Part shown: positions 1 through 64,000 of the stretch, piece after piece
Numbering within the stretch: the stretch's first letter is position 1
Layout: each line of letters begins with the position of its first letter
Assembly: GCF_963082655.1 (NCBI RefSeq)
Contig: NC_081554.1
Span: 120,603,869 to 120,667,868, forward strand
Reading direction: 5' to 3'
Length of the DNA: 64,000 nucleotides
Source: Stomoxys calcitrans
Lineage: Eukaryota > Arthropoda > Insecta > Diptera > Muscidae
Notes under the pieces: model-generated
Databases searched by the model: none
The model's input: the letters and a program-made list of their open reading frames with translations, nothing else
What the model was told of the DNA's origin: nothing
Made by a program: the position numbers and the translations under genes

Positions 1-49
1 CTGAAATTGAATCGAAATGTACCATCTATAGCTTTTAAGAATTGACACC

Positions 50-800
50 ATTTAAAAAAATTACCAACTCTTCGTCAGTCTCTTGTGCTTATTGAAGTTC
101 CATTAGAAAACCTGAAGTAGGCATCGATATCGCATTGAGGCGAGAAAATGCGTCTGCCACCGTGTTCTCAGGTCCTGCCAAATATATAATCTCAGTTGTG
201 AATTGCGAGATAAAGTCTAAGTATCTCAGTTGTCGAGGTGAAACTTTCTATGTTTTTTGAGAAAAAGCGTAGATTAAAGCAATTCTCTGTCATATGTACT
301 ATAGTTTCTTTCAGAAATACTTTACTTCCGGGGGCAAAAAACGAGAGGCTGCCAAACTCCATTATGGTTCCGTTCTAGAACTGCACCTATTGCAATATCT
401 GATGCATCCGCAGTAAGAGCTAGGTCTGAGGTTGAAGCCGGACGAGCAAGCATGGTTGCATGAAGTAGGCTCTCCCTACAAGCCAAAAATGCTCTCTATG
501 CCTCGGATGTCCAAGGGACTTTCCTCATATCATTCTTCTTCGTATCTTTGGGAAATTCGTTTAATGGCGCCTGCAATTGAGCGGCATGAGGTATACATCG
601 ACGATAAAAATTTTTTACATCAAGAAATCTACGAAGTTCACAAATCGTTTCGGGCTTAGCATAGTTTTCGATTCCGGTTACTCCTTATATCGGAGGTTTC
701 GAGCCATTGCCGTTGATAATATATCCAAGAAACTTAACTTCAGATTGGCCGAAACAACATTTACTAACATTTATTGTGGGAGACGATGGAGACATACAAC
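50..800 (-). pseudogene. Ty3/Gypsy RT-RNase H relic
   Basis: Read on the minus strand in broken frames, this stretch gives the end of a Ty3/Gypsy reverse transcriptase followed by RNase H. Recognisable pieces in order are a palm/thumb segment resembling FLGYIINGNG, the connection PWTSEAQRAF, the RNase H start LALTADASDIAIGAVLE (catalytic D in TADAS) and, nearer the window edge, a segment resembling NYSTYDRELL. Stops and frame changes interrupt all of it. The family copies RNA to DNA during retrotransposition; this copy cannot. It continues upstream into the protease relic. The rest of pol would lie left of the window. Confidence 0.75.
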
Positions 801-999
801 GTCTTGACCAGTTGTCTATATGTTGTGGACGACAATGGGCTCAAAAGCTGGCTTGGGAGTCAATGTCGTAGTTGCTATGTTCATCAATTCATTCAATTCA
901 TCAACCAATTTTTTAAGTTGATGTAGAAAGAATTGAAATGTTAAAAATACCAGCCATCCGAATTTCACCACGGCTTCATAATTTCGTCGTATTATCAAT

Positions 1000-1400
1000 G
1001 AGACATCTTCTTTTCAGATCGATCATCAATTTGTAATTAATTGAAAAGTCGGCTCCCAATCTAGGCGATTTGACGTATGCTAGAATTCACGTCGAAAACC
1101 AAGGTCTAATTTGAAAATACAATGACCATTGGTTTGAGTAGCGCGTCCATTGACTGTGAGAAGTTTTATGATGGATTGCTTAAAAGTTGCTTTAAGTAAT
1201 AATGGTCGTACTACAGCACAACAGAGCCGGAGTCAATTGAAAAGTACAACTTTGTAGATTTATCGAAAATATGTAAAAGGTTTTGTGGCTGTCGCTGTCG
1301 CCAACCCTGTGGACTGACGACAGCCCAACTAGTTTCCCGATACATTGTTGTAACTAATGCAATTAAGTTTGCAATGCTAACTATCGATAATCGCAACATT
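1000..1400 (-). pseudogene. Gypsy aspartic protease region relic
   Basis: Minus-strand reading shows LHIFDKSTKLYFSIDSGSV, matching the Gypsy protease entry where the active site is normally DTG or DSG followed by A and S. Broken pieces of the downstream protease fold follow (LTVNGRATQTNGH, LDLGFRREF, GADF-like). Order and strand agree with the RT-RNase H relic at 50-800, so both belong to one decayed gag-pol. Several stops separate the blocks. The element type is fairly sure; the lineage within Gypsy is not. Confidence 0.6.
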
Positions 1401-1446
1401 CGATATTTTCGATAGTTTTAATAATAAATAACGATAGTATCGATAC
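1385..1446. promoter_or_regulatory. Cluster of CGATA motifs
   Basis: Five CGATA pentamers lie within about 60 bp, two of them inside TATCGATA-like palindromes, and another TATCGATA-like site is near 1665. In Drosophila, CGATA clusters are bound by BEAF-32 and TATCGATA by DREF. Function here is inference only. The cluster sits just upstream (minus sense) of the Gypsy protease relic and may be part of that element. Confidence 0.3.
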
Positions 1447-1449
1447 CAT

Positions 1450-2400
1450 CGTTAATTTCCCATCACCTATATTTCAAACGAAATTGAGAAGTAAAAATCA
1501 AGAGATCGATTTATTTACAAGCAATATTAATGCACAGACCAAAGAAAACCAAGGTTTATAAAGTTAGTTGGAAGTCATGAGAGAAATCAGTGTACAAAAT
1601 GTTAGTCTAATCGGATAAAAATTACACCCTCTATAGGAGCAATGTATCTTAAAGGAAAGATAGTATCGATAGTGTCATCAATATTTTGCCAGCTCTAGCT
1701 GAGCAGCGTCTCAAAACTTCTGATGTTATCAACAAAGCAAATTCTCACTTGAATTTTTGTTGGCTCGAGCACTGCTTCGAGATCTTACCTTTTTGTTGAA
1801 TTTGTATGTTATCGACTTTGTCGAATAATGTCTTAATAGTCTTGCAAATATCTGCTAAAGATAGCTGAGAGTTTTTGGCATCCGTCATACAAAAGCGAAT
1901 GATCTTTCTATTTGGGCGAACCAGAACTCAGCATTATGCTTATAAAACTTAGGTATGTATATGTAACCGATGCATTTCAGGTCGTGGCACATCACTTGAA
2001 GTCTACCGTGCTTCTCGCAAAGAATAGACTTCACTCTGAAAACCCTCCATATCTTTTAGAATACCTTCCATTTCTGACATCTCTGTATCACTGGAGTCGA
2101 AAAAATACAAATCCTCGCCGCTACCAGAATCTTCCTTATAATCGATGTTTCTCATTGCCGCAAGTTGTATTGGTTGGTATGCATCAACAAAAAACAAAAT
2201 TTGTCACAGCAAAACGATGCATGCACAAAATGTGATGAAATTGACGTTGAATTTGAAAATTCTGCGCTGCTCTGCTTCCAAGAATACAATTTTCCAAAAA
2301 CGTTGAAATCAGTTGCATTTCAAACCGTAAGTGAAATGCAGTTATCACCAATATAGTTGTTGTTGCCAATAAAAGACTCAAATTTAATTTAACAACTATT
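1450..2400. other. No clear gene; possible gag-side remnant
   Basis: No recognisable gene. Minus-strand readings at about 1690-1890 have short charged segments that could be Gypsy gag. An acidic 64-residue open frame runs 2197-2003 (minus) with Ser/Asp/Glu-rich text but no family I recognise. Given the Gypsy relic next door, a gag remnant is the simplest guess. Confidence 0.3.
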
Positions 2401-2403
2401 TAA

Positions 2404-3520
2404 ATCCACCATAGGATGGGGGTATACTACAATAATTTCGTCATTCTGTTTGTAACACCTCGAAATATGCGTCTAAGACCCCATAAAGTATATATATTCT
2501 TGATCGTCGTGACATTTTAAGTCGTACTAGCCATGTCCGTCCGTCTGTCTGTCGAAAGCACGCAAACTTTTGAAGGAATAGAGCTAGCTGCTTGAAACTT
2601 TGCACAAATACTTCTTATTAGTGTAGGTCGGTTGGGCTTATAAATGGGCCAAATCGGTCCATGTTTTGATATAAAGGGTGATTTTTTTGAGGTTAGGATT
2701 TTCATGCATTAGTATTTGACAGATCACGTGGGATTTCAGACATGGTGTCAAAGAGAAAGATGCTCAGTATGCTTTGACATTTCATCATGAATAGACTTAC
2801 TAACGAGCAACGCTTGCAAATCATTGAATTTTATTACCAAAATCAGTGTTCGGTTCGAAATGTGTTCAAATTTTGACAAATTTTGTTCAGCGATGAGGCT
2901 CATTTCTGGTTGAATGGCTACGTAAATAAGCAAAATTGCCGCATTTTGAGTGAAGAGCAACCAGAAGCCGTTCAAGAACTGCCCATGCATCCCGAAAAAT
3001 GCACTGTTTGGTGTGGTTTGTACGCTGGTGGAATCATTGGACCGTATTTTTTCAAAGATGCTGTTGGACGCAACGTTACGGTGAATGAACACATTTCGAA
3101 CCGAACACTGATTTTGGTAATAAAATTCAATGATTTGCAAGCGTTGCTCGTTAGTAAGTCTATTCATGATGAAATGTCTAAGCATACTGAGCATCTTTCT
3201 CTTTGACACCATGTCTGAAATCCCACGTGATCTGTCAAATACTAATGCATGAAAATCCTAACCTCAAAAAAATCACCCTTTAGCTACCATATAAACCGAT
3301 CTTGGGTCTTGACTTCTTTAACCTCTAGAGGGCGCAATTCTTGTCCGATTTCACTGAAATTTCGCACATAGTGTTTTGATATCACTTCCAACAACTGTGC
3401 TAAGAATTGTTCAAATCGGTCTATAACCTGATATAGCTGCCATATAAACCGATCTTGGGTGTATGTCCATAGTGGTATGTGGCGGATTAATATACGCACC
3501 CTCTTTTCAGCCTAACCGAA
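2404..3520 (+). repeat. Family A dispersed repeat, copy A1 (split)
   Basis: The copy starts with a CCACCATAGGATGGGGGTAT boundary, then the family order: TTTGTAACACCTCGAAATAT, GACCCCATAAAGTATATATA, CCGTCCGTCTGTCTGTCGAA, then units containing CCATATAAACCGATCTTGGG. It is split by a mariner derivative at 2674-3280, after which the repeat resumes in register. The right end fades into a segment containing GTCCATAGTGG that recurs near 16420. Boundaries are approximate. Confidence 0.75.
2674..3280 (+). mobile_element. Mariner derivative with fold-back ends
   Basis: Flanked by TA on both sides, with ends AAGGGTGATTTTTTTGAGG and its complement. The first half carries broken mariner transposase text: MNRLTNEQRLQIIEFYYQNQ, then FSDEAHFWLNGY (first catalytic D region), then HPEKCTVWCGL and GRNVTVNEH. 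The remainder of the transposase is missing. In its place the first ~170 bp is repeated in inverted orientation, so the ends are long inverted arms. A short internal deletion also joins the N-terminal block to FSDEAHF. It cannot encode transposase and would depend on a full element. The junction is shared with 26843-27279. Confidence 0.85.
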
Positions 3521-4189
3521 CCTAAAAAGTAGGTATTGTGTCTGCGGCAGTTTCAAAACAATAAAAATTAATAATGAATTGTAGACAGTTAGTTAAAATT
3601 GTAATCTGAAAAGCTTTGGCATTAAACAATAAGATGTAATGTACAAGTCTTTGAAGAATTTTTAAGTCTAAAATCAACATTTTGTTGTCCGAAAAAAGCA
3701 GTAGATGTTTGCTGTTTTAGCAAAAAATTACTGCTGTCTTATTTGCTGTAGATTTTCTGCAAATTTCTCTGGGTGGGGGCTAGTTGAATGAAAAAAGGAT
3801 TTTAGACAATTATTTCTTATTGAAAATTATCTTATTTGAGGAGGACATAAATAATCATTAGTTGACGAAAATAAATCAAATAAAATATTAAATTCAAATA
3901 AAATGGACAGCCTCTTTGTATTTCTGATTTTTAGTTCTACCACCTTTTCTTATTTTAGCTCCAATAAATTGAGAAAACTTAAGGTCTTATAAGGACATGA
4001 TGCAAATTATAAGCATATATGGCGATAGATGGATAAAATGTTTGTCGGGCAACTTTTTTATCGAAAACGGATTTCCGATCGATTCGAAGAAGAATTAATC
4101 GACATCATTTAAGCAGAATGTAGATAGCTCTTCTTAAAAATTGGTGAATATTTATTTTTTTCAAAGTTCAAGGAATGCTTCGAATTTTA
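3521..4189. other. AT-rich spacer, nothing recognised
   Basis: No coding text, tRNA or inverted-repeat boundary stands out. Confidence 0.4.
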
Positions 4190-4745
4190 GGTGAAGTGGC
4201 CCCCTATACTTCGACATGAATTTGTATGGCAGATTCATTATCTACTCCTGCATACTTTTCATTTGATACCCATATTGTTCTTATCGGTCCACTTTTGATT
4301 TTGGGTGGTGTTTTAAGATTAACGGTGGAGGATCCGCCCCCTTCCGTTGTCAATAAATTATAAACCCTATTCCTACTTTCTGACCATATTCGCAATCTAC
4401 TCCCGAATACCTTTCATTTGAGTCCCATATTGTCATGATCGTCAAATAAACCTATTTTAAGGGGTTTTGGGGCTGGGGCGGCCCCCAGTTACTTGGACCC
4501 AACTTTTATTTCGAAATACGTACTCTTCTCTTGAATACCTTTCATTTGAATCCCATATTGTGCCGATCGGTTCACTTTTATTTTTGGGTAATACTTTTGG
4601 TCCGCCCCAACCCGATATCAAAAAATTATTTAACCTATGTTTCCTTCCAGAAAATTTCAAGGTAATCGGTTGAACCGTTTTTGAGTCGATACGCAACAAA
4701 CAAAGAAACCGACAAACAAACACAAATTGAATTCTATATATAAGA
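4190..4745 (+). repeat. Family F repeat (TTTCATTTGA...CCCATATTG units)
   Basis: Three units of the motif TACCTTTCATTTGAATCCCA followed by a C-rich stretch, spaced about 140-170 bp. It ends with CGACAAACAAACACAAATTG and TATATATAAGATT. The same units recur in opposite context at 63063-64000, where a Helitron-like terminus adjoins them. No coding capacity. Confidence 0.6.
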
Positions 4746-5232
4746 TTATTCATATATAGATTATATTGACTTAGGCACTGTGGAAGGCAGAAAACACATG
4801 TGGATCTAGATCACGTGGTATTGCACGCAAAATGCTAAGATTGGTATTAATTACGATTCATTTTAAATATGTATGTACATATATAAATTATATTGTTATA
4901 GAGGCTCAAAATGGAATCAACAAGTTTTAGTTTTTTTTTTTTTTAACCCTGGGATTATTAAAAAAATATATAAATATTTTTAAGCAATATATTTCTTGCT
5001 TCATTCACAATTTAATCCAATGAAATAACAAGTTTTTATTTATGTTAAAATATAAATTATTAATTTTTTTTAAAACAGTAACAACGTTATTTAAAAGAAA
5101 TGTAAATTTTTAAATAAATGGTTTATTGAGTAAATTGCCATTTCAATTGGATTTTTGAGCTGGTCATAAATCCAAATTCCAATATTTCTTATCAATAATA
5201 CAATTTCTTTTACAGGTCCGATTTCAGCATAC
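4746..5232 (+). repeat. Left arm of a 4.8-kb inverted repeat pair
   Basis: This arm matches, in reverse complement, 9048-9535. Shared blocks include TAGATTATATTGA near the outer edge, TGTGGATCTAGAT, TTTTAAATATGT, GAGGCTCAAAATG, ATTTAAAAGAAATG and, at the inner edge, GGTCCGATTTCA. Similarity is moderate, with indels. The arm stops where family A copy A2 begins. Confidence 0.65.
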
Positions 5233-5233
5233 T

Positions 5234-6743
5234 TTTATACCCTCCACCATAGGATGGGGGGTTTACTAATTTCTTCATTCTGTTTGTAACTACTCGAAAT
5301 ATTCGTCTGAGACCCCATAAAGTATATATATTCTTGATCGTCGCGACATTTTATGTCGATTCTGTTTGTAACTACTCGAAATATTCGTCTGAGACCCCAT
5401 AAGTATATATATTCTTGATCGTCGCGACATTTTATGTCGATCTAGCCTTGTCCGTCCATACGTCTGTCTATCAAAAGCACGCTAACATCCGAAGGAATAC
5501 TTATTATTAGTGTAGGTCGGTTGGTATTGTAAATGGGCCATATCGATCCATGTTTTGATATAGCTGCCATATAAACCGATCTTGGGTCTTAACTTCTTGA
5601 ACCTCTAGAGTGCGCAATTCTTATCCGATTATAATGAAATTTTGCACGACGTGTTTTGTTATGATACCCAACAACTTTTCCAAGTATGGTTCAAATCGAT
5701 TCATAACCTGATATAGCTCCCATATAAACCGATCTTGGGTCTTGAATTCTTGAGCCTGTAGAAGGCGCAATTCTTATCCGAATGGACTGAATTTTTGCAC
5801 GTAGTATTTTGTTATGATACCCAACAACTGTGCCAAGTATGGTTCAAATCGGTCTATAACCTGATAAAGCTATCATATAAACAGTTCTGGGGACTTGACT
5901 TCTTGAGCCCGTAGAGTGCGCAATTCTTATCCGATTGGAATGAAATTTTGCACGACGTGTTTTGTTATGATATCCAACAACTTTGCCAAGTATGGTTCAA
6001 GTCGGTCTATAACCTGATATAGCTGCCATATAAACCGATCTTGGGTCTTGACTTCTTGAGCCAGTAGAAGGCGCAATTTTTATCCGATTGGAGTGAAATT
6101 TTGAACGTAGTATTTTGTTATGATACCCAACAACTGTGCCAAGTATGGTTCAAATCGGTTAATAACCTGATATAGCTGTCATATAAACAGATATAGGGAC
6201 TTGACTTCTTGAGCTTCTAGAGGGCGCAATTCCTATCCAATTTGACTGAAATTTTGCATGACGTATTTTATTCGTACTTTCAACAACTGTGTCAAATAAG
6301 GTTCAAATCGGTCCATAACTTGATATGGCTGCCATATAAACCGATCTGGGATTTTGACTTCTTGAGCCTGTAGAGGTCGCAATTATTATCCGATTTGCCT
6401 GAAATTTTGTACGATGGATTCTCTCATGACCATCAACATACTTGTTTATTATGGTCTGAATCGGTCTATAGCCCGATACAGCTCCCATATAAATCGATCT
6501 CTCTATTTTACTTCTTGAGCCCCCAAAGGGCGCAATTCTTATTCGAATTGGCTGACATATAATTTAATTGTAGTGCAAACCGGACCATATCTTGATATCG
6601 CTCTAATAGCAGAGCAAATCTTTTCTTATATCCTTTTTTTTTTGCCTGAGAAGAGATGCTGGGAAAAGAACTCGACAAATGCGATCCATGGTGGAGGGTA
6701 TATAAGATTCGGCCCGGCCGAACTTAGCACGCTTTTACTTGTT
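5234..6743 (+). repeat. Family A repeat, copy A2, 153-bp tandem array
   Basis: The most complete family A copy. It begins TTTTATACCCTCCACCAT and ends with GATCCATGGTGGAGGGTATA followed by GGCCCGGCCGAAC, so TATACCCTCCACCAT is inverted at the two ends. Inside, a 5' block of about 80 bp is tandemly doubled (5275-5440). Then come about seven units beginning TGATATAGCTGCCATATAAA at roughly 5556, 5709, 5862, 6015, 6168, 6320 and 6474, a period of 153 bp. Each unit carries GGCGCAATTCTTATCCGA and CCAACAACTGTGCCAAGTA. No coding capacity. Confidence 0.8.
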
Positions 6744-6754
6744 TGAATTAATTT

Positions 6755-8380
6755 TTTCAGTGTGGTGGATTAACCAGGTGTAAAGCCACACTGCTAGAGC
6801 TCCATTATGTTGTTGATTTTAGAATTTAATCTTTCACACAGTACGCTCAATTGTACCTTCTACGCGATGGGGAGGAGACTTATTCCTCTATAGTTGGCAC
6901 ATACCGTCTTGTTCACTTTATTGTGTACGGGACGTAGTATGCTGAAATTTCAATCAACTGGAACTGCTTCATGGACCTCGTTTTGACTAGGTGGTTCACA
7001 TTCTATACCAACATCAGCGATTGGTTCTGTGGTATACTCATGATAACCATCATCGGATACCAGCAGCTGGGAAAAGTATTATTTCCACATCCTCAGAAGA
7101 CTATCTATATCAGTTATCAGACTTCAAGAGGATGTGCCTGGACCAAAGCCATTGGTTTGATGTTTAATTCTTTGGTTGAATTTTCGGACTTCATTTTGGC
7201 TCCTGAATATCTCGATTCGTTCACATTCACGTCTTTCCATTTCCTTCTTCTTTTTGCGGAAGAGACGCTTTTCCTCCCTACCTAACTCGTTGCTACCGAC
7301 TTTAAGGTTGCCCTGTATGCCGCACTCTTTGCTTTAGTAGCTTTTTGGTACTCCTGGTCGTACCATGGGTTCCTTAGGGGTGGCTTTCGGTATCCAAGTA
7401 CGGATGTGGCGGCTCTTTCCATATAGTGGGCAATGGTTTGCCATTGCGTTGCTTTACTATCGGGACAAGGAGTGATTTCTTCAAGCAATTAGGTCAGCCG
7501 GGTGGAGTATGCTCCTGTCACCTGTTGTGTTTGCAGCTTTCCGATGACGAGATTCCGTGCAGTGTCAGAACGTACGATTCTCGCCGCACTAAGACGAGTG
7601 TGAACATTTGTTGCAACAAGATAATGATCCAAACCGATTGTACGTCTAACACGCTGGTTGAATGTCTTCCATTTATCACATCATGATCCATTTGGCTTTT
7701 CCTGGTGCCAGCCATGTGACCGTGAGAATCCTTCGATGTTGAAATGTGTTGCTACTAATCACCATGTTCTTTGCCGCGGCGAAGTCCATTATCGGAAGTT
7801 TCTTCGTGTAGGCTGTCCGTCTGTCGCGCCATTGAAATTTTCCTTCCCTATTTTCGCATTAATATCATAAGCGGGACATCGGTCATATTTGACGGTTGAC
7901 GCTCGTAGAAAATATCCATATCTTCCGTTGGGACATGGGCACAAATAAGGCTGATGTTGAAGAATTTGGCCCTTATGCGAATTGTGGCTAGTCTATCATC
8001 CATCGGAGTAAACCTGGAGACATGGTGTTTCAGTCTCCCACTAACCACAAATCCGAACCCAAATTCATGCCTCGTTTCATGGCAGCTATAAAAAATGGCG
8101 TCACCTCTCGGTGTTGTTATGGAGCCCTTCCCGTCCCATCGCACTTCCTGTACGGCGGTAATATATGCCCTGTATTTATCCAATGCATCCGCCAGTGCAT
8201 ATACTGCGCCCTCTCCATAAAGATTGCGGACATTCCAGGTCCAGATATACAAATCATTAATATAGGGGGATCCGTTTTTAATATCCTTTGTTTTTTTTTT
8301 TTCAAAGTAATTTCTTCAAGTTTTCCGGGTGTTAGAGTACTATCCCGACGCCCCAACCCATAATTTTGTCGTTCTACAGG
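6755..8380 (-). pseudogene. RTE-like LINE relic (endonuclease to RT)
   Basis: Minus-strand text starts near 8356 and gives an apurinic-type endonuclease: TWNVRNLYGEGAVYALADAL, then ITAVQEVRWDGKG (catalytic E of QE), FGFGFVVSGRLKHHV and ISLICAHVPTEDMD. A linker follows around 7480-7290 (PPLRNPWYDQEYQKATKAK). Early RT motifs at about 6990-6760 resemble NYRGISLLPIA and QCGFTPG. These are typical of RTE-class elements, which carry endonuclease and RT in one frame. Stops, frameshifts and internal deletions disable it. The RT core and 3' end are missing. Confidence 0.75.
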
Positions 8381-8407
8381 TGAACTCGTAGCACATTTTT
8401 GGTGACT

Positions 8408-8634
8408 ATCTTATTCATGGCCGACTTGGGGGTGTTGGATGCCAAGCAACGGTTTTGATTGGTTTTAACTTGGGAAAGTCGAGGCAAACCTCCCCAGGTA
8501 ACACCTTGGGGAGGTTTTTGTCTACATTTTAGATGAAGGAAGACCAAGATAAGCCTCGACTTTCACAAGTTAAAACCAATCAAAACCGTTGCTTGGCATC
8601 CAACATCCCCAAGTCGGCCATGAATAACTTAAAG
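8408..8634. repeat. Nested hairpin next to LINE 5' end
   Basis: Arms at 8408-8485 and 8552-8634 are near-perfect inverted copies (shared core GCCAAGCAACGGTTTTGATT). The loop contains its own stem, AAACCTCCCC against GGGGAGGTTT, separated by 12 bp. It lies at the 5' side of the minus-strand RTE-like relic, so the arms may be head-to-head copies of that element's 5' leader. No protein is encoded. Confidence 0.8.
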
Positions 8635-9047
8635 AGGATAAAACACAGGATCCTTGAGTTGAATATAGTTCTTTGTTACAGGGCATTCCGATAACTATTG
8701 TTTGATCAAGATTAGGTTTATAGCTGCACTAAGTTAAACGCATTCCACAGTATGGTGAGAATTAAAAATAAAAAAAAACTTACCAAAGCCAGGCTTCTGA
8801 CATCAGCATACATAGGCCAAGCCGTCAAGAATTCAAAGCTGCTGAGCGCCTTCAGCTCTTTGCGTCGTAAAGAGTATATACATTCTTGAACCTCTTGATT
8901 TGTTTGATTTCAGACTTGAGCCAGTCTGCGGATCTTCAATATCAAAATAAAAAAGATTAAAAACAATAAATCTATCCCTCTTTCGATATGAACTCACAGA
9001 AAAAATTAAAAAATATGTTCAATTAAGATATTTGCACATTCAACCAA
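8635..9047. other. Spacer, nothing recognised
   Basis: AT-rich sequence with no gene, RNA or repeat boundary that I can support. Confidence 0.4.
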
Positions 9048-9535
9048 AAAATTTGTTGAAATCGGACCTATGAAGGAATTTGTGTTATTGATTAACAATA
9101 TTGCGATTTCGATTTATGATAAGCTCAAAAATCCAATTAATGTGGCTAATAACTCAACCAAACATTCATTTCTTTTAAATAACGTTTTATTATTTTAATA
9201 AAAATAAGCAATTAAAATTTATCACATTAATAAAAAACTATTTCATTGGATTAAATTACGTAAAAAACATGACAAATATTTATTTATATTTTTCTTAATA
9301 TTTCCAATTCCAAAAATTTTCGATTTCATTTTGAGCCTTTCTCCGTTGTCGGCGACACCGTCTGTACAGAATATTGCAAACAATATAATTTATATACACA
9401 CATATTTAAAAAGAATTATAATCAATACTAATCTTAGCATTGTTCAGGGAATACCGCGAAATCTAGATCCACATATGTTATATTCCAGCCTCAGCAACCA
9501 ACTCAATATAATCTACATATATATGGATAATAAAA
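9048..9535 (-). repeat. Right arm of the 4.8-kb inverted repeat pair
   Basis: Reverse-complement counterpart of 4746-5232 (inner edge GAAATCGGACC, outer edge TCAATATAATCTACATATAT). An insertion of about 25 bp around GTTGTCGGCGACACCGTCTG distinguishes it from the left arm. The two arms are either the termini of one large element or two oppositely oriented copies of one repeat. Confidence 0.65.
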
Positions 9536-9572
9536 TATTAAAATTAGAATATATTAATAATATGTATTTATA

Positions 9573-9808
9573 TTGGGTTGCCCAAAAAGTAATTGCGGAT
9601 TTTTCATATGTCGGCGTTGACAAATTTTTTCACAGCTTGTGACTCTGTAATTGCATTCTTTCTTCTGTCAGTTATCAGCTGTAACTTTTAGCTTGCTTTA
9701 GAAAAAAAGTGTAAAAAAAGTATATTTGATTAAAGTTCATTCTAAGTTTTATTAAAAATGCATTTACTTTCTTTTAAAAAATCCGCAATTACTTTTTGGG
9801 CAACCCAA
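9573..9808 (+). mobile_element. Mariner MITE, copy a (236 bp)
   Basis: Complete copy flanked by TA. Both ends read TTGGGTTGCCCAAAAAGTAA inwards, with about 33 bp of terminal inverted repeat. The interior has ACAGCTTGTGACTCTG and TTAGCTTGCTTTAGAAAAA and no transposase. TA target and end structure indicate a non-autonomous mariner-type element. Confidence 0.9.
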
Positions 9809-9810
9809 TA

Positions 9811-10320
9811 AATATCATGTTAACATTCTACAATATCCTCCAATTTGTTGTGTTTGGCATTTACCGATTCTATATGTTCACATACAGCATTTTTCTGCAT
9901 TACGCTATTTCAGCTTAAAATTTTTCGCAATAAATTTATTTAATTTGAAATTATAACAACTTCTAAATTTCTTGATATTTTGTTTTTTGTCTAGCCACGC
10001 CACTTTGTGTCTGTATGTGATCGAAACTAGACATATATTGGACTCGCTCGCACTTCTTTTCGCATTACATATGCGTGAAAGGGAACCCAATGTAATCTTG
10101 GTCAATACACAATATATACTATTAAATAAAAATGTAATTCGTACAATTAAGAATATGTTCAACGTATGCCTTCTTTACCAATCACTTGCCGTGATACAAA
10201 AAATATCGAATTTCTGTGTCAAAAATAATTAAAGCAGTTAACACCTAGTTTGAAAAGTTTTTTATAAGTCAAAATACCATGTTTAATCGGGCAAATTAAT
10301 ACCTATATTTTTTCTAAGCA
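9811..10320. other. AT-rich spacer before the mariner relic
   Basis: No recognisable gene. Overlapping short open frames on both strands at 9905-10232 have no family signature. Confidence 0.35.
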
Positions 10321-10514
10321 ATGCATTCAGAAAAACTCACAGTTTGGTGCGGTTTATGGGCTAGTGGCATCATTGAACCGAACTTTTTCAAAGATGATGC
10401 GAATCGTAACATAACTGTGAATGGTGAGCGCTACCGTGAGATGATATACAATTTTTTTTTTGCCCAAAATACAAGAGCTTGATTTGCATGACATGTGGTT
10501 TGAACAAAACGGTG
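10321..10514 (+). pseudogene. Mariner transposase relic, 5' part
   Basis: Plus-strand text gives EKLTVWCGLWASGIIEPNFF and NRNITVNGERYREM, the central region of a mariner transposase. After a frameshift in the T-run the text continues toward the second catalytic motif. That motif reads QNGATCHTA across the insertion, where the family has QDGA, so the catalytic D is already lost. The 5' part of the gene is missing. The relic is interrupted at 10514 by the RAG1/Transib-type element and resumes at 15876/15881. Confidence 0.85.
10510..10514. other. Target-site duplication CGGTG (left)
   Basis: CGGTG immediately precedes the CACAGTG end and is repeated at 15876-15880 after the opposite end. Removing the element and one CGGTG restores the mariner reading across the join (AACGGTGCCACATGC). 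The 5-bp GC-rich duplication is as known for Transib and RAG transposition. Confidence 0.95.
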
Positions 10515-11945
10515 CACAGTGGGCCAAATGGCAAAAAAATTGGAAATAAGTCTACAACTTTTTATCTGTTGATTTTAGCCATACAAAATGTTCTAGACAT
10601 TTGTAGAGGAGGACATAGGCTTTCAGAAAAGTGCTGTTGTTGGTCCATATCTTTAATACAGGGTGAGCTACAGGGTGTCAAAGTTGACCACTTTTGACTT
10701 CTCCAAGCTTCTGGGGGCCATAACTTTTGATCTACTCAACCGATTTACATGATTTAGGACTCTAGAGAAAGAGCTTGACAAGATCTAAAAAACTTATGCA
10801 TAAAGTACCATGCCATCGTGTACTGTTAAGGAGTTATGAATTGTTTAATTTTAAAATATGAAAATTTGGCCTTGGTTTTTTTCAGTGTTTTTTAAATAAC
10901 TCCGTCAATTTTAAAGCTATAAACTTCATACTTCACACAAATTATGCCAGCATATGTGTGCATAAAATACAAAAGGAATCACGTGAATATCTTTGGCGGT
11001 TTAAAAATGGCATCGTTTTCAATATGAAAAATATTTTTTTTGTCAAAAAATTGCAAAATTTTTCAAAAAAGATACTCCCATTTCCTTTAAGTTTTCGCAA
11101 ACTTTGGCCGTCAAAGCATTATCATTTCTTTCCATTTTCACAAAGTCGAGGTATTAAGAAAAGTTTTAAGTGCTAATTTGGCTAATTTCGATATCAAACA
11201 ACACCGTTATCTTAAGACCAAAATGGCCAATTTTTTTACTAAACTTCAAAAGTTTCTCACTGGAAAAAAAGTTCCACGGGGATTTTTTCGCTTTTTTTGA
11301 ACTTAAATGAAAGCTTAAAATGTTCCCAACATTTTAAGGTATGTCTCGCCATATCCTAGCCATAAATGAGATCGTAGCGATCAAAATACTGAAAAAAGTC
11401 AATTTTCAAGTAGTGCTATATTCATTGCTAAAAAACAAGTATTACGTCACATTTTATTGCAAAGATGTTAAATAAACTTTTATTTGGTAACACTTCTTCT
11501 ACAAAACACAAAAAGAATCATGGAAATATCTCTATTCTATTCCATTTTATGGAACCGGCAATAAAAAAGTCAATTTTTCAAAAAAGTCGAATTTCCCAAA
11601 TTTTGTTTTTGTTGTCCTAATTGCACATGACACACTATAGCCATATTTACGCAACATACCTTATCGTAAAGGAAATTTTCATACCTTTCCAACAATGTAT
11701 AAAACATTTCTCAACTCGGATTCTATCTACTCTAAAATTCATTTACACTTCATTAAACTCTATATAAAAATGTCTATTTGTGAAATGGAACCTTATATGG
11801 GGCCTACACTAAAACATTGATAGATTTGCCCAGGGTTTACAATACAAATGTGTTAGAATAAAAAAAGGTCTCCTGCCAAAGTTTAAAAAAATTGGAATAA
11901 AAATATGTGTTTTAGAGCGAAAACACTTCGCATCGGCGTGCGTTT
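10515..11945 (+). repeat. Left terminal inverted repeat, 1431 bp
   Basis: Begins with CACAGTG. Twelve bases further in is an A-run (AAAAAATTG), loosely reminiscent of a signal nonamer, but the match is weak. Every block compared with 14445-15875 is identical except one base near 11877. A 72-residue open frame (from 10958) appears in mirrored form in the other arm and is probably chance. The end at CGTTT is set by loss of match. Confidence 0.92.
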
Positions 11946-11993
11946 ATATGTATATTAGCTACTCCCAAAATAAAAAAGCATTTTAGTTTTGTA

Positions 11994-14048
11994 TTATTTG
12001 ATTTTATTCTCTACCAAATAATCTAAGGTATCAAAATTTAAAAGCTCTTTAATTTGAATGGCATCGGGATCGTCCTTATCTATATCGTCACATATTTTTG
12101 GTAGCCATTTAGTTCTGATGCTGTATAGTACCGGATCAGACGATAACAATAAATATTGAAGTAAATCATAATTTTGGTTAAATTTGGTGCTCTTTCGGGT
12201 ATTGAAAAGCCGGAACTGTTTAACATCTCTATTACGGGATTCCTGAGCTTCTTCTGTAAGTTCTCCTAACGGAAGTATGTTGTATTCCACAATTTCCTTG
12301 CCATGATGTAAGACTTTATGTACTGTCGGTGTTAAAGCTTTCCACGAATATAAATCAGATAAAATGTTTTTTGTGTCATTACTATAAGCTTCAAATTTGG
12401 TTGAATTTATCATCTTTTTGCTATTGATTACAGCCAAAATCACTTTGAATCGTCTTAGCAAGTGTTCATCAAGACCGGTTATTTTAGATGTCGATACGGG
12501 GTCCTCAAAAAACCGCCTTGCCGAGTTGCCATCATTTGTGCTTCCGTATCCGTAAAGAGGTTTATCTATTATAAGTCCCTTTTGTTTAAACTCCAACTGG
12601 ATTCGATTCTTCTCTTCCTGCCTCATTTTGTGAAGATCTTGGTTGTTTCTAGCAGAGACATCGCGGTTTCCAGGGCTAGTCCGATATTTAAGGTCATACG
12701 ATAAATGCAAACAATACTCCATGAATCGAATTCTACAGTGCAGGGGCGAAATACCGAAATTGAGCGCATTTTCGTTTACTAAATTTTCATCAGACTTGTC
12801 CTCGAATTGCCCATTCTTCTTGCCACAAATATTGCATCTCCAATTGGACATAACGCCAGTTAATGCGTTTGCCACCTTTCCATCGATCATAGTGAGTTGT
12901 AGTTGAAACGAAACTTTTATATTTCTTCCCAATTGGTTTATAACAATCATGGGTAATGCAGCAATTTCTTCCTTTATTTCGTTCACCAAAGATCGTGTTG
13001 TGTTCCGGTCTTCCTTTGTATACTCAAACCGAATTGGGCGACATAAATATTTTGACCCAGGTGTTCTATTTATCCATATATCTTGAAATGCATTTTCTTT
13101 CGATGATGAAGATTGGTCCTTGTACAATCTCATTCTCAATGGTACTAATGATGCCATGAAAATTGATGCGAAGTTGGTATCTATTTCTGTTTGTTGCTTA
13201 TATTCGGAAAATCCAGATGATCCATCACAACCCCATTTGCTGATCAAAACCACTTCGGAATTATTACATGTGTTCAACTGTTCTTCAGTAAAATTAGAAA
13301 TAATTCTAACAGCTGTATTTTCAACAAGATCAGCAAGTTTCACTCTTGCTTTTAATTCGTCCACGTATATATTTGATGGCACCATTTTCGTCCTGGTGTT
13401 GTACAATTTATGTTTTGAGGGTAAACAACCCCATCCTTTTTCACGAAGAGCCTTCCTCATTGTTGAGTATTTGTTTCTTGAGAGGCCTAGGTTCAAAATC
13501 AGGGCCAGTGCATCTTCCTCCGTGAATTCTGTAGTCGATTTTGGAGTTGGAATACTTTCTACCATTCTCTTTACCCTTTTCGGAGATGCTAATGGTAAAA
13601 CATCGACAATTCGTCCAACATTTTTGTGTTTTGTTTTTGGTTGTGTTTTTAACAATGCTGTTTTGAACGTATCTTTTATTAAATTTGGCGGATGTGCCGC
13701 CAATAGTTCCTCTTGTTTTTTCTTTTTGGTTTTCTCCGTAACTTCGTCGTATGCTTTGCTAGGCCGGCCGGGAATCAGCGGTTTAATTTCAATAAGTAGA
13801 TCCGATTTCAGCCACTTCTCATACATTTTGAAAAACTTGATTTTTGCGAATGAACATTCTGGCAACCTTCTCTCAAATGATTTGTAGAATTTTTCAAGTT
13901 TGTCTAAAGCGTCTTTATTTAGCCTTATTCCATATATGTGGTCCAAAGTGTAAACAAGTTCCTTAAATGACTCCGTGTATGATTTGGAATCATTTTTGAT
14001 GTCCCATACAATTTTCGAAAGAGTGGAATACTTCAGTATGACTTCCAT
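11994..14048 (-). CDS. RAG1/Transib-type transposase, 684 aa, intact
   Basis: A single open frame without visible introns encodes the recombinase of the surrounding element. An N-terminal basic region precedes a helical segment, ALALILNLGLSRNKYSTMRK (181-200). The RNase H-like core follows: KWGCDGSSGFSEYKQ carries D275 (RAG1 D600), and LTMIDGKVANAL carries D389 (D708). A zinc pair, C405 and C408 (WRCNIC, as RAG1 C727/C730), comes 16 residues later. A conserved STNDGNSARRFFE follows, then H577 and H582 (VHKVLHHG, as H937/H942) and TEEAQESRN with E603 (E962). The H582-E603 spacing is 21 against 20 in RAG1. Length is normal for Transib. No RING or other vertebrate RAG1 N-terminal domain was recognised. 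The known role is to nick and hairpin DNA at the heptamer border. The 396 bp between the start and the right repeat probably holds the promoter. Assignment is strong; activity is untested. Confidence 0.93.
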   Translation of the reverse strand: MEVILKYSTLSKIVWDIKNDSKSYTESFKELVYTLDHIYGIRLNKDALDKLEKFYKSFERRLPECSFAKIKFFKMYEKWLKSDLLIEIKPLIPGRPSKAYDEVTEKTKKKKQEELLAAHPPNLIKDTFKTALLKTQPKTKHKNVGRIVDVLPLASPKRVKRMVESIPTPKSTTEFTEEDALALILNLGLSRNKYSTMRKALREKGWGCLPSKHKLYNTRTKMVPSNIYVDELKARVKLADLVENTAVRIISNFTEEQLNTCNNSEVVLISKWGCDGSSGFSEYKQQTEIDTNFASIFMASLVPLRMRLYKDQSSSSKENAFQDIWINRTPGSKYLCRPIRFEYTKEDRNTTRSLVNEIKEEIAALPMIVINQLGRNIKVSFQLQLTMIDGKVANALTGVMSNWRCNICGKKNGQFEDKSDENLVNENALNFGISPLHCRIRFMEYCLHLSYDLKYRTSPGNRDVSARNNQDLHKMRQEEKNRIQLEFKQKGLIIDKPLYGYGSTNDGNSARRFFEDPVSTSKITGLDEHLLRRFKVILAVINSKKMINSTKFEAYSNDTKNILSDLYSWKALTPTVHKVLHHGKEIVEYNILPLGELTEEAQESRNRDVKQFRLFNTRKSTKFNQNYDLLQYLLLSSDPVLYSIRTKWLPKICDDIDKDDPDAIQIKELLNFDTLDYLVENKIK

Positions 14049-14444
14049 AACTTATAAATGTCCTTTACGCCTCTACAAAATATAATGAAGAAAATTTGGA
14101 TTTTGTTCAAATATTTATGCAATATATTCACAATTAATGACCCATTTCAGGTATCAGACGCAATCGTTAAAAGGGGTCCAAAGTGCCTCTTTTTACTTAC
14201 TCTTCTATAATTATTTACCTGGACTCGAATTTGGTTAAAAAAAATGACAATGAATTTTTTATGGGTAGGTTTTTTCACATTCATTGATACGGTGGATTTC
14301 CTGGGAATTCGACATAGCGAAACAGGTAACATTTGTCTGCATCAAATCTTAACACAAATATATATATATATGCAGGTATATTTCTAGGTTACTTTTTATT
14401 CAAAAATCATCAGCTTACATTAAAAATAGATGTAGGTACTATAC

Positions 14445-15875
14445 AAACGCACGCCGATGCGAAGTGTTTTCGCTCTAAAACACATATTTTTATTCCAATT
14501 TTTTTAAACTTAGGCAGGAGACCTTTTTTTATTCTAACACATTTGTATTGTAAACCCTGGGCAAATCTATCAATGTTTTAGTGTAGGCCCCATATAAGGT
14601 TCCATTTCACAAATAGACATTTTTATATAGAGTTTAATGAAGTGTAAATGAATTTTAGAGTAGATAGAATCCGAGTTGAGAAATGTTTTATACATTGTTG
14701 GAAAGGTATGAAAATTTCCTTTACGATAAGGTATGTTGCGTAAATATGGCTATAGTGTGTCATGTGCAATTAGGACAACAAAAACAAAATTTGGGAAATT
14801 CGACTTTTTTGAAAAATTGACTTTTTTATTGCCGGTTCCATAAAATGGAATAGAATAGAGATATTTCCATGATTCTTTTTGTGTTTTGTAGAAGAAGTGT
14901 TACCAAATAAAAGTTTATTTAACATCTTTGCAATAAAATGTGACGTAATACTTGTTTTTTAGCAATGAATATAGCACTACTTGAAAATTGACTTTTTTCA
15001 GTATTTTGATCGCTACGATCTCATTTATGGCTAGGATATGGCGAGACATACCTTAAAATGTTGGGAACATTTTAAGCTTTCATTTAAGTTCAAAAAAAGC
15101 GAAAAAATCCCCGTGGAACTTTTTTTCCAGTGAGAAACTTTTGAAGTTTAGTAAAAAAATTGGCCATTTTGGTCTTAAGATAACGGTGTTGTTTGATATC
15201 GAAATTAGCCAAATTAGCACTTAAAACTTTTCTTAATACCTCGACTTTGTGAAAATGGAAAGAAATGATAATGCTTTGACGGCCAAAGTTTGCGAAAACT
15301 TAAAGGAAATGGGAGTATCTTTTTTGAAAAATTTTGCAATTTTTTGACAAAAAAAATATTTTTCATATTGAAAACGATGCCATTTTTAAACCGCCAAAGA
15401 TATTCACGTGATTCCTTTTGTATTTTATGCACACATATGCTGGCATAATTTGTGTGAAGTATGAAGTTTATAGCTTTAAAATTGACGGAGTTATTTAAAA
15501 AACACTGAAAAAAACCAAGGCCAAATTTTCATATTTTAAAATTAAACAATTCATAACTCCTTAACAGTACACGATGGCATGGTACTTTATGCATAAGTTT
15601 TTTAGATCTTGTCAAGCTCTTTCTCTAGAGTCCTAAATCATGTAAATCGGTTGAGTAGATCAAAAGTTATGGCCCCCAGAAGCTTGGAGAAGTCAAAAGT
15701 GGTCAACTTTGACACCCTGTAGCTCACCCTGTATTAAAGATATGGACCAACAACAGCACTTTTCTGAAAGCCTATGTCCTCCTCTACAAATGTCTAGAAC
15801 ATTTTGTATGGCTAAAATCAACAGATAAAAAGTTGTAGACTTATTTCCAATTTTTTTGCCATTTGGCCCACTGTG
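14445..15875 (-). repeat. Right terminal inverted repeat, 1431 bp
   Basis: Mirror of 10515-11945, ending CACTGTG. The arms are the same length to the base. With 2.5 kb between them they form a very long potential stem. Confidence 0.92.
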
Positions 15876-16326
15876 CGGTGCCACATGCCATACAGCACGC
15901 GTAACGATGGACTTATTTAGAGGCGAGTTCGGTAAACACTTTCGCGATCGGGACCGGTCAATTGGCCGCCTAGATCGTGCGATTTAACACCTTTCGACTA
16001 TTTTTTGTGGGGTTATGTTCAAGCTCATGTCTGTACAGACAAGCCAGGTTCAATAGACGCATAGGACTCATACGCTTAGTCCAATTTTGGCATACTCTTT
16101 CCAACATTTCTGCCGATATCTTACGAATAAATGCTTCAATGTTGTCTTCCAATGCGTCAATTGAAGTGGGCCATTTGAGGCGCAGTCACGGTCAACATTT
16201 GCATGAAATAATCTTCAATCATTAAATTATATGGACTAGCGATTCAAATAAAGATTTCATGCATTTTTCTGAATTTTATATGTGCTATATTAAAACTTTT
16301 CTATAGCTCTTAAAAAATCACCCCGT
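15876..16326 (+). pseudogene. Mariner transposase relic, 3' part, with inversion
   Basis: Resumes the mariner reading after the target duplication: GATCHTARVTMDLFRGEFG, then frameshifted text matching CDLTPFDYFLWGYV, the third acidic motif region. At about 16052-16165 the sequence flips: the complement reads IDALEDNIEAFIRKISAEML and RVCQNWTKRM. The forward text then resumes as the usual C-terminal RRSHGQHLHEIIF. The 3' end at about 16326 shows TTAAAAAATCACCCC, a mariner terminus. CGGTG at 15876-15880 is the right target duplication of the inserted element. Confidence 0.82.
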
Positions 16327-16409
16327 AAGTGCACAAAGGATACACACACAATCGTGGGAGGTATGAAACACAGGTATGATTCTCAACGCACAAGTCGGTT
16401 GCTGGCTTA

Positions 16410-16724
16410 GATATATGTCCATAGTGGCATGGAGCGCATCCATAGTGGCATGGACCGCATCCTCTTTTCAACCTAGCCTAACACGTTGACAAAATGTGAA
16501 CGCCCGTGGACGTTTCGTTCACAAAAACTGTTTTTGATTTATGCACATTTGTAGTTGATCTTATGGCATCTGTGTGTTGATTCAGTTTTATAAACGAATG
16601 TGGTCAATTTGTCAATGTCATGATCGGTTTTTTTATGGGTGATGATCAAAAATGTGTATGCAATGGAAAATTAATGCCATATCCATTGCATAAAAGAATT
16701 AAGATCATTAAGCTCATCTGGAAA
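16410..16724. repeat. Dispersed repeat shared with 19985-20155
   Basis: From about 16490, blocks such as ATCTGTGTGTTGATTCA, AACTGTT and TTTGTCAA match 19985-20155 in the same orientation at roughly 80 percent by eye. Before it, CATAGTGGCATGG is doubled. No gene. Confidence 0.5.
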
Positions 16725-17131
16725 GAAAAATTACCCTCTCGCTACCTGGCACCGATTTCGACCATACTTAGCACAGTTTTTGGAAGTGATACCAAAACGC
16801 CATGTGCAAAATTTCAGATAAATCGGGCGATAATTGTGGCCTCTAGAAGTTCAAGAAGTCAAGTCCCCAAATCGGTTTAATGACAGTCATATCAAAACAT
16901 GGACCGATATGGCCCATTTACAGTCCCAACCAACCTACACTAATATTAAGTATTTGGGCAAAATTTCAAGCGGATAGCTTTACTCCTTCGAAAGTTAGCG
17001 TGCTTTCGACAGACAGACGGACGGACGGACACGGCTAGATCGACTTAAAATGACATGACGATCAAGAATATATATACTTTATGGGGTCTCAGACGAATAT
17101 TTCGAGGTGTTACAAACAGAATGACGAAATA
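16725..17131 (-). repeat. Family A repeat, copy A3
   Basis: Truncated minus-orientation copy. One to two units with ACCGATTT and GGCCTCTAGAAG, then the family end block: AAAGTTAGCGTGCTTTCGAC, GACAGACGGACGGACGGAC, ATATATACTTTATGGGGTCT, ATATTTCGAGGTGTTACAAA. It is cut by a MITE at 17133. Confidence 0.75.
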
Positions 17132-17132
17132 A

Positions 17133-17208
17133 TTGGGTTGCCCAAAAAGTAATTGCAGATTTTTCATATAGTCTGCGTTGACAAATTTTTTCACAGCTTG
17201 TGACTCTG
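17133..17208 (+). mobile_element. Mariner MITE, copy b (truncated)
   Basis: First ~76 bp of the MITE (TTGGGTTGCCCAAAAAGTAA to GCTTGTGACTCTGA), inserted at the end block of family A copy A3. The 3' two thirds are absent. Confidence 0.85.
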
Positions 17209-17655
17209 AATAAACTATTTTTAATGAGAGTTTAAGTTTTAAGTAAAACCACACTAATTAAGATATCACCGACAAAGAATTTTAGTTCAGTCTCATGATG
17301 AAATTAGTAGGTTTTTTGTTCAATAAGAAATATTTGTGCTAAGTGCATAGTTTTAATCGTTTGAATGATGCGTCTTTCCAACAGCCCAAACTTACATACG
17401 AACAGAGTAATGAAGTTAGTATATCACTGCCCAGTGCTGTACGATTGGAAACAACCAATTTTTCAAAATAATTTGAAAGAAATTTGCTTCCATGAAAAAA
17501 AAAAACACGAAATTCCAAACGCCTGTTCAAGTTGAACTCTCAATGTAAAACTTAAATGAAAACCACATAACTTTCAATAATGGATTTCCTCCATTATACG
17601 GCCTACATTTCTTTTATTTCAACTAAGCCGTATTACACGTACACTGACAGAAACC
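17209..17655. other. Spacer, nothing recognised
   Basis: No gene or repeat boundary seen between the truncated MITE and family C. Confidence 0.4.
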
Positions 17656-17657
17656 AC

Positions 17658-19962
17658 TAAGGAAAGGCTAAAGTCGGCCGGTGCCGACTGCATAATACCC
17701 TACACCTGCCCTATAAGTACACAGTGGGAGCTATATCTAATTCTGAGCCAATTTTGGTAGACCTCGGCGGATGTTTTCAGATGAGTTAATAAACAGTCCG
17801 TATCAAATTTCGAGCAAATATGTTCAAACGGAACCGATTTCGAGCAAACTTCTTAGACATTGTGGTAGTAATCGAAGAAAGCGTTTTACAACGTAGTGGC
17901 AAGATTGGTCAAAAAATGCGCTTGCAGTGGCTCGACAAGTGAAAATCGGGACCGATTTCTATGAAATTCAACAGCAATATTAAAAGTCATAAGAAAATCC
18001 TTCCTGCCAAACATCGAGAGAATCGGTTAATAAATGAGCAAATTATTGCAATATTTCTCAAAATATATATGGAAGCTGTAGCTAAATCTGAAGCGATCTC
18101 TCTATAGTTTGGTTGAAACTACCATTGTAGTCGTCAAGGAAAACGTTGTACAAAATGTTGGGAACGTTGGTCAATAAACACACTTAGCTCTAGAAGTGAA
18201 AATCGGGCGATATACATATATGACAGCTATATCTAAATCTGAGCCGATTTCTATGAAATTCAACAGTAATACCAGGAATCATAGGAAAATCCTTCCAGGC
18301 AAATTTCGAGAGAATCGGTTAACAAATGAGCACTTTATTGCAATATTTCTCAAAATCGTAAGAACATATACGATATAGGACCTATATCTAAATCTGAAGC
18401 GGTTTCAACCAAACTCTATAGATATGGTGGTAGTCGGCGAGGAAAGAGTTATACAAAATGTTGGGAAGATCAATAAATGCGCCAGCAGTGGCTCTAGCAG
18501 TAAAATCGGACGACATAGGGTTAATACTTATTGTAAATCTAAACCGATTTCTATGAAATTCACCAGTAATGTCGAGAGTCGTTTTTCCTATGCCCGTGGG
18601 CATAGCAGAGCACGCGGAAGGTGTTAGCAGCTCGTGTGCCTACGTTCGGTCGACGCATTATTGTTAATTTACATAGCATTGTTGTTGTTTTGCACTTTGT
18701 TGATTGGTCGGGATTAGGGATCCCAAGTTGGGGCAAAAAGTCGAAATTTTCAAAAAAAAATTTCAAAAATTGTATTGTTGTCGTCACCATTAAACATGAC
18801 AAAAAACCGCCTACCCCAATCGGAGTCTATCTATTCTAAATTCCATCTATACTTCGCTAAATACGGTTCAAAAATCTCTATTTATGTCGAAAAAGGGTAG
18901 TAAAAGTCCATTTTCGGCTCAAACACTTAAATCGGGCGATCGCTTTAACCAAACTTGGCGAACGGTATTAAGATATAGGCCATCTTAACATAACGGACAT
19001 GCCTAGATCGTCTATGAGTATAATGACGATGTAGTAGCTTGAAGCGTTGAAAATGTGTATTTTGATGTGTTCCAAAAGGAATAGCAAAATAGGTATAAAA
19101 GCATATAAAGCATTTTTCGATAGTAGAACATTTGGTAGGTTTTGAACAGATTTGGTAGGATTTTTCTTAATTTTTGTAAGGAAATAGTTTTCTTGGGTGG
19201 CAACACTGGTCCCACACAGCCCATCCTCGAACATAACGGATAAAAAAAATACATTTGTGCCAAAATTCAGCTTCTATGAACATAAAACTATTAAGATGGA
19301 TCTTACACTTATAATGATGTAATCCCAAAATTTGGCCTGAAAATGCACACAGAGTATACCAAAGAGCAATGAATCATAAAATTGGAAACAGTTCTTACCA
19401 AGCAGCAACATAAGCTTAGCCAAACTTTAAATATGGCTCACATGTATATCTTCGTCCGATTTTGAGAAATATTGCGATAAACCGTTATTTGTTAACCGAA
19501 TCTCTCGTAATTTGGCAGAAATAATTTTTTTCTTACTCCTAACATAAACCTTGAATTTCATAGAAATCGGTTCAGATTTAGATATAGCTTCCATGTATGT
19601 ATATCGCTCGATTTTCATTCCTAGAACCACTGCAAGCTCATTAATTGACCAATCTTACCAAAATTGTGCACAACGCTTTCCTCGACGACTAACACAATAT
19701 CTCTAAAGTTTGGTCAAAATCGAGTCAGATTTAGATGTAACTCCCATATATATGTTCGTCAGATTTTGGGTAATTTGTCAACCGTAATTATTACATTTTG
19801 AACATATTTGATTTGCTCGAAATTTTTAATAACCCATTTGAAAACATCCGCCGAGGTATATCGAAATTGGTTCAGAATTATATATAGCTCTCACTTTGTA
19901 TTTAAAGGGTAGGTGTAGGGTATTATAAAGTCGGCACCGCCGGACCTTTGCCTTTCCTTACT
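17658..19962. repeat. Family C element, ~2.3 kb with ~52-bp TIRs
   Basis: The left end is TAAGGAAAGGCTAAAGTCGG followed by a CCGGTGCCGACT palindrome and ATAATACCCTACACCTGCCC. The right end is the inverse (AGGGTAGGTGTAGGGTATTA ... CTTTGCCTTTCCTTA). Internal units carry TATATCTAAATCTGAGCCGA, TTTCTATGAAATTCAACAG and AATCGGTTAACAAATGAGCA, in + orientation on the left half and inverted on the right half. About 700 bp in the middle (18600-19330) is unlike the units. No transposase text found. Confidence 0.8.
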
Positions 19963-19984
19963 GGTTTAAAATAACTCTGCACAA

Positions 19985-20155
19985 GACGTTGTCATAATGT
20001 CAACGGATGTACTAACGTTTCATTTTCAAAAACTGTTCTTGGTTTATGAACATTTATGGTTGATCTGAACATCTGTGTGTTGATTCACTTTTATGAACAA
20101 ATGTTGTCACTTTGTCAACGCCGTGTTTGGTTTTTTCTATGGGCGTGTTTCAGCT
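19985..20155. repeat. Dispersed repeat shared with 16490-16650
   Basis: Same-orientation partner of 16490-16650 (shared CATCTGTGTGTTGATTCA and TTTGTCAACG). It begins just after the end of family C. Confidence 0.5.
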
Positions 20156-20429
20156 GGTTTTGGCTGTAAAATTTAGCAGCAAATTAAGCGTTAAATACAT
20201 GTTTATGACACGCGAAAAGTGCAGATTTATAACAAGTGATCATTTATTGTTTTGATAAATAGTCTATGATATATTTAATCCTAAAATCAATCGACGAAAA
20301 CAAATCATAAAAAAATCAGGAACAATTTGAATTAATATGACGTTTGAGGTCAAAACCTTTGACTTACACGTAAACTCGATTTTGTTCAACTTTCGTTCAG
20401 TTTTTATATTTATGGAAATAGAAGAACTA

Positions 20430-20667
20430 TTGGGTTGCCCAAAAAGTAAATGCGGATTTTTCATATAGTCGGCGTTGACAAATTTTTTCACAGCTTGTGA
20501 CTCTGTAATTGCATTCTTTCTTCTGTCAGTTATCAGCTGTTACTTTTAGCTTGCTTTAGAAAAAAAAGTCTAAAAAAAGTATATTTGATTAAAGTTCATT
20601 CTAAGTTTTATTAAAAATGCATTTACTTTCTTTTAAAAAATCCGCAATTACTTTTTGGGTAACCCAA
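20430..20667 (+). mobile_element. Mariner MITE, copy c
   Basis: Full copy with TA at both sides and both inverted ends. Small differences from copy a in the A-runs and one substitution in the 3' end (GGGTAACCCAA). Confidence 0.9.
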
Positions 20668-20699
20668 TAAAATTCCCGAGAATTGCTGGTAACCCTGGA

Positions 20700-21610
20700 T
20701 ATGAACAATTCTTATTCCCCTTTTCCCGGGATCGTAAAAGCCGGGAAATGAAAACCTCTACTTACGAATCAAGTACAACCTGAAATCAAGATTGTTTCAT
20801 TTTAATCCAAATAAATAAGTAGAAACAATTTTAAATCAAAGTTGAATATCTTCTTCTTGATTTTATGTATTCCATTGTAAATTTTCTTTCTTTCTTGATT
20901 TGATTTTAAAATGCCATTTTCCTTGAGTGTTGTTTCCAAGCACGTAGTTGTAAGAAGAAAACCGTAAAAATCAGCGTCATATGTCCAGATAAATTCAGCA
21001 TGACACAATTGAATTTATAAACAAAAGTTTTGTAGTTCACACTTAAACAAAGAAAACATATAGACTTTGCAACTTAAAATGTTAATAATATAATTAAAAA
21101 GTCTGAGAATTTGACATTTCTCCCATCTGTTAGAGGGTTTTTTTTACATATTGTTGTTAGTCTCATCCTTTTCCTTAGTCTATGCCTAACGTTTGAAAAG
21201 CTCATTTTAAATAGCTTGTTTCTTGCCTGTAGAGGCAAAGAAAGAATAAAGAATTTTTCGTAATAGATGTCGCTAGCGAAAAAGTTCCATCTTTCAGTTT
21301 ATTTTTGTTTCATTAAATTTTCAACAGATGTCGCTAGTCCGATAATAAAAGTGTCGCTGAAAAGACTCAAAAACTTCAGCGTCATATGACCAGATAAAGT
21401 CAGAATGACACAATTGAATTTTCAAAAGTTTTGTAGTTAACGCATATACAAAGAAAATACATAGACTTTGCAACTCAAAATGTTAATAAAATAATTCAAA
21501 AGTTCTCCATGTCGCCAGGGTTCCTTGCACACTCATATATCAACGACTGAGAATTTGACATTTCTCCCATCTATTAGAGCTTTTTCCTTTGTCTATGCTA
21601 ATAGACATTT
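20700..21610. repeat. Tandem duplication, period ~408 bp
   Basis: Blocks CAGCGTCATATGTCCAGATA (about 20972) and CAGCGTCATATGACCAGATA (about 21380) start matching stretches running through TAGACTTTGCAACTYAAAAT to GAGAATTTGACATTTCTCCC. The second copy has about 45 extra bases (TCGCCAGGGTTCCTTGCAC). No gene. Confidence 0.75.
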
Positions 21611-21799
21611 GCACCAATAACCCTATTCACAAACTAAGGGTTTAAAAAACCTTTGTTCAGTGCTTTAGAGTGAACGCAGAAGGGTAAAATTAAAAAATTT
21701 GCTAAAAATTATCTATGTCTTGACAAATATACGATAAGTTATACCAAATATGAAATGTTGAAATCGTACCAGGAATGGAATAAAAAGTACTTAGTATTT
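21611..21799. other. Spacer, nothing recognised
   Basis: No feature can be supported here. Confidence 0.35.
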
Positions 21800-22341
21800 G
21801 GTATTATTTAGTACTTTCTTTGTAGATTAAGCAACAGATCTGAAATTTGGGATACAGGCACATCTTGGCAGTAGAGGATTTTGTTGATATACGCACATTT
21901 TGGTACTGAAACGTACAATATGGCGCCTTTACGGATCGAGCTACAGCTCTGACATTTAGAATACAGTTACATCTAAGCACTATGTACCGAGCGGCTAGAC
22001 GATTTTTTTGATATTCGTTCATTTGGGTACTAAAATGTACAACGTATTAGGGATATGGATGACTAGAAGATTGTTTTAAAATTTGTTCATTTAGGTACTA
22101 AAACGTAAAAATGGTACTTTATTTACGATTGAGCTAAAGATCTCAAAATTACCATACAGTTACTCCTTGACAGTAATTATCGGCCGACTATATATTTTTT
22201 TAATTCCTACATTTAGGCAAAAAATCTTTCAAAATGTTCTTTATTTAGGATAAGGCTAAATCTATTAAAATTGCGATACAGTTACATCTTGATATTGGGT
22301 CTACTATCGGAGCAGCGAAGCGACTGGGCATATGCTAGTAT
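21800..22341 (+). mobile_element. Helitron-like (DINE-type) tandem units and 3' end
   Basis: About three and a half units of roughly 140-150 bp, each with a TTCATTTGGGTACTAAAATG-like core and ATACAGTTACATCTT. They run into GGAGCAGCGAAGCGACTGGG and then CTAG followed by T. A GC-rich short hairpin just before CTAG|T is the usual 3' signature of Helitrons and their non-autonomous relatives. No replicase is encoded. Class assignment is inference. Confidence 0.5.
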
Positions 22342-23092
22342 ATTCATAATTTAGAGAATTTATATTGACGTAGCAATTTTTTCAAATATTTTGAATTTAA
22401 AAAAAATCTTTTTATTTCTAAGCTTCTACAACAAAAAAAAACATTTTCTTAATATTTTATGACCATTTAGCGAAGAAAGCTGGATCTAATGATATTGGCA
22501 TAAAATAGAACCAGCTGTCAAAAGAAGAAAGATTATTTCCATAAATGAATTATTTTTTTTATAGAAACCACCAAATGGGACTAGACATTAAAAGGATTCC
22601 AGAAATCTCACTCCTAAGAATTTTGAGAAATTTTTTCTTTTGATTTTTGGGACATAAAAAATTTCCGACTTTTGACAAGCCAATTTTCCCCCCAAAACAT
22701 GACGGGAAAAATTGTTGTAACTAGTTTCTGTTATCAACTTTACGCCAATCCAAATTTCATTACGGTACCTCTCTCCTAATTCGAGCTAGAATTTTTCTAA
22801 TTCGGCTAGATTCTTGGGTATTTTTTGTCGTTAATGCGCACTTGGATCACACGGAGCAGCAGCAAGAGCCGTTGCCTCTGTTTAGCGTTCGAGGCCATTA
22901 ATACAACTTCCAAAAGATATTTCCACTGTCTTGGCAATCAGTGTAAAATTCAGCTCTGACTTTATGACCAAATGTCACCGCCGATGTGTCAGTTCCAGCA
23001 CCCAACAGCTATCACAATTTTCAAAAAAAATTGGGGTATCTTTACCAATTTCACAGTAACAAGAATTTTGGCAATTTTCGATTTTGAAAATA
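22342..23092. repeat. Family E repeat piece
   Basis: From about 22640, GGGACATAAAAAATTTCCGA, CAAGCCAATTTT and CATGACGGGAAAA match the complement of 50690-50760. TTACCAATTTCACAGTAACA and GACTTTATGACCAAATG match the complement of 49340-49450. An inverted, rearranged copy of the element at 49252. No coding text found. Confidence 0.6.
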
Positions 23093-23332
23093 TTGGATTG
23101 CCCAAAAAGTAATTGCGGATTTTTCATATAGTCGGCGTTGACAAATTTTTTCACAGCTTGTGACTCTGTAATTGCATTCTTTCTTCTGTCAGTTATCAGC
23201 TGTTACTTTTAGCTTGCTTTAGAAAAAAAGTGTAAAAACAAGTATATTTGATTAAAGTTCATTCTAAGTTTTATTAAAAATGCATTTACTTTCTTTTAAA
23301 AAAAATCCGCAATTACTTTTTGGGCAACCTAA
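23093..23332 (+). mobile_element. Mariner MITE, copy d
   Basis: Full-length with TA flanks. The left end has one change (TTGGATTGCCC). The right end touches family A copy A4. Confidence 0.9.
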
Positions 23333-23334
23333 TA

Positions 23335-24308
23335 TAATATCCTGGCTAATATCGGCCGGGCCGAATCTTATATAGCCTCCACCATTAATCGCATTTGTCG
23401 AGTTCTTTCCCGGTATCTCTTTTTAGACACACAAAGGATAAAAGAAAAAAGATTGCTATGCTAATTGAATTGAGTGTTGGGGACCACAGTAGAAGTCCAT
23501 GTGTTAAATTTCAGCGAAATCGAATAAGAATTGGGCCTTTTAGGGGCCTAAAAAGTAAAATATGGAGATCGGTTTATAGGCGAGCTGTATCAGGCTGAAG
23601 ACCGATTCAGACCATATTTGACACGTATATTGAAGGTCATGGGAGAAGCCGTTGTACAAAATTTCAGCCAAATCGGATAATAATTACGCCCTCTTGAGGT
23701 TCAAGAAATCAAGATCCCAGATCGGTCTATATGGCAGCTATAACAGGTTATGGACCGATTTGAACCATATTTGGCACAGTTGTTGGAAGTCATAACAAAA
23801 CACCATGCAAAATTTCAGCCAAATCGGATAGGAATTGCGCCATCTAATGGGTCAAGAAATCAAGATCCAAGATCGGTTTATATGGCAGCTATATCAGGTT
23901 ATGGACCGATTTACACAGTTGTTGGACGTCATAACGAAACACCGCTTGCAAAATTTCACCCAAACCGGATAGGAATTGCGCCCTCTAGAGGCTCAAGAAG
24001 TCAAGACCCCAGATCAGTTTATATGACAGCTAGTCAGGTTATGGACCGATTTCAACCACAATTGGCACAGTTATTAGAAACTATAACAAAACATCTCATG
24101 CGAAAATTCAGCCAAATCGGATAAGAATTGCGTCCTCTAGTGGCTCAAGAAGTCCAGATCCCAGATCGGTTTATATGGCAGCTATATCAAAACATGGACC
24201 GATATAGACCGATATATAAGAAGTATTTGTGCAAAATTTCAAGCGGGTAGCTTTACTCCTTCGAAAGTTAGCGTGCTTTCGACAGACAGACGGACGTGGC
24301 TAGATCGA
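23335..24308 (-). repeat. Family A repeat, copy A4
   Basis: Minus-orientation copy starting with ATCGGCCGGGCCGAATCTTA and ATAGCCTCCACC, then about five units (each with GATCGGTTTATATGGCAGCT). It ends with the block AAGTTAGCGTGCTTTCGACA and GACGTGGCTAGATCGACT. Some units are shortened. MITE copies abut both ends. Confidence 0.8.
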
Positions 24309-24311
24309 CTA

Positions 24312-24506
24312 GCCAAACTGTAATTGCGGATTTTTCATATAGTCGGCGTTGACAAATTTTTTCACAGCTTGTGACTCTGTAATTGCATTCTTTCTTCTGT
24401 CAAAAAAGTGTAAAAAAATATATTTGATTAAAGTTCATTCTAAGTTTTATAAAAAATACATTTACTTTCTTTTAAAAAATCCGCAATTACTTTTTGGGCA
24501 ACCCAA
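24312..24506 (+). mobile_element. Mariner MITE, copy e (decayed)
   Basis: Lacks the first ~10 bp of the left end and about 35 bp in the middle (the CAGTTATCAGCTG region). The right end is intact (TTACTTTTTGGGCAACCCAA). Confidence 0.85.
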
Positions 24507-24739
24507 TATATATAAGTGTATGAAAATCAGAATTTTAGAAATTTCCCATTTTTCCTAAATTGTGGTATTGTAAAAAAATGAAGCTGATAGCTAAAAAACA
24601 AAACCAAATACTAGTAGATTGGGTGTACGATTATGATCGGTAACAAATATCGAAGTAGTTTTTAATATTTACACCATTATTTCAGTTCTTTCATATCGAA
24701 AAACAAGAATTATCAAGCGAATAAAATTCAAAGGGAGCA
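24507..24739. other. Spacer, nothing recognised
   Basis: No feature can be supported here. Confidence 0.35.
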
Positions 24740-25960
24740 AAGGTTACAAAATGTCGCTAGGGAGAGTTTGGTGATGGCACTATAGGAATAATTGGAGTGG
24801 GATAGTCAATGGACTGTCATCAGTATACACCACTGCGGAATTTCCTGGGTCTTCAATCGTCCAGTTTGTGACGATGCAGGCTGGTATCAGGGCCTTTTGA
24901 GACTAATTGCCTTGTATGCTAAAAAAATATTGGTCAGATCTGGTCAGGTGCAGCACAAGATTTAGTCAATAAGGAAGATATTCCTTCTCGACCAATGGTG
25001 CATGCTTGGATACCAAGAATACCCTCAGATCCTGAATCCATACCTGGAAGACTAAGGAAATGTAATACCAATCCTTCAACCACCGATTGGAAGATTGGAT
25101 GAGTCAGCCTTGAAATAAATAATTCTCATTAATGGCTGGCTTCCCTATATATGGCACACGATTCGAGATGTCGCGTTCAAACCTTAAGTTGCTTTTTGAA
25201 GCCGCTTCTGCAGGGAAGAAGGGCCTCATTGTACGAAATGATGCTAATTCACATCACCAGATATGGGGAAGTTCGGATCTCATCGAAAGGGATAAGCTGC
25301 TTATCGACCACAGATTCTCTGATCATCGTTATATTAGTTTCAATCTTGGAGAAAATACTGCAATACACAGAAGAAAAGCAGATTGGGATAAATTTCGGCA
25401 CAAATTCTGCACGTCTATCCCTTCTAAACCAGAAAAGGAAGTGGAAATGCGCAGGATATTGACATAATGGTCAAGCGGCTCACGAAGGCCCTGAATGACT
25501 CGCTTGTGTCAGCATGTCCTAGTGCCAAGCCAAGGGGCAAACAGCGAACGCAATGTTGGATCCCAGAGCTAGTTGGTCTAAGGAAGGAATGCAGAAAACA
25601 CTTAAACAGAGCGACAGCTACAAGAGCACTGCACGATTGAGATATGTATCTACAAAGCTAAGCTAAGAAAATATAAGGGCGAGCTAAGAAAGGCTCAGAA
25701 CAAATCCTAGACGGAACTCTGTAGCTCCCTGGAGGATACATCTGAGGCCTCTATGCTAAGGAAGATTCTGTCTTCTAGACCTATTACGGTGGGGTATATT
25801 CAGAAGTCAGAGAATGTATGGACAATGTCTAGTGATGAAACTCTAGAACTACTCGTTAGTACACATTTCCCGGGAAATTCTCCAACGGACAACGTTTTTC
25901 CCACCATGTCTCTTGCGCGATGTTGGAAATTTGTTTCAACAAAGTAGATGTGACGTATCA
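24740..25960 (+). pseudogene. LINE relic (ORF1 end to endonuclease, RT start)
   Basis: Broken frames give an ORF1/gag-like tail (HAWIPRIPSDPESIPG), then the late endonuclease: LIVRNDANSHHQIWGSSDL, corresponding to CDANSRHISWGSTN at 55650, and DHRFSDHRYISF. The linker (LNDSLVSACPSAKPRGKQ) and early RT text follow. The endonuclease is internally deleted, joining the two motifs. It is the same general family as 54550-57350 (R1/LOA-like by endonuclease motif; clade uncertain). A Tc1 relic follows directly. Confidence 0.7.
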
Positions 25961-25984
25961 CAGCAAACATTTTACCTATCGACA

Positions 25985-26500
25985 AAAAGAAAACCTCCAA
26001 AAAATATGACAAAAACACAATGCAGATTTCGACTTCCAAACCTTCTGTGTCCTGTGAAGCACTGTGGAGGTTCGGATATGATCAGGGGGGTTTTACGGCT
26101 TCTGGTGTTGTGGAACTAGACTTTATTGAAACAACCATGAATGCCTAAGGCAATGTAGGCCTTCTTAAACCAAGTATCGCTAAATTGTGGTTAACTGTTA
26201 ACTGGATCTTCTAATAGGATAACGATCCCAAACATACCTCACGCTTGGCTAGGAAATGGCTTCTAATCGGACACCAACATAATTAAACCACTCACCGCAG
26301 TCCCCTGACCTCAACCCAATTGAACATATGTTGGATTACTTGGACCGATCCAACATATGTTCCGAAAATTCGAAAAATAGCTTTACAAGAGGAGTGTAAT
26401 AAAATACCCGTGGAGTATTCGAGATAATTGGTGAAATCAATGCCACAGCGGTTAACAGACGTTTTAAAGGCAAAAGAAGGTCAAACAAAGTACTAATGTG
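25985..26500 (+). pseudogene. Tc1-family transposase relic
   Basis: Frameshifted text shows VKHCGGSDMIRGVL (compare VKHGGGGLMVWG in the intact copy at 35071), QDNDPKHT-like (second catalytic D), PDLNPIEHMLDYL (catalytic E) and a C-terminal KSMPQRLTDVLKAKEGQTK. The N-terminal DNA-binding half is missing and stops interrupt the rest. It is a different Tc1 lineage from the intact element. Confidence 0.75.
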
Positions 26501-26842
26501 TACAAAATAATGGATTCTTTCTGCTTGAGTTAACTCTAAACGTGTCTGTTGACACATCCTTGAAGTATCGAATATTTTCAAAACAAAGCTAATGCTTTGC
26601 TTAGCCCACCCGCAGAAGCCTATATACGCCTCTGCAGTAAAGTTAGCATAGATGCGCCAAACTATTTATATATTTTTATCCTCAGTTGTAGTAAAAAAAA
26701 AAAAATTTTTTATTTTACAAACATATGTAATTATTAAACACGCAAAGTTTATGCTTTGTAGCGTGCGTCACCAAAAAAATGTTTTTTTTTTATTTTTGAA
26801 TGCAAAAAAAGTTTTTTTTTTAAATCATATGTATGTATGATT
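26501..26842. other. AT-rich spacer with homopolymer runs
   Basis: T and A runs, no gene. Begins with the tail of the Tc1 relic region. Confidence 0.35.
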
Positions 26843-27279
26843 AGTGTTCGGTTCGAAATGTGTTCATTCACCGTAACGTTGCGCCCAACAGCATCTTTGA
26901 AAAAAATACGGTCCAATGATTCCACCAGCCTACAAACCACACCAAACAGTGCATTTTTCGGGATGCATGGGCAGTTCTTGAACGGCTTCTGGTTGCTCTT
27001 CACTCCAAATGCGGCAATTTTGCTTATTTACGTAGCCATTCAACCAGAAATGAGCCTCATCGCTGAACAAAATTTGTAAAAATTTGAACACATTTCGAAC
27101 CGAACACTGATTTTGGTAATAAAATTCAATGATTTGCAAGCGTTGCTCGTTAGTAAGTCTATTCATGATGAAATGTCAAAGCATACTGAGCATCTTTCTC
27201 TTTGACACCATGTCTGAAATCCCACGTGATCTGTCAAATACTAATGCATGAAAATCCTAACCTCAAAAAAATCACCCTT
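26843..27279 (-). mobile_element. Mariner derivative, second copy (truncated)
   Basis: Minus-orientation copy of the element at 2674-3280, sharing the same novel junction (GGTTCGAAATGTGTTCATTC followed by ACCGTAACG). Transposase fragments MNRLTNEQRLQIIEFYYQNQ and FSDEAHFWLNGY are readable. The end AATCACCCTT at 27279 is followed by TA. The other inverted arm is cut to about 25 bp. Confidence 0.85.
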
Positions 27280-27284
27280 TATAG

Positions 27285-27440
27285 ATGTCATTTAAAAACA
27301 CATTCTAATTTTTCCTTTTGAGCCCACAAATTATCTAATTTGACTGAAATTTTGTGCCTTCCATTACCCTTACCAAATTCGGCTCTGATGGCTCCATAAT
27401 TAAATATAGCTGTCATACAAGCCAATATCCTTTTCATTTA
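27285..27440 (+). repeat. Family A remnant
   Basis: Worn unit with TTTGACTGAAATTTTGTGCC and ATATAGCTGTCATACAAGCC. No boundaries are left. Confidence 0.5.
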
Positions 27441-27499
27441 TAAGCAAGTGGAAAAAATTAAGCGTTCGTTAAGTAGCGTGCGTCACATAGGGCCCGCAG

Positions 27500-28365
27500 C
27501 CACAAATGTTAAATTGTCGTTCTTCTTCAGCTTTAAACATTTTGAGGTTACCTACACAAAATTCACTTGAAATGACCAAAATATACACTATCTCGAGGGA
27601 CACTTTCATTTTTTGTAGCATGTGTGCCATCCTCCGCGTGTCTCGCACTCGACCTCAAGTATCGTCTCAGGTATCCGATCGGAAACCTCTTTCATTCCTT
27701 CCAGGTTTCCTATCGTCGACTCGACTATACTGCGATGCTGTGACCTGCTCTATATACTCTATCCATTCTCCCATCGCCTTAAGTCTCATAGCCACAATGG
27801 CTACCTCACACTTAATCTGTATGTCTATGGGTCGAATATCTAGAATGGTTTCCATTGCCCTAGTGGGCGTGGTGCTCATCGCTCCGCCTATGCCAAGACA
27901 ACATGTTCTCTGAACCTGTTGTATGGTCCTTATGTTGCACTTTTTCTCCATAGCAGTCCACCAAACTACTGAGGCGTAAGTAATTATCACGCTCCAGTTG
28001 AGACATTGGACTACCCTCGGATTCAGACCCCATTTCGAGCCTACATAGTGCCCAACATATGTGACCCTTCTCAGTACGCTCCTGAATGTGACACTTTCAA
28101 TTTAGTTTCCTATTCCAGATCACACCTAAGTATTTGACCTTGTCCAATATCGAAATCGTTTTATTGAGGAAACGTGGTGCTTTAAAATTGCCCACCTTCG
28201 TCTTCCTCGTGAAGAGGCATATTTCGGTCTTCTCTGGGTTAACAGTTTGAGCAGTTCGCTGGATGTCCTACTCTTTATCATGGTGTCCACAATACGTTCC
28301 ATGGTTTTGAGTAGAAAGGACGTACGGCTTTGGGTCTGTAGCTCTTTGGTGTCGCATAACTTGCC
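27500..28365 (-). pseudogene. LINE relic, RT end and C-terminal region
   Basis: Minus-strand text in broken frames: the RT fingers near 28365-28255, then at about 28250-28150 TEICLFTRKTKVGNFKAPRF, then VKYLGVILDRKLN, then ITYASVVWWTAMEKKCNIRT and IQQVQRTCCLGIGGAMSTTP. This order (KTE motif, LGV motif, Y-A-S-V-W, Q-R) is the RT thumb and C-terminal region of I/R1-group LINEs. The palm between fingers and thumb is deleted. Confidence 0.7.
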
Positions 28366-28371
28366 TGACTA

Positions 28372-28462
28372 AAGGCCTACAGACCAATAAGCCTTACGTC
28401 CCTTCTACTTAAAACCATGGAACGTATTGTGGACACCATGATAAAGAGTAGAACATCCAGCG
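28372..28462 (+). pseudogene. Inverted second copy of an RT segment
   Basis: KAYRPISLTSLLLKTMERIV-like text, the same RT segment that runs on the minus strand at 28258-28365 (shared ACCATGGAACGTATTGTGGA and ACACCATGATAAAGAGTAGA). The two copies face each other head to head with only a few bases between. Confidence 0.75.
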
Positions 28463-28465
28463 AAA

Positions 28466-28548
28466 TTTTTCTGATGGTCTCGCCAGGATTCGAACCCAGG
28501 CGTTTAGCGTCATAGGCGAACATGCTAACCTCTACGCTACGGTGGCCT
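28466..28548 (-). mobile_element. tRNA-derived SINE head
   Basis: Complement reads GCCACCGTAGCGTAGAGGTT at the start (box A) and GGTTCGAATCC (box B), spaced as in a tRNA. The acceptor stem does not pair and the T-stem needs wobble pairs, so this is a SINE head rather than a tRNA gene. It matches the start of the copy at 32478. Confidence 0.75.
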
Positions 28549-28559
28549 GACCTAAATAA

Positions 28560-30345
28560 ACAGTAAAGAATTAAATACTTCAGTTACAAAAAAAATTTAA
28601 ATTTCTAAAAACGCAAATAAATAAAACAAAATATTAAATTATTTTCAATACTTCGTATTGTAGGTTTTAATGTCCTTGTCGTCCGTTTATTTCCGCGGTC
28701 AATTATAATTGGCATAATGGGTCAATGTGTATTTAAATTTTTTTTTAATATTTCGAAACAAAATTTTTATTGATTTTTTTAACATACTGTTTCACTTGAA
28801 TCAATATCAATTTTCATTTAACTATGTTTTTAAATCTGTTTAAATAACATGATAATGGAAAAAGGAAAACTTTTTCATATTTTAAGTACAAAATCTCGTC
28901 TCTAAAAAACTCGTTCTTAACAAATGAGTTACTGCTAAAAATTTCTTTAAAAAACATACAATATGTGAATTTCTTTCCAAGATGTTTTAAAAGCGGACAA
29001 AAAGCTTAGGAGATTATTAAATTTCCTTTATATTAACATATTACTTTGTATAAACTGATCTCCATTTGCACATTATTTGAATTATTTTCTAAGATGTTTT
29101 AAGTGAACAAAAAGTTTAAGAGATAATTAAATTTCTTTTATATTAACATATTACTTTATATAAAGTGATCTCCATCTGCCCATTTTAAGCTCAAACAAAA
29201 TATTTTGCACAGAAGCCGTAATAGGTATTTCATCCATTTTCGCTCCATTTTAAGCATATCTTTGATTTAAGTTAAATGATCACACAAAAAATGTAGCGTT
29301 AATTTAAGCTCATATATTTCTAAGAGGAAGCGGAAAAAATTGCCGAAGGGTCTTTAAAAAAAGGGCATATTCTTCGAGACGATGTTGTTGGTATAAACAA
29401 TTTTTGACTGATCTCGACACAACCTTTCTGCTGTGAAATAATACCCAACTGCACGTGAGCAATAGGGGTTCACAGGTAGTTGCCGATAACTGTATCACTA
29501 CTAACCGTCCTTCTCTACCAAGTGGTGTCGCTATGCAGCACGCCGGTCAGACTCGGCATAAAGGAAGAGATCCCTCATCATTGAGCTTGAAACTCTGGGG
29601 AAATTCGGTTTTATAAATATCAATTCCTCTCTACAATTTCAAGCCATGAATCCAACTTTCGAGTTTTTTCAAAATTTAAGATTTTAATCCAGGGATGATT
29701 GCATGAACGCTATACAAATGCATGTGAAAAAATTCTAATTGACATATTGAAAACAAATTAAGAATCGTTTCCAATATTTTATGTAAATAAATGTTTAAAA
29801 GAAATCAGGTGCATATGTCGATTTAATGAAGAAATTTTTAATTACATTAAGCAAATCTTAGTATACATATCAAGTTAGTGGTTTCGCTTAATTCGGCAAA
29901 AAAATCTCTCAAAGCAACTACATTTTAATAAAATTTTAATTTTAAAATTGCCATTTATTTAAGTTGCACAAAAATATTTAAATTTAGGAAATTTTATGAA
30001 TTAATTTTTTTTGCAGATTTATATTCAACTTGAAAAATATCGATTTTACGGATCACATAACTTAAAAAAACGAAACTATTATCATGGGTTAATAAAAGTG
30101 TTGTTTACCATAAGAATATTTTACTTGCTGAATAGAAATTTGGTTAAGTACAATCCTTTACCAAATTCAAGTTGAATGATGAGTATGAACTATTTGCGAC
30201 TAACTAAAGATATCTAAAATTTATTTAACGCTCGCAATTTTTCCTAGTTTTATACAAAATTTAACCAAATTAAATTGACTTACTTAATTGGAATAATTTT
30301 TTTATTTATTCAATGAACGACTTTTTTAATGCAGCATAATTCGTA
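28560..30345 (+). repeat. Family D AT-rich dispersed repeat, copy 1
   Basis: Blocks recur at 32900-34440, 37741-37990, 38190-38760 (inverted), 39060-39430 (inverted) and 47245-47720. Shared motifs include ACTGCTAAAAATTT, ATTAACATATTACTTTGTAT and AAACTGATCTCCATTTGC. Later shared blocks are AGTTTTATACAAAATTTAA and ACTTACTTAATTGGAA. The element end resembles CTATGAACCAATTTTTTCTG. No protein found. A SINE fragment is nested at 29505. Confidence 0.6.
29505..29605 (+). mobile_element. SINE body fragment
   Basis: GTGTCGCTATGCAGCACGCC, GACTCGGCATAAAGGAAGAG and CTCATCATTGAGCTTGAAAC match the body of the SINE at 32478. The tRNA head is not present. Confidence 0.65.
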
Positions 30346-31160
30346 TCACACTATCTGTGCAACTATAACAAAAGCAAAATTTATTATGTCATAGGGCAAG
30401 AGCATGTAGTGTGATGAGACCTTAAGCTGGAGTAATACAACAAAATGAAAAATTTTTGTTAGCAAAAAAAAGCGCAAAAAAGGGAAAAAATAATTCATAT
30501 CAAATATTACATTTCTGGAAAGTCTATACTTCTATCTAAAAAATAAAAAAGGAATTCATGTCCTGTAATAAAAACCAGATGTGATGTTTAATTTTTTTAG
30601 GTTAATCTTTGGGTGATGTTTTCTTGATTTGATGAAAGACTGATTAGATGGTAGTTATATAAGAAAATCGCCTTATTTTCGGCGATCCAGTTCAACTATA
30701 TATTTTTTTAAAAACTTCTGAAATAAACCTTCCAAAATATACTTCACTAATTGACATGTTTTCTGGCTCAATTATAGTACATATCTTGCATCTTTTGTCT
30801 ACCACCATAATTCTAACAAAAAATGTAAGTACCAAAATAAAATTGATTTCTTTTAGATTTGCTCAACGCTATAAGTGTTAACTTTAGTAGGATTAAAAAT
30901 TTTCACTACCCTCTTGCACTTATAAGCAAAGCTTTTGCGTCCTCACTTCCTTCATCTTCAGTTTTGTTCTGCAACAATATATTGTTACAGATGCCTCCCA
31001 AAATTGTGACTTGATTTGTCGGTTTTTTCAGATTAAATGGTTTAGATAGTTTGTATCATATTCGTATACAGTTCAGTTGCATTTTTTTGCGCACAGCTTT
31101 CTATTTAAAATAATAAAGTCTGATACGTTTGTTTCAATGTCTGTTGTCGCACGTCGCGTC
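30346..31160 (+). repeat. Repeat block P, uninterrupted copy
   Basis: Matches 38000-38180 plus 42570-43345. Shared text: ATGTAGTGTGATGRSACCTT, TTTTGTCTACCACCATAATT and CCCTCTTGCACTTATAAG. A further shared block is AAAGCTTTTGCGTCCTCACT. This copy reads straight through CAAATATTACATTTCTGG, the site where copy 2 carries a 4.4-kb insertion. Confidence 0.75.
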
Positions 31161-32477
31161 GTTTGCCTTTTTATACCCAAACCACTACTATAGTATAGGG
31201 TATTATAACTCGTGAATTTGTTTATAATACCTAGAAGGAAGAGAGATACACCCAGAGAAATTATTGGTTAGAATTCGATTACAAGAACAAAAAGATAATA
31301 ATGTCAAAACAATTTCAATTGTTTGAACCACAATTTGGTTATTTTCATAGTTCAGTAGCTGTCTTAACCACAATACAATAGATAGAGTTAAAAGAAGATG
31401 CTACTTACGCATATATCAGTTCCAAAAATAAATTCATTTTGCTTCTGCTAATTGTATCAACGTTTTATTTTCTGCAGTACCATCAAAGATTTGGCACAAC
31501 ACCCTTACGGTAGTTTTGCTTATTACCTTACCGGTAGTTGTGCTAACTGCCATATCGGAGTTCTAGTTAGTTAGTTGTGCTAACTATCCTTCCAGCAGTT
31601 ATTACTGCGTATAAAATCTTCACATGCCAATTTTTTTTGTTATTTTTTCTTTAAATTTATTTAAGAAAATTCGGCTTAAAAAATAAATATTTCTTTTTAA
31701 ACATTTTTTTAAAAAATTGTTTCTACCCTTTTTTTAATTTTAATTTAATTGAGAAACTTATAACTGTGCAGTTATGCTTATTGTCCTGTATCGCCATTGA
31801 AAAAATTATGTCGGTAGGCTGGAGGATGCATGAAGTCTACTAAACATGACATCATGAGTTCTAATCTCCCCTCGATCACCGACAAAACTAATAGAATTAA
31901 TTTTAACGAATAGTAAGTCAAGGGAGAAGCAGCAGCAAGCAGAAAAGAACGAATGAGCCCAGCGCATCGGAGCGACGCACGAATAACATAAACTAAAACA
32001 ATAACCTCAAGACCTCATCAACAGAATCACTATCTGATTCGATTTAGCTATCTCCGTCTGTCCATGTTAATTTGTTTTCAAATTACATGCCGCAGCTTTC
32101 GCATTTTCCGATTGAAGCCTATTGAAATTAGAAAAAATAGATTCAAATTTGGATATAGCTCCCATATATACGTTCGAGATATTGCACGAGGGATTCCTCC
32201 TAGAAGTCTCGACATTATTGGCGAATTTCATAGAAATCGGTACAGATTTAGAATAGCTCCCATATATATTTGTTAACCGATTCACACAAAAATTGGCACA
32301 AAGAATTCCCTTATTACTCGCAGCTTTCTATTTGGGCCAATTATAAATAAATCACAGGGAATAATTCGTTCTTCCGATTATATGACAAATTATCACGTAA
32401 GCAAATTTTAACTCATTTGAAAATAATTTTTTGGAATGATTTTTTTTAAATGTTTACTGTACTTTAAGACTTTTACT
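31161..32477. other. Spacer with a family C-type fragment
   Basis: Mostly unassigned AT-rich DNA. At about 32040-32290 is a worn family C-type unit (GGATATAGCTCCCATATATA, TTTCATAGAAATCGGT), matched by 43345-43620. Near 31520-31610, GTTAGTTGTGCTAACT-like triplicate motifs occur. No gene. Confidence 0.45.
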
Positions 32478-32766
32478 GCCACCGTAGCGCAGAGGTGTCC
32501 GTCTATGTCGCTGAACGAATCTTGGCGAGATCATCAGAAAAAATTGTCAGCGGTGGTTTTTCCCTCCTAATGCTGGCAACATTTGTGAGGTACTATTTCA
32601 TAAAAAACTTTTCTCCAAAGAGATGTCGCACTGCGGCACTCCGTTCAGACTCGGCTATAAAAAGGAGGCCCCTTATCATTAAGCTTACGACTTAAATCGT
32701 ACTGCACTCATTGTTATTTGAAAAGTTTGCCCCTGTTCCTTAGTGGAATGTTCATAGGCAAAATTT
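32478..32766 (+). mobile_element. tRNA-derived SINE, nearly full length
   Basis: Starts GCCACCGTAGCGCAGAGGTG (box A). The box B region is damaged. The body reads GCTGGCAACATTTGTGAGGT, GATGTCGCACTGCGGCACTC, GACTCGGCTATAAAAAGGAG and CCCCTTATCATTAAGCTTA. It ends near CCCCTGTTCCTTAGTGGAAT. Non-coding; mobilised by a partner LINE in such families. Confidence 0.75.
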
Positions 32767-32769
32767 TAA

Positions 32770-34440
32770 ATTTACTGTAAAGAAATGTTTACAATTATAC
32801 TGCGAAACCTGTGCTGAAAAATTCAGCGATCATTTTATTTGTACGGTGGCATTCAAATATACAATGCTTAATATTTTGTTTGCTATTCAATACTCATTCG
32901 ATTTAAATAAATTTTGCAATTTTTAGAAAAGTTGTTAGCTCCATATAAAGATGTTCCTTACATTCGCCCGAATTAAGAAGTGATTAAATTTTTTTTCAAC
33001 TATTCACCTAACTTACATGGAAAAATTTACGTCCTTTCACTTCCGCGATATAAACTGAAATAATTTTATTTTGAGTTGCAGCAAAATAAATATTGACGTA
33101 ATAGGTCATTGTTTATTTTATTTTTTTTTTACAATATTTCGAAACTAATTAAATTGATTTTGTACCTATTGTTTCATTTAATTTCACGATATATAAATGT
33201 TGCCACTGGCATACAAATTTAAAAGTATTAATTGGAAAATGAAAAATTTTGTATTTGGCTGTCTGTAGAAGGCGTAAGGCATTTTATTCTTTTTATCTTT
33301 AAATATTATGGCAATGGTAAGGGAGCAAACCTTTCCAAAATTTTTGGTAGACAAAAACTCACCTTTAAAAAAATTGGTCTAACCAACCACCTACTGCTAA
33401 AAATTTTTTTAAAAAGACATACATTATGTGTATTATTTTTTAAAATATCTTAAGAGTAAACAAAGTTTTAAATATCATCAAATTTCCTTTCTATTAACAT
33501 ATTATTTTGTATAAACTGGTCTCCATTTGCCAATTCTAACCCCAAACAAAATATATTACAATAAAAAACCGTAACAGGTACTTTATCTGGTTTTCGCTCC
33601 ATATTATTAGTTAATCTGAACTTAGTTTATAGCGATGATTTGTAAAAGGTAAAGGAAAAGAATTGCCAAAAGATCATTAAAAAAATATGACATTCTTCGA
33701 CGCGATACGTCATTGAGTTGTAGTCGGTATAAACAGTTTTTGAAGAATCTCTACACAACTTTCAGCTGTGAAATGAAGCCCAACTGCACGTGTGCAAACA
33801 CAGTTACGACAATTACCACCTACTGAAATACTTTCGCAGCATAGTTAAATTTGGCTACAATTCAAAATATAAACAAGCTTATACAAATATCAATTCTACT
33901 CTATAATTTCAAATCATAAACTAAACCTTTGAATTTTTTCAAATTTTAAGATCTCAATTGAGATATAACTGCTATATTGAAAACAAATAAATCGTCGTTT
34001 TCAATATTTTATGTAAATAAATGTGCTTACCAGTTAAGAAAAAAAAATGTCAAGTGCATATTTAAGAGATTTGTAATTACACAAAGCAAATCTTGGTATT
34101 CCCAGAAAGTTTTTGGTGTTCCTTAGTTCAGTTAAAAAATCTTTCAAACCAACTCCATTTTAACAAAATTTTAAGTTAAAACCTGTGTCTTTTTAAGATG
34201 CACAAAACTATTCCAATTTAGGAAATTTTACCAGCTAATTTTTGACACATTTCTATTCAACTTGCAAAAAATCGATTTTACGGATCGTTGAACTGAAAAC
34301 AACGAAACTTTTATCATGATACGAACTATTTGCAACTAACTAAAGATGTGTAAAATTAATTTAACAATTGTATTAAAATTGGATAGCTTAATTGGAAAAC
34401 GTTTCAATTAATTCTATGAACCAATTTTTTCTGAGTGTAG
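32770..34440 (+). repeat. Family D dispersed repeat, copy 2
   Basis: Parallel to 28560-30345 (ATTAACATATTATTTTGTAT, TGGTCTCCATTTGCCAATTC, TCTATGAACCAATTTTTTCT then GAGTGTAG). The front half contains GAGTTGCAGCAAAATAAATA, also present near 36455 and 36635. No coding signature. Confidence 0.6.
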
Positions 34441-34670
34441 TTGCCACGTTTCGTCTCGTCTCCTTTCTTGTGTACGGGACATACTATGATCGCGCAGACA
34501 AGATGACGCATAGATCTTATCAGCGTGTCGCCTCCGGTCTTAAATAGACCTCTCATGCTGTCTTGTTGTACACAGCTACTTGGACCTCATATCTAGTTTC
34601 TTTTTATTCTATTCATGGATAAAAGAGTAGACTATTTGAATAGGAAGAAAGTCATCACTTACGAAAATTA
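34441..34670. other. Spacer, possible LINE scrap
   Basis: TTTCTTGTGTACGGGACATA on the minus strand resembles the RT phrase reading CPVHKKG, as at 6920. Too short to assign. Confidence 0.3.
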
Positions 34671-34720
34671 ACGTAAAATTTTATATACTATATCACGCTT
34701 ACTCTTATTATTTCGAATTA

Positions 34721-36361
34721 CAGCGGTCAAAAAAAGTATTCATCATTAGCAAAATTGATAATAAATTCACTTATTTTGGGTAATTGAAGAAAATTTAAAG
34801 TAAACAAATAATGCAGTTTTATGCAATAGTTTATTTTTCGTAATATGTTTTAAAATAAATTCAAAAAATAATTTTAATTAGCGCAAAAAATGCAATTTTA
34901 TATAATAACACCAAAAACAGAACAAAAAAAGTATTCATCATTGATGTGCTATCATCAAAGTCAAATTCAAATATTATTTGGGAATCCCCCTTTTCTGTTT
35001 TATTTAGTAAAGGAGGCTTTGCCCTTGACAGCAAATATTTAATTTCATTGAAAATATAGTTTTTGTCAAAATGGGTCGTAAGCAAAACGAGGTTTCTGAT
35101 GAGGTAAAAGTTTTGATAATAAAACACCACAGGAATGGTTTAACTCAAAAAACTATCAGTGAAATATTAAATAGACCACGATCTACTATACAATCCATCA
35201 TCAGAAAGTGGACAGAAACGAAAACTGTTGACAATAAACCAAGATCTGGTCGACCAAAAGCACTTTCAGTTGGAGATGTGCGTTGGCTAGTGCGGCAAGT
35301 TCAGAAAACTCCGAAGACAAATGCGACCATTCTTCGTAAAAACACTATGGAATATTTAGGGAAGGAAGTTACTACACAAACAATTCGAAATACACTCAAA
35401 AGGCATAGTTACAGAGGAAGAACTGCACGTAAGAAGCCCTTTATAAATAAAATAAACCGAGTGAAAAGGCTAAACTTCGCAAAAATGTATGTAAAACAGC
35501 CCGAATCATTTTGGAAAACAGTCATTTTTGCAGACGAGAGCAAGTTTAATCTTTTTGGGTGCGATGGAAAGGTCATAGTGTACAGAAAACCAAATACAGA
35601 GCTTGAAGAACGAAACACAGTTGCTACTGTAAAACATGGTGGAGGTGGTTTAATGGTTTGGGGGTGTATGGCGGCTTCAGGAGCGGGAAATCTTGAAATT
35701 ATTAATGGAGTAATGGATCATAAGTATTACATTGACATTTTAAAGAGGAATTTAAAAGATAGTGCTGTAAAACTTGGGCTTGGTAATAACTTTCAATATT
35801 ATCAAGATAATGACCCCAAACATTCTGCTTTAAATACCAAGATGTGGATGCTGTATAACTGCCCCAAAGTCATTAAAACTCCTCCTCAAAGTCCCGACTT
35901 GAACCCAATTGAACATCTTTGGGAACATCTCGAACGCAAATTGAGAACGCGCAATTTTTCGAGCAAGAGTCAAATGCAACAGGTGATAATGGAGGAATGG
36001 ACTAATATAGACCAAAATATTACCGCTAAATTAGTCCAATCGATGTCAAACCGTTTAAAAGATGTTATAAAACGCGGTGGTCGAATAACAAAGTATTAAT
36101 TTTTTTAAATTATGTTATTTATTTTTTTGTTTTTTTTGCAATGATGAATACTTTTTTTGTTTAATTTTTTGTGTTCAGCTGTAAAATGGCCCTTTTTGTT
36201 CCAATAAATACTATTTTTTTCTTTAAAAACAATGAAATTGTGTACATATATATCACACAAGCACTACTGCATCATTAGTTTAATATGTTTTTATTCCAAT
36301 TGTCTTTTGTAGACTTATTAAAAAAAAAACATTGAATGATGAATACTTTTTTTGACCGCTG
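34721..36361 (+). mobile_element. Intact Tc1-family transposon, 1641 bp
   Basis: Flanked by TA. Ends are perfect 27-bp inverted repeats starting CAGCGGTCAAAAAAAGTATT. The sequence CAAAAAAAGTATTCATCATT recurs about 195 bp inside the left end (34923) and, inverted, about 195 bp inside the right end (36140-36159). This gives the inverted-repeat/direct-repeat arrangement that binds transposase at four sites. One open transposase gene lies between. Structurally autonomous. Confidence 0.95.
35071..36099 (+). CDS. Tc1-family DD34E transposase, 342 aa
   Basis: The enzyme cuts and pastes the surrounding element at TA sites. The N-terminal half has two helix-turn-helix modules (about residues 1-110), including LTQKTISEILNRPRSTIQSI, with the GRPK hook (GRPKALS, 60-66). 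The catalytic core follows: D155 in VIFADESKF, the glycine-rich HGGGGLMVWGCM (189-200), D246 in QDNDPKHS and E281 in NPIEHLW. D246 and E281 are separated by 34 residues, the Tc1 DD34E signature. Length is normal and there are no stops. The start at 35071 is the first ATG, in context GTCAAAATGG. Product is probably functional, but that is untested. Confidence 0.96.
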   Translation: MGRKQNEVSDEVKVLIIKHHRNGLTQKTISEILNRPRSTIQSIIRKWTETKTVDNKPRSGRPKALSVGDVRWLVRQVQKTPKTNATILRKNTMEYLGKEVTTQTIRNTLKRHSYRGRTARKKPFINKINRVKRLNFAKMYVKQPESFWKTVIFADESKFNLFGCDGKVIVYRKPNTELEERNTVATVKHGGGGLMVWGCMAASGAGNLEIINGVMDHKYYIDILKRNLKDSAVKLGLGNNFQYYQDNDPKHSALNTKMWMLYNCPKVIKTPPQSPDLNPIEHLWEHLERKLRTRNFSSKSQMQQVIMEEWTNIDQNITAKLVQSMSNRLKDVIKRGGRITKY

Positions 36362-36700
36362 TATATAAAGTATTTAATTTCTTTTAACTTTATTAACTAT
36401 TCGCTTCATCTTTTCGTTTCTCTTCCGCGACCGGAACTGAAATATTTATTTTTTGAGTTGCAGCAGAAGGCGTAATAGGTCATTTTGGGATTTTAAGCAA
36501 GAAAATCCAACGTAAAATTTTATATACTATATCACGCTTACTCTTATTATTTCGAATTATTAAAAGTATTTAATTTCTTTTCGCTTCATCTTTTCGTTTC
36601 GTTTCCGCGACCGGAACTGAAATATTTTTTTGAGTTGCAGCAGAATAATAATTGGCGTAATAGGTCATTTTGGGATTTCTAAGCAAGAAAATCCAAGGTT

Positions 36701-37450
36701 TGGTCGCGGAGAGATCGGAGGTCTTCCAAAGGGAGGAAGAAAGAACTCTCCTTTTGGTGGGCATTGATCAAGTTTGGCTAAGGCTAAAAGCATGGCGTAC
36801 TATGAGGCCAAGGTTGTCTTTTTCAAGTTTGGGAAGACTAGCATAGGCAAGGATCCGAATATTGAGAAATCAGGGGCCAAGGTTGTCTTTTTCAAGTTTG
36901 GGAAGACTAGCATAGGCAAGGATCCGCATATTGAGACATCAGGCATTGCAGTGGAAGGAGTTTCAATACCGCTTAACGAACAGGGGGTCGAAAACGAGAC
37001 CTTCATTTACTCTCTCAATAATGGGAAGATTAGGGTAAGCTTCTAAGATTCTAATATTAAAACATCAGCCAGAAAAGGGACCAAAGACTCAACACAGCCT
37101 AACGAACAGGGACTCTACGATGGAACCAACACCGCCTTCTCAAGATTCGGAAGACTAGGATAGGCAAAGATTCTAATGTAAGCAAAAATTCTAATTTTGA
37201 AGTATCAGGCGATGAAACCAAGAAGCCCATTTACTCAAGATTTTGAAGACTAGGATAGGCAAAGATCCAAATATTGGAAAATAAGGCAATGCAGAGAAGG
37301 GAGACTCAATACAGCCTAACGAAAAGGACCATTAATGACTTTTTCAAGATTTGGAAGATCAGTATAGGCAAAGATCCTAGTATTGGAACATCAGGCAGTT
37401 CAGTAACAGGAAACTCAATGCAGCCTAAAGAACAGAAAACAGACTAAAGA
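36701..37450 (+). repeat. LINE-like ORF1 tandem modules, six to seven units
   Basis: Units of about 80-100 bp centred on GAAGACTAGCATAGGCAAGG and ATCCGAATATTGAGA, with GCCTAACGAACAGGG between. The first two units read in frame, each giving KVVFFKFGKTSIGKDP; later units are frameshifted. The same modules occur at 55020-55290, inside the LINE relic there. Hence this is likely a detached piece of that LINE's ORF1 region. Confidence 0.7.
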
Positions 37451-37740
37451 AACACAACAATCCCATTTACTAGAGCAGAGGTTGACACATAAAAAAGCAA
37501 TGCAACCAAAGCCAAAATGGCTTGAATAAATTACGTGTCAAAGTGCCCAAAACCAGGGTTGTGAGGCAACAAGTCACAGTAACAAGTTAGACCTAAAAAT
37601 TCCGTACAGATCTTTACAATGGGCCTATAACTAAATCTGCAAAATTTGGTTTATATCGGTTCAGATTTAGCTCCCATACATATCATTCATCCGATATGGA
37701 TTTTTAAGGTTGTAGAAGCCAAAATTAAATCCCGAAGCTT
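37451..37740. other. Spacer, nothing recognised
   Basis: No gene. A short stretch near 37650 resembles the family C unit (GGTTCAGATTTAGCTCCCAT). Confidence 0.4.
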
Positions 37741-37995
37741 TTGTGTTAATAAAAGCGTTTTTCACCATAGGAATATTCTAATTGTTGAATAGAATTTTGG
37801 TAAGATAAAATCACTTACCAAATTTAAGATATACTATTTGCGGCTAACTAAAGATGTGTAAAATTCAGTCAACACTCGTTCTAAGTTTTATACAAAATTT
37901 AAACAAATTATATCGAAGTTGACTTACTTAATTGGAAAAAGTTTTTTAATTAATTCTATGAACCACTATTTTATGAGTTTAGAAGAAAAAGAGCA
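37741..37995 (+). repeat. Family D fragment, forward arm
   Basis: AAAGCGTTTTTCACCATAGG through AATTCTATGAACCA matches 30100-30330. An inverted copy starts 200 bp further on at 38190. Confidence 0.65.
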
Positions 37996-37999
37996 CCGC

Positions 38000-38181
38000 A
38001 CTAATCGTATGAAACTATGTGTGCAATTTTAACAATAGCAAAATTTGGCATGTCAAAAGAGAAAAACATGTAGTGTGATGGCACCTTAAGTTGGAGTAAT
38101 ACGACAAGAAAATGCAATAATTTTTGTGATCAAACAAAAGAAGCGCAAAAAAGGAAAAAATAATTCATTTCAAATATTACA
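38000..38181 (+). repeat. Repeat block P, copy 2, left piece
   Basis: ATGTAGTGTGATGGCACCTT through TTCAAATATTACA matches 30340-30512 and continues at 42570 after the insertion. Confidence 0.75.
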
Positions 38182-38189
38182 CTCAGAAA

Positions 38190-39430
38190 AAAGCGTTTCA
38201 TAGAGTTAATTATTCCAATTATGAAGGTCAATTTCAATGTAATTTAGTTAAATTTTAAATTAAACGAAAAGAATTGGAAAGTATTAAATAAATTTTACAC
38301 ATCCATAGTTAGTCGCAAATAGTTCACAAACTTGAATTTGGTAAATAATTTTACTAAATCAAAATTCTATTGAACAAGTAAAATGTTCCTTTGGCAGACA
38401 ATGCTTATTTTCCTTGTGAAAAAGTTACGTTGTTTTCTGTTCAATGATCCCTAAACGATTTCCTTATTTAAATTTGCAAAAATTTATTTCACAAAATTTA
38501 GTTAAAATGTAGTTGTTTTGAAAGATTTTTTAACTAAACTAAGCGAAACACAAACATCCTAGGAATAGTAGGACTTTCTTAATGTAACTACATATTTCTG
38601 TATTAAATCGTCATATGCACTTTAATTTTTTTCATTTCTTAAGCACTTTTATTTACGTAAAATATTGAAAGCGATGCTTAATTTGTTTTAGTATTTTTCA
38701 CATGTATATATTTTTATAGCATTTGTGCATCTATTTCGATTAATATCTGGAAATTGAACTTAGTAATACTGAGGAGAGTTCTTATTTTCAAAGCAAAATG
38801 GGCTTGTTTATATATTGAATAGTCGACAAATTTCTACCTGTGCTGCGAAAAAAAACTTAGGTAGGTGGCAATTTGTCGCATGCATATATGGTTGGGAAAA
38901 AGGACGGTGCGTAGCGTAGTGAGATTTTTCAAAAAAACTGGTAATACCGACAACTTTATTAGAATATGCCTCGTCAATCCTTTTTCGCCGTCTTTTACGA
39001 ATTATAACTATAATATAAGATTAGATTAAAGCTTTATAAGATTTGTGTGATCGTTTAACATTATTCAGCCTTAATTCAAATGTCAATAATATAGAACGAA
39101 AAAATGGATAAAGTACCTTTTTCGGTTTTTGTTGCAAAATATTTTGTTTGGGCTTAAAACGGGAAAATGGAAATCTGTTTATGCGAAATAGCATGTTAAT
39201 AGAAAGGAATTAATTATCCTTTAGCTTTGTATTCATGTTTAAGACATTTAAGAAAGTAATTGACAATGATTTTAAAGAAATGTTTAGCAGTAACTCATTT
39301 GGTCAGACCAAGTTTTCTGCAGACGAGTTTTTGTATTCTTAAGATATAAAAAGGCTTGCCCGTTTTTCATTGCTACAATATATAATAGATTTAAACCAAT
39401 AGCTAAATCTGAATTGATAAAAAAAATAAA
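38190..39430 (-). repeat. Family D, inverted copy
   Basis: Complement of the 28560-30345 type. Shared text includes AGTTAGTCGCAAATAGTTCA and GAAAGATTTTTTAACTAAAC, and later TTTAGCAGTAACTCATTTGG. Faces the forward arm at 37741-37995. Confidence 0.6.
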
Positions 39431-39540
39431 ATGTCATATACTGCCAAATACAAAATTGTTTACTTTCCATTAAAAAAATTAAAATTTCATACCAGTGGAA
39501 GCTTTTTTTTTAACGAAAAAGAAAGTGAAAAATATGTCAA

Positions 39541-40918
39541 ACAAGTAAAAAGGCGTTAAGTTCGGCCGGGCCGAGCTTTGGATACCCACCACCTCGGGTA
39601 TATATGTAAACCCCCTTTCATCAAAATTCGGTGAAAAGAGCATACCTTATGTCCCATAGCAGTTGTATTGAAATATGATCCGATTTGGACCAAATACTAA
39701 TAAGTACAAGTCACTGTTCAGTTGTGTATAACAAAATATTGGTCTTTTTAGTAGCTATATCTAAAAATAAACCGATCTGAACCATATACAACATGGATGT
39801 CGAAAAGCCTAAAATAAGTCAATGTGTCAAATTTCAGTTAAATCAGATTATAAATGAGCATTTTTTGGGGCCAAGACTATAAATCGAGATATCGGTTTAT
39901 ATGGCAGCAATATGCAAATCTTGATCGATCTAGACAAAATTGCAGTAGTATGTGGAGGGGCTTAACTTCACTCTCTGTCCCAAATTTCTGGAACATCGGA
40001 AAATAAATGCGCCTTTTATGGGCTAAAATATTAAATCGAGAGATCGGTCTACATGGCAGCTATATCCAAATCTGCACCGATCTGTGCCATAATGCAGGAG
40101 AATGTCAAGGGGCTTAACTTTACTCACTGTCCCAAATTTCGGCGACATCGGATAATAAATAAGCCATTTATGGGCCTAAAACCCTACATCGGAGGATCGG
40201 TTTATATGGCAGCTATATCCAAATCTGGACCGATCTGAGCCAAATTCACGGAGGACGTCGGTGGGCCTAACACAACTCACTGTCCCGAATTTCAGCAAAA
40301 TCGGATAATAAATAAAGACCCAAAATAGACTGATCGGTCTATATGGCAGTTATATCCAAATCTGAACCGATCTGAGCCAAATTAACGAAGTATGTAGAAG
40401 GGCCTAACACAACTGTTCCAAATTTCAGCAATAACGGATAGTAAATGTGGCTTTTACGGGCCTAAGACCCTAAATCGGAGGATCGATCTATATGGCAGCT
40501 ATATCCAAATTTGGGCCAAATTGATGAATGATGACGAAGGGCCTAACACAACGCACTGTCCCAAATTTCAGCAAAATCGGATAATAAATGTAGCTTTTGT
40601 TGGCCTAAGGACCTAAATCGGCGGATCGGTCTATATGGGGGCTATACCAAGATATAGTCCGATATAGCCCATCTTCGAACTTAACCTGCTTATGGACAAA
40701 AAAGGAATCTGTGCAAAGTTTCAGCTCAATATCTCTATTTTTAAAGACTGTAGCGTGATTTCAACAGACAGACCGACGGACATGTCTAGATCGTCTTAGA
40801 TTTTTACGCTGATCAAGAATATATATATATTTTATAGGGTCGGAAATGGATATTTTGATATGTTGCAAACGGAATGACAAAATGAATATACCAACATCCT
40901 TCGGTGGTGGGTATAAAA
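39541..40918 (-). repeat. Family B repeat element
   Basis: Starts AGTTCGGCCGGGCCGAGCTT then GGATACCCACCACCT and ends CGGTGGTGGGTATAAAAA. Six or so units of about 140 bp contain GATCGGTCTATATGGCAGCT, ATATCCAAATCTG, CTCACTGTCCCAAATTTC and GCAAAATCGGATAATAAAT. The end block has ATGTCTAGATCGTCTTAGA and GTTGCAAACGGAATGACAAA. Architecture is as in families A and C, sequence distinct. No coding. Confidence 0.8.
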
Positions 40919-40929
40919 ATCAGGTTGTG

Positions 40930-41510
40930 TTAGTTTCGAAATATACAAATATACACTAGGCACCACAATATCTGTATGGATTTATTGATTTCGCCAGATC
41001 AACTAGAGGTAAAAAAATCATTCCCAAAATGTATCGGAGGCTTGTTTCTGAATGGCATATGTTCATATTCGCTGTACGTCTCTGGAATTCTCGTCCTAAC
41101 GATCTGCAATTACTCAGTAACTCGGCAACATTTAAAACCAGACTTTGGAAACATTTTACTGCATTAAGTTGATGAATGTTAAGACTCATTTATATATTTA
41201 TTTTTATTCTTCTATACTTACCTTAATTTCTTTTTTTTTCGGATCAACTAAGTCTACTAATTCCTCTTTAATTGATAAATTCCCTTTTGATTTTTTTTTT
41301 CTTTTAAATTCAAATCTACAAAGCCACAATTGTTAGTTTTTTCCGTAAGTTATTCATTCAAAATCTGTGATGTATTGTATATCTATAGATTCTTAGTTTT
41401 AAGTGTTTACTATGTACAATTGTTGGAGATATTACCCGCACTTTAATTATAAGAATTTTATATTCTTGTTGTGCGGGTGTAAATAAATAAATTACAAATT
41501 ACAAATATAC
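40930..41510 (+). pseudogene. LINE 3' end (RT C-terminus and 3' UTR)
   Basis: Plus-strand text FAVRLWNSRPNDLQLLSNSA followed by TFKTRLWKHFTALS and a stop is the typical C-terminus of a Jockey/CR1-like LINE. A 3' UTR follows, ending in AAATAAATAAATTACAAATT-type repeats at about 41480-41505. A 5'-truncated insertion. Confidence 0.65.
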
Positions 41511-42568
41511 AAACAGGATATACATATATAAAATTTCGAGTTAAATTCCGTAAGTGATGGCTTATCATATTTAAGTATTTTTTCCCTTTTTTTATCAAAG
41601 AAAAGAAAAAGTAGAAATTGAAAATTATAACTATTTCTCAGTTCATTGACATGGTTCGGTAAGCACTAAAACTTACAATATTAGAGGCAATTTTATTTCT
41701 CTTTATTTAACTGTGTTTTCAGAAATTTGAAAAATAGAACTGGGAAACGAATTTTAATGCACGGATGGAATACTGATGCTTTCCCGAGGTATTTTTCTAC
41801 CAGCAAAAAAAGTCAAAAATACACCTACTTTGTCAGTAAGTTTGTTTTAAACTAAGAATTAATTATAATTATAAAATGTTGCATCTTAAAAATAGTATGG
41901 ACCTGGAATATCTAAATCAAATTAATACTGTGAAAAGATCAGATCTATGGAACTTCTTAATTTAGCGGTAATGGTAATAATCCTTACGACTTATCTACAA
42001 ATTGCAAAAATTGTCTTAATCTAATGGTAATTGAATAGCAAAAAACATAGTCGGCTTTATTTGGTTGAATGCCAGTTTACAAATAAAGTGATTGCTGATT
42101 TGTGTTTTTCATATTTTCGGTAAGATTTATTTACAGTTAAAATTAAAAAAAAAAAAAAAAAAAACATTTACTTTCAAATGATTTAATATTTTCGTACGCG
42201 GTTTTTTATATGCTCGAAATTATTTCCTATGATTTAGTTAAAACTGGCCCAAATAGAGAGCCAGGCTTTGCAAAACATTTGTACATTATAATTTCCTCAT
42301 GGTTAAAATTTCAAACATTTATACCAACAATTAATTCCATGAGTGAATATTGCCATACACGATTGTTCACCATATGTATAGAATGGAGAAAAAATTAATT
42401 TAGCCAAGTTATCGTTAAACTAACAAGAAGTTCTTATGATTTCTCAATATTAAACAGCAATATCAACTAAAATCGAATTAAAATGTCTTCAGCGCTATAT
42501 GAAGTTCAATTTATTTTTCAATTTAAAATTAGTTCGTTTTAACTGAACCATGGAGTCACTTTTTTAGT
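41511..42568. other. AT-rich part of the nested insertion
   Basis: No gene. It includes a 20-base A run near 42150 and sequence near the right end resembling family D. Confidence 0.4.
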
Positions 42569-42569
42569 G

Positions 42570-43345
42570 TACATTTCTTGAAAGTCTATTCTATACTTCT
42601 ATCTCAAAAATAGATAAATGGAGTTCGTGTTCCGTCTTAAAAACCATATGTGATGTATAATTTTTCAATTTCTTTAAGTCAATCTTTGGGTGAGATTTTA
42701 TATTTGATATTGAAGAATTTTTATCCTAAATAGAAGACTATTTTATATATGTTTTAGGGGGCTTTGTGTTTACTTTGATTGAATATTTCGCCAATCTTAA
42801 ACCCAGATTTTCGTTATTTGTTGAGGACTGCATCTATATACATTGCTGGTAGATAAGAAAATCACGGGAATCCAGTTTAATTCCACATATTTTTTCAATA
42901 ACTTCTGAAATAATCCTTCCAAAATATACTTAACCAATTGACATGTTTTCTGGTTCAATTATTGTACATATCTTGCATCTTTTGTCTACCACCATAATTC
43001 TAAAAAAAGCGTAAGTACCTGGATAAAGTTGACTTCTTTTAGATTTGCTTAACGCTATAAGAGTTAACTTTAATGGTATTAATATTTTTTAACTACCCTC
43101 TTGCACTTATAAGTAAAGCTTTTGCGTCCTCACTTCTTTGATCTTCAGTTTTGGTCTGCAACAATATATTGTGCTTGATTTATATGTTTTATTTTTAGAT
43201 TAAATGGTATACATGTTTTGTATCATCTTCGTGTACAGTTTCGTCGGATATCTTTTAGGGCCACGGCTTTTCATTTGCAATAACAGAGTCTGATACGCTT
43301 GTTCCAATGTGTGTTGTCGCCCGTCCACCACCACACCAAGTATAC
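42570..43345 (+). repeat. Repeat block P, copy 2, right piece
   Basis: Continues the copy begun at 38000 (TTTTGTCTACCACCATAATT, CCCTCTTGCACTTATAAG, AAAGCTTTTGCGTCCTCACT). Roughly 85 percent like 30513-31160 by eye. Confidence 0.75.
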
Positions 43346-43625
43346 CGCTATGTCCGTCCATGTTAATTTGTGTACAAAGTACAGGTCGCAATTTTCATCC
43401 GATTCAAATTTGGCACAAGCATTTTCTTGGGGCCTCGAGACGGAGCCTATTGAAATTGGAAAAAATCAGTTCAGATTTGGATATAGCTCCCATATATATG
43501 ATCGTCCTATTAGGACTAAACTTGCAATTATATCGTCATTTAGAAACCGATTCCCTCGAAATTTTGCACGGGGATTCCTCCTATAAGTCTCGACACTATT
43601 GGTGAATTTCATAATAATTTAGTAA
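43346..43625 (+). repeat. Family C-type fragment
   Basis: TGTCCGTCCATGTTAATTTG, GATATAGCTCCCATATATAT, TTGCACGGGGATTCCTCCTA and AAGTCTCGACACTATTGG match 32050-32230. Block P is followed by this segment in both copies, so the two belong to one larger repeat. Confidence 0.65.
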
Positions 43626-45169
43626 ATTGGCAACCGATCTTCACAAATTTTGCACGAACGTTTCTCTTATAAGAATTCTGATGGCTGATGAATTTCATAG
43701 AGATTTGTTAATTTTCAGATTTTTGCTAACGCATTTATTAATCGATCTTATCAAAAAATTTGCACTATAACTCCTGCAATATAAAGGGATTTTGATAGAA
43801 ATTTTACATATCAAATTTAAGCAAATTTTAAATTCGATAATTTAGTTTGCATATTCAATTTAGCCCGTCCTTAGTTGTTTATGACTGCGTTTGAAAATAT
43901 TTTTGTGGTATTTTCTTTGAAAGGACGGGTACGCATCTCCGTAATCTTCGATATCCTTTCACTATATTTTTTTCCTTCATCGTTGAGCTTTCTACATCTG
44001 CTTTTAAGGTAGTTTAAGCTAAAAATAAAGGCTTTGGGGTATCCTTTTTCCTTATTGAGGTGCGAACGCCTAACCAGTCGTCAAAAGTTAGTTTTTTATG
44101 GGTCTACTACGACTCCTGCCTTTTTTCCTTTCTCGTGTACATTGTTCGATGCATCCTATTATGACCAGTCATTAAAAAAGACTATCCTTAATTTGTTTAA
44201 TTAAAAAATAGTTGGCGTACTAGGACTTAACATCATATCTAGATATAAAGTAGCCGTTGAGTGGAGCGGAAGTGTTTTTCATTTCACTTTTTGTGTATCT
44301 CGGAATAAATGCTACCTATAGGCTGGTACTATGTTCATTTTTACGGAAAAATTTCCGAAAATCGTTCTTTCGGTAGTTTGACAAGGTTGATTTTTTTTTG
44401 GGTTTCTTTGGTCAAAATGTTGTCATATACATACATATAAAAAATAATAGGGCATCAAACAATTTATCAGCTGCTTACGAGCATGTGTACACACAAATAT
44501 GAGTGTATGGGTCTTACTGAAATTCAAGTATATTTTTGTAATTTCAACCAAAACCCACCCCTTCGTAATTAATATACATATAATGAAACACAAAACAATT
44601 TAAAAAGAGGCAAATGCAGTATTTATTTTTAAAAATAATAAGATTTTGTAGTATTTTCACTGTAATAAGTTAAATAAGCACAACTTTCCAAAAGCCTTTA
44701 TCAGCATCTTCCACTTTTATCCAAATATTTTTGTTGTAATTGCAAGACCAAAAGCGCAACACATTCTTTCACAAACCTTTTTACCTCGTACAGATCGATT
44801 GAGTTGCATGTTGTGAAAGGAATATTTATTTTTCTTTCGAGTATATCTACTTATATTAAAAAAAATACTTTCTTATTTATGCATCCACAAACACTTTATT
44901 TTTTTCCAACCAGATTAAATACATGTGAGCAACATCACTAACACTAACAAACACTCAGTTACAATTAGAAGTTTGACGATCGCGTTTATTTTGCGTAAGA
45001 AAATGACTTGTTGCACAGCGACTGTGGTTGTGCTTTCAATGGGCGTCCCGAAATGTAAATTTTCCCTAGATTAAAAATAAAAAACAAGTTATGACGAAAC
45101 GAACGCATTTCACAAATTTTTCCGTTAATTTTTTTATATGGAGTTTCAACGCAAAAACCGAATGAAGTA
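43626..45169. other. Spacer, nothing firm
   Basis: No gene. A few bases near 44130-44160 (TTTCTCGTGTACATTGTTC) may be worn LINE sequence. The rest is AT-rich and unassigned. Confidence 0.35.
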
Positions 45170-45640
45170 CCGGCCTTATTACGAAAAATTTTAAATCCTT
45201 TCAGGAGTAGAGTCAAAATAGACTCCGAAGACGAAGGCATCGGACCGTAGTATGTTGTCCGCACACAACCAGTTGTCAGACAAACAAATGAGGAAGAGAC
45301 GAATAAATCTGAGGGTTGCGCAGTTCGTCCTTGGCCTTTAGGTATTGTTCCTAATTCAGAATTAGATGGCGACATTTTCAATGAAACAGTCATCGTAGCC
45401 GATTCGAGAGATGATCGGTAGTCAGTGAGGACTTTGCTAAGCTCACTAGAGGACAGAAAAAGGACGCCACAGCCATCACGGTAGGGGAAGAAGGTCGCTA
45501 AAAAGGTAAAGACCGGCCCTCTTACGTCAGAGTGGCAAGGAAGCACATCAGAGATGAACTGCCGTACATAGTCATCGATATTGACAGTGCATTCTGTAGG
45601 ATTCCAACAGATTATCGAACCCAAGTCAAGGATCTAGTTA
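45170..45640 (+). pseudogene. LINE ORF1-like relic
   Basis: Parallels 54555-54870: ATTACGAAAAATTTTAAA, AGAGTMRAAATAGACTCCRA, GCACAGTTCGTCC-like text and AATGAAACAGTCATCG then AGCCGATTCGAGAGATGA. So it is a second copy of the same gag-like region. The complement has a 212-residue open frame, which I take as chance because the homology lies on the plus strand. Confidence 0.6.
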
Positions 45641-45689
45641 ACGAACTGATTGTCGAACATGTGTGGAACTCTTAAAAGTGGCTTTACTT

Positions 45690-46395
45690 TATTTTCTTTA
45701 ATTGGCTAACACAGAACTTTTGTTCCACTAGCCGAACGTAGAATAGTGTTCCAAGCACCTCGATCTTTTTCGGGCTTTCGGTCGTCCCGGTTTGCCTTCA
45801 AAAGACTTCTTGGCTGGAGTTTCTTCATTCATTATGATAACATGACCTAGGCAACGCAACCGCTGTATTTCGAAACGTAACTATGCTATCGTCGTCATAC
45901 AGCTCGTGGTTTCTCCGACGCCCATATTCTCCATTAACGCAAACTGATCCATATATTTTGCGAGGAATCTTTCTCACATACACTCCAAGAACTGCCTCGT
46001 CTGCTTTCACAAGTACCCATCCCTCAGAACCATATAACAACACGGGTAGTAGCAGTGTCTTGTACAGTGTGATCTTTATCTGTGGAAAGGTGTCCTTGTT
46101 TCTAAACTGCTAACTTAATCCAAAAAAGCATCTGTTTCCCAGTATTATTCTTCGCTTTATTTCAAAACTGGTGCCATTCGATTCGGTAACGGGGGTGCCG
46201 AGGTAGATAAAGTTTCCGACTATCTCAAAGTTGTGGTTCCCTACATTCTCCATTTTCTTTATCTTATCGGTTGTACAAGGCGTTTTGGAAGTTGAAACCA
46301 TCCATTTCGTCTTATCTCCATTTTCTGCCAGACCCATTTTCACTGATTGTCGTTCGATTCTTTCAAAGGCTGCAGTTACAACTTCCGATGACCGA
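45690..46395 (-). pseudogene. RTE-like LINE relic, RT C-terminus
   Basis: Minus-strand text in two frames: GLAENGDKTKWMVSTSKTP, then FEIVGNFIYLGTPVTESNGT, EIKRRIILGNRCFFGLS, LLYGSEGWVLVKADEAVLGV and VRKIPRKIYGSVCVNGEYGR then RRNHELYDDD. These are the conserved end motifs of RTE-class reverse transcriptases. It may be the counterpart of the 5' part at 6755-8380, but they are separate insertions. Family A sequence starts abruptly at 46397. Confidence 0.75.
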
Positions 46396-46396
46396 C

Positions 46397-47243
46397 GTAA
46401 GTCCGTCCGTCCGTCTGTCTGTCGAAAGCACGCTAACTTTCGAAGGAGTAAAGATAGCCGCTGGAAATTTTGCACAAATACTTTTTATTAGTGCAGGTTG
46501 GTTGGTATTGTAAATCGGGCCAAATCGTTTCTATTTCGATATAGCTGCCATATAAACCGATCTTAGGTCTTGCTCCTTGAGCTCTAGAGGGCGCAATTCT
46601 CGTCCGATTTGACTAAAATTTTGCACGTGGTGTTTTGGTATCACTTCCAACTTCATTTCACTTTTGGCATCACTTCGCTAAGTATGGTTCAAATCGATCC
46701 ATGTTTTGATATAGCTGCCATATAAACCGAACGTGGGTCTTGACTTCTTGAGCCTCTGGAGGACGGAATTCTCGTCCGATTGCTAAGTATGATTGAAATC
46801 GGTTCATAACCAGATATAGCTGCCATAAAAACCGATCTGGAATCTTGGCTTCTTGAGCCTCTAGAGGGCCCAATTCTTATTCGATTTGGCTGAAATTTTG
46901 TACAACGGCTTCTCACATAACCTTCAACATACGTGTCTAATATGAATCAATCGATAGTTTAATACAGCTCCCATATCTCCCGATTTTGCTTCTTTAGCCA
47001 CAAGGCGCAATTATTACCTGAATGAACTGAAATACTACACAATCACTTCCACAATGTTCAGCATTCATTTATAGTCCGAATCGGACTATAACTTGATATA
47101 GCTCCAATAGCATAACAGTTCTTATTTAATATTCTTTGTTTGTCATAAAAGATATTCCGCGCATAGAACTCGACAAATGCGATCCATGGTGGAGGGTATA
47201 TAAGATTCGGCCTGGCCGAACTTAGCACGCTCTTACTTGTTTT
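46397..47243 (+). repeat. Family A repeat, copy A5
   Basis: Lacks the left boundary. Begins at CCGTCCGTCCGTCTGTCTGT, has four or five shortened units (CTGCCATATAAACCGATC), and ends GATCCATGGTGGAGGGTATA then GGCCTGGCCGAACTTAGCAC. It joins a LINE relic on its left. Confidence 0.8.
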
Positions 47244-47244
47244 C

Positions 47245-47720
47245 AAATATTTCGGAAATATATTATAAATTGATTTTTTTAAACATATCGCTTCACTTCA
47301 TTTCACGAAAAATAAATGTTGCCACTGGTATATCAACTTAAACTATTTATTGGAAAATAATTAATTTTATATGTGGCAGTCGTATTAGACATTTTATGGT
47401 TTATTTTATCTTAAATAATACTACGGCAATCAAAAAGAGTAAAATTTTCGAAATTTTAAATACTCGTCTTTAAGAAACTTCGTCTGACCAAACGATTTAC
47501 TGCTAAAATTTTATTTAAATATATATGCATTATGTCAATTATTTTCTAAAATTTCTTATGAGTGAACACAAAGTTCTAAAGATCATTAAATTTGCTTTCT
47601 ATAATTATATTATGTATAAACTGATCTTCATTTGCCAATTTTAAATCCAAATAAAAAATTTTGCTATAAAATCCGAAATTGGTACTTTATCCGATTTTCG
47701 CTCCATATCATAAATTTCGG
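47245..47720 (+). repeat. Family D fragment
   Basis: ATAAATGTTGCCACTGGTAT, CTGACCAAACGATTTACTGC and AAACTGATCTTCATTTGCCA match 33190-33540 in order. Confidence 0.6.
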
Positions 47721-48055
47721 TTTTCATTAATTAAAAAATTTTAATTTTAAAATTACTAAGCGATTTGGAAGCTCTATCAACTATTTAAACATAGTGGAAG
47801 TGTAGTTCGACTTATAATAAAGGTGCAACCTAAATTATTATTAAGTGCTTACAAGTCAGACTTAGCAAAAATAACAAACAGAAAATAGAGCGCATGTCAT
47901 TGATGCACTCCAATGAGAGGAGCATTTGTCATAAGGGAAGAAATGCGTACATGTCAATGACGTCAGCGGAAACCAATACAAAACACCGAACAAAGCGCGA
48001 CGACTGTTACTACTTAACCGCAAAACCTCTCTTTCGTTCGCTCTTATGCTAACCA
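47721..48055. other. Spacer, nothing recognised
   Basis: No clear gene. The minus strand has an open frame into this region but no family features. Confidence 0.35.
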
Positions 48056-48059
48056 CAAT

Positions 48060-48735
48060 TGACCAATGAAAATTGCTCCATCCGAGAGTGTAAGCCAGAG
48101 AAATTCTGGTTTTAACACTGTAGAGCCTAAAAGCATGTCTCAATCCACTGCACACCTTTCTACAACTAAGCCAACCGAATATACACGCAAAATCACTGCA
48201 AATAACAATATTATATTGGGTTGCCCCAAAAGTAATTGCGGATTTTTCAAAAGAAAGTAAATGCATTTTTAATAAAACTTAGAATGAACTTTAATCAAAT
48301 ATACTTTTTTGTACTTTTTTTCTAAAGCAAACTAAAAGTAACAGCTGATAATTGACAGAAGAAAGAATGCAATTACAGAGTCACAAGCTGTGAAAAAATT
48401 TGTCAACGCCGACTGTATGAAAAATCCGCAATTACTTTTTGTGCAACCCAATAATAACCAACCGAAAAATAAAGTTCAAACCCGATATGATTGACACATA
48501 TTGGTAACTAAGCGTAAATGGAACTCGAGATCTCCATCGAAGGAGACAAACCCAAAAATAGCGAAAGGTGCCGAAACGCTAAATGTAAACCGTGATGTCT
48601 TGTTGAATACAGACGATAAAGAAGACGAGAACAACGCTGTGACCATGACAGCAAAACCTCCTCCTATATACTGTTTCACCAAATATCACAATTTTGCATT
48701 CGTCGGCCCACAATCCTCCTCCATTTTTCGATAGG
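48060..48735 (+). pseudogene. LINE ORF1/gag-like relic split by a MITE
   Basis: An open stretch from 48066 rich in Ser/Thr/Pro is interrupted at 48216 by a mariner MITE. It resumes in another frame with KRKWNSRSPSKETNPKIAKG and the phrase KPPPIY, typical of Jockey-like gag proteins ahead of their zinc knuckles. Stops and frame changes remain after mentally removing the MITE, so it was dead or has decayed since. Confidence 0.5.
48216..48451 (-). mobile_element. Mariner MITE, copy f
   Basis: Full copy in opposite orientation to copies a-e, TA flanks, one change in each end (TTGCCCCAAAAG, TTTTTGTGCAACC). Confidence 0.9.
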
Positions 48736-48739
48736 CTTA

Positions 48740-49250
48740 TCGATATGTCTTTTAGCGAACTTAAAGGGTACAACTATATACTAGTTGGTCAGAAATGTTA
48801 CCATTTTAGAACTTTTTGCGAATAAGTTAGTTTCCAACAATCGTTTGTGAATAGAGGAATTAATTAAAATCAGATTTACCCCCTCTTAAATCTTTTTTGA
48901 AGACGCAGAAGGGTTTCCTTTGGCATATCACAAAGTCGACAGTCATCAATAGTTGGTGTCTTTCGTTTCTTAGTATTTTGGTTAGTTTTCGTAGTTTAGG
49001 CTTAATTCTCGCTTTTATTTGGAACGGTCCTATTACAGAAATTACCGTTTAAAATTTAATAATTACAATTGAAACAGATTTATTTCCACTTTTGTACACT
49101 TATTTTCGTTTGTTTCTCTTTCTACTTAGTTTTTGTAGAATCCACAGTTTATGCCAGATTTTACAAAATTTTGCATGAGCTGTTTTATTTGACGTCTTAA
49201 TATGTGTGCAAATTTTATCGAAATCGGTTCAGATTTATATATAGCTCCCA
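48740..49250. other. Spacer, nothing recognised
   Basis: No gene. Near 49215 is a short family C-type phrase (ATCGAAATCGGTTCAGATTT). Confidence 0.35.
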
Positions 49251-49251
49251 T

Positions 49252-51330
49252 CAGGGACGTAGCCAGGATTTTATTTGGTGGGGTGGGGGTTTGGTCCACC
49301 CACATTTTTTTATAATCGAAAATTGTCAAAATTTTTCTGTTACTGTGAAATTGGTAAAGAACTATTTTTTTTTTAATTTGTAGTCGCTATTGGCTGAAGG
49401 AACTGACCCATCGGCGCCGACATTTGATCATAAAGTCAGACCTAAACTTTGTAGTGATGGCCAACACACTATTTATAGGCCGATCCTAATCTTTCAAAGC
49501 CTTCAAAGTTGTCTTTGCAAATATCTTAGCTTTAGTGCTTTGATGAAATTTTTTTATTTGCGCTCATTTTTGCTCTCAAACTACTTTTATGATTTCAACA
49601 GGTTATTGTTTGTGTCGTTCTATTGGTTTTAAAGATTTTTATTTTCACAAAATTTTATGCAAACAAACTGAAAATTAAAATTAAAAAAAAATTAAAATTA
49701 AAATTAAATTAAAAATTAAAATTACCTAGCGGCAAACGTAAGTGTAATATTAAACTTGCTCCCATAGATAAAAGTCTGCTGACTTATATTATTTTAACAC
49801 ATTGCCTTACTTAAGGTGTGTATTAAATTCGTGTTTCACAGCGAAAATTAAAATTACTTACGATTACTTTTGTAGATAATAGATTTTGAAGCAAAAAGTT
49901 TTTCTGGTTTCATTCATTAGGGCATTCCCACAATTTATGATAACATTTTAATAAAAGTGTTTGTTATCAGAGATATTTTTGTAGTTTTTTAAAAAAGGAA
50001 TCGTGAAAAACATGAGTATTTCACAGGGAAACACGAACTAAATACCAACCCTTAGGTAGCTTGGAATTTTTGTAAACATGCAAGTTGATTCGTCGAATTT
50101 CATTAAAGATTTTCTTACATAACACATAAGGAAATCATTATTCGCAAAATCTTTTCATTGTAAAAAGATTTTCTTGGAAAAAAATCAGGAATTAAAAAAG
50201 TAAATTTTAAAATGTTTTTAATAATATTTAACTGTGCCCGAATCTACGACCGAAGTCAACAGAACTAACAAATTGCTACTTAAATCAACTCAATCGTCCT
50301 AAATACTGCATTTTAAATTATGGAATTGTGAGAAAAAAAACGAAATGGTTTTATGTGAAATAATTATTTTTAAATGTAAATTAATCTGGGTAATTATTTC
50401 GGGGTTTTAAATTGTTTTTCCGAGTCCTAAAAAGTTTTCATTTCATTGCTGATGTAATTCAAATAATTTTTATTTAAATATTACTTATTATTCCTTGGAA
50501 AATTTTTTCAGACTGACGAGCAAAATATATTTTAAAAAAATGTTGGCAAGAAAATTTCATGAAGATTTAGACTTAAAGAAAATCCTAACAAAATTGAATT
50601 AACCCATTAACGACGAAAAATAGAGCTGCCTTAGAAAAATATTAGCTGAGGTTAAGAAAGAGGTATCGCAACCAGTTACAACAACTTTTCCCGTCATGTT
50701 TTGGGGCAAAATTGGCTTGTTGAAAGTCGGAAATTTTTTATATCCCAAAAATCAAATGTAGCGTCGCAAAGTGCAAAATTTTATTGAAAATTTTTGCTTT
50801 AAAAAATAATTTTGAGGTTAGATTGTTATTAGAGGGGTTTTCTTTGAAATTAACTACTTAAAAAAGTTCATTAAAATGTAGTTTTAAAAAAAAATTGTAA
50901 TGAAATTTCATTTTATAAAAATGTTGTATTTAAAAATAAATTAATAAAAATGTTGTATTTAGAAAAAAAAATGTTGTCTTTATAAAAATTTTGAGGGGGG
51001 TCAGGCCTGCGCTGAAGGTTTGTCATTAGAGAATATTACGCTGAAATTTCATAAACCTTAGTTTAGAAAAAATTTTGTTTTTACTAAGAATTTCATTACA
51101 ATTTAATCCCTAGAAAAATAATTTTAAGGCTGTCCGGGGCTCAGCAAAATGTTGTCTTTGTAGAATATTATAAATATGAAATTTAAAAAAATGTTACTGA
51201 AATTTTTTGTTCAGAATAAATTTAATAAAGACCCTTTATGTTGAAAAATCTTCGAAAAATTAAGGTCACCTACCAATCTACCAAAAGAATAAAACCCGAA
51301 AAAAATTTTGGTAGGAACCTACCAAAACCG
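49252..51330. repeat. Family E element
   Basis: Starts CAGGGACGTAGCCAGGATTT followed by a G-run (GGTGGGGTGGGGGTTTGG), a common terminus of fly DNA transposons. Parts match the complement of 22640-23090. Towards the right are short A/T-rich repeats built on AAAATGTTGTCTTTATAAAA (about 50880-51230), punctuated by G-runs. No transposase text found. Confidence 0.5.
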
Positions 51331-51691
51331 GAAATACTGGCCAAACATTTTGTATACTAATTTCCGATTTAGATGAAATTTTGCACGACCCTGTAAGTCC
51401 CTCATGGGTCTACAATTCGGACAAATTTGCATAATCATAATCTTCTCGTTAATACCTTTCACATGACACCTTTATTGCCAAGGTCTTTCCGGATCCAACT
51501 TTTAGGCAAGGAAAACTGTGATTTATAAGGCGATTCTCACGCTTTTGTTCTATTTTTTGCCACCCCCTTCCTTGTTTTAGCCCCTAAGAAAACGAATCTG
51601 AAGTCCGTTTTTAGGGCAAAGGCTCCTGGGCTTCTCTAGGTAATATGGGTATAAAAAAGGTATTGTCGAGTAAAAGAAAGAAATTTTTTTC
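51331..51691. other. Spacer with a family F-like phrase
   Basis: A worn unit near 51450 (TAATACCTTTCACATGACAC). Otherwise unassigned. Confidence 0.35.
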
Positions 51692-52032
51692 AAAAACAAG
51701 TAAAAGTGTGCAAAGTTCGGCCGGGCCACATCTTTATACCCTCCACCATGGATCGCATTTGTCGAATGCTTTTTCCGGTATTTCTTTTTAGGCAAACAAA
51801 GTATAAAAGAAAAGAATAGCTATGCTATTAGAGCTATATCAAGTTATGGTCCTATTTGTACCATAATTTAATTGAATGTGAGAGACCATAGTAGAAGTCA
51901 TTATGTAAAATTTCAGCCAATTCGAATAAGAATTGGGCTCTTTGGGGACTCAAGAAGTAAAATAGGGGATCGGTTTATATGGGAGCTGTATCTATAGATC
52001 GATTCATACCATATTTGACACGTATGTTGAAG

Positions 52033-52293
52033 CATGACATAATTACCAGGTAGTGTACCGTAAACAGCTGAGTAAAATTTTTTCTTGCGAAGTGCACTAT
52101 CTGTCAACGAGTTTTGGTTGTGTGTGTGTGTATTATAGTTATGAACCTAAACACACACAAACAACGAAAATTGGCGCGAACTAGTACCATACACAAAAGT
52201 CAGAGTTTCACAAATTACTGATTTTGACAGATAGTGCACTCAATATTTTTTGTTGGGCAACTGCCACTACCTGTAACTGAATATATCTTGTGT
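52033..52293. mobile_element. Small palindromic MITE-like insert
   Basis: Inverted AGTGCACTATCTGTCA / TGACAGATAGTGCACT near the middle, outer ACCAGGTAGTG / CACTACCTG, and (GT)n facing (CA)n. The uninterrupted family A text (ATTGAAGGTCATGGGAGAAG in A4) shows it is an insertion. TGTTGAAG occurs on both sides, either duplicated target or chance. Confidence 0.65.
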
Positions 52294-52854
52294 TGAAGGT
52301 CATGTGAGAAGCCATTGTAAATATAAATTTCAGTCAAATCGGATAATAATTGCGCCATCTAGAGGCTCAAGAAGTCAAGATTCAAGATCGGTTTATATGG
52401 CAGCCATATCAGGTTATGGACCGATTTCAACCATATTTGTCGCAGTTGTTGGAAGTTATACATATAAAACACGTCATGCAAAATTTAAAATCGGGTAAGA
52501 TCAGTTTATATGGCAGCTATGTATATCAGGTTATGGACCGATTTAAACCATTCTGAGCACAGTTGTCGGAAATCATAATAAAAAACACCACGTGTAAAAT
52601 TTCAGTCAAATGGTATAAGAATTGCGCCCCCTATTGGCTCAAGAAGTCAAGATCGGTTTATATGGCAGCTATATTAAAACATGGACCAATATGGCCCATT
52701 TTAAATTCCAACCGACCTACACTAATAAGAAGTATTTGGGCAAAATTTCAAGATAGCTTTACTCTTGCGAAAGTAAGCTAACTTTCAACAGACAGACGGA
52801 CATGGCTAGATCGACTTAAAATATCACGACGATCAATAATATGTAAATACTTTA

Positions 52855-53214
52855 TAGCATGATATAATTAAGAGGTAGCATCATTAGCACAATAACAAAG
52901 ATCTACCCGCATCGAAACTACCTTGAGTGGTAAATGCCGTGATTTGTGTCAATGTGATTTTAGAAATTAACTTTGTTTTACAACTTATCTTCTTTAAATT
53001 CGTTTTTTATTAGTGTTTACATTATTATAACACTGGTTTGTTGCTTATGTGTGTAATATCGGATCAAATGGAACTTCATTTTAAGATATTAGAAAAAAGT
53101 CACAGCTGTGTTATCAAGCTTTTGACATTTAGCTTTACTGCAAAACCAAAACAAAATTGTACTCAGCTGTTCCCATGACCTCACAATATAAGTGCATCCT
53201 GACTGTATAGGATG
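52855..53214. mobile_element. Second insert in family A copy A6
   Basis: Starts CATGATATAATTAAGAGGTA, resembling the start of the previous insert (CATGACATAATTACCAGGTA). It separates TACTTTATAG from TGAATATTTCGAGG, which are close together in other copies. No gene. Confidence 0.5.
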
Positions 53215-53259
53215 TTAAATGAATATTTCGAGGAGTTACAAACAGAATGACGAATGATG

Positions 53260-54450
53260 AACCTCGTAGGAGAATTTCCATTCGTCGAGCATCAACATGG
53301 ATTTCAAAGAATGCATAGCACAACAACTGTTTTGCATGCCATCACCGCACACATTTGGCGTGGCTTTAGTCAGCCCAGGCCATGTGATAGGTTCTCGTGG
53401 CACTAGACCTATCGAAGCCATTCGACACGGTCAGTCATGCCAAATTATTTGAGGACGTCGCCAACACGTCCCTCAAGCCAGGCCTGAAACGCTTGGTCGC
53501 GAATTATCTGCGTGGTCGCCAGTCATTTGTGAAATTTGGGGATAAGAAATCCAAGCACCGTAGAGTGAAACAGGGAGTGATATCTCCAAGGCTGGGTGAT
53601 ATCTTCGGCACTGCTTAACCTCTACCTATCTTCCATTCCACCCCTTCTAGACGCCATAGAGATCGTCTGATATGCGGACAATAATTGTACGATCATGGCA
53701 ACAGGCCCACCCATTGTTGACATCTGCCACAAGTTGAACGTCTGTCTCAACGAATTTGCCTCATATTTCGCTTCAAGATATCTGAATATATCTGCCACCA
53801 AATCTATAGCCACATTGTTTCAAGTAGAAACAAGTTCTTGGGGTGCAGACAAAGAAGCCTTGTTGACCACGTACAAAGCAATTGGCCGTGCTGTGGTAAC
53901 TTATGCAGCGCCAGTGTGATCTCGTCAGCTCTGCGACACGCAGTGAAATTATATTCAAATCTCCGGACTGCGACGGGTTGTCTCCTCAGTTCCCATGTGG
54001 TCCAATTCCAGCAGGAGACAAAGATCCTTCGAGTACGAAGACATAACTACATGCTGTCGAAGCAATACCTTTTGGGCTGTTATCGCAAAGACCATCCAAA
54101 TCATCATCTTGTGGATTGATATCCACCGCCCAGAAGCCTTAATAGATCTACATGATCTAGAGCGTGAGTTTCAGCGCTACAAGAGAGAACTTGTGGATCA
54201 AGCGGGACAAGACAACATTCATGCTCATGAAAGACCGCCTCTAGTTTCACCTGAAGAAATTGATCTCCGGCAAACCAGAGTAGTTCTGGCTCAATTACAT
54301 TCCGGCAGATTCAGCCGTCTCAATTCCTACAGAGCAAGGATTGATGCAGGCGTGCAAGATGTATATCCCGGTTGTGACCAGGGACAGAACAGGATCAAGC
54401 AGGTGAAATATAGAACACATCAAACTGCTACAACAACATCATCAAACACT
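53260..54450 (+). pseudogene. Jockey-like LINE relic (RT to C-terminus)
   Basis: Broken frames show LDLSKPFDTVSHAKLFEDVA (RT palm, first aspartate), GLKRLVANYLRGRQSFVKFG, RVKQGVISP and a damaged active site reading YADN where YADD is expected. After these come CHKLNVCLNEFASYFASRYL, SATKSIATLF, ADKEALLTTYKAIGRAVVTY and LLGCYRKDHPNHHLVD. The C-terminal ETRVxLAQL(H/R)SG-like block (TRVVLAQLHSGRFSRLNSYR) closes it. The 5' half (ORF1, endonuclease) is absent. Clade is judged by motif style only. Confidence 0.75.
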
Positions 54451-54549
54451 TAAGGAAGTTCAGTGCAACTTGTAGCCTTTGGGTAGAGCGGACCTGTTTT
54501 TATTTCGCTCCTCAAAGAAAAAAATATATATCCATATCTCGGAATAGTT

Positions 54550-57350
54550 TCTACCTATTACGAAAAAATTTTAAAGTCTTTTGGAGTAGGCTAGAAATAG
54601 ACTCCAAAAACTCAACATCTGCGGTGGTGGCGTCAAACCGTAGCATGTTGTCCTCCGCTCCTAAAGGTGTGGATGCCTTGGCACCTGTAGTCGAGAGTAA
54701 TGCTTCAAGCGCACAACTAGTCGCCAGACTAATTAATGAGGAACAGATGGATAAACCAGAGGGATGCACAGTTCGTCCCCAGCCTTCAAGTAAAGGTGGT
54801 GTTTCTGACTCAGACAGCGACGGTGTCAATGAAACAGTCATCGCAGCCGAATCGAGAGATGAGGGCATCGGGATGATGGCAGAAGTAAGTGATGGCATTG
54901 CTAAGCTCACATGCAGACCGAGAAAGCGATCCGGTGCACGACGAAGGAGTATCTACCAACAGCGACAAGAGTCTCAATGCAACCCGACGAACAGGGAGCC
55001 AATGATGGTACCATCACCTACTCCCAAGAAGCCCATTTACTTAGGATGTGGAAGGCTAATATAGGCAAAGATCCTAGTACTGAAACATCAGGTAGTTAAG
55101 GGAATTGAAACCCAATACAGGTTAATGAACAAGGACCCGACGATTGAACCATTACCGACTTTATAATGAGTAGGAAGACTAAACTAGGCAAAGAACCTAA
55201 AACGATGACATCAGACAGTGCAGTGACAGGAAAGTTAATGCAGTCTAAAGAGCAGGGAGCAGACGATGAGATCCCAAGATGCCCATTTACTGGAGGACCA
55301 ATGATTGAGGTAATCCAGATAAACCTCCACCGGAAAGAGACTGCTACACACGCTCTGATGGAGAAAATCAGCAAGGGCAAGATTCATATTGCCTTAATTC
55401 AGGAGCCATGGACGACCCGGAATAAAGTTTCTGGAATGGTACTCGTCCGAGGACCTGCGTTATTTGTCATAAGAATTTGAATTATATATTTTCCCCAGAG
55501 TTGTCAACGTCGGATGCAACAGTGGTGAGACAGGGAGACGGTGGAGCATACCTGGCATCACTTAATCTGCCTTTCGACTATCTGACACCACCACCCACGT
55601 CGGAGCTGGAACGGCTGGTGAGGAAAGCAAAACAGACAGGAAACGAGGTACTAATAGGGTGCGATGCGAACTCTCGCCACATTTCGTGGGGTAGTACCAA
55701 CACTAATAAGCGGAGCAAAGCCCTGGCTGAGTTCTTGAATACTAACGACCTAATAACACTTAATATTGGTAACACTACTACCTTTGTTAATAGGATTAGG
55801 GAGGAGGTATTAGATGTGACGATATGTTCAGAAAATCTAATCGATGAGGTTCAGGATTGGAGGGTCTCCATGCAACACTCTTTCTCTGACCATCGCTACA
55901 TTACGTTTATAATAGCACGGACAGGATGCTATTTTAAACCTATTCAGAAGAAGACTTGGCCAAGATAATTTAGGTTGTCCAAGTATAGAAGACATTGGCG
56001 ACAATGTCAACAGGATAACAACTGCGCTGGTAGAATCCTCCGAAGATTGTTGTCCTCTTCGGGAAAGGAAATCAGCCCAAGAAAAACCTTGGATTACCGG
56101 GGAGATTTGCAATATTGGGAAAGAGGTCCGCAGACTTTTTAACAGAGCACGTCGTAAAAAAACGGAAGTTTATTGGGTATTACACACGGCTCAAGGAATA
56201 CAATAAGATTACCCGAGCGGCAAAACGTGCCACCTGAAGCTTTTCTGCGAACAGGTCGATAACGCCGCCAAGATAAAAAGTTTCTCTCAAAAACCATTGT
56301 CCAAACTGAAACTTAAGTAGACGACGTGGGAGTGAGAGCAGAGATAACGGAGGACATGTCGAGGTTTTTGATGATAACCCATTTTCCACAGGATACGACG
56401 GGACTCACGGAGACACCGGAATGTTGGAATAATGACGTTGATAGAAGTTTTATAATTTCGGAATTTATGGTGAAGGAATCCTTGAGGAGCTTCAAACCAT
56501 TTAAATCACCCGGACTTGATGGGATATTTCCGGCGTTACTACAGAAAGAGGCAGACTATCAGGCGCCTCATCTGGCCAAAATGTTCACAGCGTGCCTAGG
56601 ACTTTCATATACTCCGAAAGCCAGGCAGGAGGCAAGGCTGGTGTTTATACCAATGCTCGGCAAGGCAAGTTATGCGACATCAAAGGCCTACAGACCCATA
56701 AGCTTTACGTCCTTTCTATTTAAAACTATGGAATGTGTTGTGAACACCATGATAAAGAGTAGGACATCCAGCGAACTGCTCAAATACAAACAGCATGCCT
56801 ATGGAAGGTCGGTGGAGACTGCCCTGCACGAGGTTGTGCATAAAATAGAAGAATCCTTTGATGCCAAAACGTACACACTGGCGATATGCATTGACATCGA
56901 GGGGGCTTTTAACAATGTGCGGACCGACACAATGATCTAATCCTTAGACCAGTACTGGGTGAACTCGGTCCTTAGAGACTGGATACACTCCAAGCTAAGG
57001 AACAGGTGCCCTATGGCATAAATATAGGGGAGAAAGTGGCACAGGGCATGCCACAGGGGGGCATTTTATCGACACTCCTATGGGTGGCCACCATAAATCA
57101 CCTATTACGCATGCTGACTGAGGAGGGATTTGATCCCGTATGCTACGCAGACGAAGTTATAATACTTCTAAGGGGTAAGGATCCGAACCAGCTATGCAAA
57201 AGGGCTGAAAGGGTATTGCATATGGCATATGACTGGGCTAGACCCAGAGGTCTCAATGTTAGCCCAGAGAAAACTGAGTTATTTGCGCCTTTAAAAAACC
57301 AATGGCCATCAGCGCCACTTGACAAGCATCCCCTACTGCACATGTAAATG
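54550..57350 (+). pseudogene. LINE relic: ORF1, endonuclease, RT
   Basis: The longest LINE copy here. In order: ORF1-like text with acidic VSDSDSDGVNETVIAAESRD and basic RPRKRSGARRRSIYQQR (54624-55060); tandem modules (55020-55290); endonuclease start VIQINLHRKETATHAL and IHIALIQEPW (catalytic E); VLIGCDANSRHISWGSTN (catalytic D and N); and HSFSDHRYITF (catalytic H, 55880). RT text follows with FKSPGLDGIFPALLQKE, AYRPISFTSFLFKTMECVV, AICIDIEGAFNN, QGMPQGGILSTLLW and CYADEVIILL, where YADD has become YADE. At least four frame breaks. R1/LOA-like by motifs. Confidence 0.8.
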
Positions 57351-58428
57351 TGGCTACAGCAACAATAGATCCCCACGGTTGAACTCATCTAACACATTCT
57401 GAAGTCTTTCTTCAATTGTTTGAGCTTTCCAATCTTTTAACAAAGAGCCAAATAAAAAATGTAAAAAATACATTTTCCTTTCCCCCTTAAATTGAATGTA
57501 ACCGGAGTGGCTATAATAAAAATAAACGGTAAAAAAACCCTAAAGGACAAATGAGCATTAATTTATGAGAGTTTATTAGTTTCCTACCATAATCATAAAA
57601 ATGACATAACCTTTTGCTTCTCACTAATATTTTTAAATCAGAGAATCATAAAAAAGTCGTCAAAGTTTTTTCCAAAAATTATTCCAAATAAAATAAAAAC
57701 GAAGTATGTTAACTGTTCATAGGTTATGTGGCTTTTCGTGGAGGTTGTAAGACTTGATTAAAAAGAAAAAAATTTACATTTTTTCACGAAAATAAAATTT
57801 CAAATTGGTTGTGGGTGATATTTTTAATATGTAAATGGAATAAACGTTATTTTAGTCCTTGATAGGCAAAAGTTCATCCATTCGTGCAACAGGAAATAGT
57901 TTTTAAGAAAAAAAGTCATCACCCAAATGTGCATACATACTTATGAATCTACTTTTGCCTCCCTTGTTTAAATTTAGAAATTGTGTTTTTGGTTCTAGAT
58001 CTACCTAAAAAAGATAAGTAGAGGATTAACCACGTAATAAGGGTTGACAATTTCCATAAAATTATTGCAGCAAAGATAAAGTTAACACAATTGGCACTCA
58101 GGTGTTTCGTGTAACAGGTGTGGTCTGATTATAAACGCGCAACAGTTTGTTCGCTCGCATGTTACAGCATGTTGCGAAGGGCGATTTCCATTTTTATTGT
58201 ATATCTACTGAGTTGCATACTCCACATAACCACTTAGCAGGTAGTAATGGAATTCGCTCTCTGATCACTTCCTAATTGCAATTACGTATGTGGCAGTCAC
58301 TTTGTTGGTAGTAATAGATATTTTTAGTAACATTTACCATTTTCGAGACTTAAATACGACTTAATTCCAGTATATGATACGGTGCGACGCGATTTCAATT
58401 GTACAGGATTTTAAAATATAATCGCCAG
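57351..58428. other. Upstream region of the EPS8-like gene
   Basis: About 1 kb of AT-rich DNA with no transposon I can identify, in contrast with the rest of the window. The promoter and 5' UTR of the gene probably lie here or further left. CGCCAG just before the ATG could be a splice acceptor of an untranslated first exon. Confidence 0.4.
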
Positions 58429-60585
58429 ATGTCACAGTACAACCCACATAGCCACGGCAAGCTATCGAGAAAACTCAGTGAAAATATTACAGACGGTCTT
58501 GATGAAGATGACAATCGGTTGCAACAGTACCGACCGTCGAAGGCATTACAAGAGAAAAGAAGCCATGTCATGGAACATTTGGCGACTTTCACGGTGAACA
58601 GGGATGCAGGTATAGTTCATCCAATGGATGGAATGCGCCGACTTTTGCAAATGGAGAAAAACACAGGAATTTGGTCGCAAAAAATGAGGCTTTGTTTGGA
58701 CAATGGGCATGTTCTTATAACCGATTACGAGACGGGGGTAAGCAAATGCCATCGACATAAGCAAATGCGTGACCTAAAAATGCATTAATATTTCTAGGAT
58801 TTGATTGAGAAGTTTCCATCTTACCTCGTTGAGTGTCCAACTGCCTTTACTTCCGACGACGTTCTTGAATTGTACAACAATGTCTTGGTGTTTATTGTTT
58901 CAGCTGCTTCTGGTGCTCAATCCGAAATGCATATCTTTCAGGTATTTGTGTTTAATTGTCATTTTTTTTGTTTAAATAGCTCTTTAATGCGTTGTTAAAT
59001 AGTCCCAAAGCATGTCGGCTGTTGATTTAGTCCAAGAAATAAAATCGCTGCAAAGTAATGACTTACAGGCGAAAGCACCAATAATGCCTTCTAAATATCA
59101 AGCTGTTTCCACCCATTCATCCGCTAAGAAAAATACAAATATGGAATTTTATAAACACCACAGTGATGACCACAGATACCATCATAGTGCAGAAAAAGGA
59201 ACCACTATACATGGCGAACACAACGACTATGATCATAAAGAATTTGCAGTAAATGACCCGTTCGGATCAAGATGTGGTTCCCCAGATGTTGCCGGCATTG
59301 AAATGAGTACATCTCAAGGCCGAAGATTTTTCGAAGACACTTGTTCCGTGTCGAGTGAGAGATACGAAAGAGAAGTTTGTATTCTGAATAGCTGCTTTGA
59401 CGACATTGAAAAATTTATTGCACGCCTGCAACACACGGCAGCTGCTGTAAGAGAGGTAGAAAGACGAAGACATAAACATCGGGAAATCGGCGACGGTCTC
59501 ATAAATCTTCATACTCGCCCTCCAATGGAGAAAGAGTTTGTGGAAATCTTGGGGAAATTTAAGTTGTCATTTAACCTTCTTTCGAAATTAAAAACACATA
59601 TTCATGATCCAAATGCGCCCGAATTGGTTCATTTTCTCTTTACGCCTCTTGCTTTAATTGTGGAGGCGGCACGAGATACTTATAGTAAGTCCCAGCTGAC
59701 GTCAAAAGTAATCGAACCACTTTTAACGTCCGATACAATAAACTTTTTAATAAATTGTGTCAGTAGTAAGGAAACAGAACTGTGGAAATCCTTGGGGCCG
59801 TCATGGACCGTGTCCTCCGAACAATGGCATGAAAAGAATGAATTTCATAACACCACTGGATACATTGATAAACGTTTCCAAGACAATGCAGACATAAGTA
59901 ATTTCGACACAGTACTCACATTATCTCGGCCTGAAGATTCTACGAGAGATTTTGAATACTTACAGGACACTCAAAAGACATCGTCGTTTCGCCCGAATGT
60001 TTCAACAAATATGAATTATTTGCATAATGCTGCAGAAGCCACAGAGTCCGCAGGATTTCCCATGTCATCAAACAAACAATACGGTTATAATACAACTCAA
60101 AAATATTTTGAATCTGAAACTGCTGGGACGGATGCTACGGAACACGAAGAGCCAAGACCTGAGAAGAAAAATAAAGGAGAAGGTATTAAGGACATGGTGG
60201 ACACACCACAGTTACACTATTCTAATGAAAAAGCCAGCTATATGCTCCCTGAAATTGATACAATGACCGATCAATGGTTAAATATGCTTCGCAAAAAGGG
60301 CGCAAATACCGCCATGGTCTGCTATCCAAGAATGGCAAACAATGATAAAGAACTAAGCGTTTCGAAAGGGGAATACTTGGAGGTCAGTTGTAATTATTTT
60401 CTTTATTATTATCATTTTTATTTACTAATTCTTTGGCAATTCCCAAAACACAGATATTAGATGACTCTAGAAAATGGTGGAAAGCTCGCAATATGTATGG
60501 CCAGATAGGTCATGTGCCCAGCACAATCGTTGCTTCAGTTCACGGAATTCACGACAACTACAGCAATCAAAAACCATCCAATTAA
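58429..60585 (+). CDS. aru: EPS8-family adaptor (arouser-like), 4 exons, 654 aa
   Basis: Exons 58429-58737, 58798-58941, 59003-60382 and 60454-60585; introns of 60, 61 and 71 bp, all GT-AG and phase 0. An N-terminal PTB domain (about 40-170) contains RSHVMEHLATFTVNRDAGIV, TGIWSQKMRLCLDNGHVLIT and SEMHIFQ. Next are a helical segment (ILNSCFDDIEKFIARLQHTA, about 278-297) and the EPS8 core (KLSFNLLSKLKTHIHDPNAP and LVHFLFTPLALIVEAA, about 338-374), then LWKSLGPSWTVSSEQW. The C-terminal SH3 (about 589-638) has WWKARNMYGQIGHVPSTIV, with Ile where most SH3 domains have the Tyr of SNY, as in EPS8 proteins that bind PxxDY ligands. EPS8 proteins link receptor signalling to Rac and actin. The vertebrate actin-binding tail is absent; the Drosophila relative arouser affects ethanol response. 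The start is the first ATG after CGCCAG; an in-frame ATG at 58399 would add ten residues. Confidence 0.9.
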
Positions 60586-60719
60586 AAAATATTCATATTT
60601 TTATGCTTTTCTAACACACATATTTAAAATGTAATAACTCGAATATTTGGCTGAAAGCCCCATATGTAAGAATATCACTCATGTTTGATGATTCCACTCT
60701 GATTTACATAACGTAAAAT

Positions 60720-60900
60720 GTCCGCACGAATATTCCAAGATAAAGGGAGAATACTTATTTTCTTTTCCCGAATTCGTTTACCAGAACATGAGGATATATA
60801 TGGCCAGTTGGGGCACGTGCCTTAAATTATGTTGCGGAGGTTTGAACCTAACTGCAACTATAGACATTAAAATCCTTTTAATTAGGATACATATTTCATA
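60720..60900 (+). pseudogene. Decayed copy of the gene's last (SH3) exon
   Basis: GATATATATGGCCAGTTGGG then CACGTGCC parallels AATATGTATGGCCAGATAGG then TCATGTGCC in exon 4. GTTGCGGAGGTTTGAAC...CAACTATAGACATTAAAA...TTTTAATTA follows the order of the real exon's end, and AAGGGAGAATACTT mirrors the end of exon 3. The Y-G-Q-L-G-H-V-P reading stops right after P. A CAG preceded by pyrimidines at about 60783 could still act as an acceptor, so a truncated alternative 3' exon is an alternative. Confidence 0.5.
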
Positions 60901-60938
60901 TATAAATGTTATTAGTATTTTATATACTTATACATATA

Positions 60939-60944
60939 AATAAA
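60939..60944 (+). terminator. Possible polyadenylation signal
   Basis: AATAAA, about 355 bp after the stop of the EPS8-like gene, in A/T-rich sequence where chance matches are common. Confidence 0.35.
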
Positions 60945-61326
60945 CTATAAACATTTTATAAAAATTAACCTTTAACTCTATCTTTTTTCTATTACCTATT
61001 ACCATGAGAAATACATTGCATTTTCGTTACCGGTACCGTTTCGGGAAATTTCGCTTGCAGGTACGCAATGAAATTTTCTTTGCGTGACAGCGTGACATAA
61101 TAGCCATTGGTGAATTTTTTCTTGCAACTACGAATGAAAAGGTATGTTATAATAGCTCCGTGCAACATGAAATAAAGTTATTTGCAAATAAAAACGACGA
61201 ACGACAGCACATATGTACTTTCATATTCATATTTCATTTATTTTTTTAATCAGACATCACCCACCCGGGCTTTATATAGATAGATTTGAAAATTTTCAAG
61301 TTTTCATAATTCAAAAATCAATATTA
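60945..61326. other. Spacer, nothing recognised
   Basis: No gene. A purely intergenic stretch between the host gene and a MITE. Confidence 0.35.
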
Positions 61327-61532
61327 TTGGGTTGCCCAAAAAGTAATTGCGGATTTTCTAAAAGAAAATAAATGCATTTTTAATAAAACTTAGAATGAAC
61401 TTTAATCAAATAAACTTTTTTTACACTTTTTTCTAAAGCAAGCTAAAAGTAACAATTACAGAGTCACAAGCTGTGAAAAAATTTGTCAACGCCGACTATA
61501 TGAAAAATCCGCAATTACTTTTTGGGCAACAA
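61327..61532 (-). mobile_element. Mariner MITE, copy g
   Basis: Minus orientation. About 30 bp are missing in the middle (the CAGCTGATAACTGACAGAAG region), and the far end is altered (GGGCAACAAAA). Confidence 0.88.
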
Positions 61533-61739
61533 AATAAAATCTAATATAATACTATCACAAAAATAGATAACTAACAATTTTATTGAATGTAAAAAAAAAG
61601 TTTTAAAAAAATTAGTAACATTGTCTAACGCACAATTATCCGTTCAAACACCAAGAAAAAGCAGCAAATGTGAGATATCATCAGTGATGAAAACGAATTC
61701 AATTGAGTTGCCTATAAGAAATGTTTGATTAGCTTAGTT

Positions 61740-62740
61740 TGTTGACATACTGAAATGTTTTTAAAACTAGTAGGAAGAGTATTCCATAGCCTTGACAAGC
61801 GTATTACAAATGATCTTTCAAATACAACACGACTGAAAATTTCAATACGAATTTGAGAAATTGAAAGTAAGCAAAAAGATAACTGGGTTCACGGTACTCA
61901 AGGATATTGAAGAAATAATAAATAGAAAGTGCCCAAAATAATATTAAGAAAGTGCCCAAAGGACCATCCAAGTAATTGTTTCGCAAAGTATTCGTAGTCT
62001 CGTCTACAAAGATGACCGTAAACAAACCGTAGTATGCTATGGAAACACTTTTGAAGCCTAAGCAGATTAGTCCTATTGGATCCGGAATATACCTCAGCAC
62101 CATACAATATATGAGGCATCAGCAACGAATATGCCAACATATATTTTATTTGTGTGGGTAAAATAAACACCCTTATTATGTATGACGTAGTGCAATTTTC
62201 GACTTCGACTGCTGAAAATTAAAGTTAAAATTTCATTTGCAATATGTGCAAATCGAGTTGTTTGGTTTTTGTAATATATGATGCTTGCAAGTAGCTCATC
62301 TGTCAAGAAAGCAATCAACTCGATTTTGTTCATAATACCGACAAAATAAAACCTTGAATTCTCGGCAGTCGTAGTCGAATATTCAATTCGACATACATAA
62401 TAAGGGCCAACATTCAAATTGTAGAGCTTTTTAAGTATAAAGTTTAGTTTGGAGCATATATGTGCAATGTGCAAGGAAAATGCAATATCAGAATCAATTA
62501 CAATTACATAATATTGGTCGATGTGACAACATTGTTTTGAACAATAATATTTTGAGGAGAGTATTGATGACGTGAGCTACTGAATACCACGCATTTGGTT
62601 TTACCAATGTTAATTGTTAAGTTATTTGACCGAGCCCATTGACAAAATTGTCCAATATCTTCATCAAGGTTCGAGATGCAACTTTCTAACGTAGCAGAGT
62701 CAGTTGTACTTAAGCTTCTTGTGACAGTAATGAACACCAC
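61740..62740 (-). pseudogene. Jockey/CR1-like LINE relic, RT 3' part
   Basis: Minus-strand text: SLSTTDSATLESCISNLDED, FCQWARSNNLTINIGKTKCV (RT thumb), AHICSKLNFILKKLYNLNV, then, after an insertion, KYMLAYSLLMPHILYGAEVY and LLRLQKCFHSILRFVYG. The tail is EYREPSYLFAYFQFLK. The order is that of the last third of a Jockey/CR1-type RT. Frameshifts and the nested insert disable it. Confidence 0.75.
62190..62395. mobile_element. Small TIR element nested in the LINE
   Basis: Ends TTTTCGACTTCGACTGCTGA and, inverted, TCGGCAGTCGTAGTCGAATA (about 80 percent). The roughly 200 bp between has no coding. It interrupts the LINE reading between KKLYNLNV and the TNKIYVGIF-like block. Confidence 0.55.
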
Positions 62741-62759
62741 ACAGATCGGACCTCAATGT

Positions 62760-62935
62760 TTCAGCCTGTGTGGTGCTTACAGCTAGAGGTGTGCACGTGA
62801 TTCGTGAGTGCGATCCAAATCCAATCACGCTATCCTGCGCGACCTTGATTAAATTACAATAAAATTCTTCGTGTGTGAGTGAAATCATGCTCACGACACT
62901 AATCGCTACTCACGACATTCACGAAACAAAACAGA
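62760..62935. other. Possible hAT-type MITE end
   Basis: AGCTAGAGGTGTGCACGTGA resembles the TAGAGGTGTGCA termini of many insect hAT elements. GTGATTCGTGAGTGCG and TCACGACATTCACGAA are partly inverted relative to each other. No 8-bp duplication was confirmed. Confidence 0.35.
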
Positions 62936-63062
62936 AAATAACGAAAAACAACATTTTTCCCATGCTCTCAAATCATACGGTATTTTAACGTACGAATGTG
63001 TCTACTGATGAAAAAAGGTAAAGAGCAAATAAGTGGTTATGTAGGGCTGATACATTTTATAC

Positions 63063-64000
63063 ATTAACTAGCTGAACCGGGCCCGCTCCGCTGCGCCTTC
63101 TTTTACTTTATATGGAACAAAAGTTTCTTTGGAATATTTATTTTCGACAATTAAAGATATTTTAGTGAAATACCATGCTAACTTGACTAAGAGTTTAACA
63201 ATATAAGTGCCTTTATCTGAATCCCATAAAATCTCTATTGGTCTACGAATTTAAGTTTGGATGTAAGGTGCACTCCATTCTTAAAATACTTAATTTCAGC
63301 CCGATATTCTCATGATGTCTGATTTAGTGGTGTTTTCGGGGGAGAGGTTGTCCTCCAGATACTTGGCCCTGAAAAAATATCAGTATCGTGATCTTCTCTC
63401 AAATACCATTTATTTAAACCCCATATTGCCATTGGCTTAAGAGGAGTTTACAGTATGAGGCGTCCTCCAAACACATGGCCCCAAAATAGGTTATCAAATT
63501 CGTTTTCTTATCTCAAAAACCTTTCATTTGAGCCACATATTGGCATGATCGAACATTTTTTTCCCTTTGGGGGTGTTTTGGGAAAGGGATGATGCCTTTA
63601 ATACATGGTACTACATTTGGATATCAAATTCGTATTCTGCTCCCAAATATCTTTATTTGAGCCCCATATTGCGATGGTCAGTAAAAAATTGCTGTTTTTG
63701 GGGTATTTTGAGAAAGGGGTAGACCCCCAGAAAATTGGTCCCGCAAGTGGGTATCAATTCTTGCTCTACCCCCCAATACCTTTCATTTAAGCTTCACATT
63801 GACATGGTCGGTAAATATGCCCGATTAAGGGGTGTTTTGAAGATTAGGGTGGTCCCCCAAACACTAAGCCCGGAAAATATATCAGCAACGTGTCTATTCT
63901 CATATATCTATATATCATTTATTTGAACCCCATATTGCCATTGCCCACAAAATTGGATATCAAACTCGTTTTCTAATCTCATTTAAACTCCTTATTGCAA
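63063..64000 (-). mobile_element. Helitron-like end followed by family F units
   Basis: At 63068, AACTAGCTGAACCGGGCCCG then CTCCGCTGCGCC is the complement of a GC-rich hairpin followed by CTAG|T, the 3' signature of Helitrons. To its right, five or six units of about 110-180 bp carry TTCATTTGAGCCCCATATTG, then AAGGGGTGTTTTG and GACCCCCA-like phrases, to the end of the window. No replicase text. Similar units lie at 4190-4745. Confidence 0.5.

What the first reader, a model, noticed from the sequence alone, without database searches (positions are those of the whole stretch)
10515..15875. Intact RAG1/Transib-type transposon with V(D)J-like ends
Seen: both ends read CACAGTG, identical to the consensus recombination-signal heptamer; a 5-bp CGGTG duplication; an uninterrupted 684-aa transposase. 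D275, D389 and E603 and the C405/C408/H577/H582 ligands match RAG1 D600, D708, E962 and C727/C730/H937/H942 in order and local spacing. Known: Transib is the insect lineage from which RAG1 is thought to descend. Inference: this copy may still be active and could inform signal recognition without RAG2.
Basis: partly seen in the sequence, partly recalled or inferred. Interest (0 to 1): 0.9.

Follow-up and report, generated by a model that had tools for sequence, protein, structure and literature searches.

The report
Young, abundant Transib transposon, long arms
This is a complete copy of a jumping gene from the family related to the enzyme that assembles our antibody genes; hundreds of copies, nearly identical where sampled, suggest that it spread through this fly genome very recently and may still be moving.

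The parts
10510..10514 (.). left 5-bp target-site duplication CGGTG
   Evidence: 31 of 33 copies (window included) have identical 5-bp flanks, symmetric CGNCG preference
10515..11945 (+). left inverted arm (1,431 bp); starts with heptamer CACAGTG; A7 run at arm positions 19-25
11946..14444 (.). unique core, 2,499 bp
11994..14048 (-). 684-aa Transib transposase ORF; D275/D389/E603 triad; C405, C408, H577, H582; GRP motif at 94-96
13622..13633 (.). 12-bp in-frame duplication (placement ambiguous because it is a tandem repeat) that only this copy has among the 33 aligned; it explains 684 instead of 680 aa
   Evidence: the 39 other scored copies all match over 2,040 bp with one identical score
14445..15875 (-). 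right inverted arm (1,431 bp), 1 mismatch to the left arm, seen in no other of the 33 aligned copies
15876..15880 (.). right 5-bp target-site duplication CGGTG
10405..10514 (+). left half of the mariner-like relic into which the element inserted (part used in the empty-site comparison)
15881..15990 (+). right half of the mariner-like relic; the frame continues across the join (WFEQNGATCHTARV); mariner label recalled from the motif, no family search was run on it

Best explanation
A complete, recently inserted, autonomous-looking Transib cut-and-paste transposon of a very young high-copy family (about 768 copies with exact ends) in what is probably the stable fly. Inferred mechanism, from HzTransib: a transposase dimer synapses the two identical CACAGTG ends, nicks at the heptamer, makes hairpins on the flanking DNA and blunt transposon ends, and joins the ends 5 bp apart into CGNCG-like targets; copy number rises when the donor gap is repaired from a sister or homologue. 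Shown: ends, duplications, target preference, intact transposase, empty paralogous site, near-identity of the sampled copies. Inferred: hairpin chemistry, present-day activity (which I put at about 0.55), and that the 1,431-bp arms are identical through recent origin and/or exchange between arms. The confidence below is for a recent Transib family, not for present activity.
Against: No excision, expression or between-strain polymorphism was seen. The 32 fetched copies were returned because one arm matched the window perfectly, and all lie on one contig, so their divergence is biased low; searches scored only 40 of 583 and 40 of 855 candidates, so diverged copies are unseen. Of 48 paired copies 12 are not near full length. 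2 of 32 fetched copies lack matching duplications and 2 of 32 lack the full ORF. Pfam RAG1 falls just below its cut-off (24.1 vs 25 bits). The species was inferred from a contig length. A family that burst and then fell silent recently would look nearly the same.
Confidence: 0.9

Rival explanations
1. A recent burst that has already been silenced (for example by piRNAs): intact copies but no current movement. This shares everything with the best explanation except present activity.
For: Near-identity dates the burst, not the present. Inverted 1,431-bp arms could give double-stranded RNA from read-through transcripts (inference). Of 48 paired copies, 9 are shorter than 5,330 bp, so deleted or non-autonomous copies exist.
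Against: 30 of 32 fetched ORFs are intact; 6 of 33 copies have no substitution at all.
Confidence: 0.4
2. The long arms and identical copies are assembly artefacts (collapsed or foldback reads).
For: Inverted repeats of this length can be misassembled; I saw no reads.
Against: 30 of 32 fetched copies sit between matching 5-bp duplications that differ from copy to copy, and private variants differ between arms and between copies. P0001, from source 'lgn' (which I take, from recall, to be assemblies of public reads), holds the same protein without the 4 extra residues; that bears on the ORF, not on the arms.
Confidence: 0.02
3. A RAG1L/RAG2L (RAGL) transposon rather than a Transib.
For: Shared heptamer start, 5-bp TSD and RAG1-like core.
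Against: Much closer to HzTransib than to RAG1L; among ORFs of at least 80 aa inside the element the only other one over 100 aa is antisense to the transposase. No RAG2 profile search was run.
Confidence: 0.01

Closest known systems
HzTransib (Helicoverpa zea; PDB 6pqn-6pr5; PMC1852546)
   Same: Same superfamily, 37% identity over 472 superposed residues, aligned catalytic triad, 5-bp duplication; described as having 'long TIRs' (passage), so long arms are not unique to the present family.
   Different: 3,518 bp with a 489-aa deduced protein against 5,349 bp and 680 aa with an N-terminal part carrying a GRP motif; the HzTransib arm length is given only in a figure that is not held.
Transib1 of Drosophila (PMC12230796)
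   Same: Transib; recent invasion with highly similar copies (passages).
   Different: 3,030 bp; its spread through D. melanogaster populations in 2013-2016 was tracked in dated samples, whereas here recency is inferred from one assembly. I did not see its arm length.
RAG1/RAG2 recombinase and amphioxus ProtoRAG (BbRAGL)
   Different: No RAG2-like gene seen, no 12/23 asymmetry, no clear nonamer, 14-19% identity.

Membership tests
Transib superfamily | RAG1-like DDE transposase closest to known Transib proteins | tested here: met
Transib superfamily | 5-bp target-site duplication | tested here: met
   31 of 33 copies including the window
Transib superfamily | ends starting with a CAC-type heptamer | tested here: met
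   CACAGTG at both ends here and in 32 of 32 fetched copies (matched on 18 bases); 1,536 exact 36-base ends
Transib superfamily | A-rich nonamer-like element inside the ends | tested here: inconclusive
   A7 at arm positions 19-25; best 9-mers against ACAAAAACC (recalled consensus) have 3 mismatches
Transib superfamily | nick-hairpin cut-and-paste chemistry | not testable with these tools
   inferred from HzTransib (PMC6941560 passages)
RAGL transposon (RAG1L + RAG2L) | RAG2-like gene between the ends | tested here: not met
   ORF list (80 aa and more, ATG/GTG/TTG starts): besides the transposase three ORFs of 80-87 aa and one antisense ORF of 255 aa lie in the element; no RAG2 profile was run and introns were not considered
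V(D)J recombination signal sequences | heptamer, 12- or 23-bp spacer, nonamer, asymmetric pair | tested here: not met
   heptamer met; at a 12-bp spacer the 9-mer has 4 mismatches and a 23-bp spacer is not among the six best shown; the two ends are identical for 1,363 bp here and 1,431 bp in the consensus

The most novel reading that the evidence does not exclude
A fold-back-armed Transib: two kilobase-scale inverted arms, kept identical by exchange between ends (mirror-image variants seen on opposite arms of different copies), accompany a very large recent Transib expansion with a full-length, GRP-motif-bearing transposase that is still mobile in a living fly, giving a natural RAG1 relative whose excision products and end exchange can be watched in vivo.
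Probability: 0.3. Interest if true: 0.65.

Novelty: new member of a known kind. Interest (0 to 1): 0.5.

Why it matters
As far as I know (recalled, not surveyed), biochemistry of stand-alone Transib enzymes rests largely on HzTransib. Here is a family whose sequence says that it moved very recently, with hundreds of copies and a longer protein that keeps the N-terminal GRP region which PMC9435367 equates with the RAG1 nonamer-binding domain (passages). It offers a natural test of how RAG1's relatives recognise symmetric ends without RAG2, and another dipteran case, beside Drosophila Transib1, of a recent Transib expansion, probably in a livestock pest where insertions could be tracked in archived samples.

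Tried and rejected
Considered and dropped: the heptamer alone as evidence (chance level); a RAG2-containing element; assembly artefact. A scan of IMG/VR viral contigs (81 pattern stretches) and one of GTDB genome contigs (37) confirmed no relative by tblastn, so no vector or prokaryotic source was identified. N-terminal region vs RAG1 NBD: hhalign probability 21.6% alone and 65.7% with the start of the core, weak by itself; the equivalence is already in print (PMC9435367, passages), so I claim nothing new there. VIA-align covered residues 171-651 in a fifth or more of its rows; the N-terminal part was not folded or searched alone. Paper searches on Transib with long inverted repeats: 'long terminal inverted repeats' 0 papers, 'bp TIRs' with 'burst' 0, 'long inverted repeats' 0, 'long TIRs' 11 papers, of which only PMC1852546 was opened on this point; 'Stomoxys calcitrans' with 'Transib' 0. 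Many papers are not held, so this shows no absence from print. No paper was read whole: I saw passages of PMC7204232, PMC4411706, PMC8355894, PMC1852546, PMC6941560, PMC7944917, PMC9435367, PMC12230796 and PMC12974806, and only listings or abstract starts of the rest.

Arm-exchange test: 3 of 13 left-arm variant positions mirror right-arm variants (14 positions) with the same base change; position-only P = 0.00022. One of the three (380/4970) lies beside a T run and could be recurrent; in the same shuffles 2 or more coincidences came 1,324 times in 200,000 (0.0066); I did not rerun it with that site left out. Insertions and deletions were not used. No arm substitution was present in both arms of one copy, but the sample was selected for having one perfect arm, which excludes such copies. 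A pattern count that would reduce this bias did not complete. Searches for older relatives in the same genome did not complete either.

Full report
What is there. The element spans 10515-15875 (5,361 bp). It starts and ends with CACAGTG and is flanked by CGGTG on both sides. The heptamer by itself is at chance level in this window (6 hits, mean 3.62 in shuffles). Between the arms lie 2,499 bp of unique core with one long gene on the minus strand, 11994-14048, 684 aa.

Kin. In a tree of 60 proteins (of 121 on hand; at least 470 aa, the first 60 in order) the window groups with P0001 and P0003 (99/96), then in an 11-row clade (100/99) that holds an Eumeta japonica protein (P0025); the Stomoxys protein P0055 and the Helicoverpa armigera protein P0050 fall in another part of the tree. 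Most rows have no named source, so I make no claim on horizontal transfer.

N-terminal part. Residues 1-168 have no aligned counterpart in the HzTransib PDB chain. G94 is invariant and P96 nearly so in the 48 aligned proteins, in a GRP motif like that opening the RAG1 nonamer-binding domain (GGRPR; PMC6941560 passage); a profile comparison is weakly positive. PMC9435367 already reports an equivalent domain in Transibs (passages).

The genome. The window is at C3:120603869-120667868 of a 1,070,917,216-bp assembly in 297 contigs. Contig C1 is 271,964,629 bp long, the same as the longest contig of an NCBI Stomoxys calcitrans protein (P0055); I infer the stable fly. The left-arm query gave 583 candidates, of which 40 were scored, all 40 at 100% over 1,426 bp. 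These are 32 elements, all on C1, and I fetched all 32. 32 of 32 have both ends and 30 of 32 identical 5-bp duplications; L034 and L038 do not. 23 of the 32 are exactly 5,349 bp. 30 of 32 keep a 680-aa ORF; L027 carries deletions (longest ORF 242 aa) and L051 has an ORF shortened to 449 aa. With the window, 33 copies average 1.52 substitutions from their consensus (maximum 4; 6 copies have none), and the mean pairwise difference is 0.00055. These copies came up because one arm was perfect, so this is a biased, low estimate.

Less biased counts. A query with the ORF gave 855 candidates, 40 scored: the window and 39 copies on C1, all 39 at one identical score over 2,040 bp. The 36-bp end occurs 771 times forward and 765 reverse, with 0 and 0 for the reversed control, i.e. 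about 768 copies if all ends are paired. The first 100 listed ends (C1, 0-65.7 Mb) form 48 pairs and 4 single ends; 36 of the 48 pairs are 5,330-5,370 bp, 25 of these exactly 5,349, 9 are shorter and 3 longer. Density there (0.73 pairs/Mb) is close to the genome-wide figure (0.72/Mb). If all 768 were full length they would be 0.38% of the assembly. Copies with altered ends are not counted.

This copy. It differs from the consensus by a 12-bp in-frame duplication (684 instead of 680 aa) and two substitutions, one of them the only arm mismatch; none of the three is in another of the 33 aligned copies. The 680-aa protein P0001, from the unnamed source 'lgn', is otherwise identical to it.

Target sites. 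31 of 33 copies have matching duplications with a symmetric CGNCG preference. The window copy sits in a mariner-like relic whose frame continues across the joined flanks. In L004 a paralogous relic runs uninterrupted with a single CGGTG at the join: an empty site. L051 is an independent insertion at the same aligned base of another relic, with CGGCG duplicated.

Ends and V(D)J. The heptamer is the consensus RSS heptamer (recalled) and occurs once per arm, at its tip, with up to one mismatch allowed. There is no good nonamer: best 3 mismatches of 9, at spacers 9 and 11; at spacer 12, 4 mismatches. Both ends are identical, so nothing like the 12/23 rule can act. Symmetric Transib ends are known (PMC8355894 legend passage; PMC9435367).

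The arms. In the consensus the arms are identical over all 1,431 bp. Either the duplication arose shortly before the burst or the arms are homogenised. Three variants occur on the left arm in some copies and, mirror-imaged, on the right arm in others: 1180 (L038) with 4170 (L028, L036, L042, L051); 165 (L034) with 5185 (L026); 380 (L030) with 4970 (L026, L050). Position-only P for 3 or more coincidences is 0.00022. This suggests exchange between arms by gene conversion or by inversion of the core, but the sample is small and selected, no copy has a substitution on both arms, and one site is beside a T run. Long arms in Transib are not new: Hztransib is described as having long TIRs (PMC1852546, passage).

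Age. About 2.8e-4 substitutions per site, at a recalled fly-like rate of 3e-9 per generation, gives an order of 1e5 generations; this is inference from a sample biased low.

Verdict. A new member of a known kind: a Transib family in a recent, possibly ongoing expansion.

Noticed in passing
window 10405-10514 + 15881-15990; L004 3599-3844; L051: A mariner-like repeat family was hit twice independently by this Transib at the same aligned base (CGGTG here, CGGCG in L051), with an uninterrupted paralogue in L004.
   Followed up: yes
window 35056-36096 (+): Uninterrupted 347-aa Tc1/mariner-type transposase (Pfam HTH_Tnp_Tc3_2, HTH_SB, DDE_3); may be another young element.
   Followed up: partly
window 58378-60460 (+): Exons of an EPS8-like host gene (PTB and EPS8 spectrin-like domains).
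   Followed up: partly
window 55426-56940 (+) and 7851-8315 (-): Fragments with endonuclease and reverse-transcriptase domains (the 7851-8315 match is below Pfam's cut-off), likely non-LTR retrotransposon remains.
   Followed up: partly
L034 and L038: Two copies lack matching duplications (TGCCG/CAGCG and CGTTG/CGTGG): possible recombination between copies, or a later point change.
   Followed up: no
G000 C1:23890603-23905186 and C1:65466957-65473980: End pairs 14,584 and 7,024 bp apart: possibly copies carrying inserted DNA, or ends of two different copies.
   Followed up: no
protein P0039 (Stomoxys calcitrans): A 410-aa Stomoxys protein at 48% identity over 60% of the query suggests a related Transib family in the same species; searches for it in the genome did not complete.
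   Followed up: no
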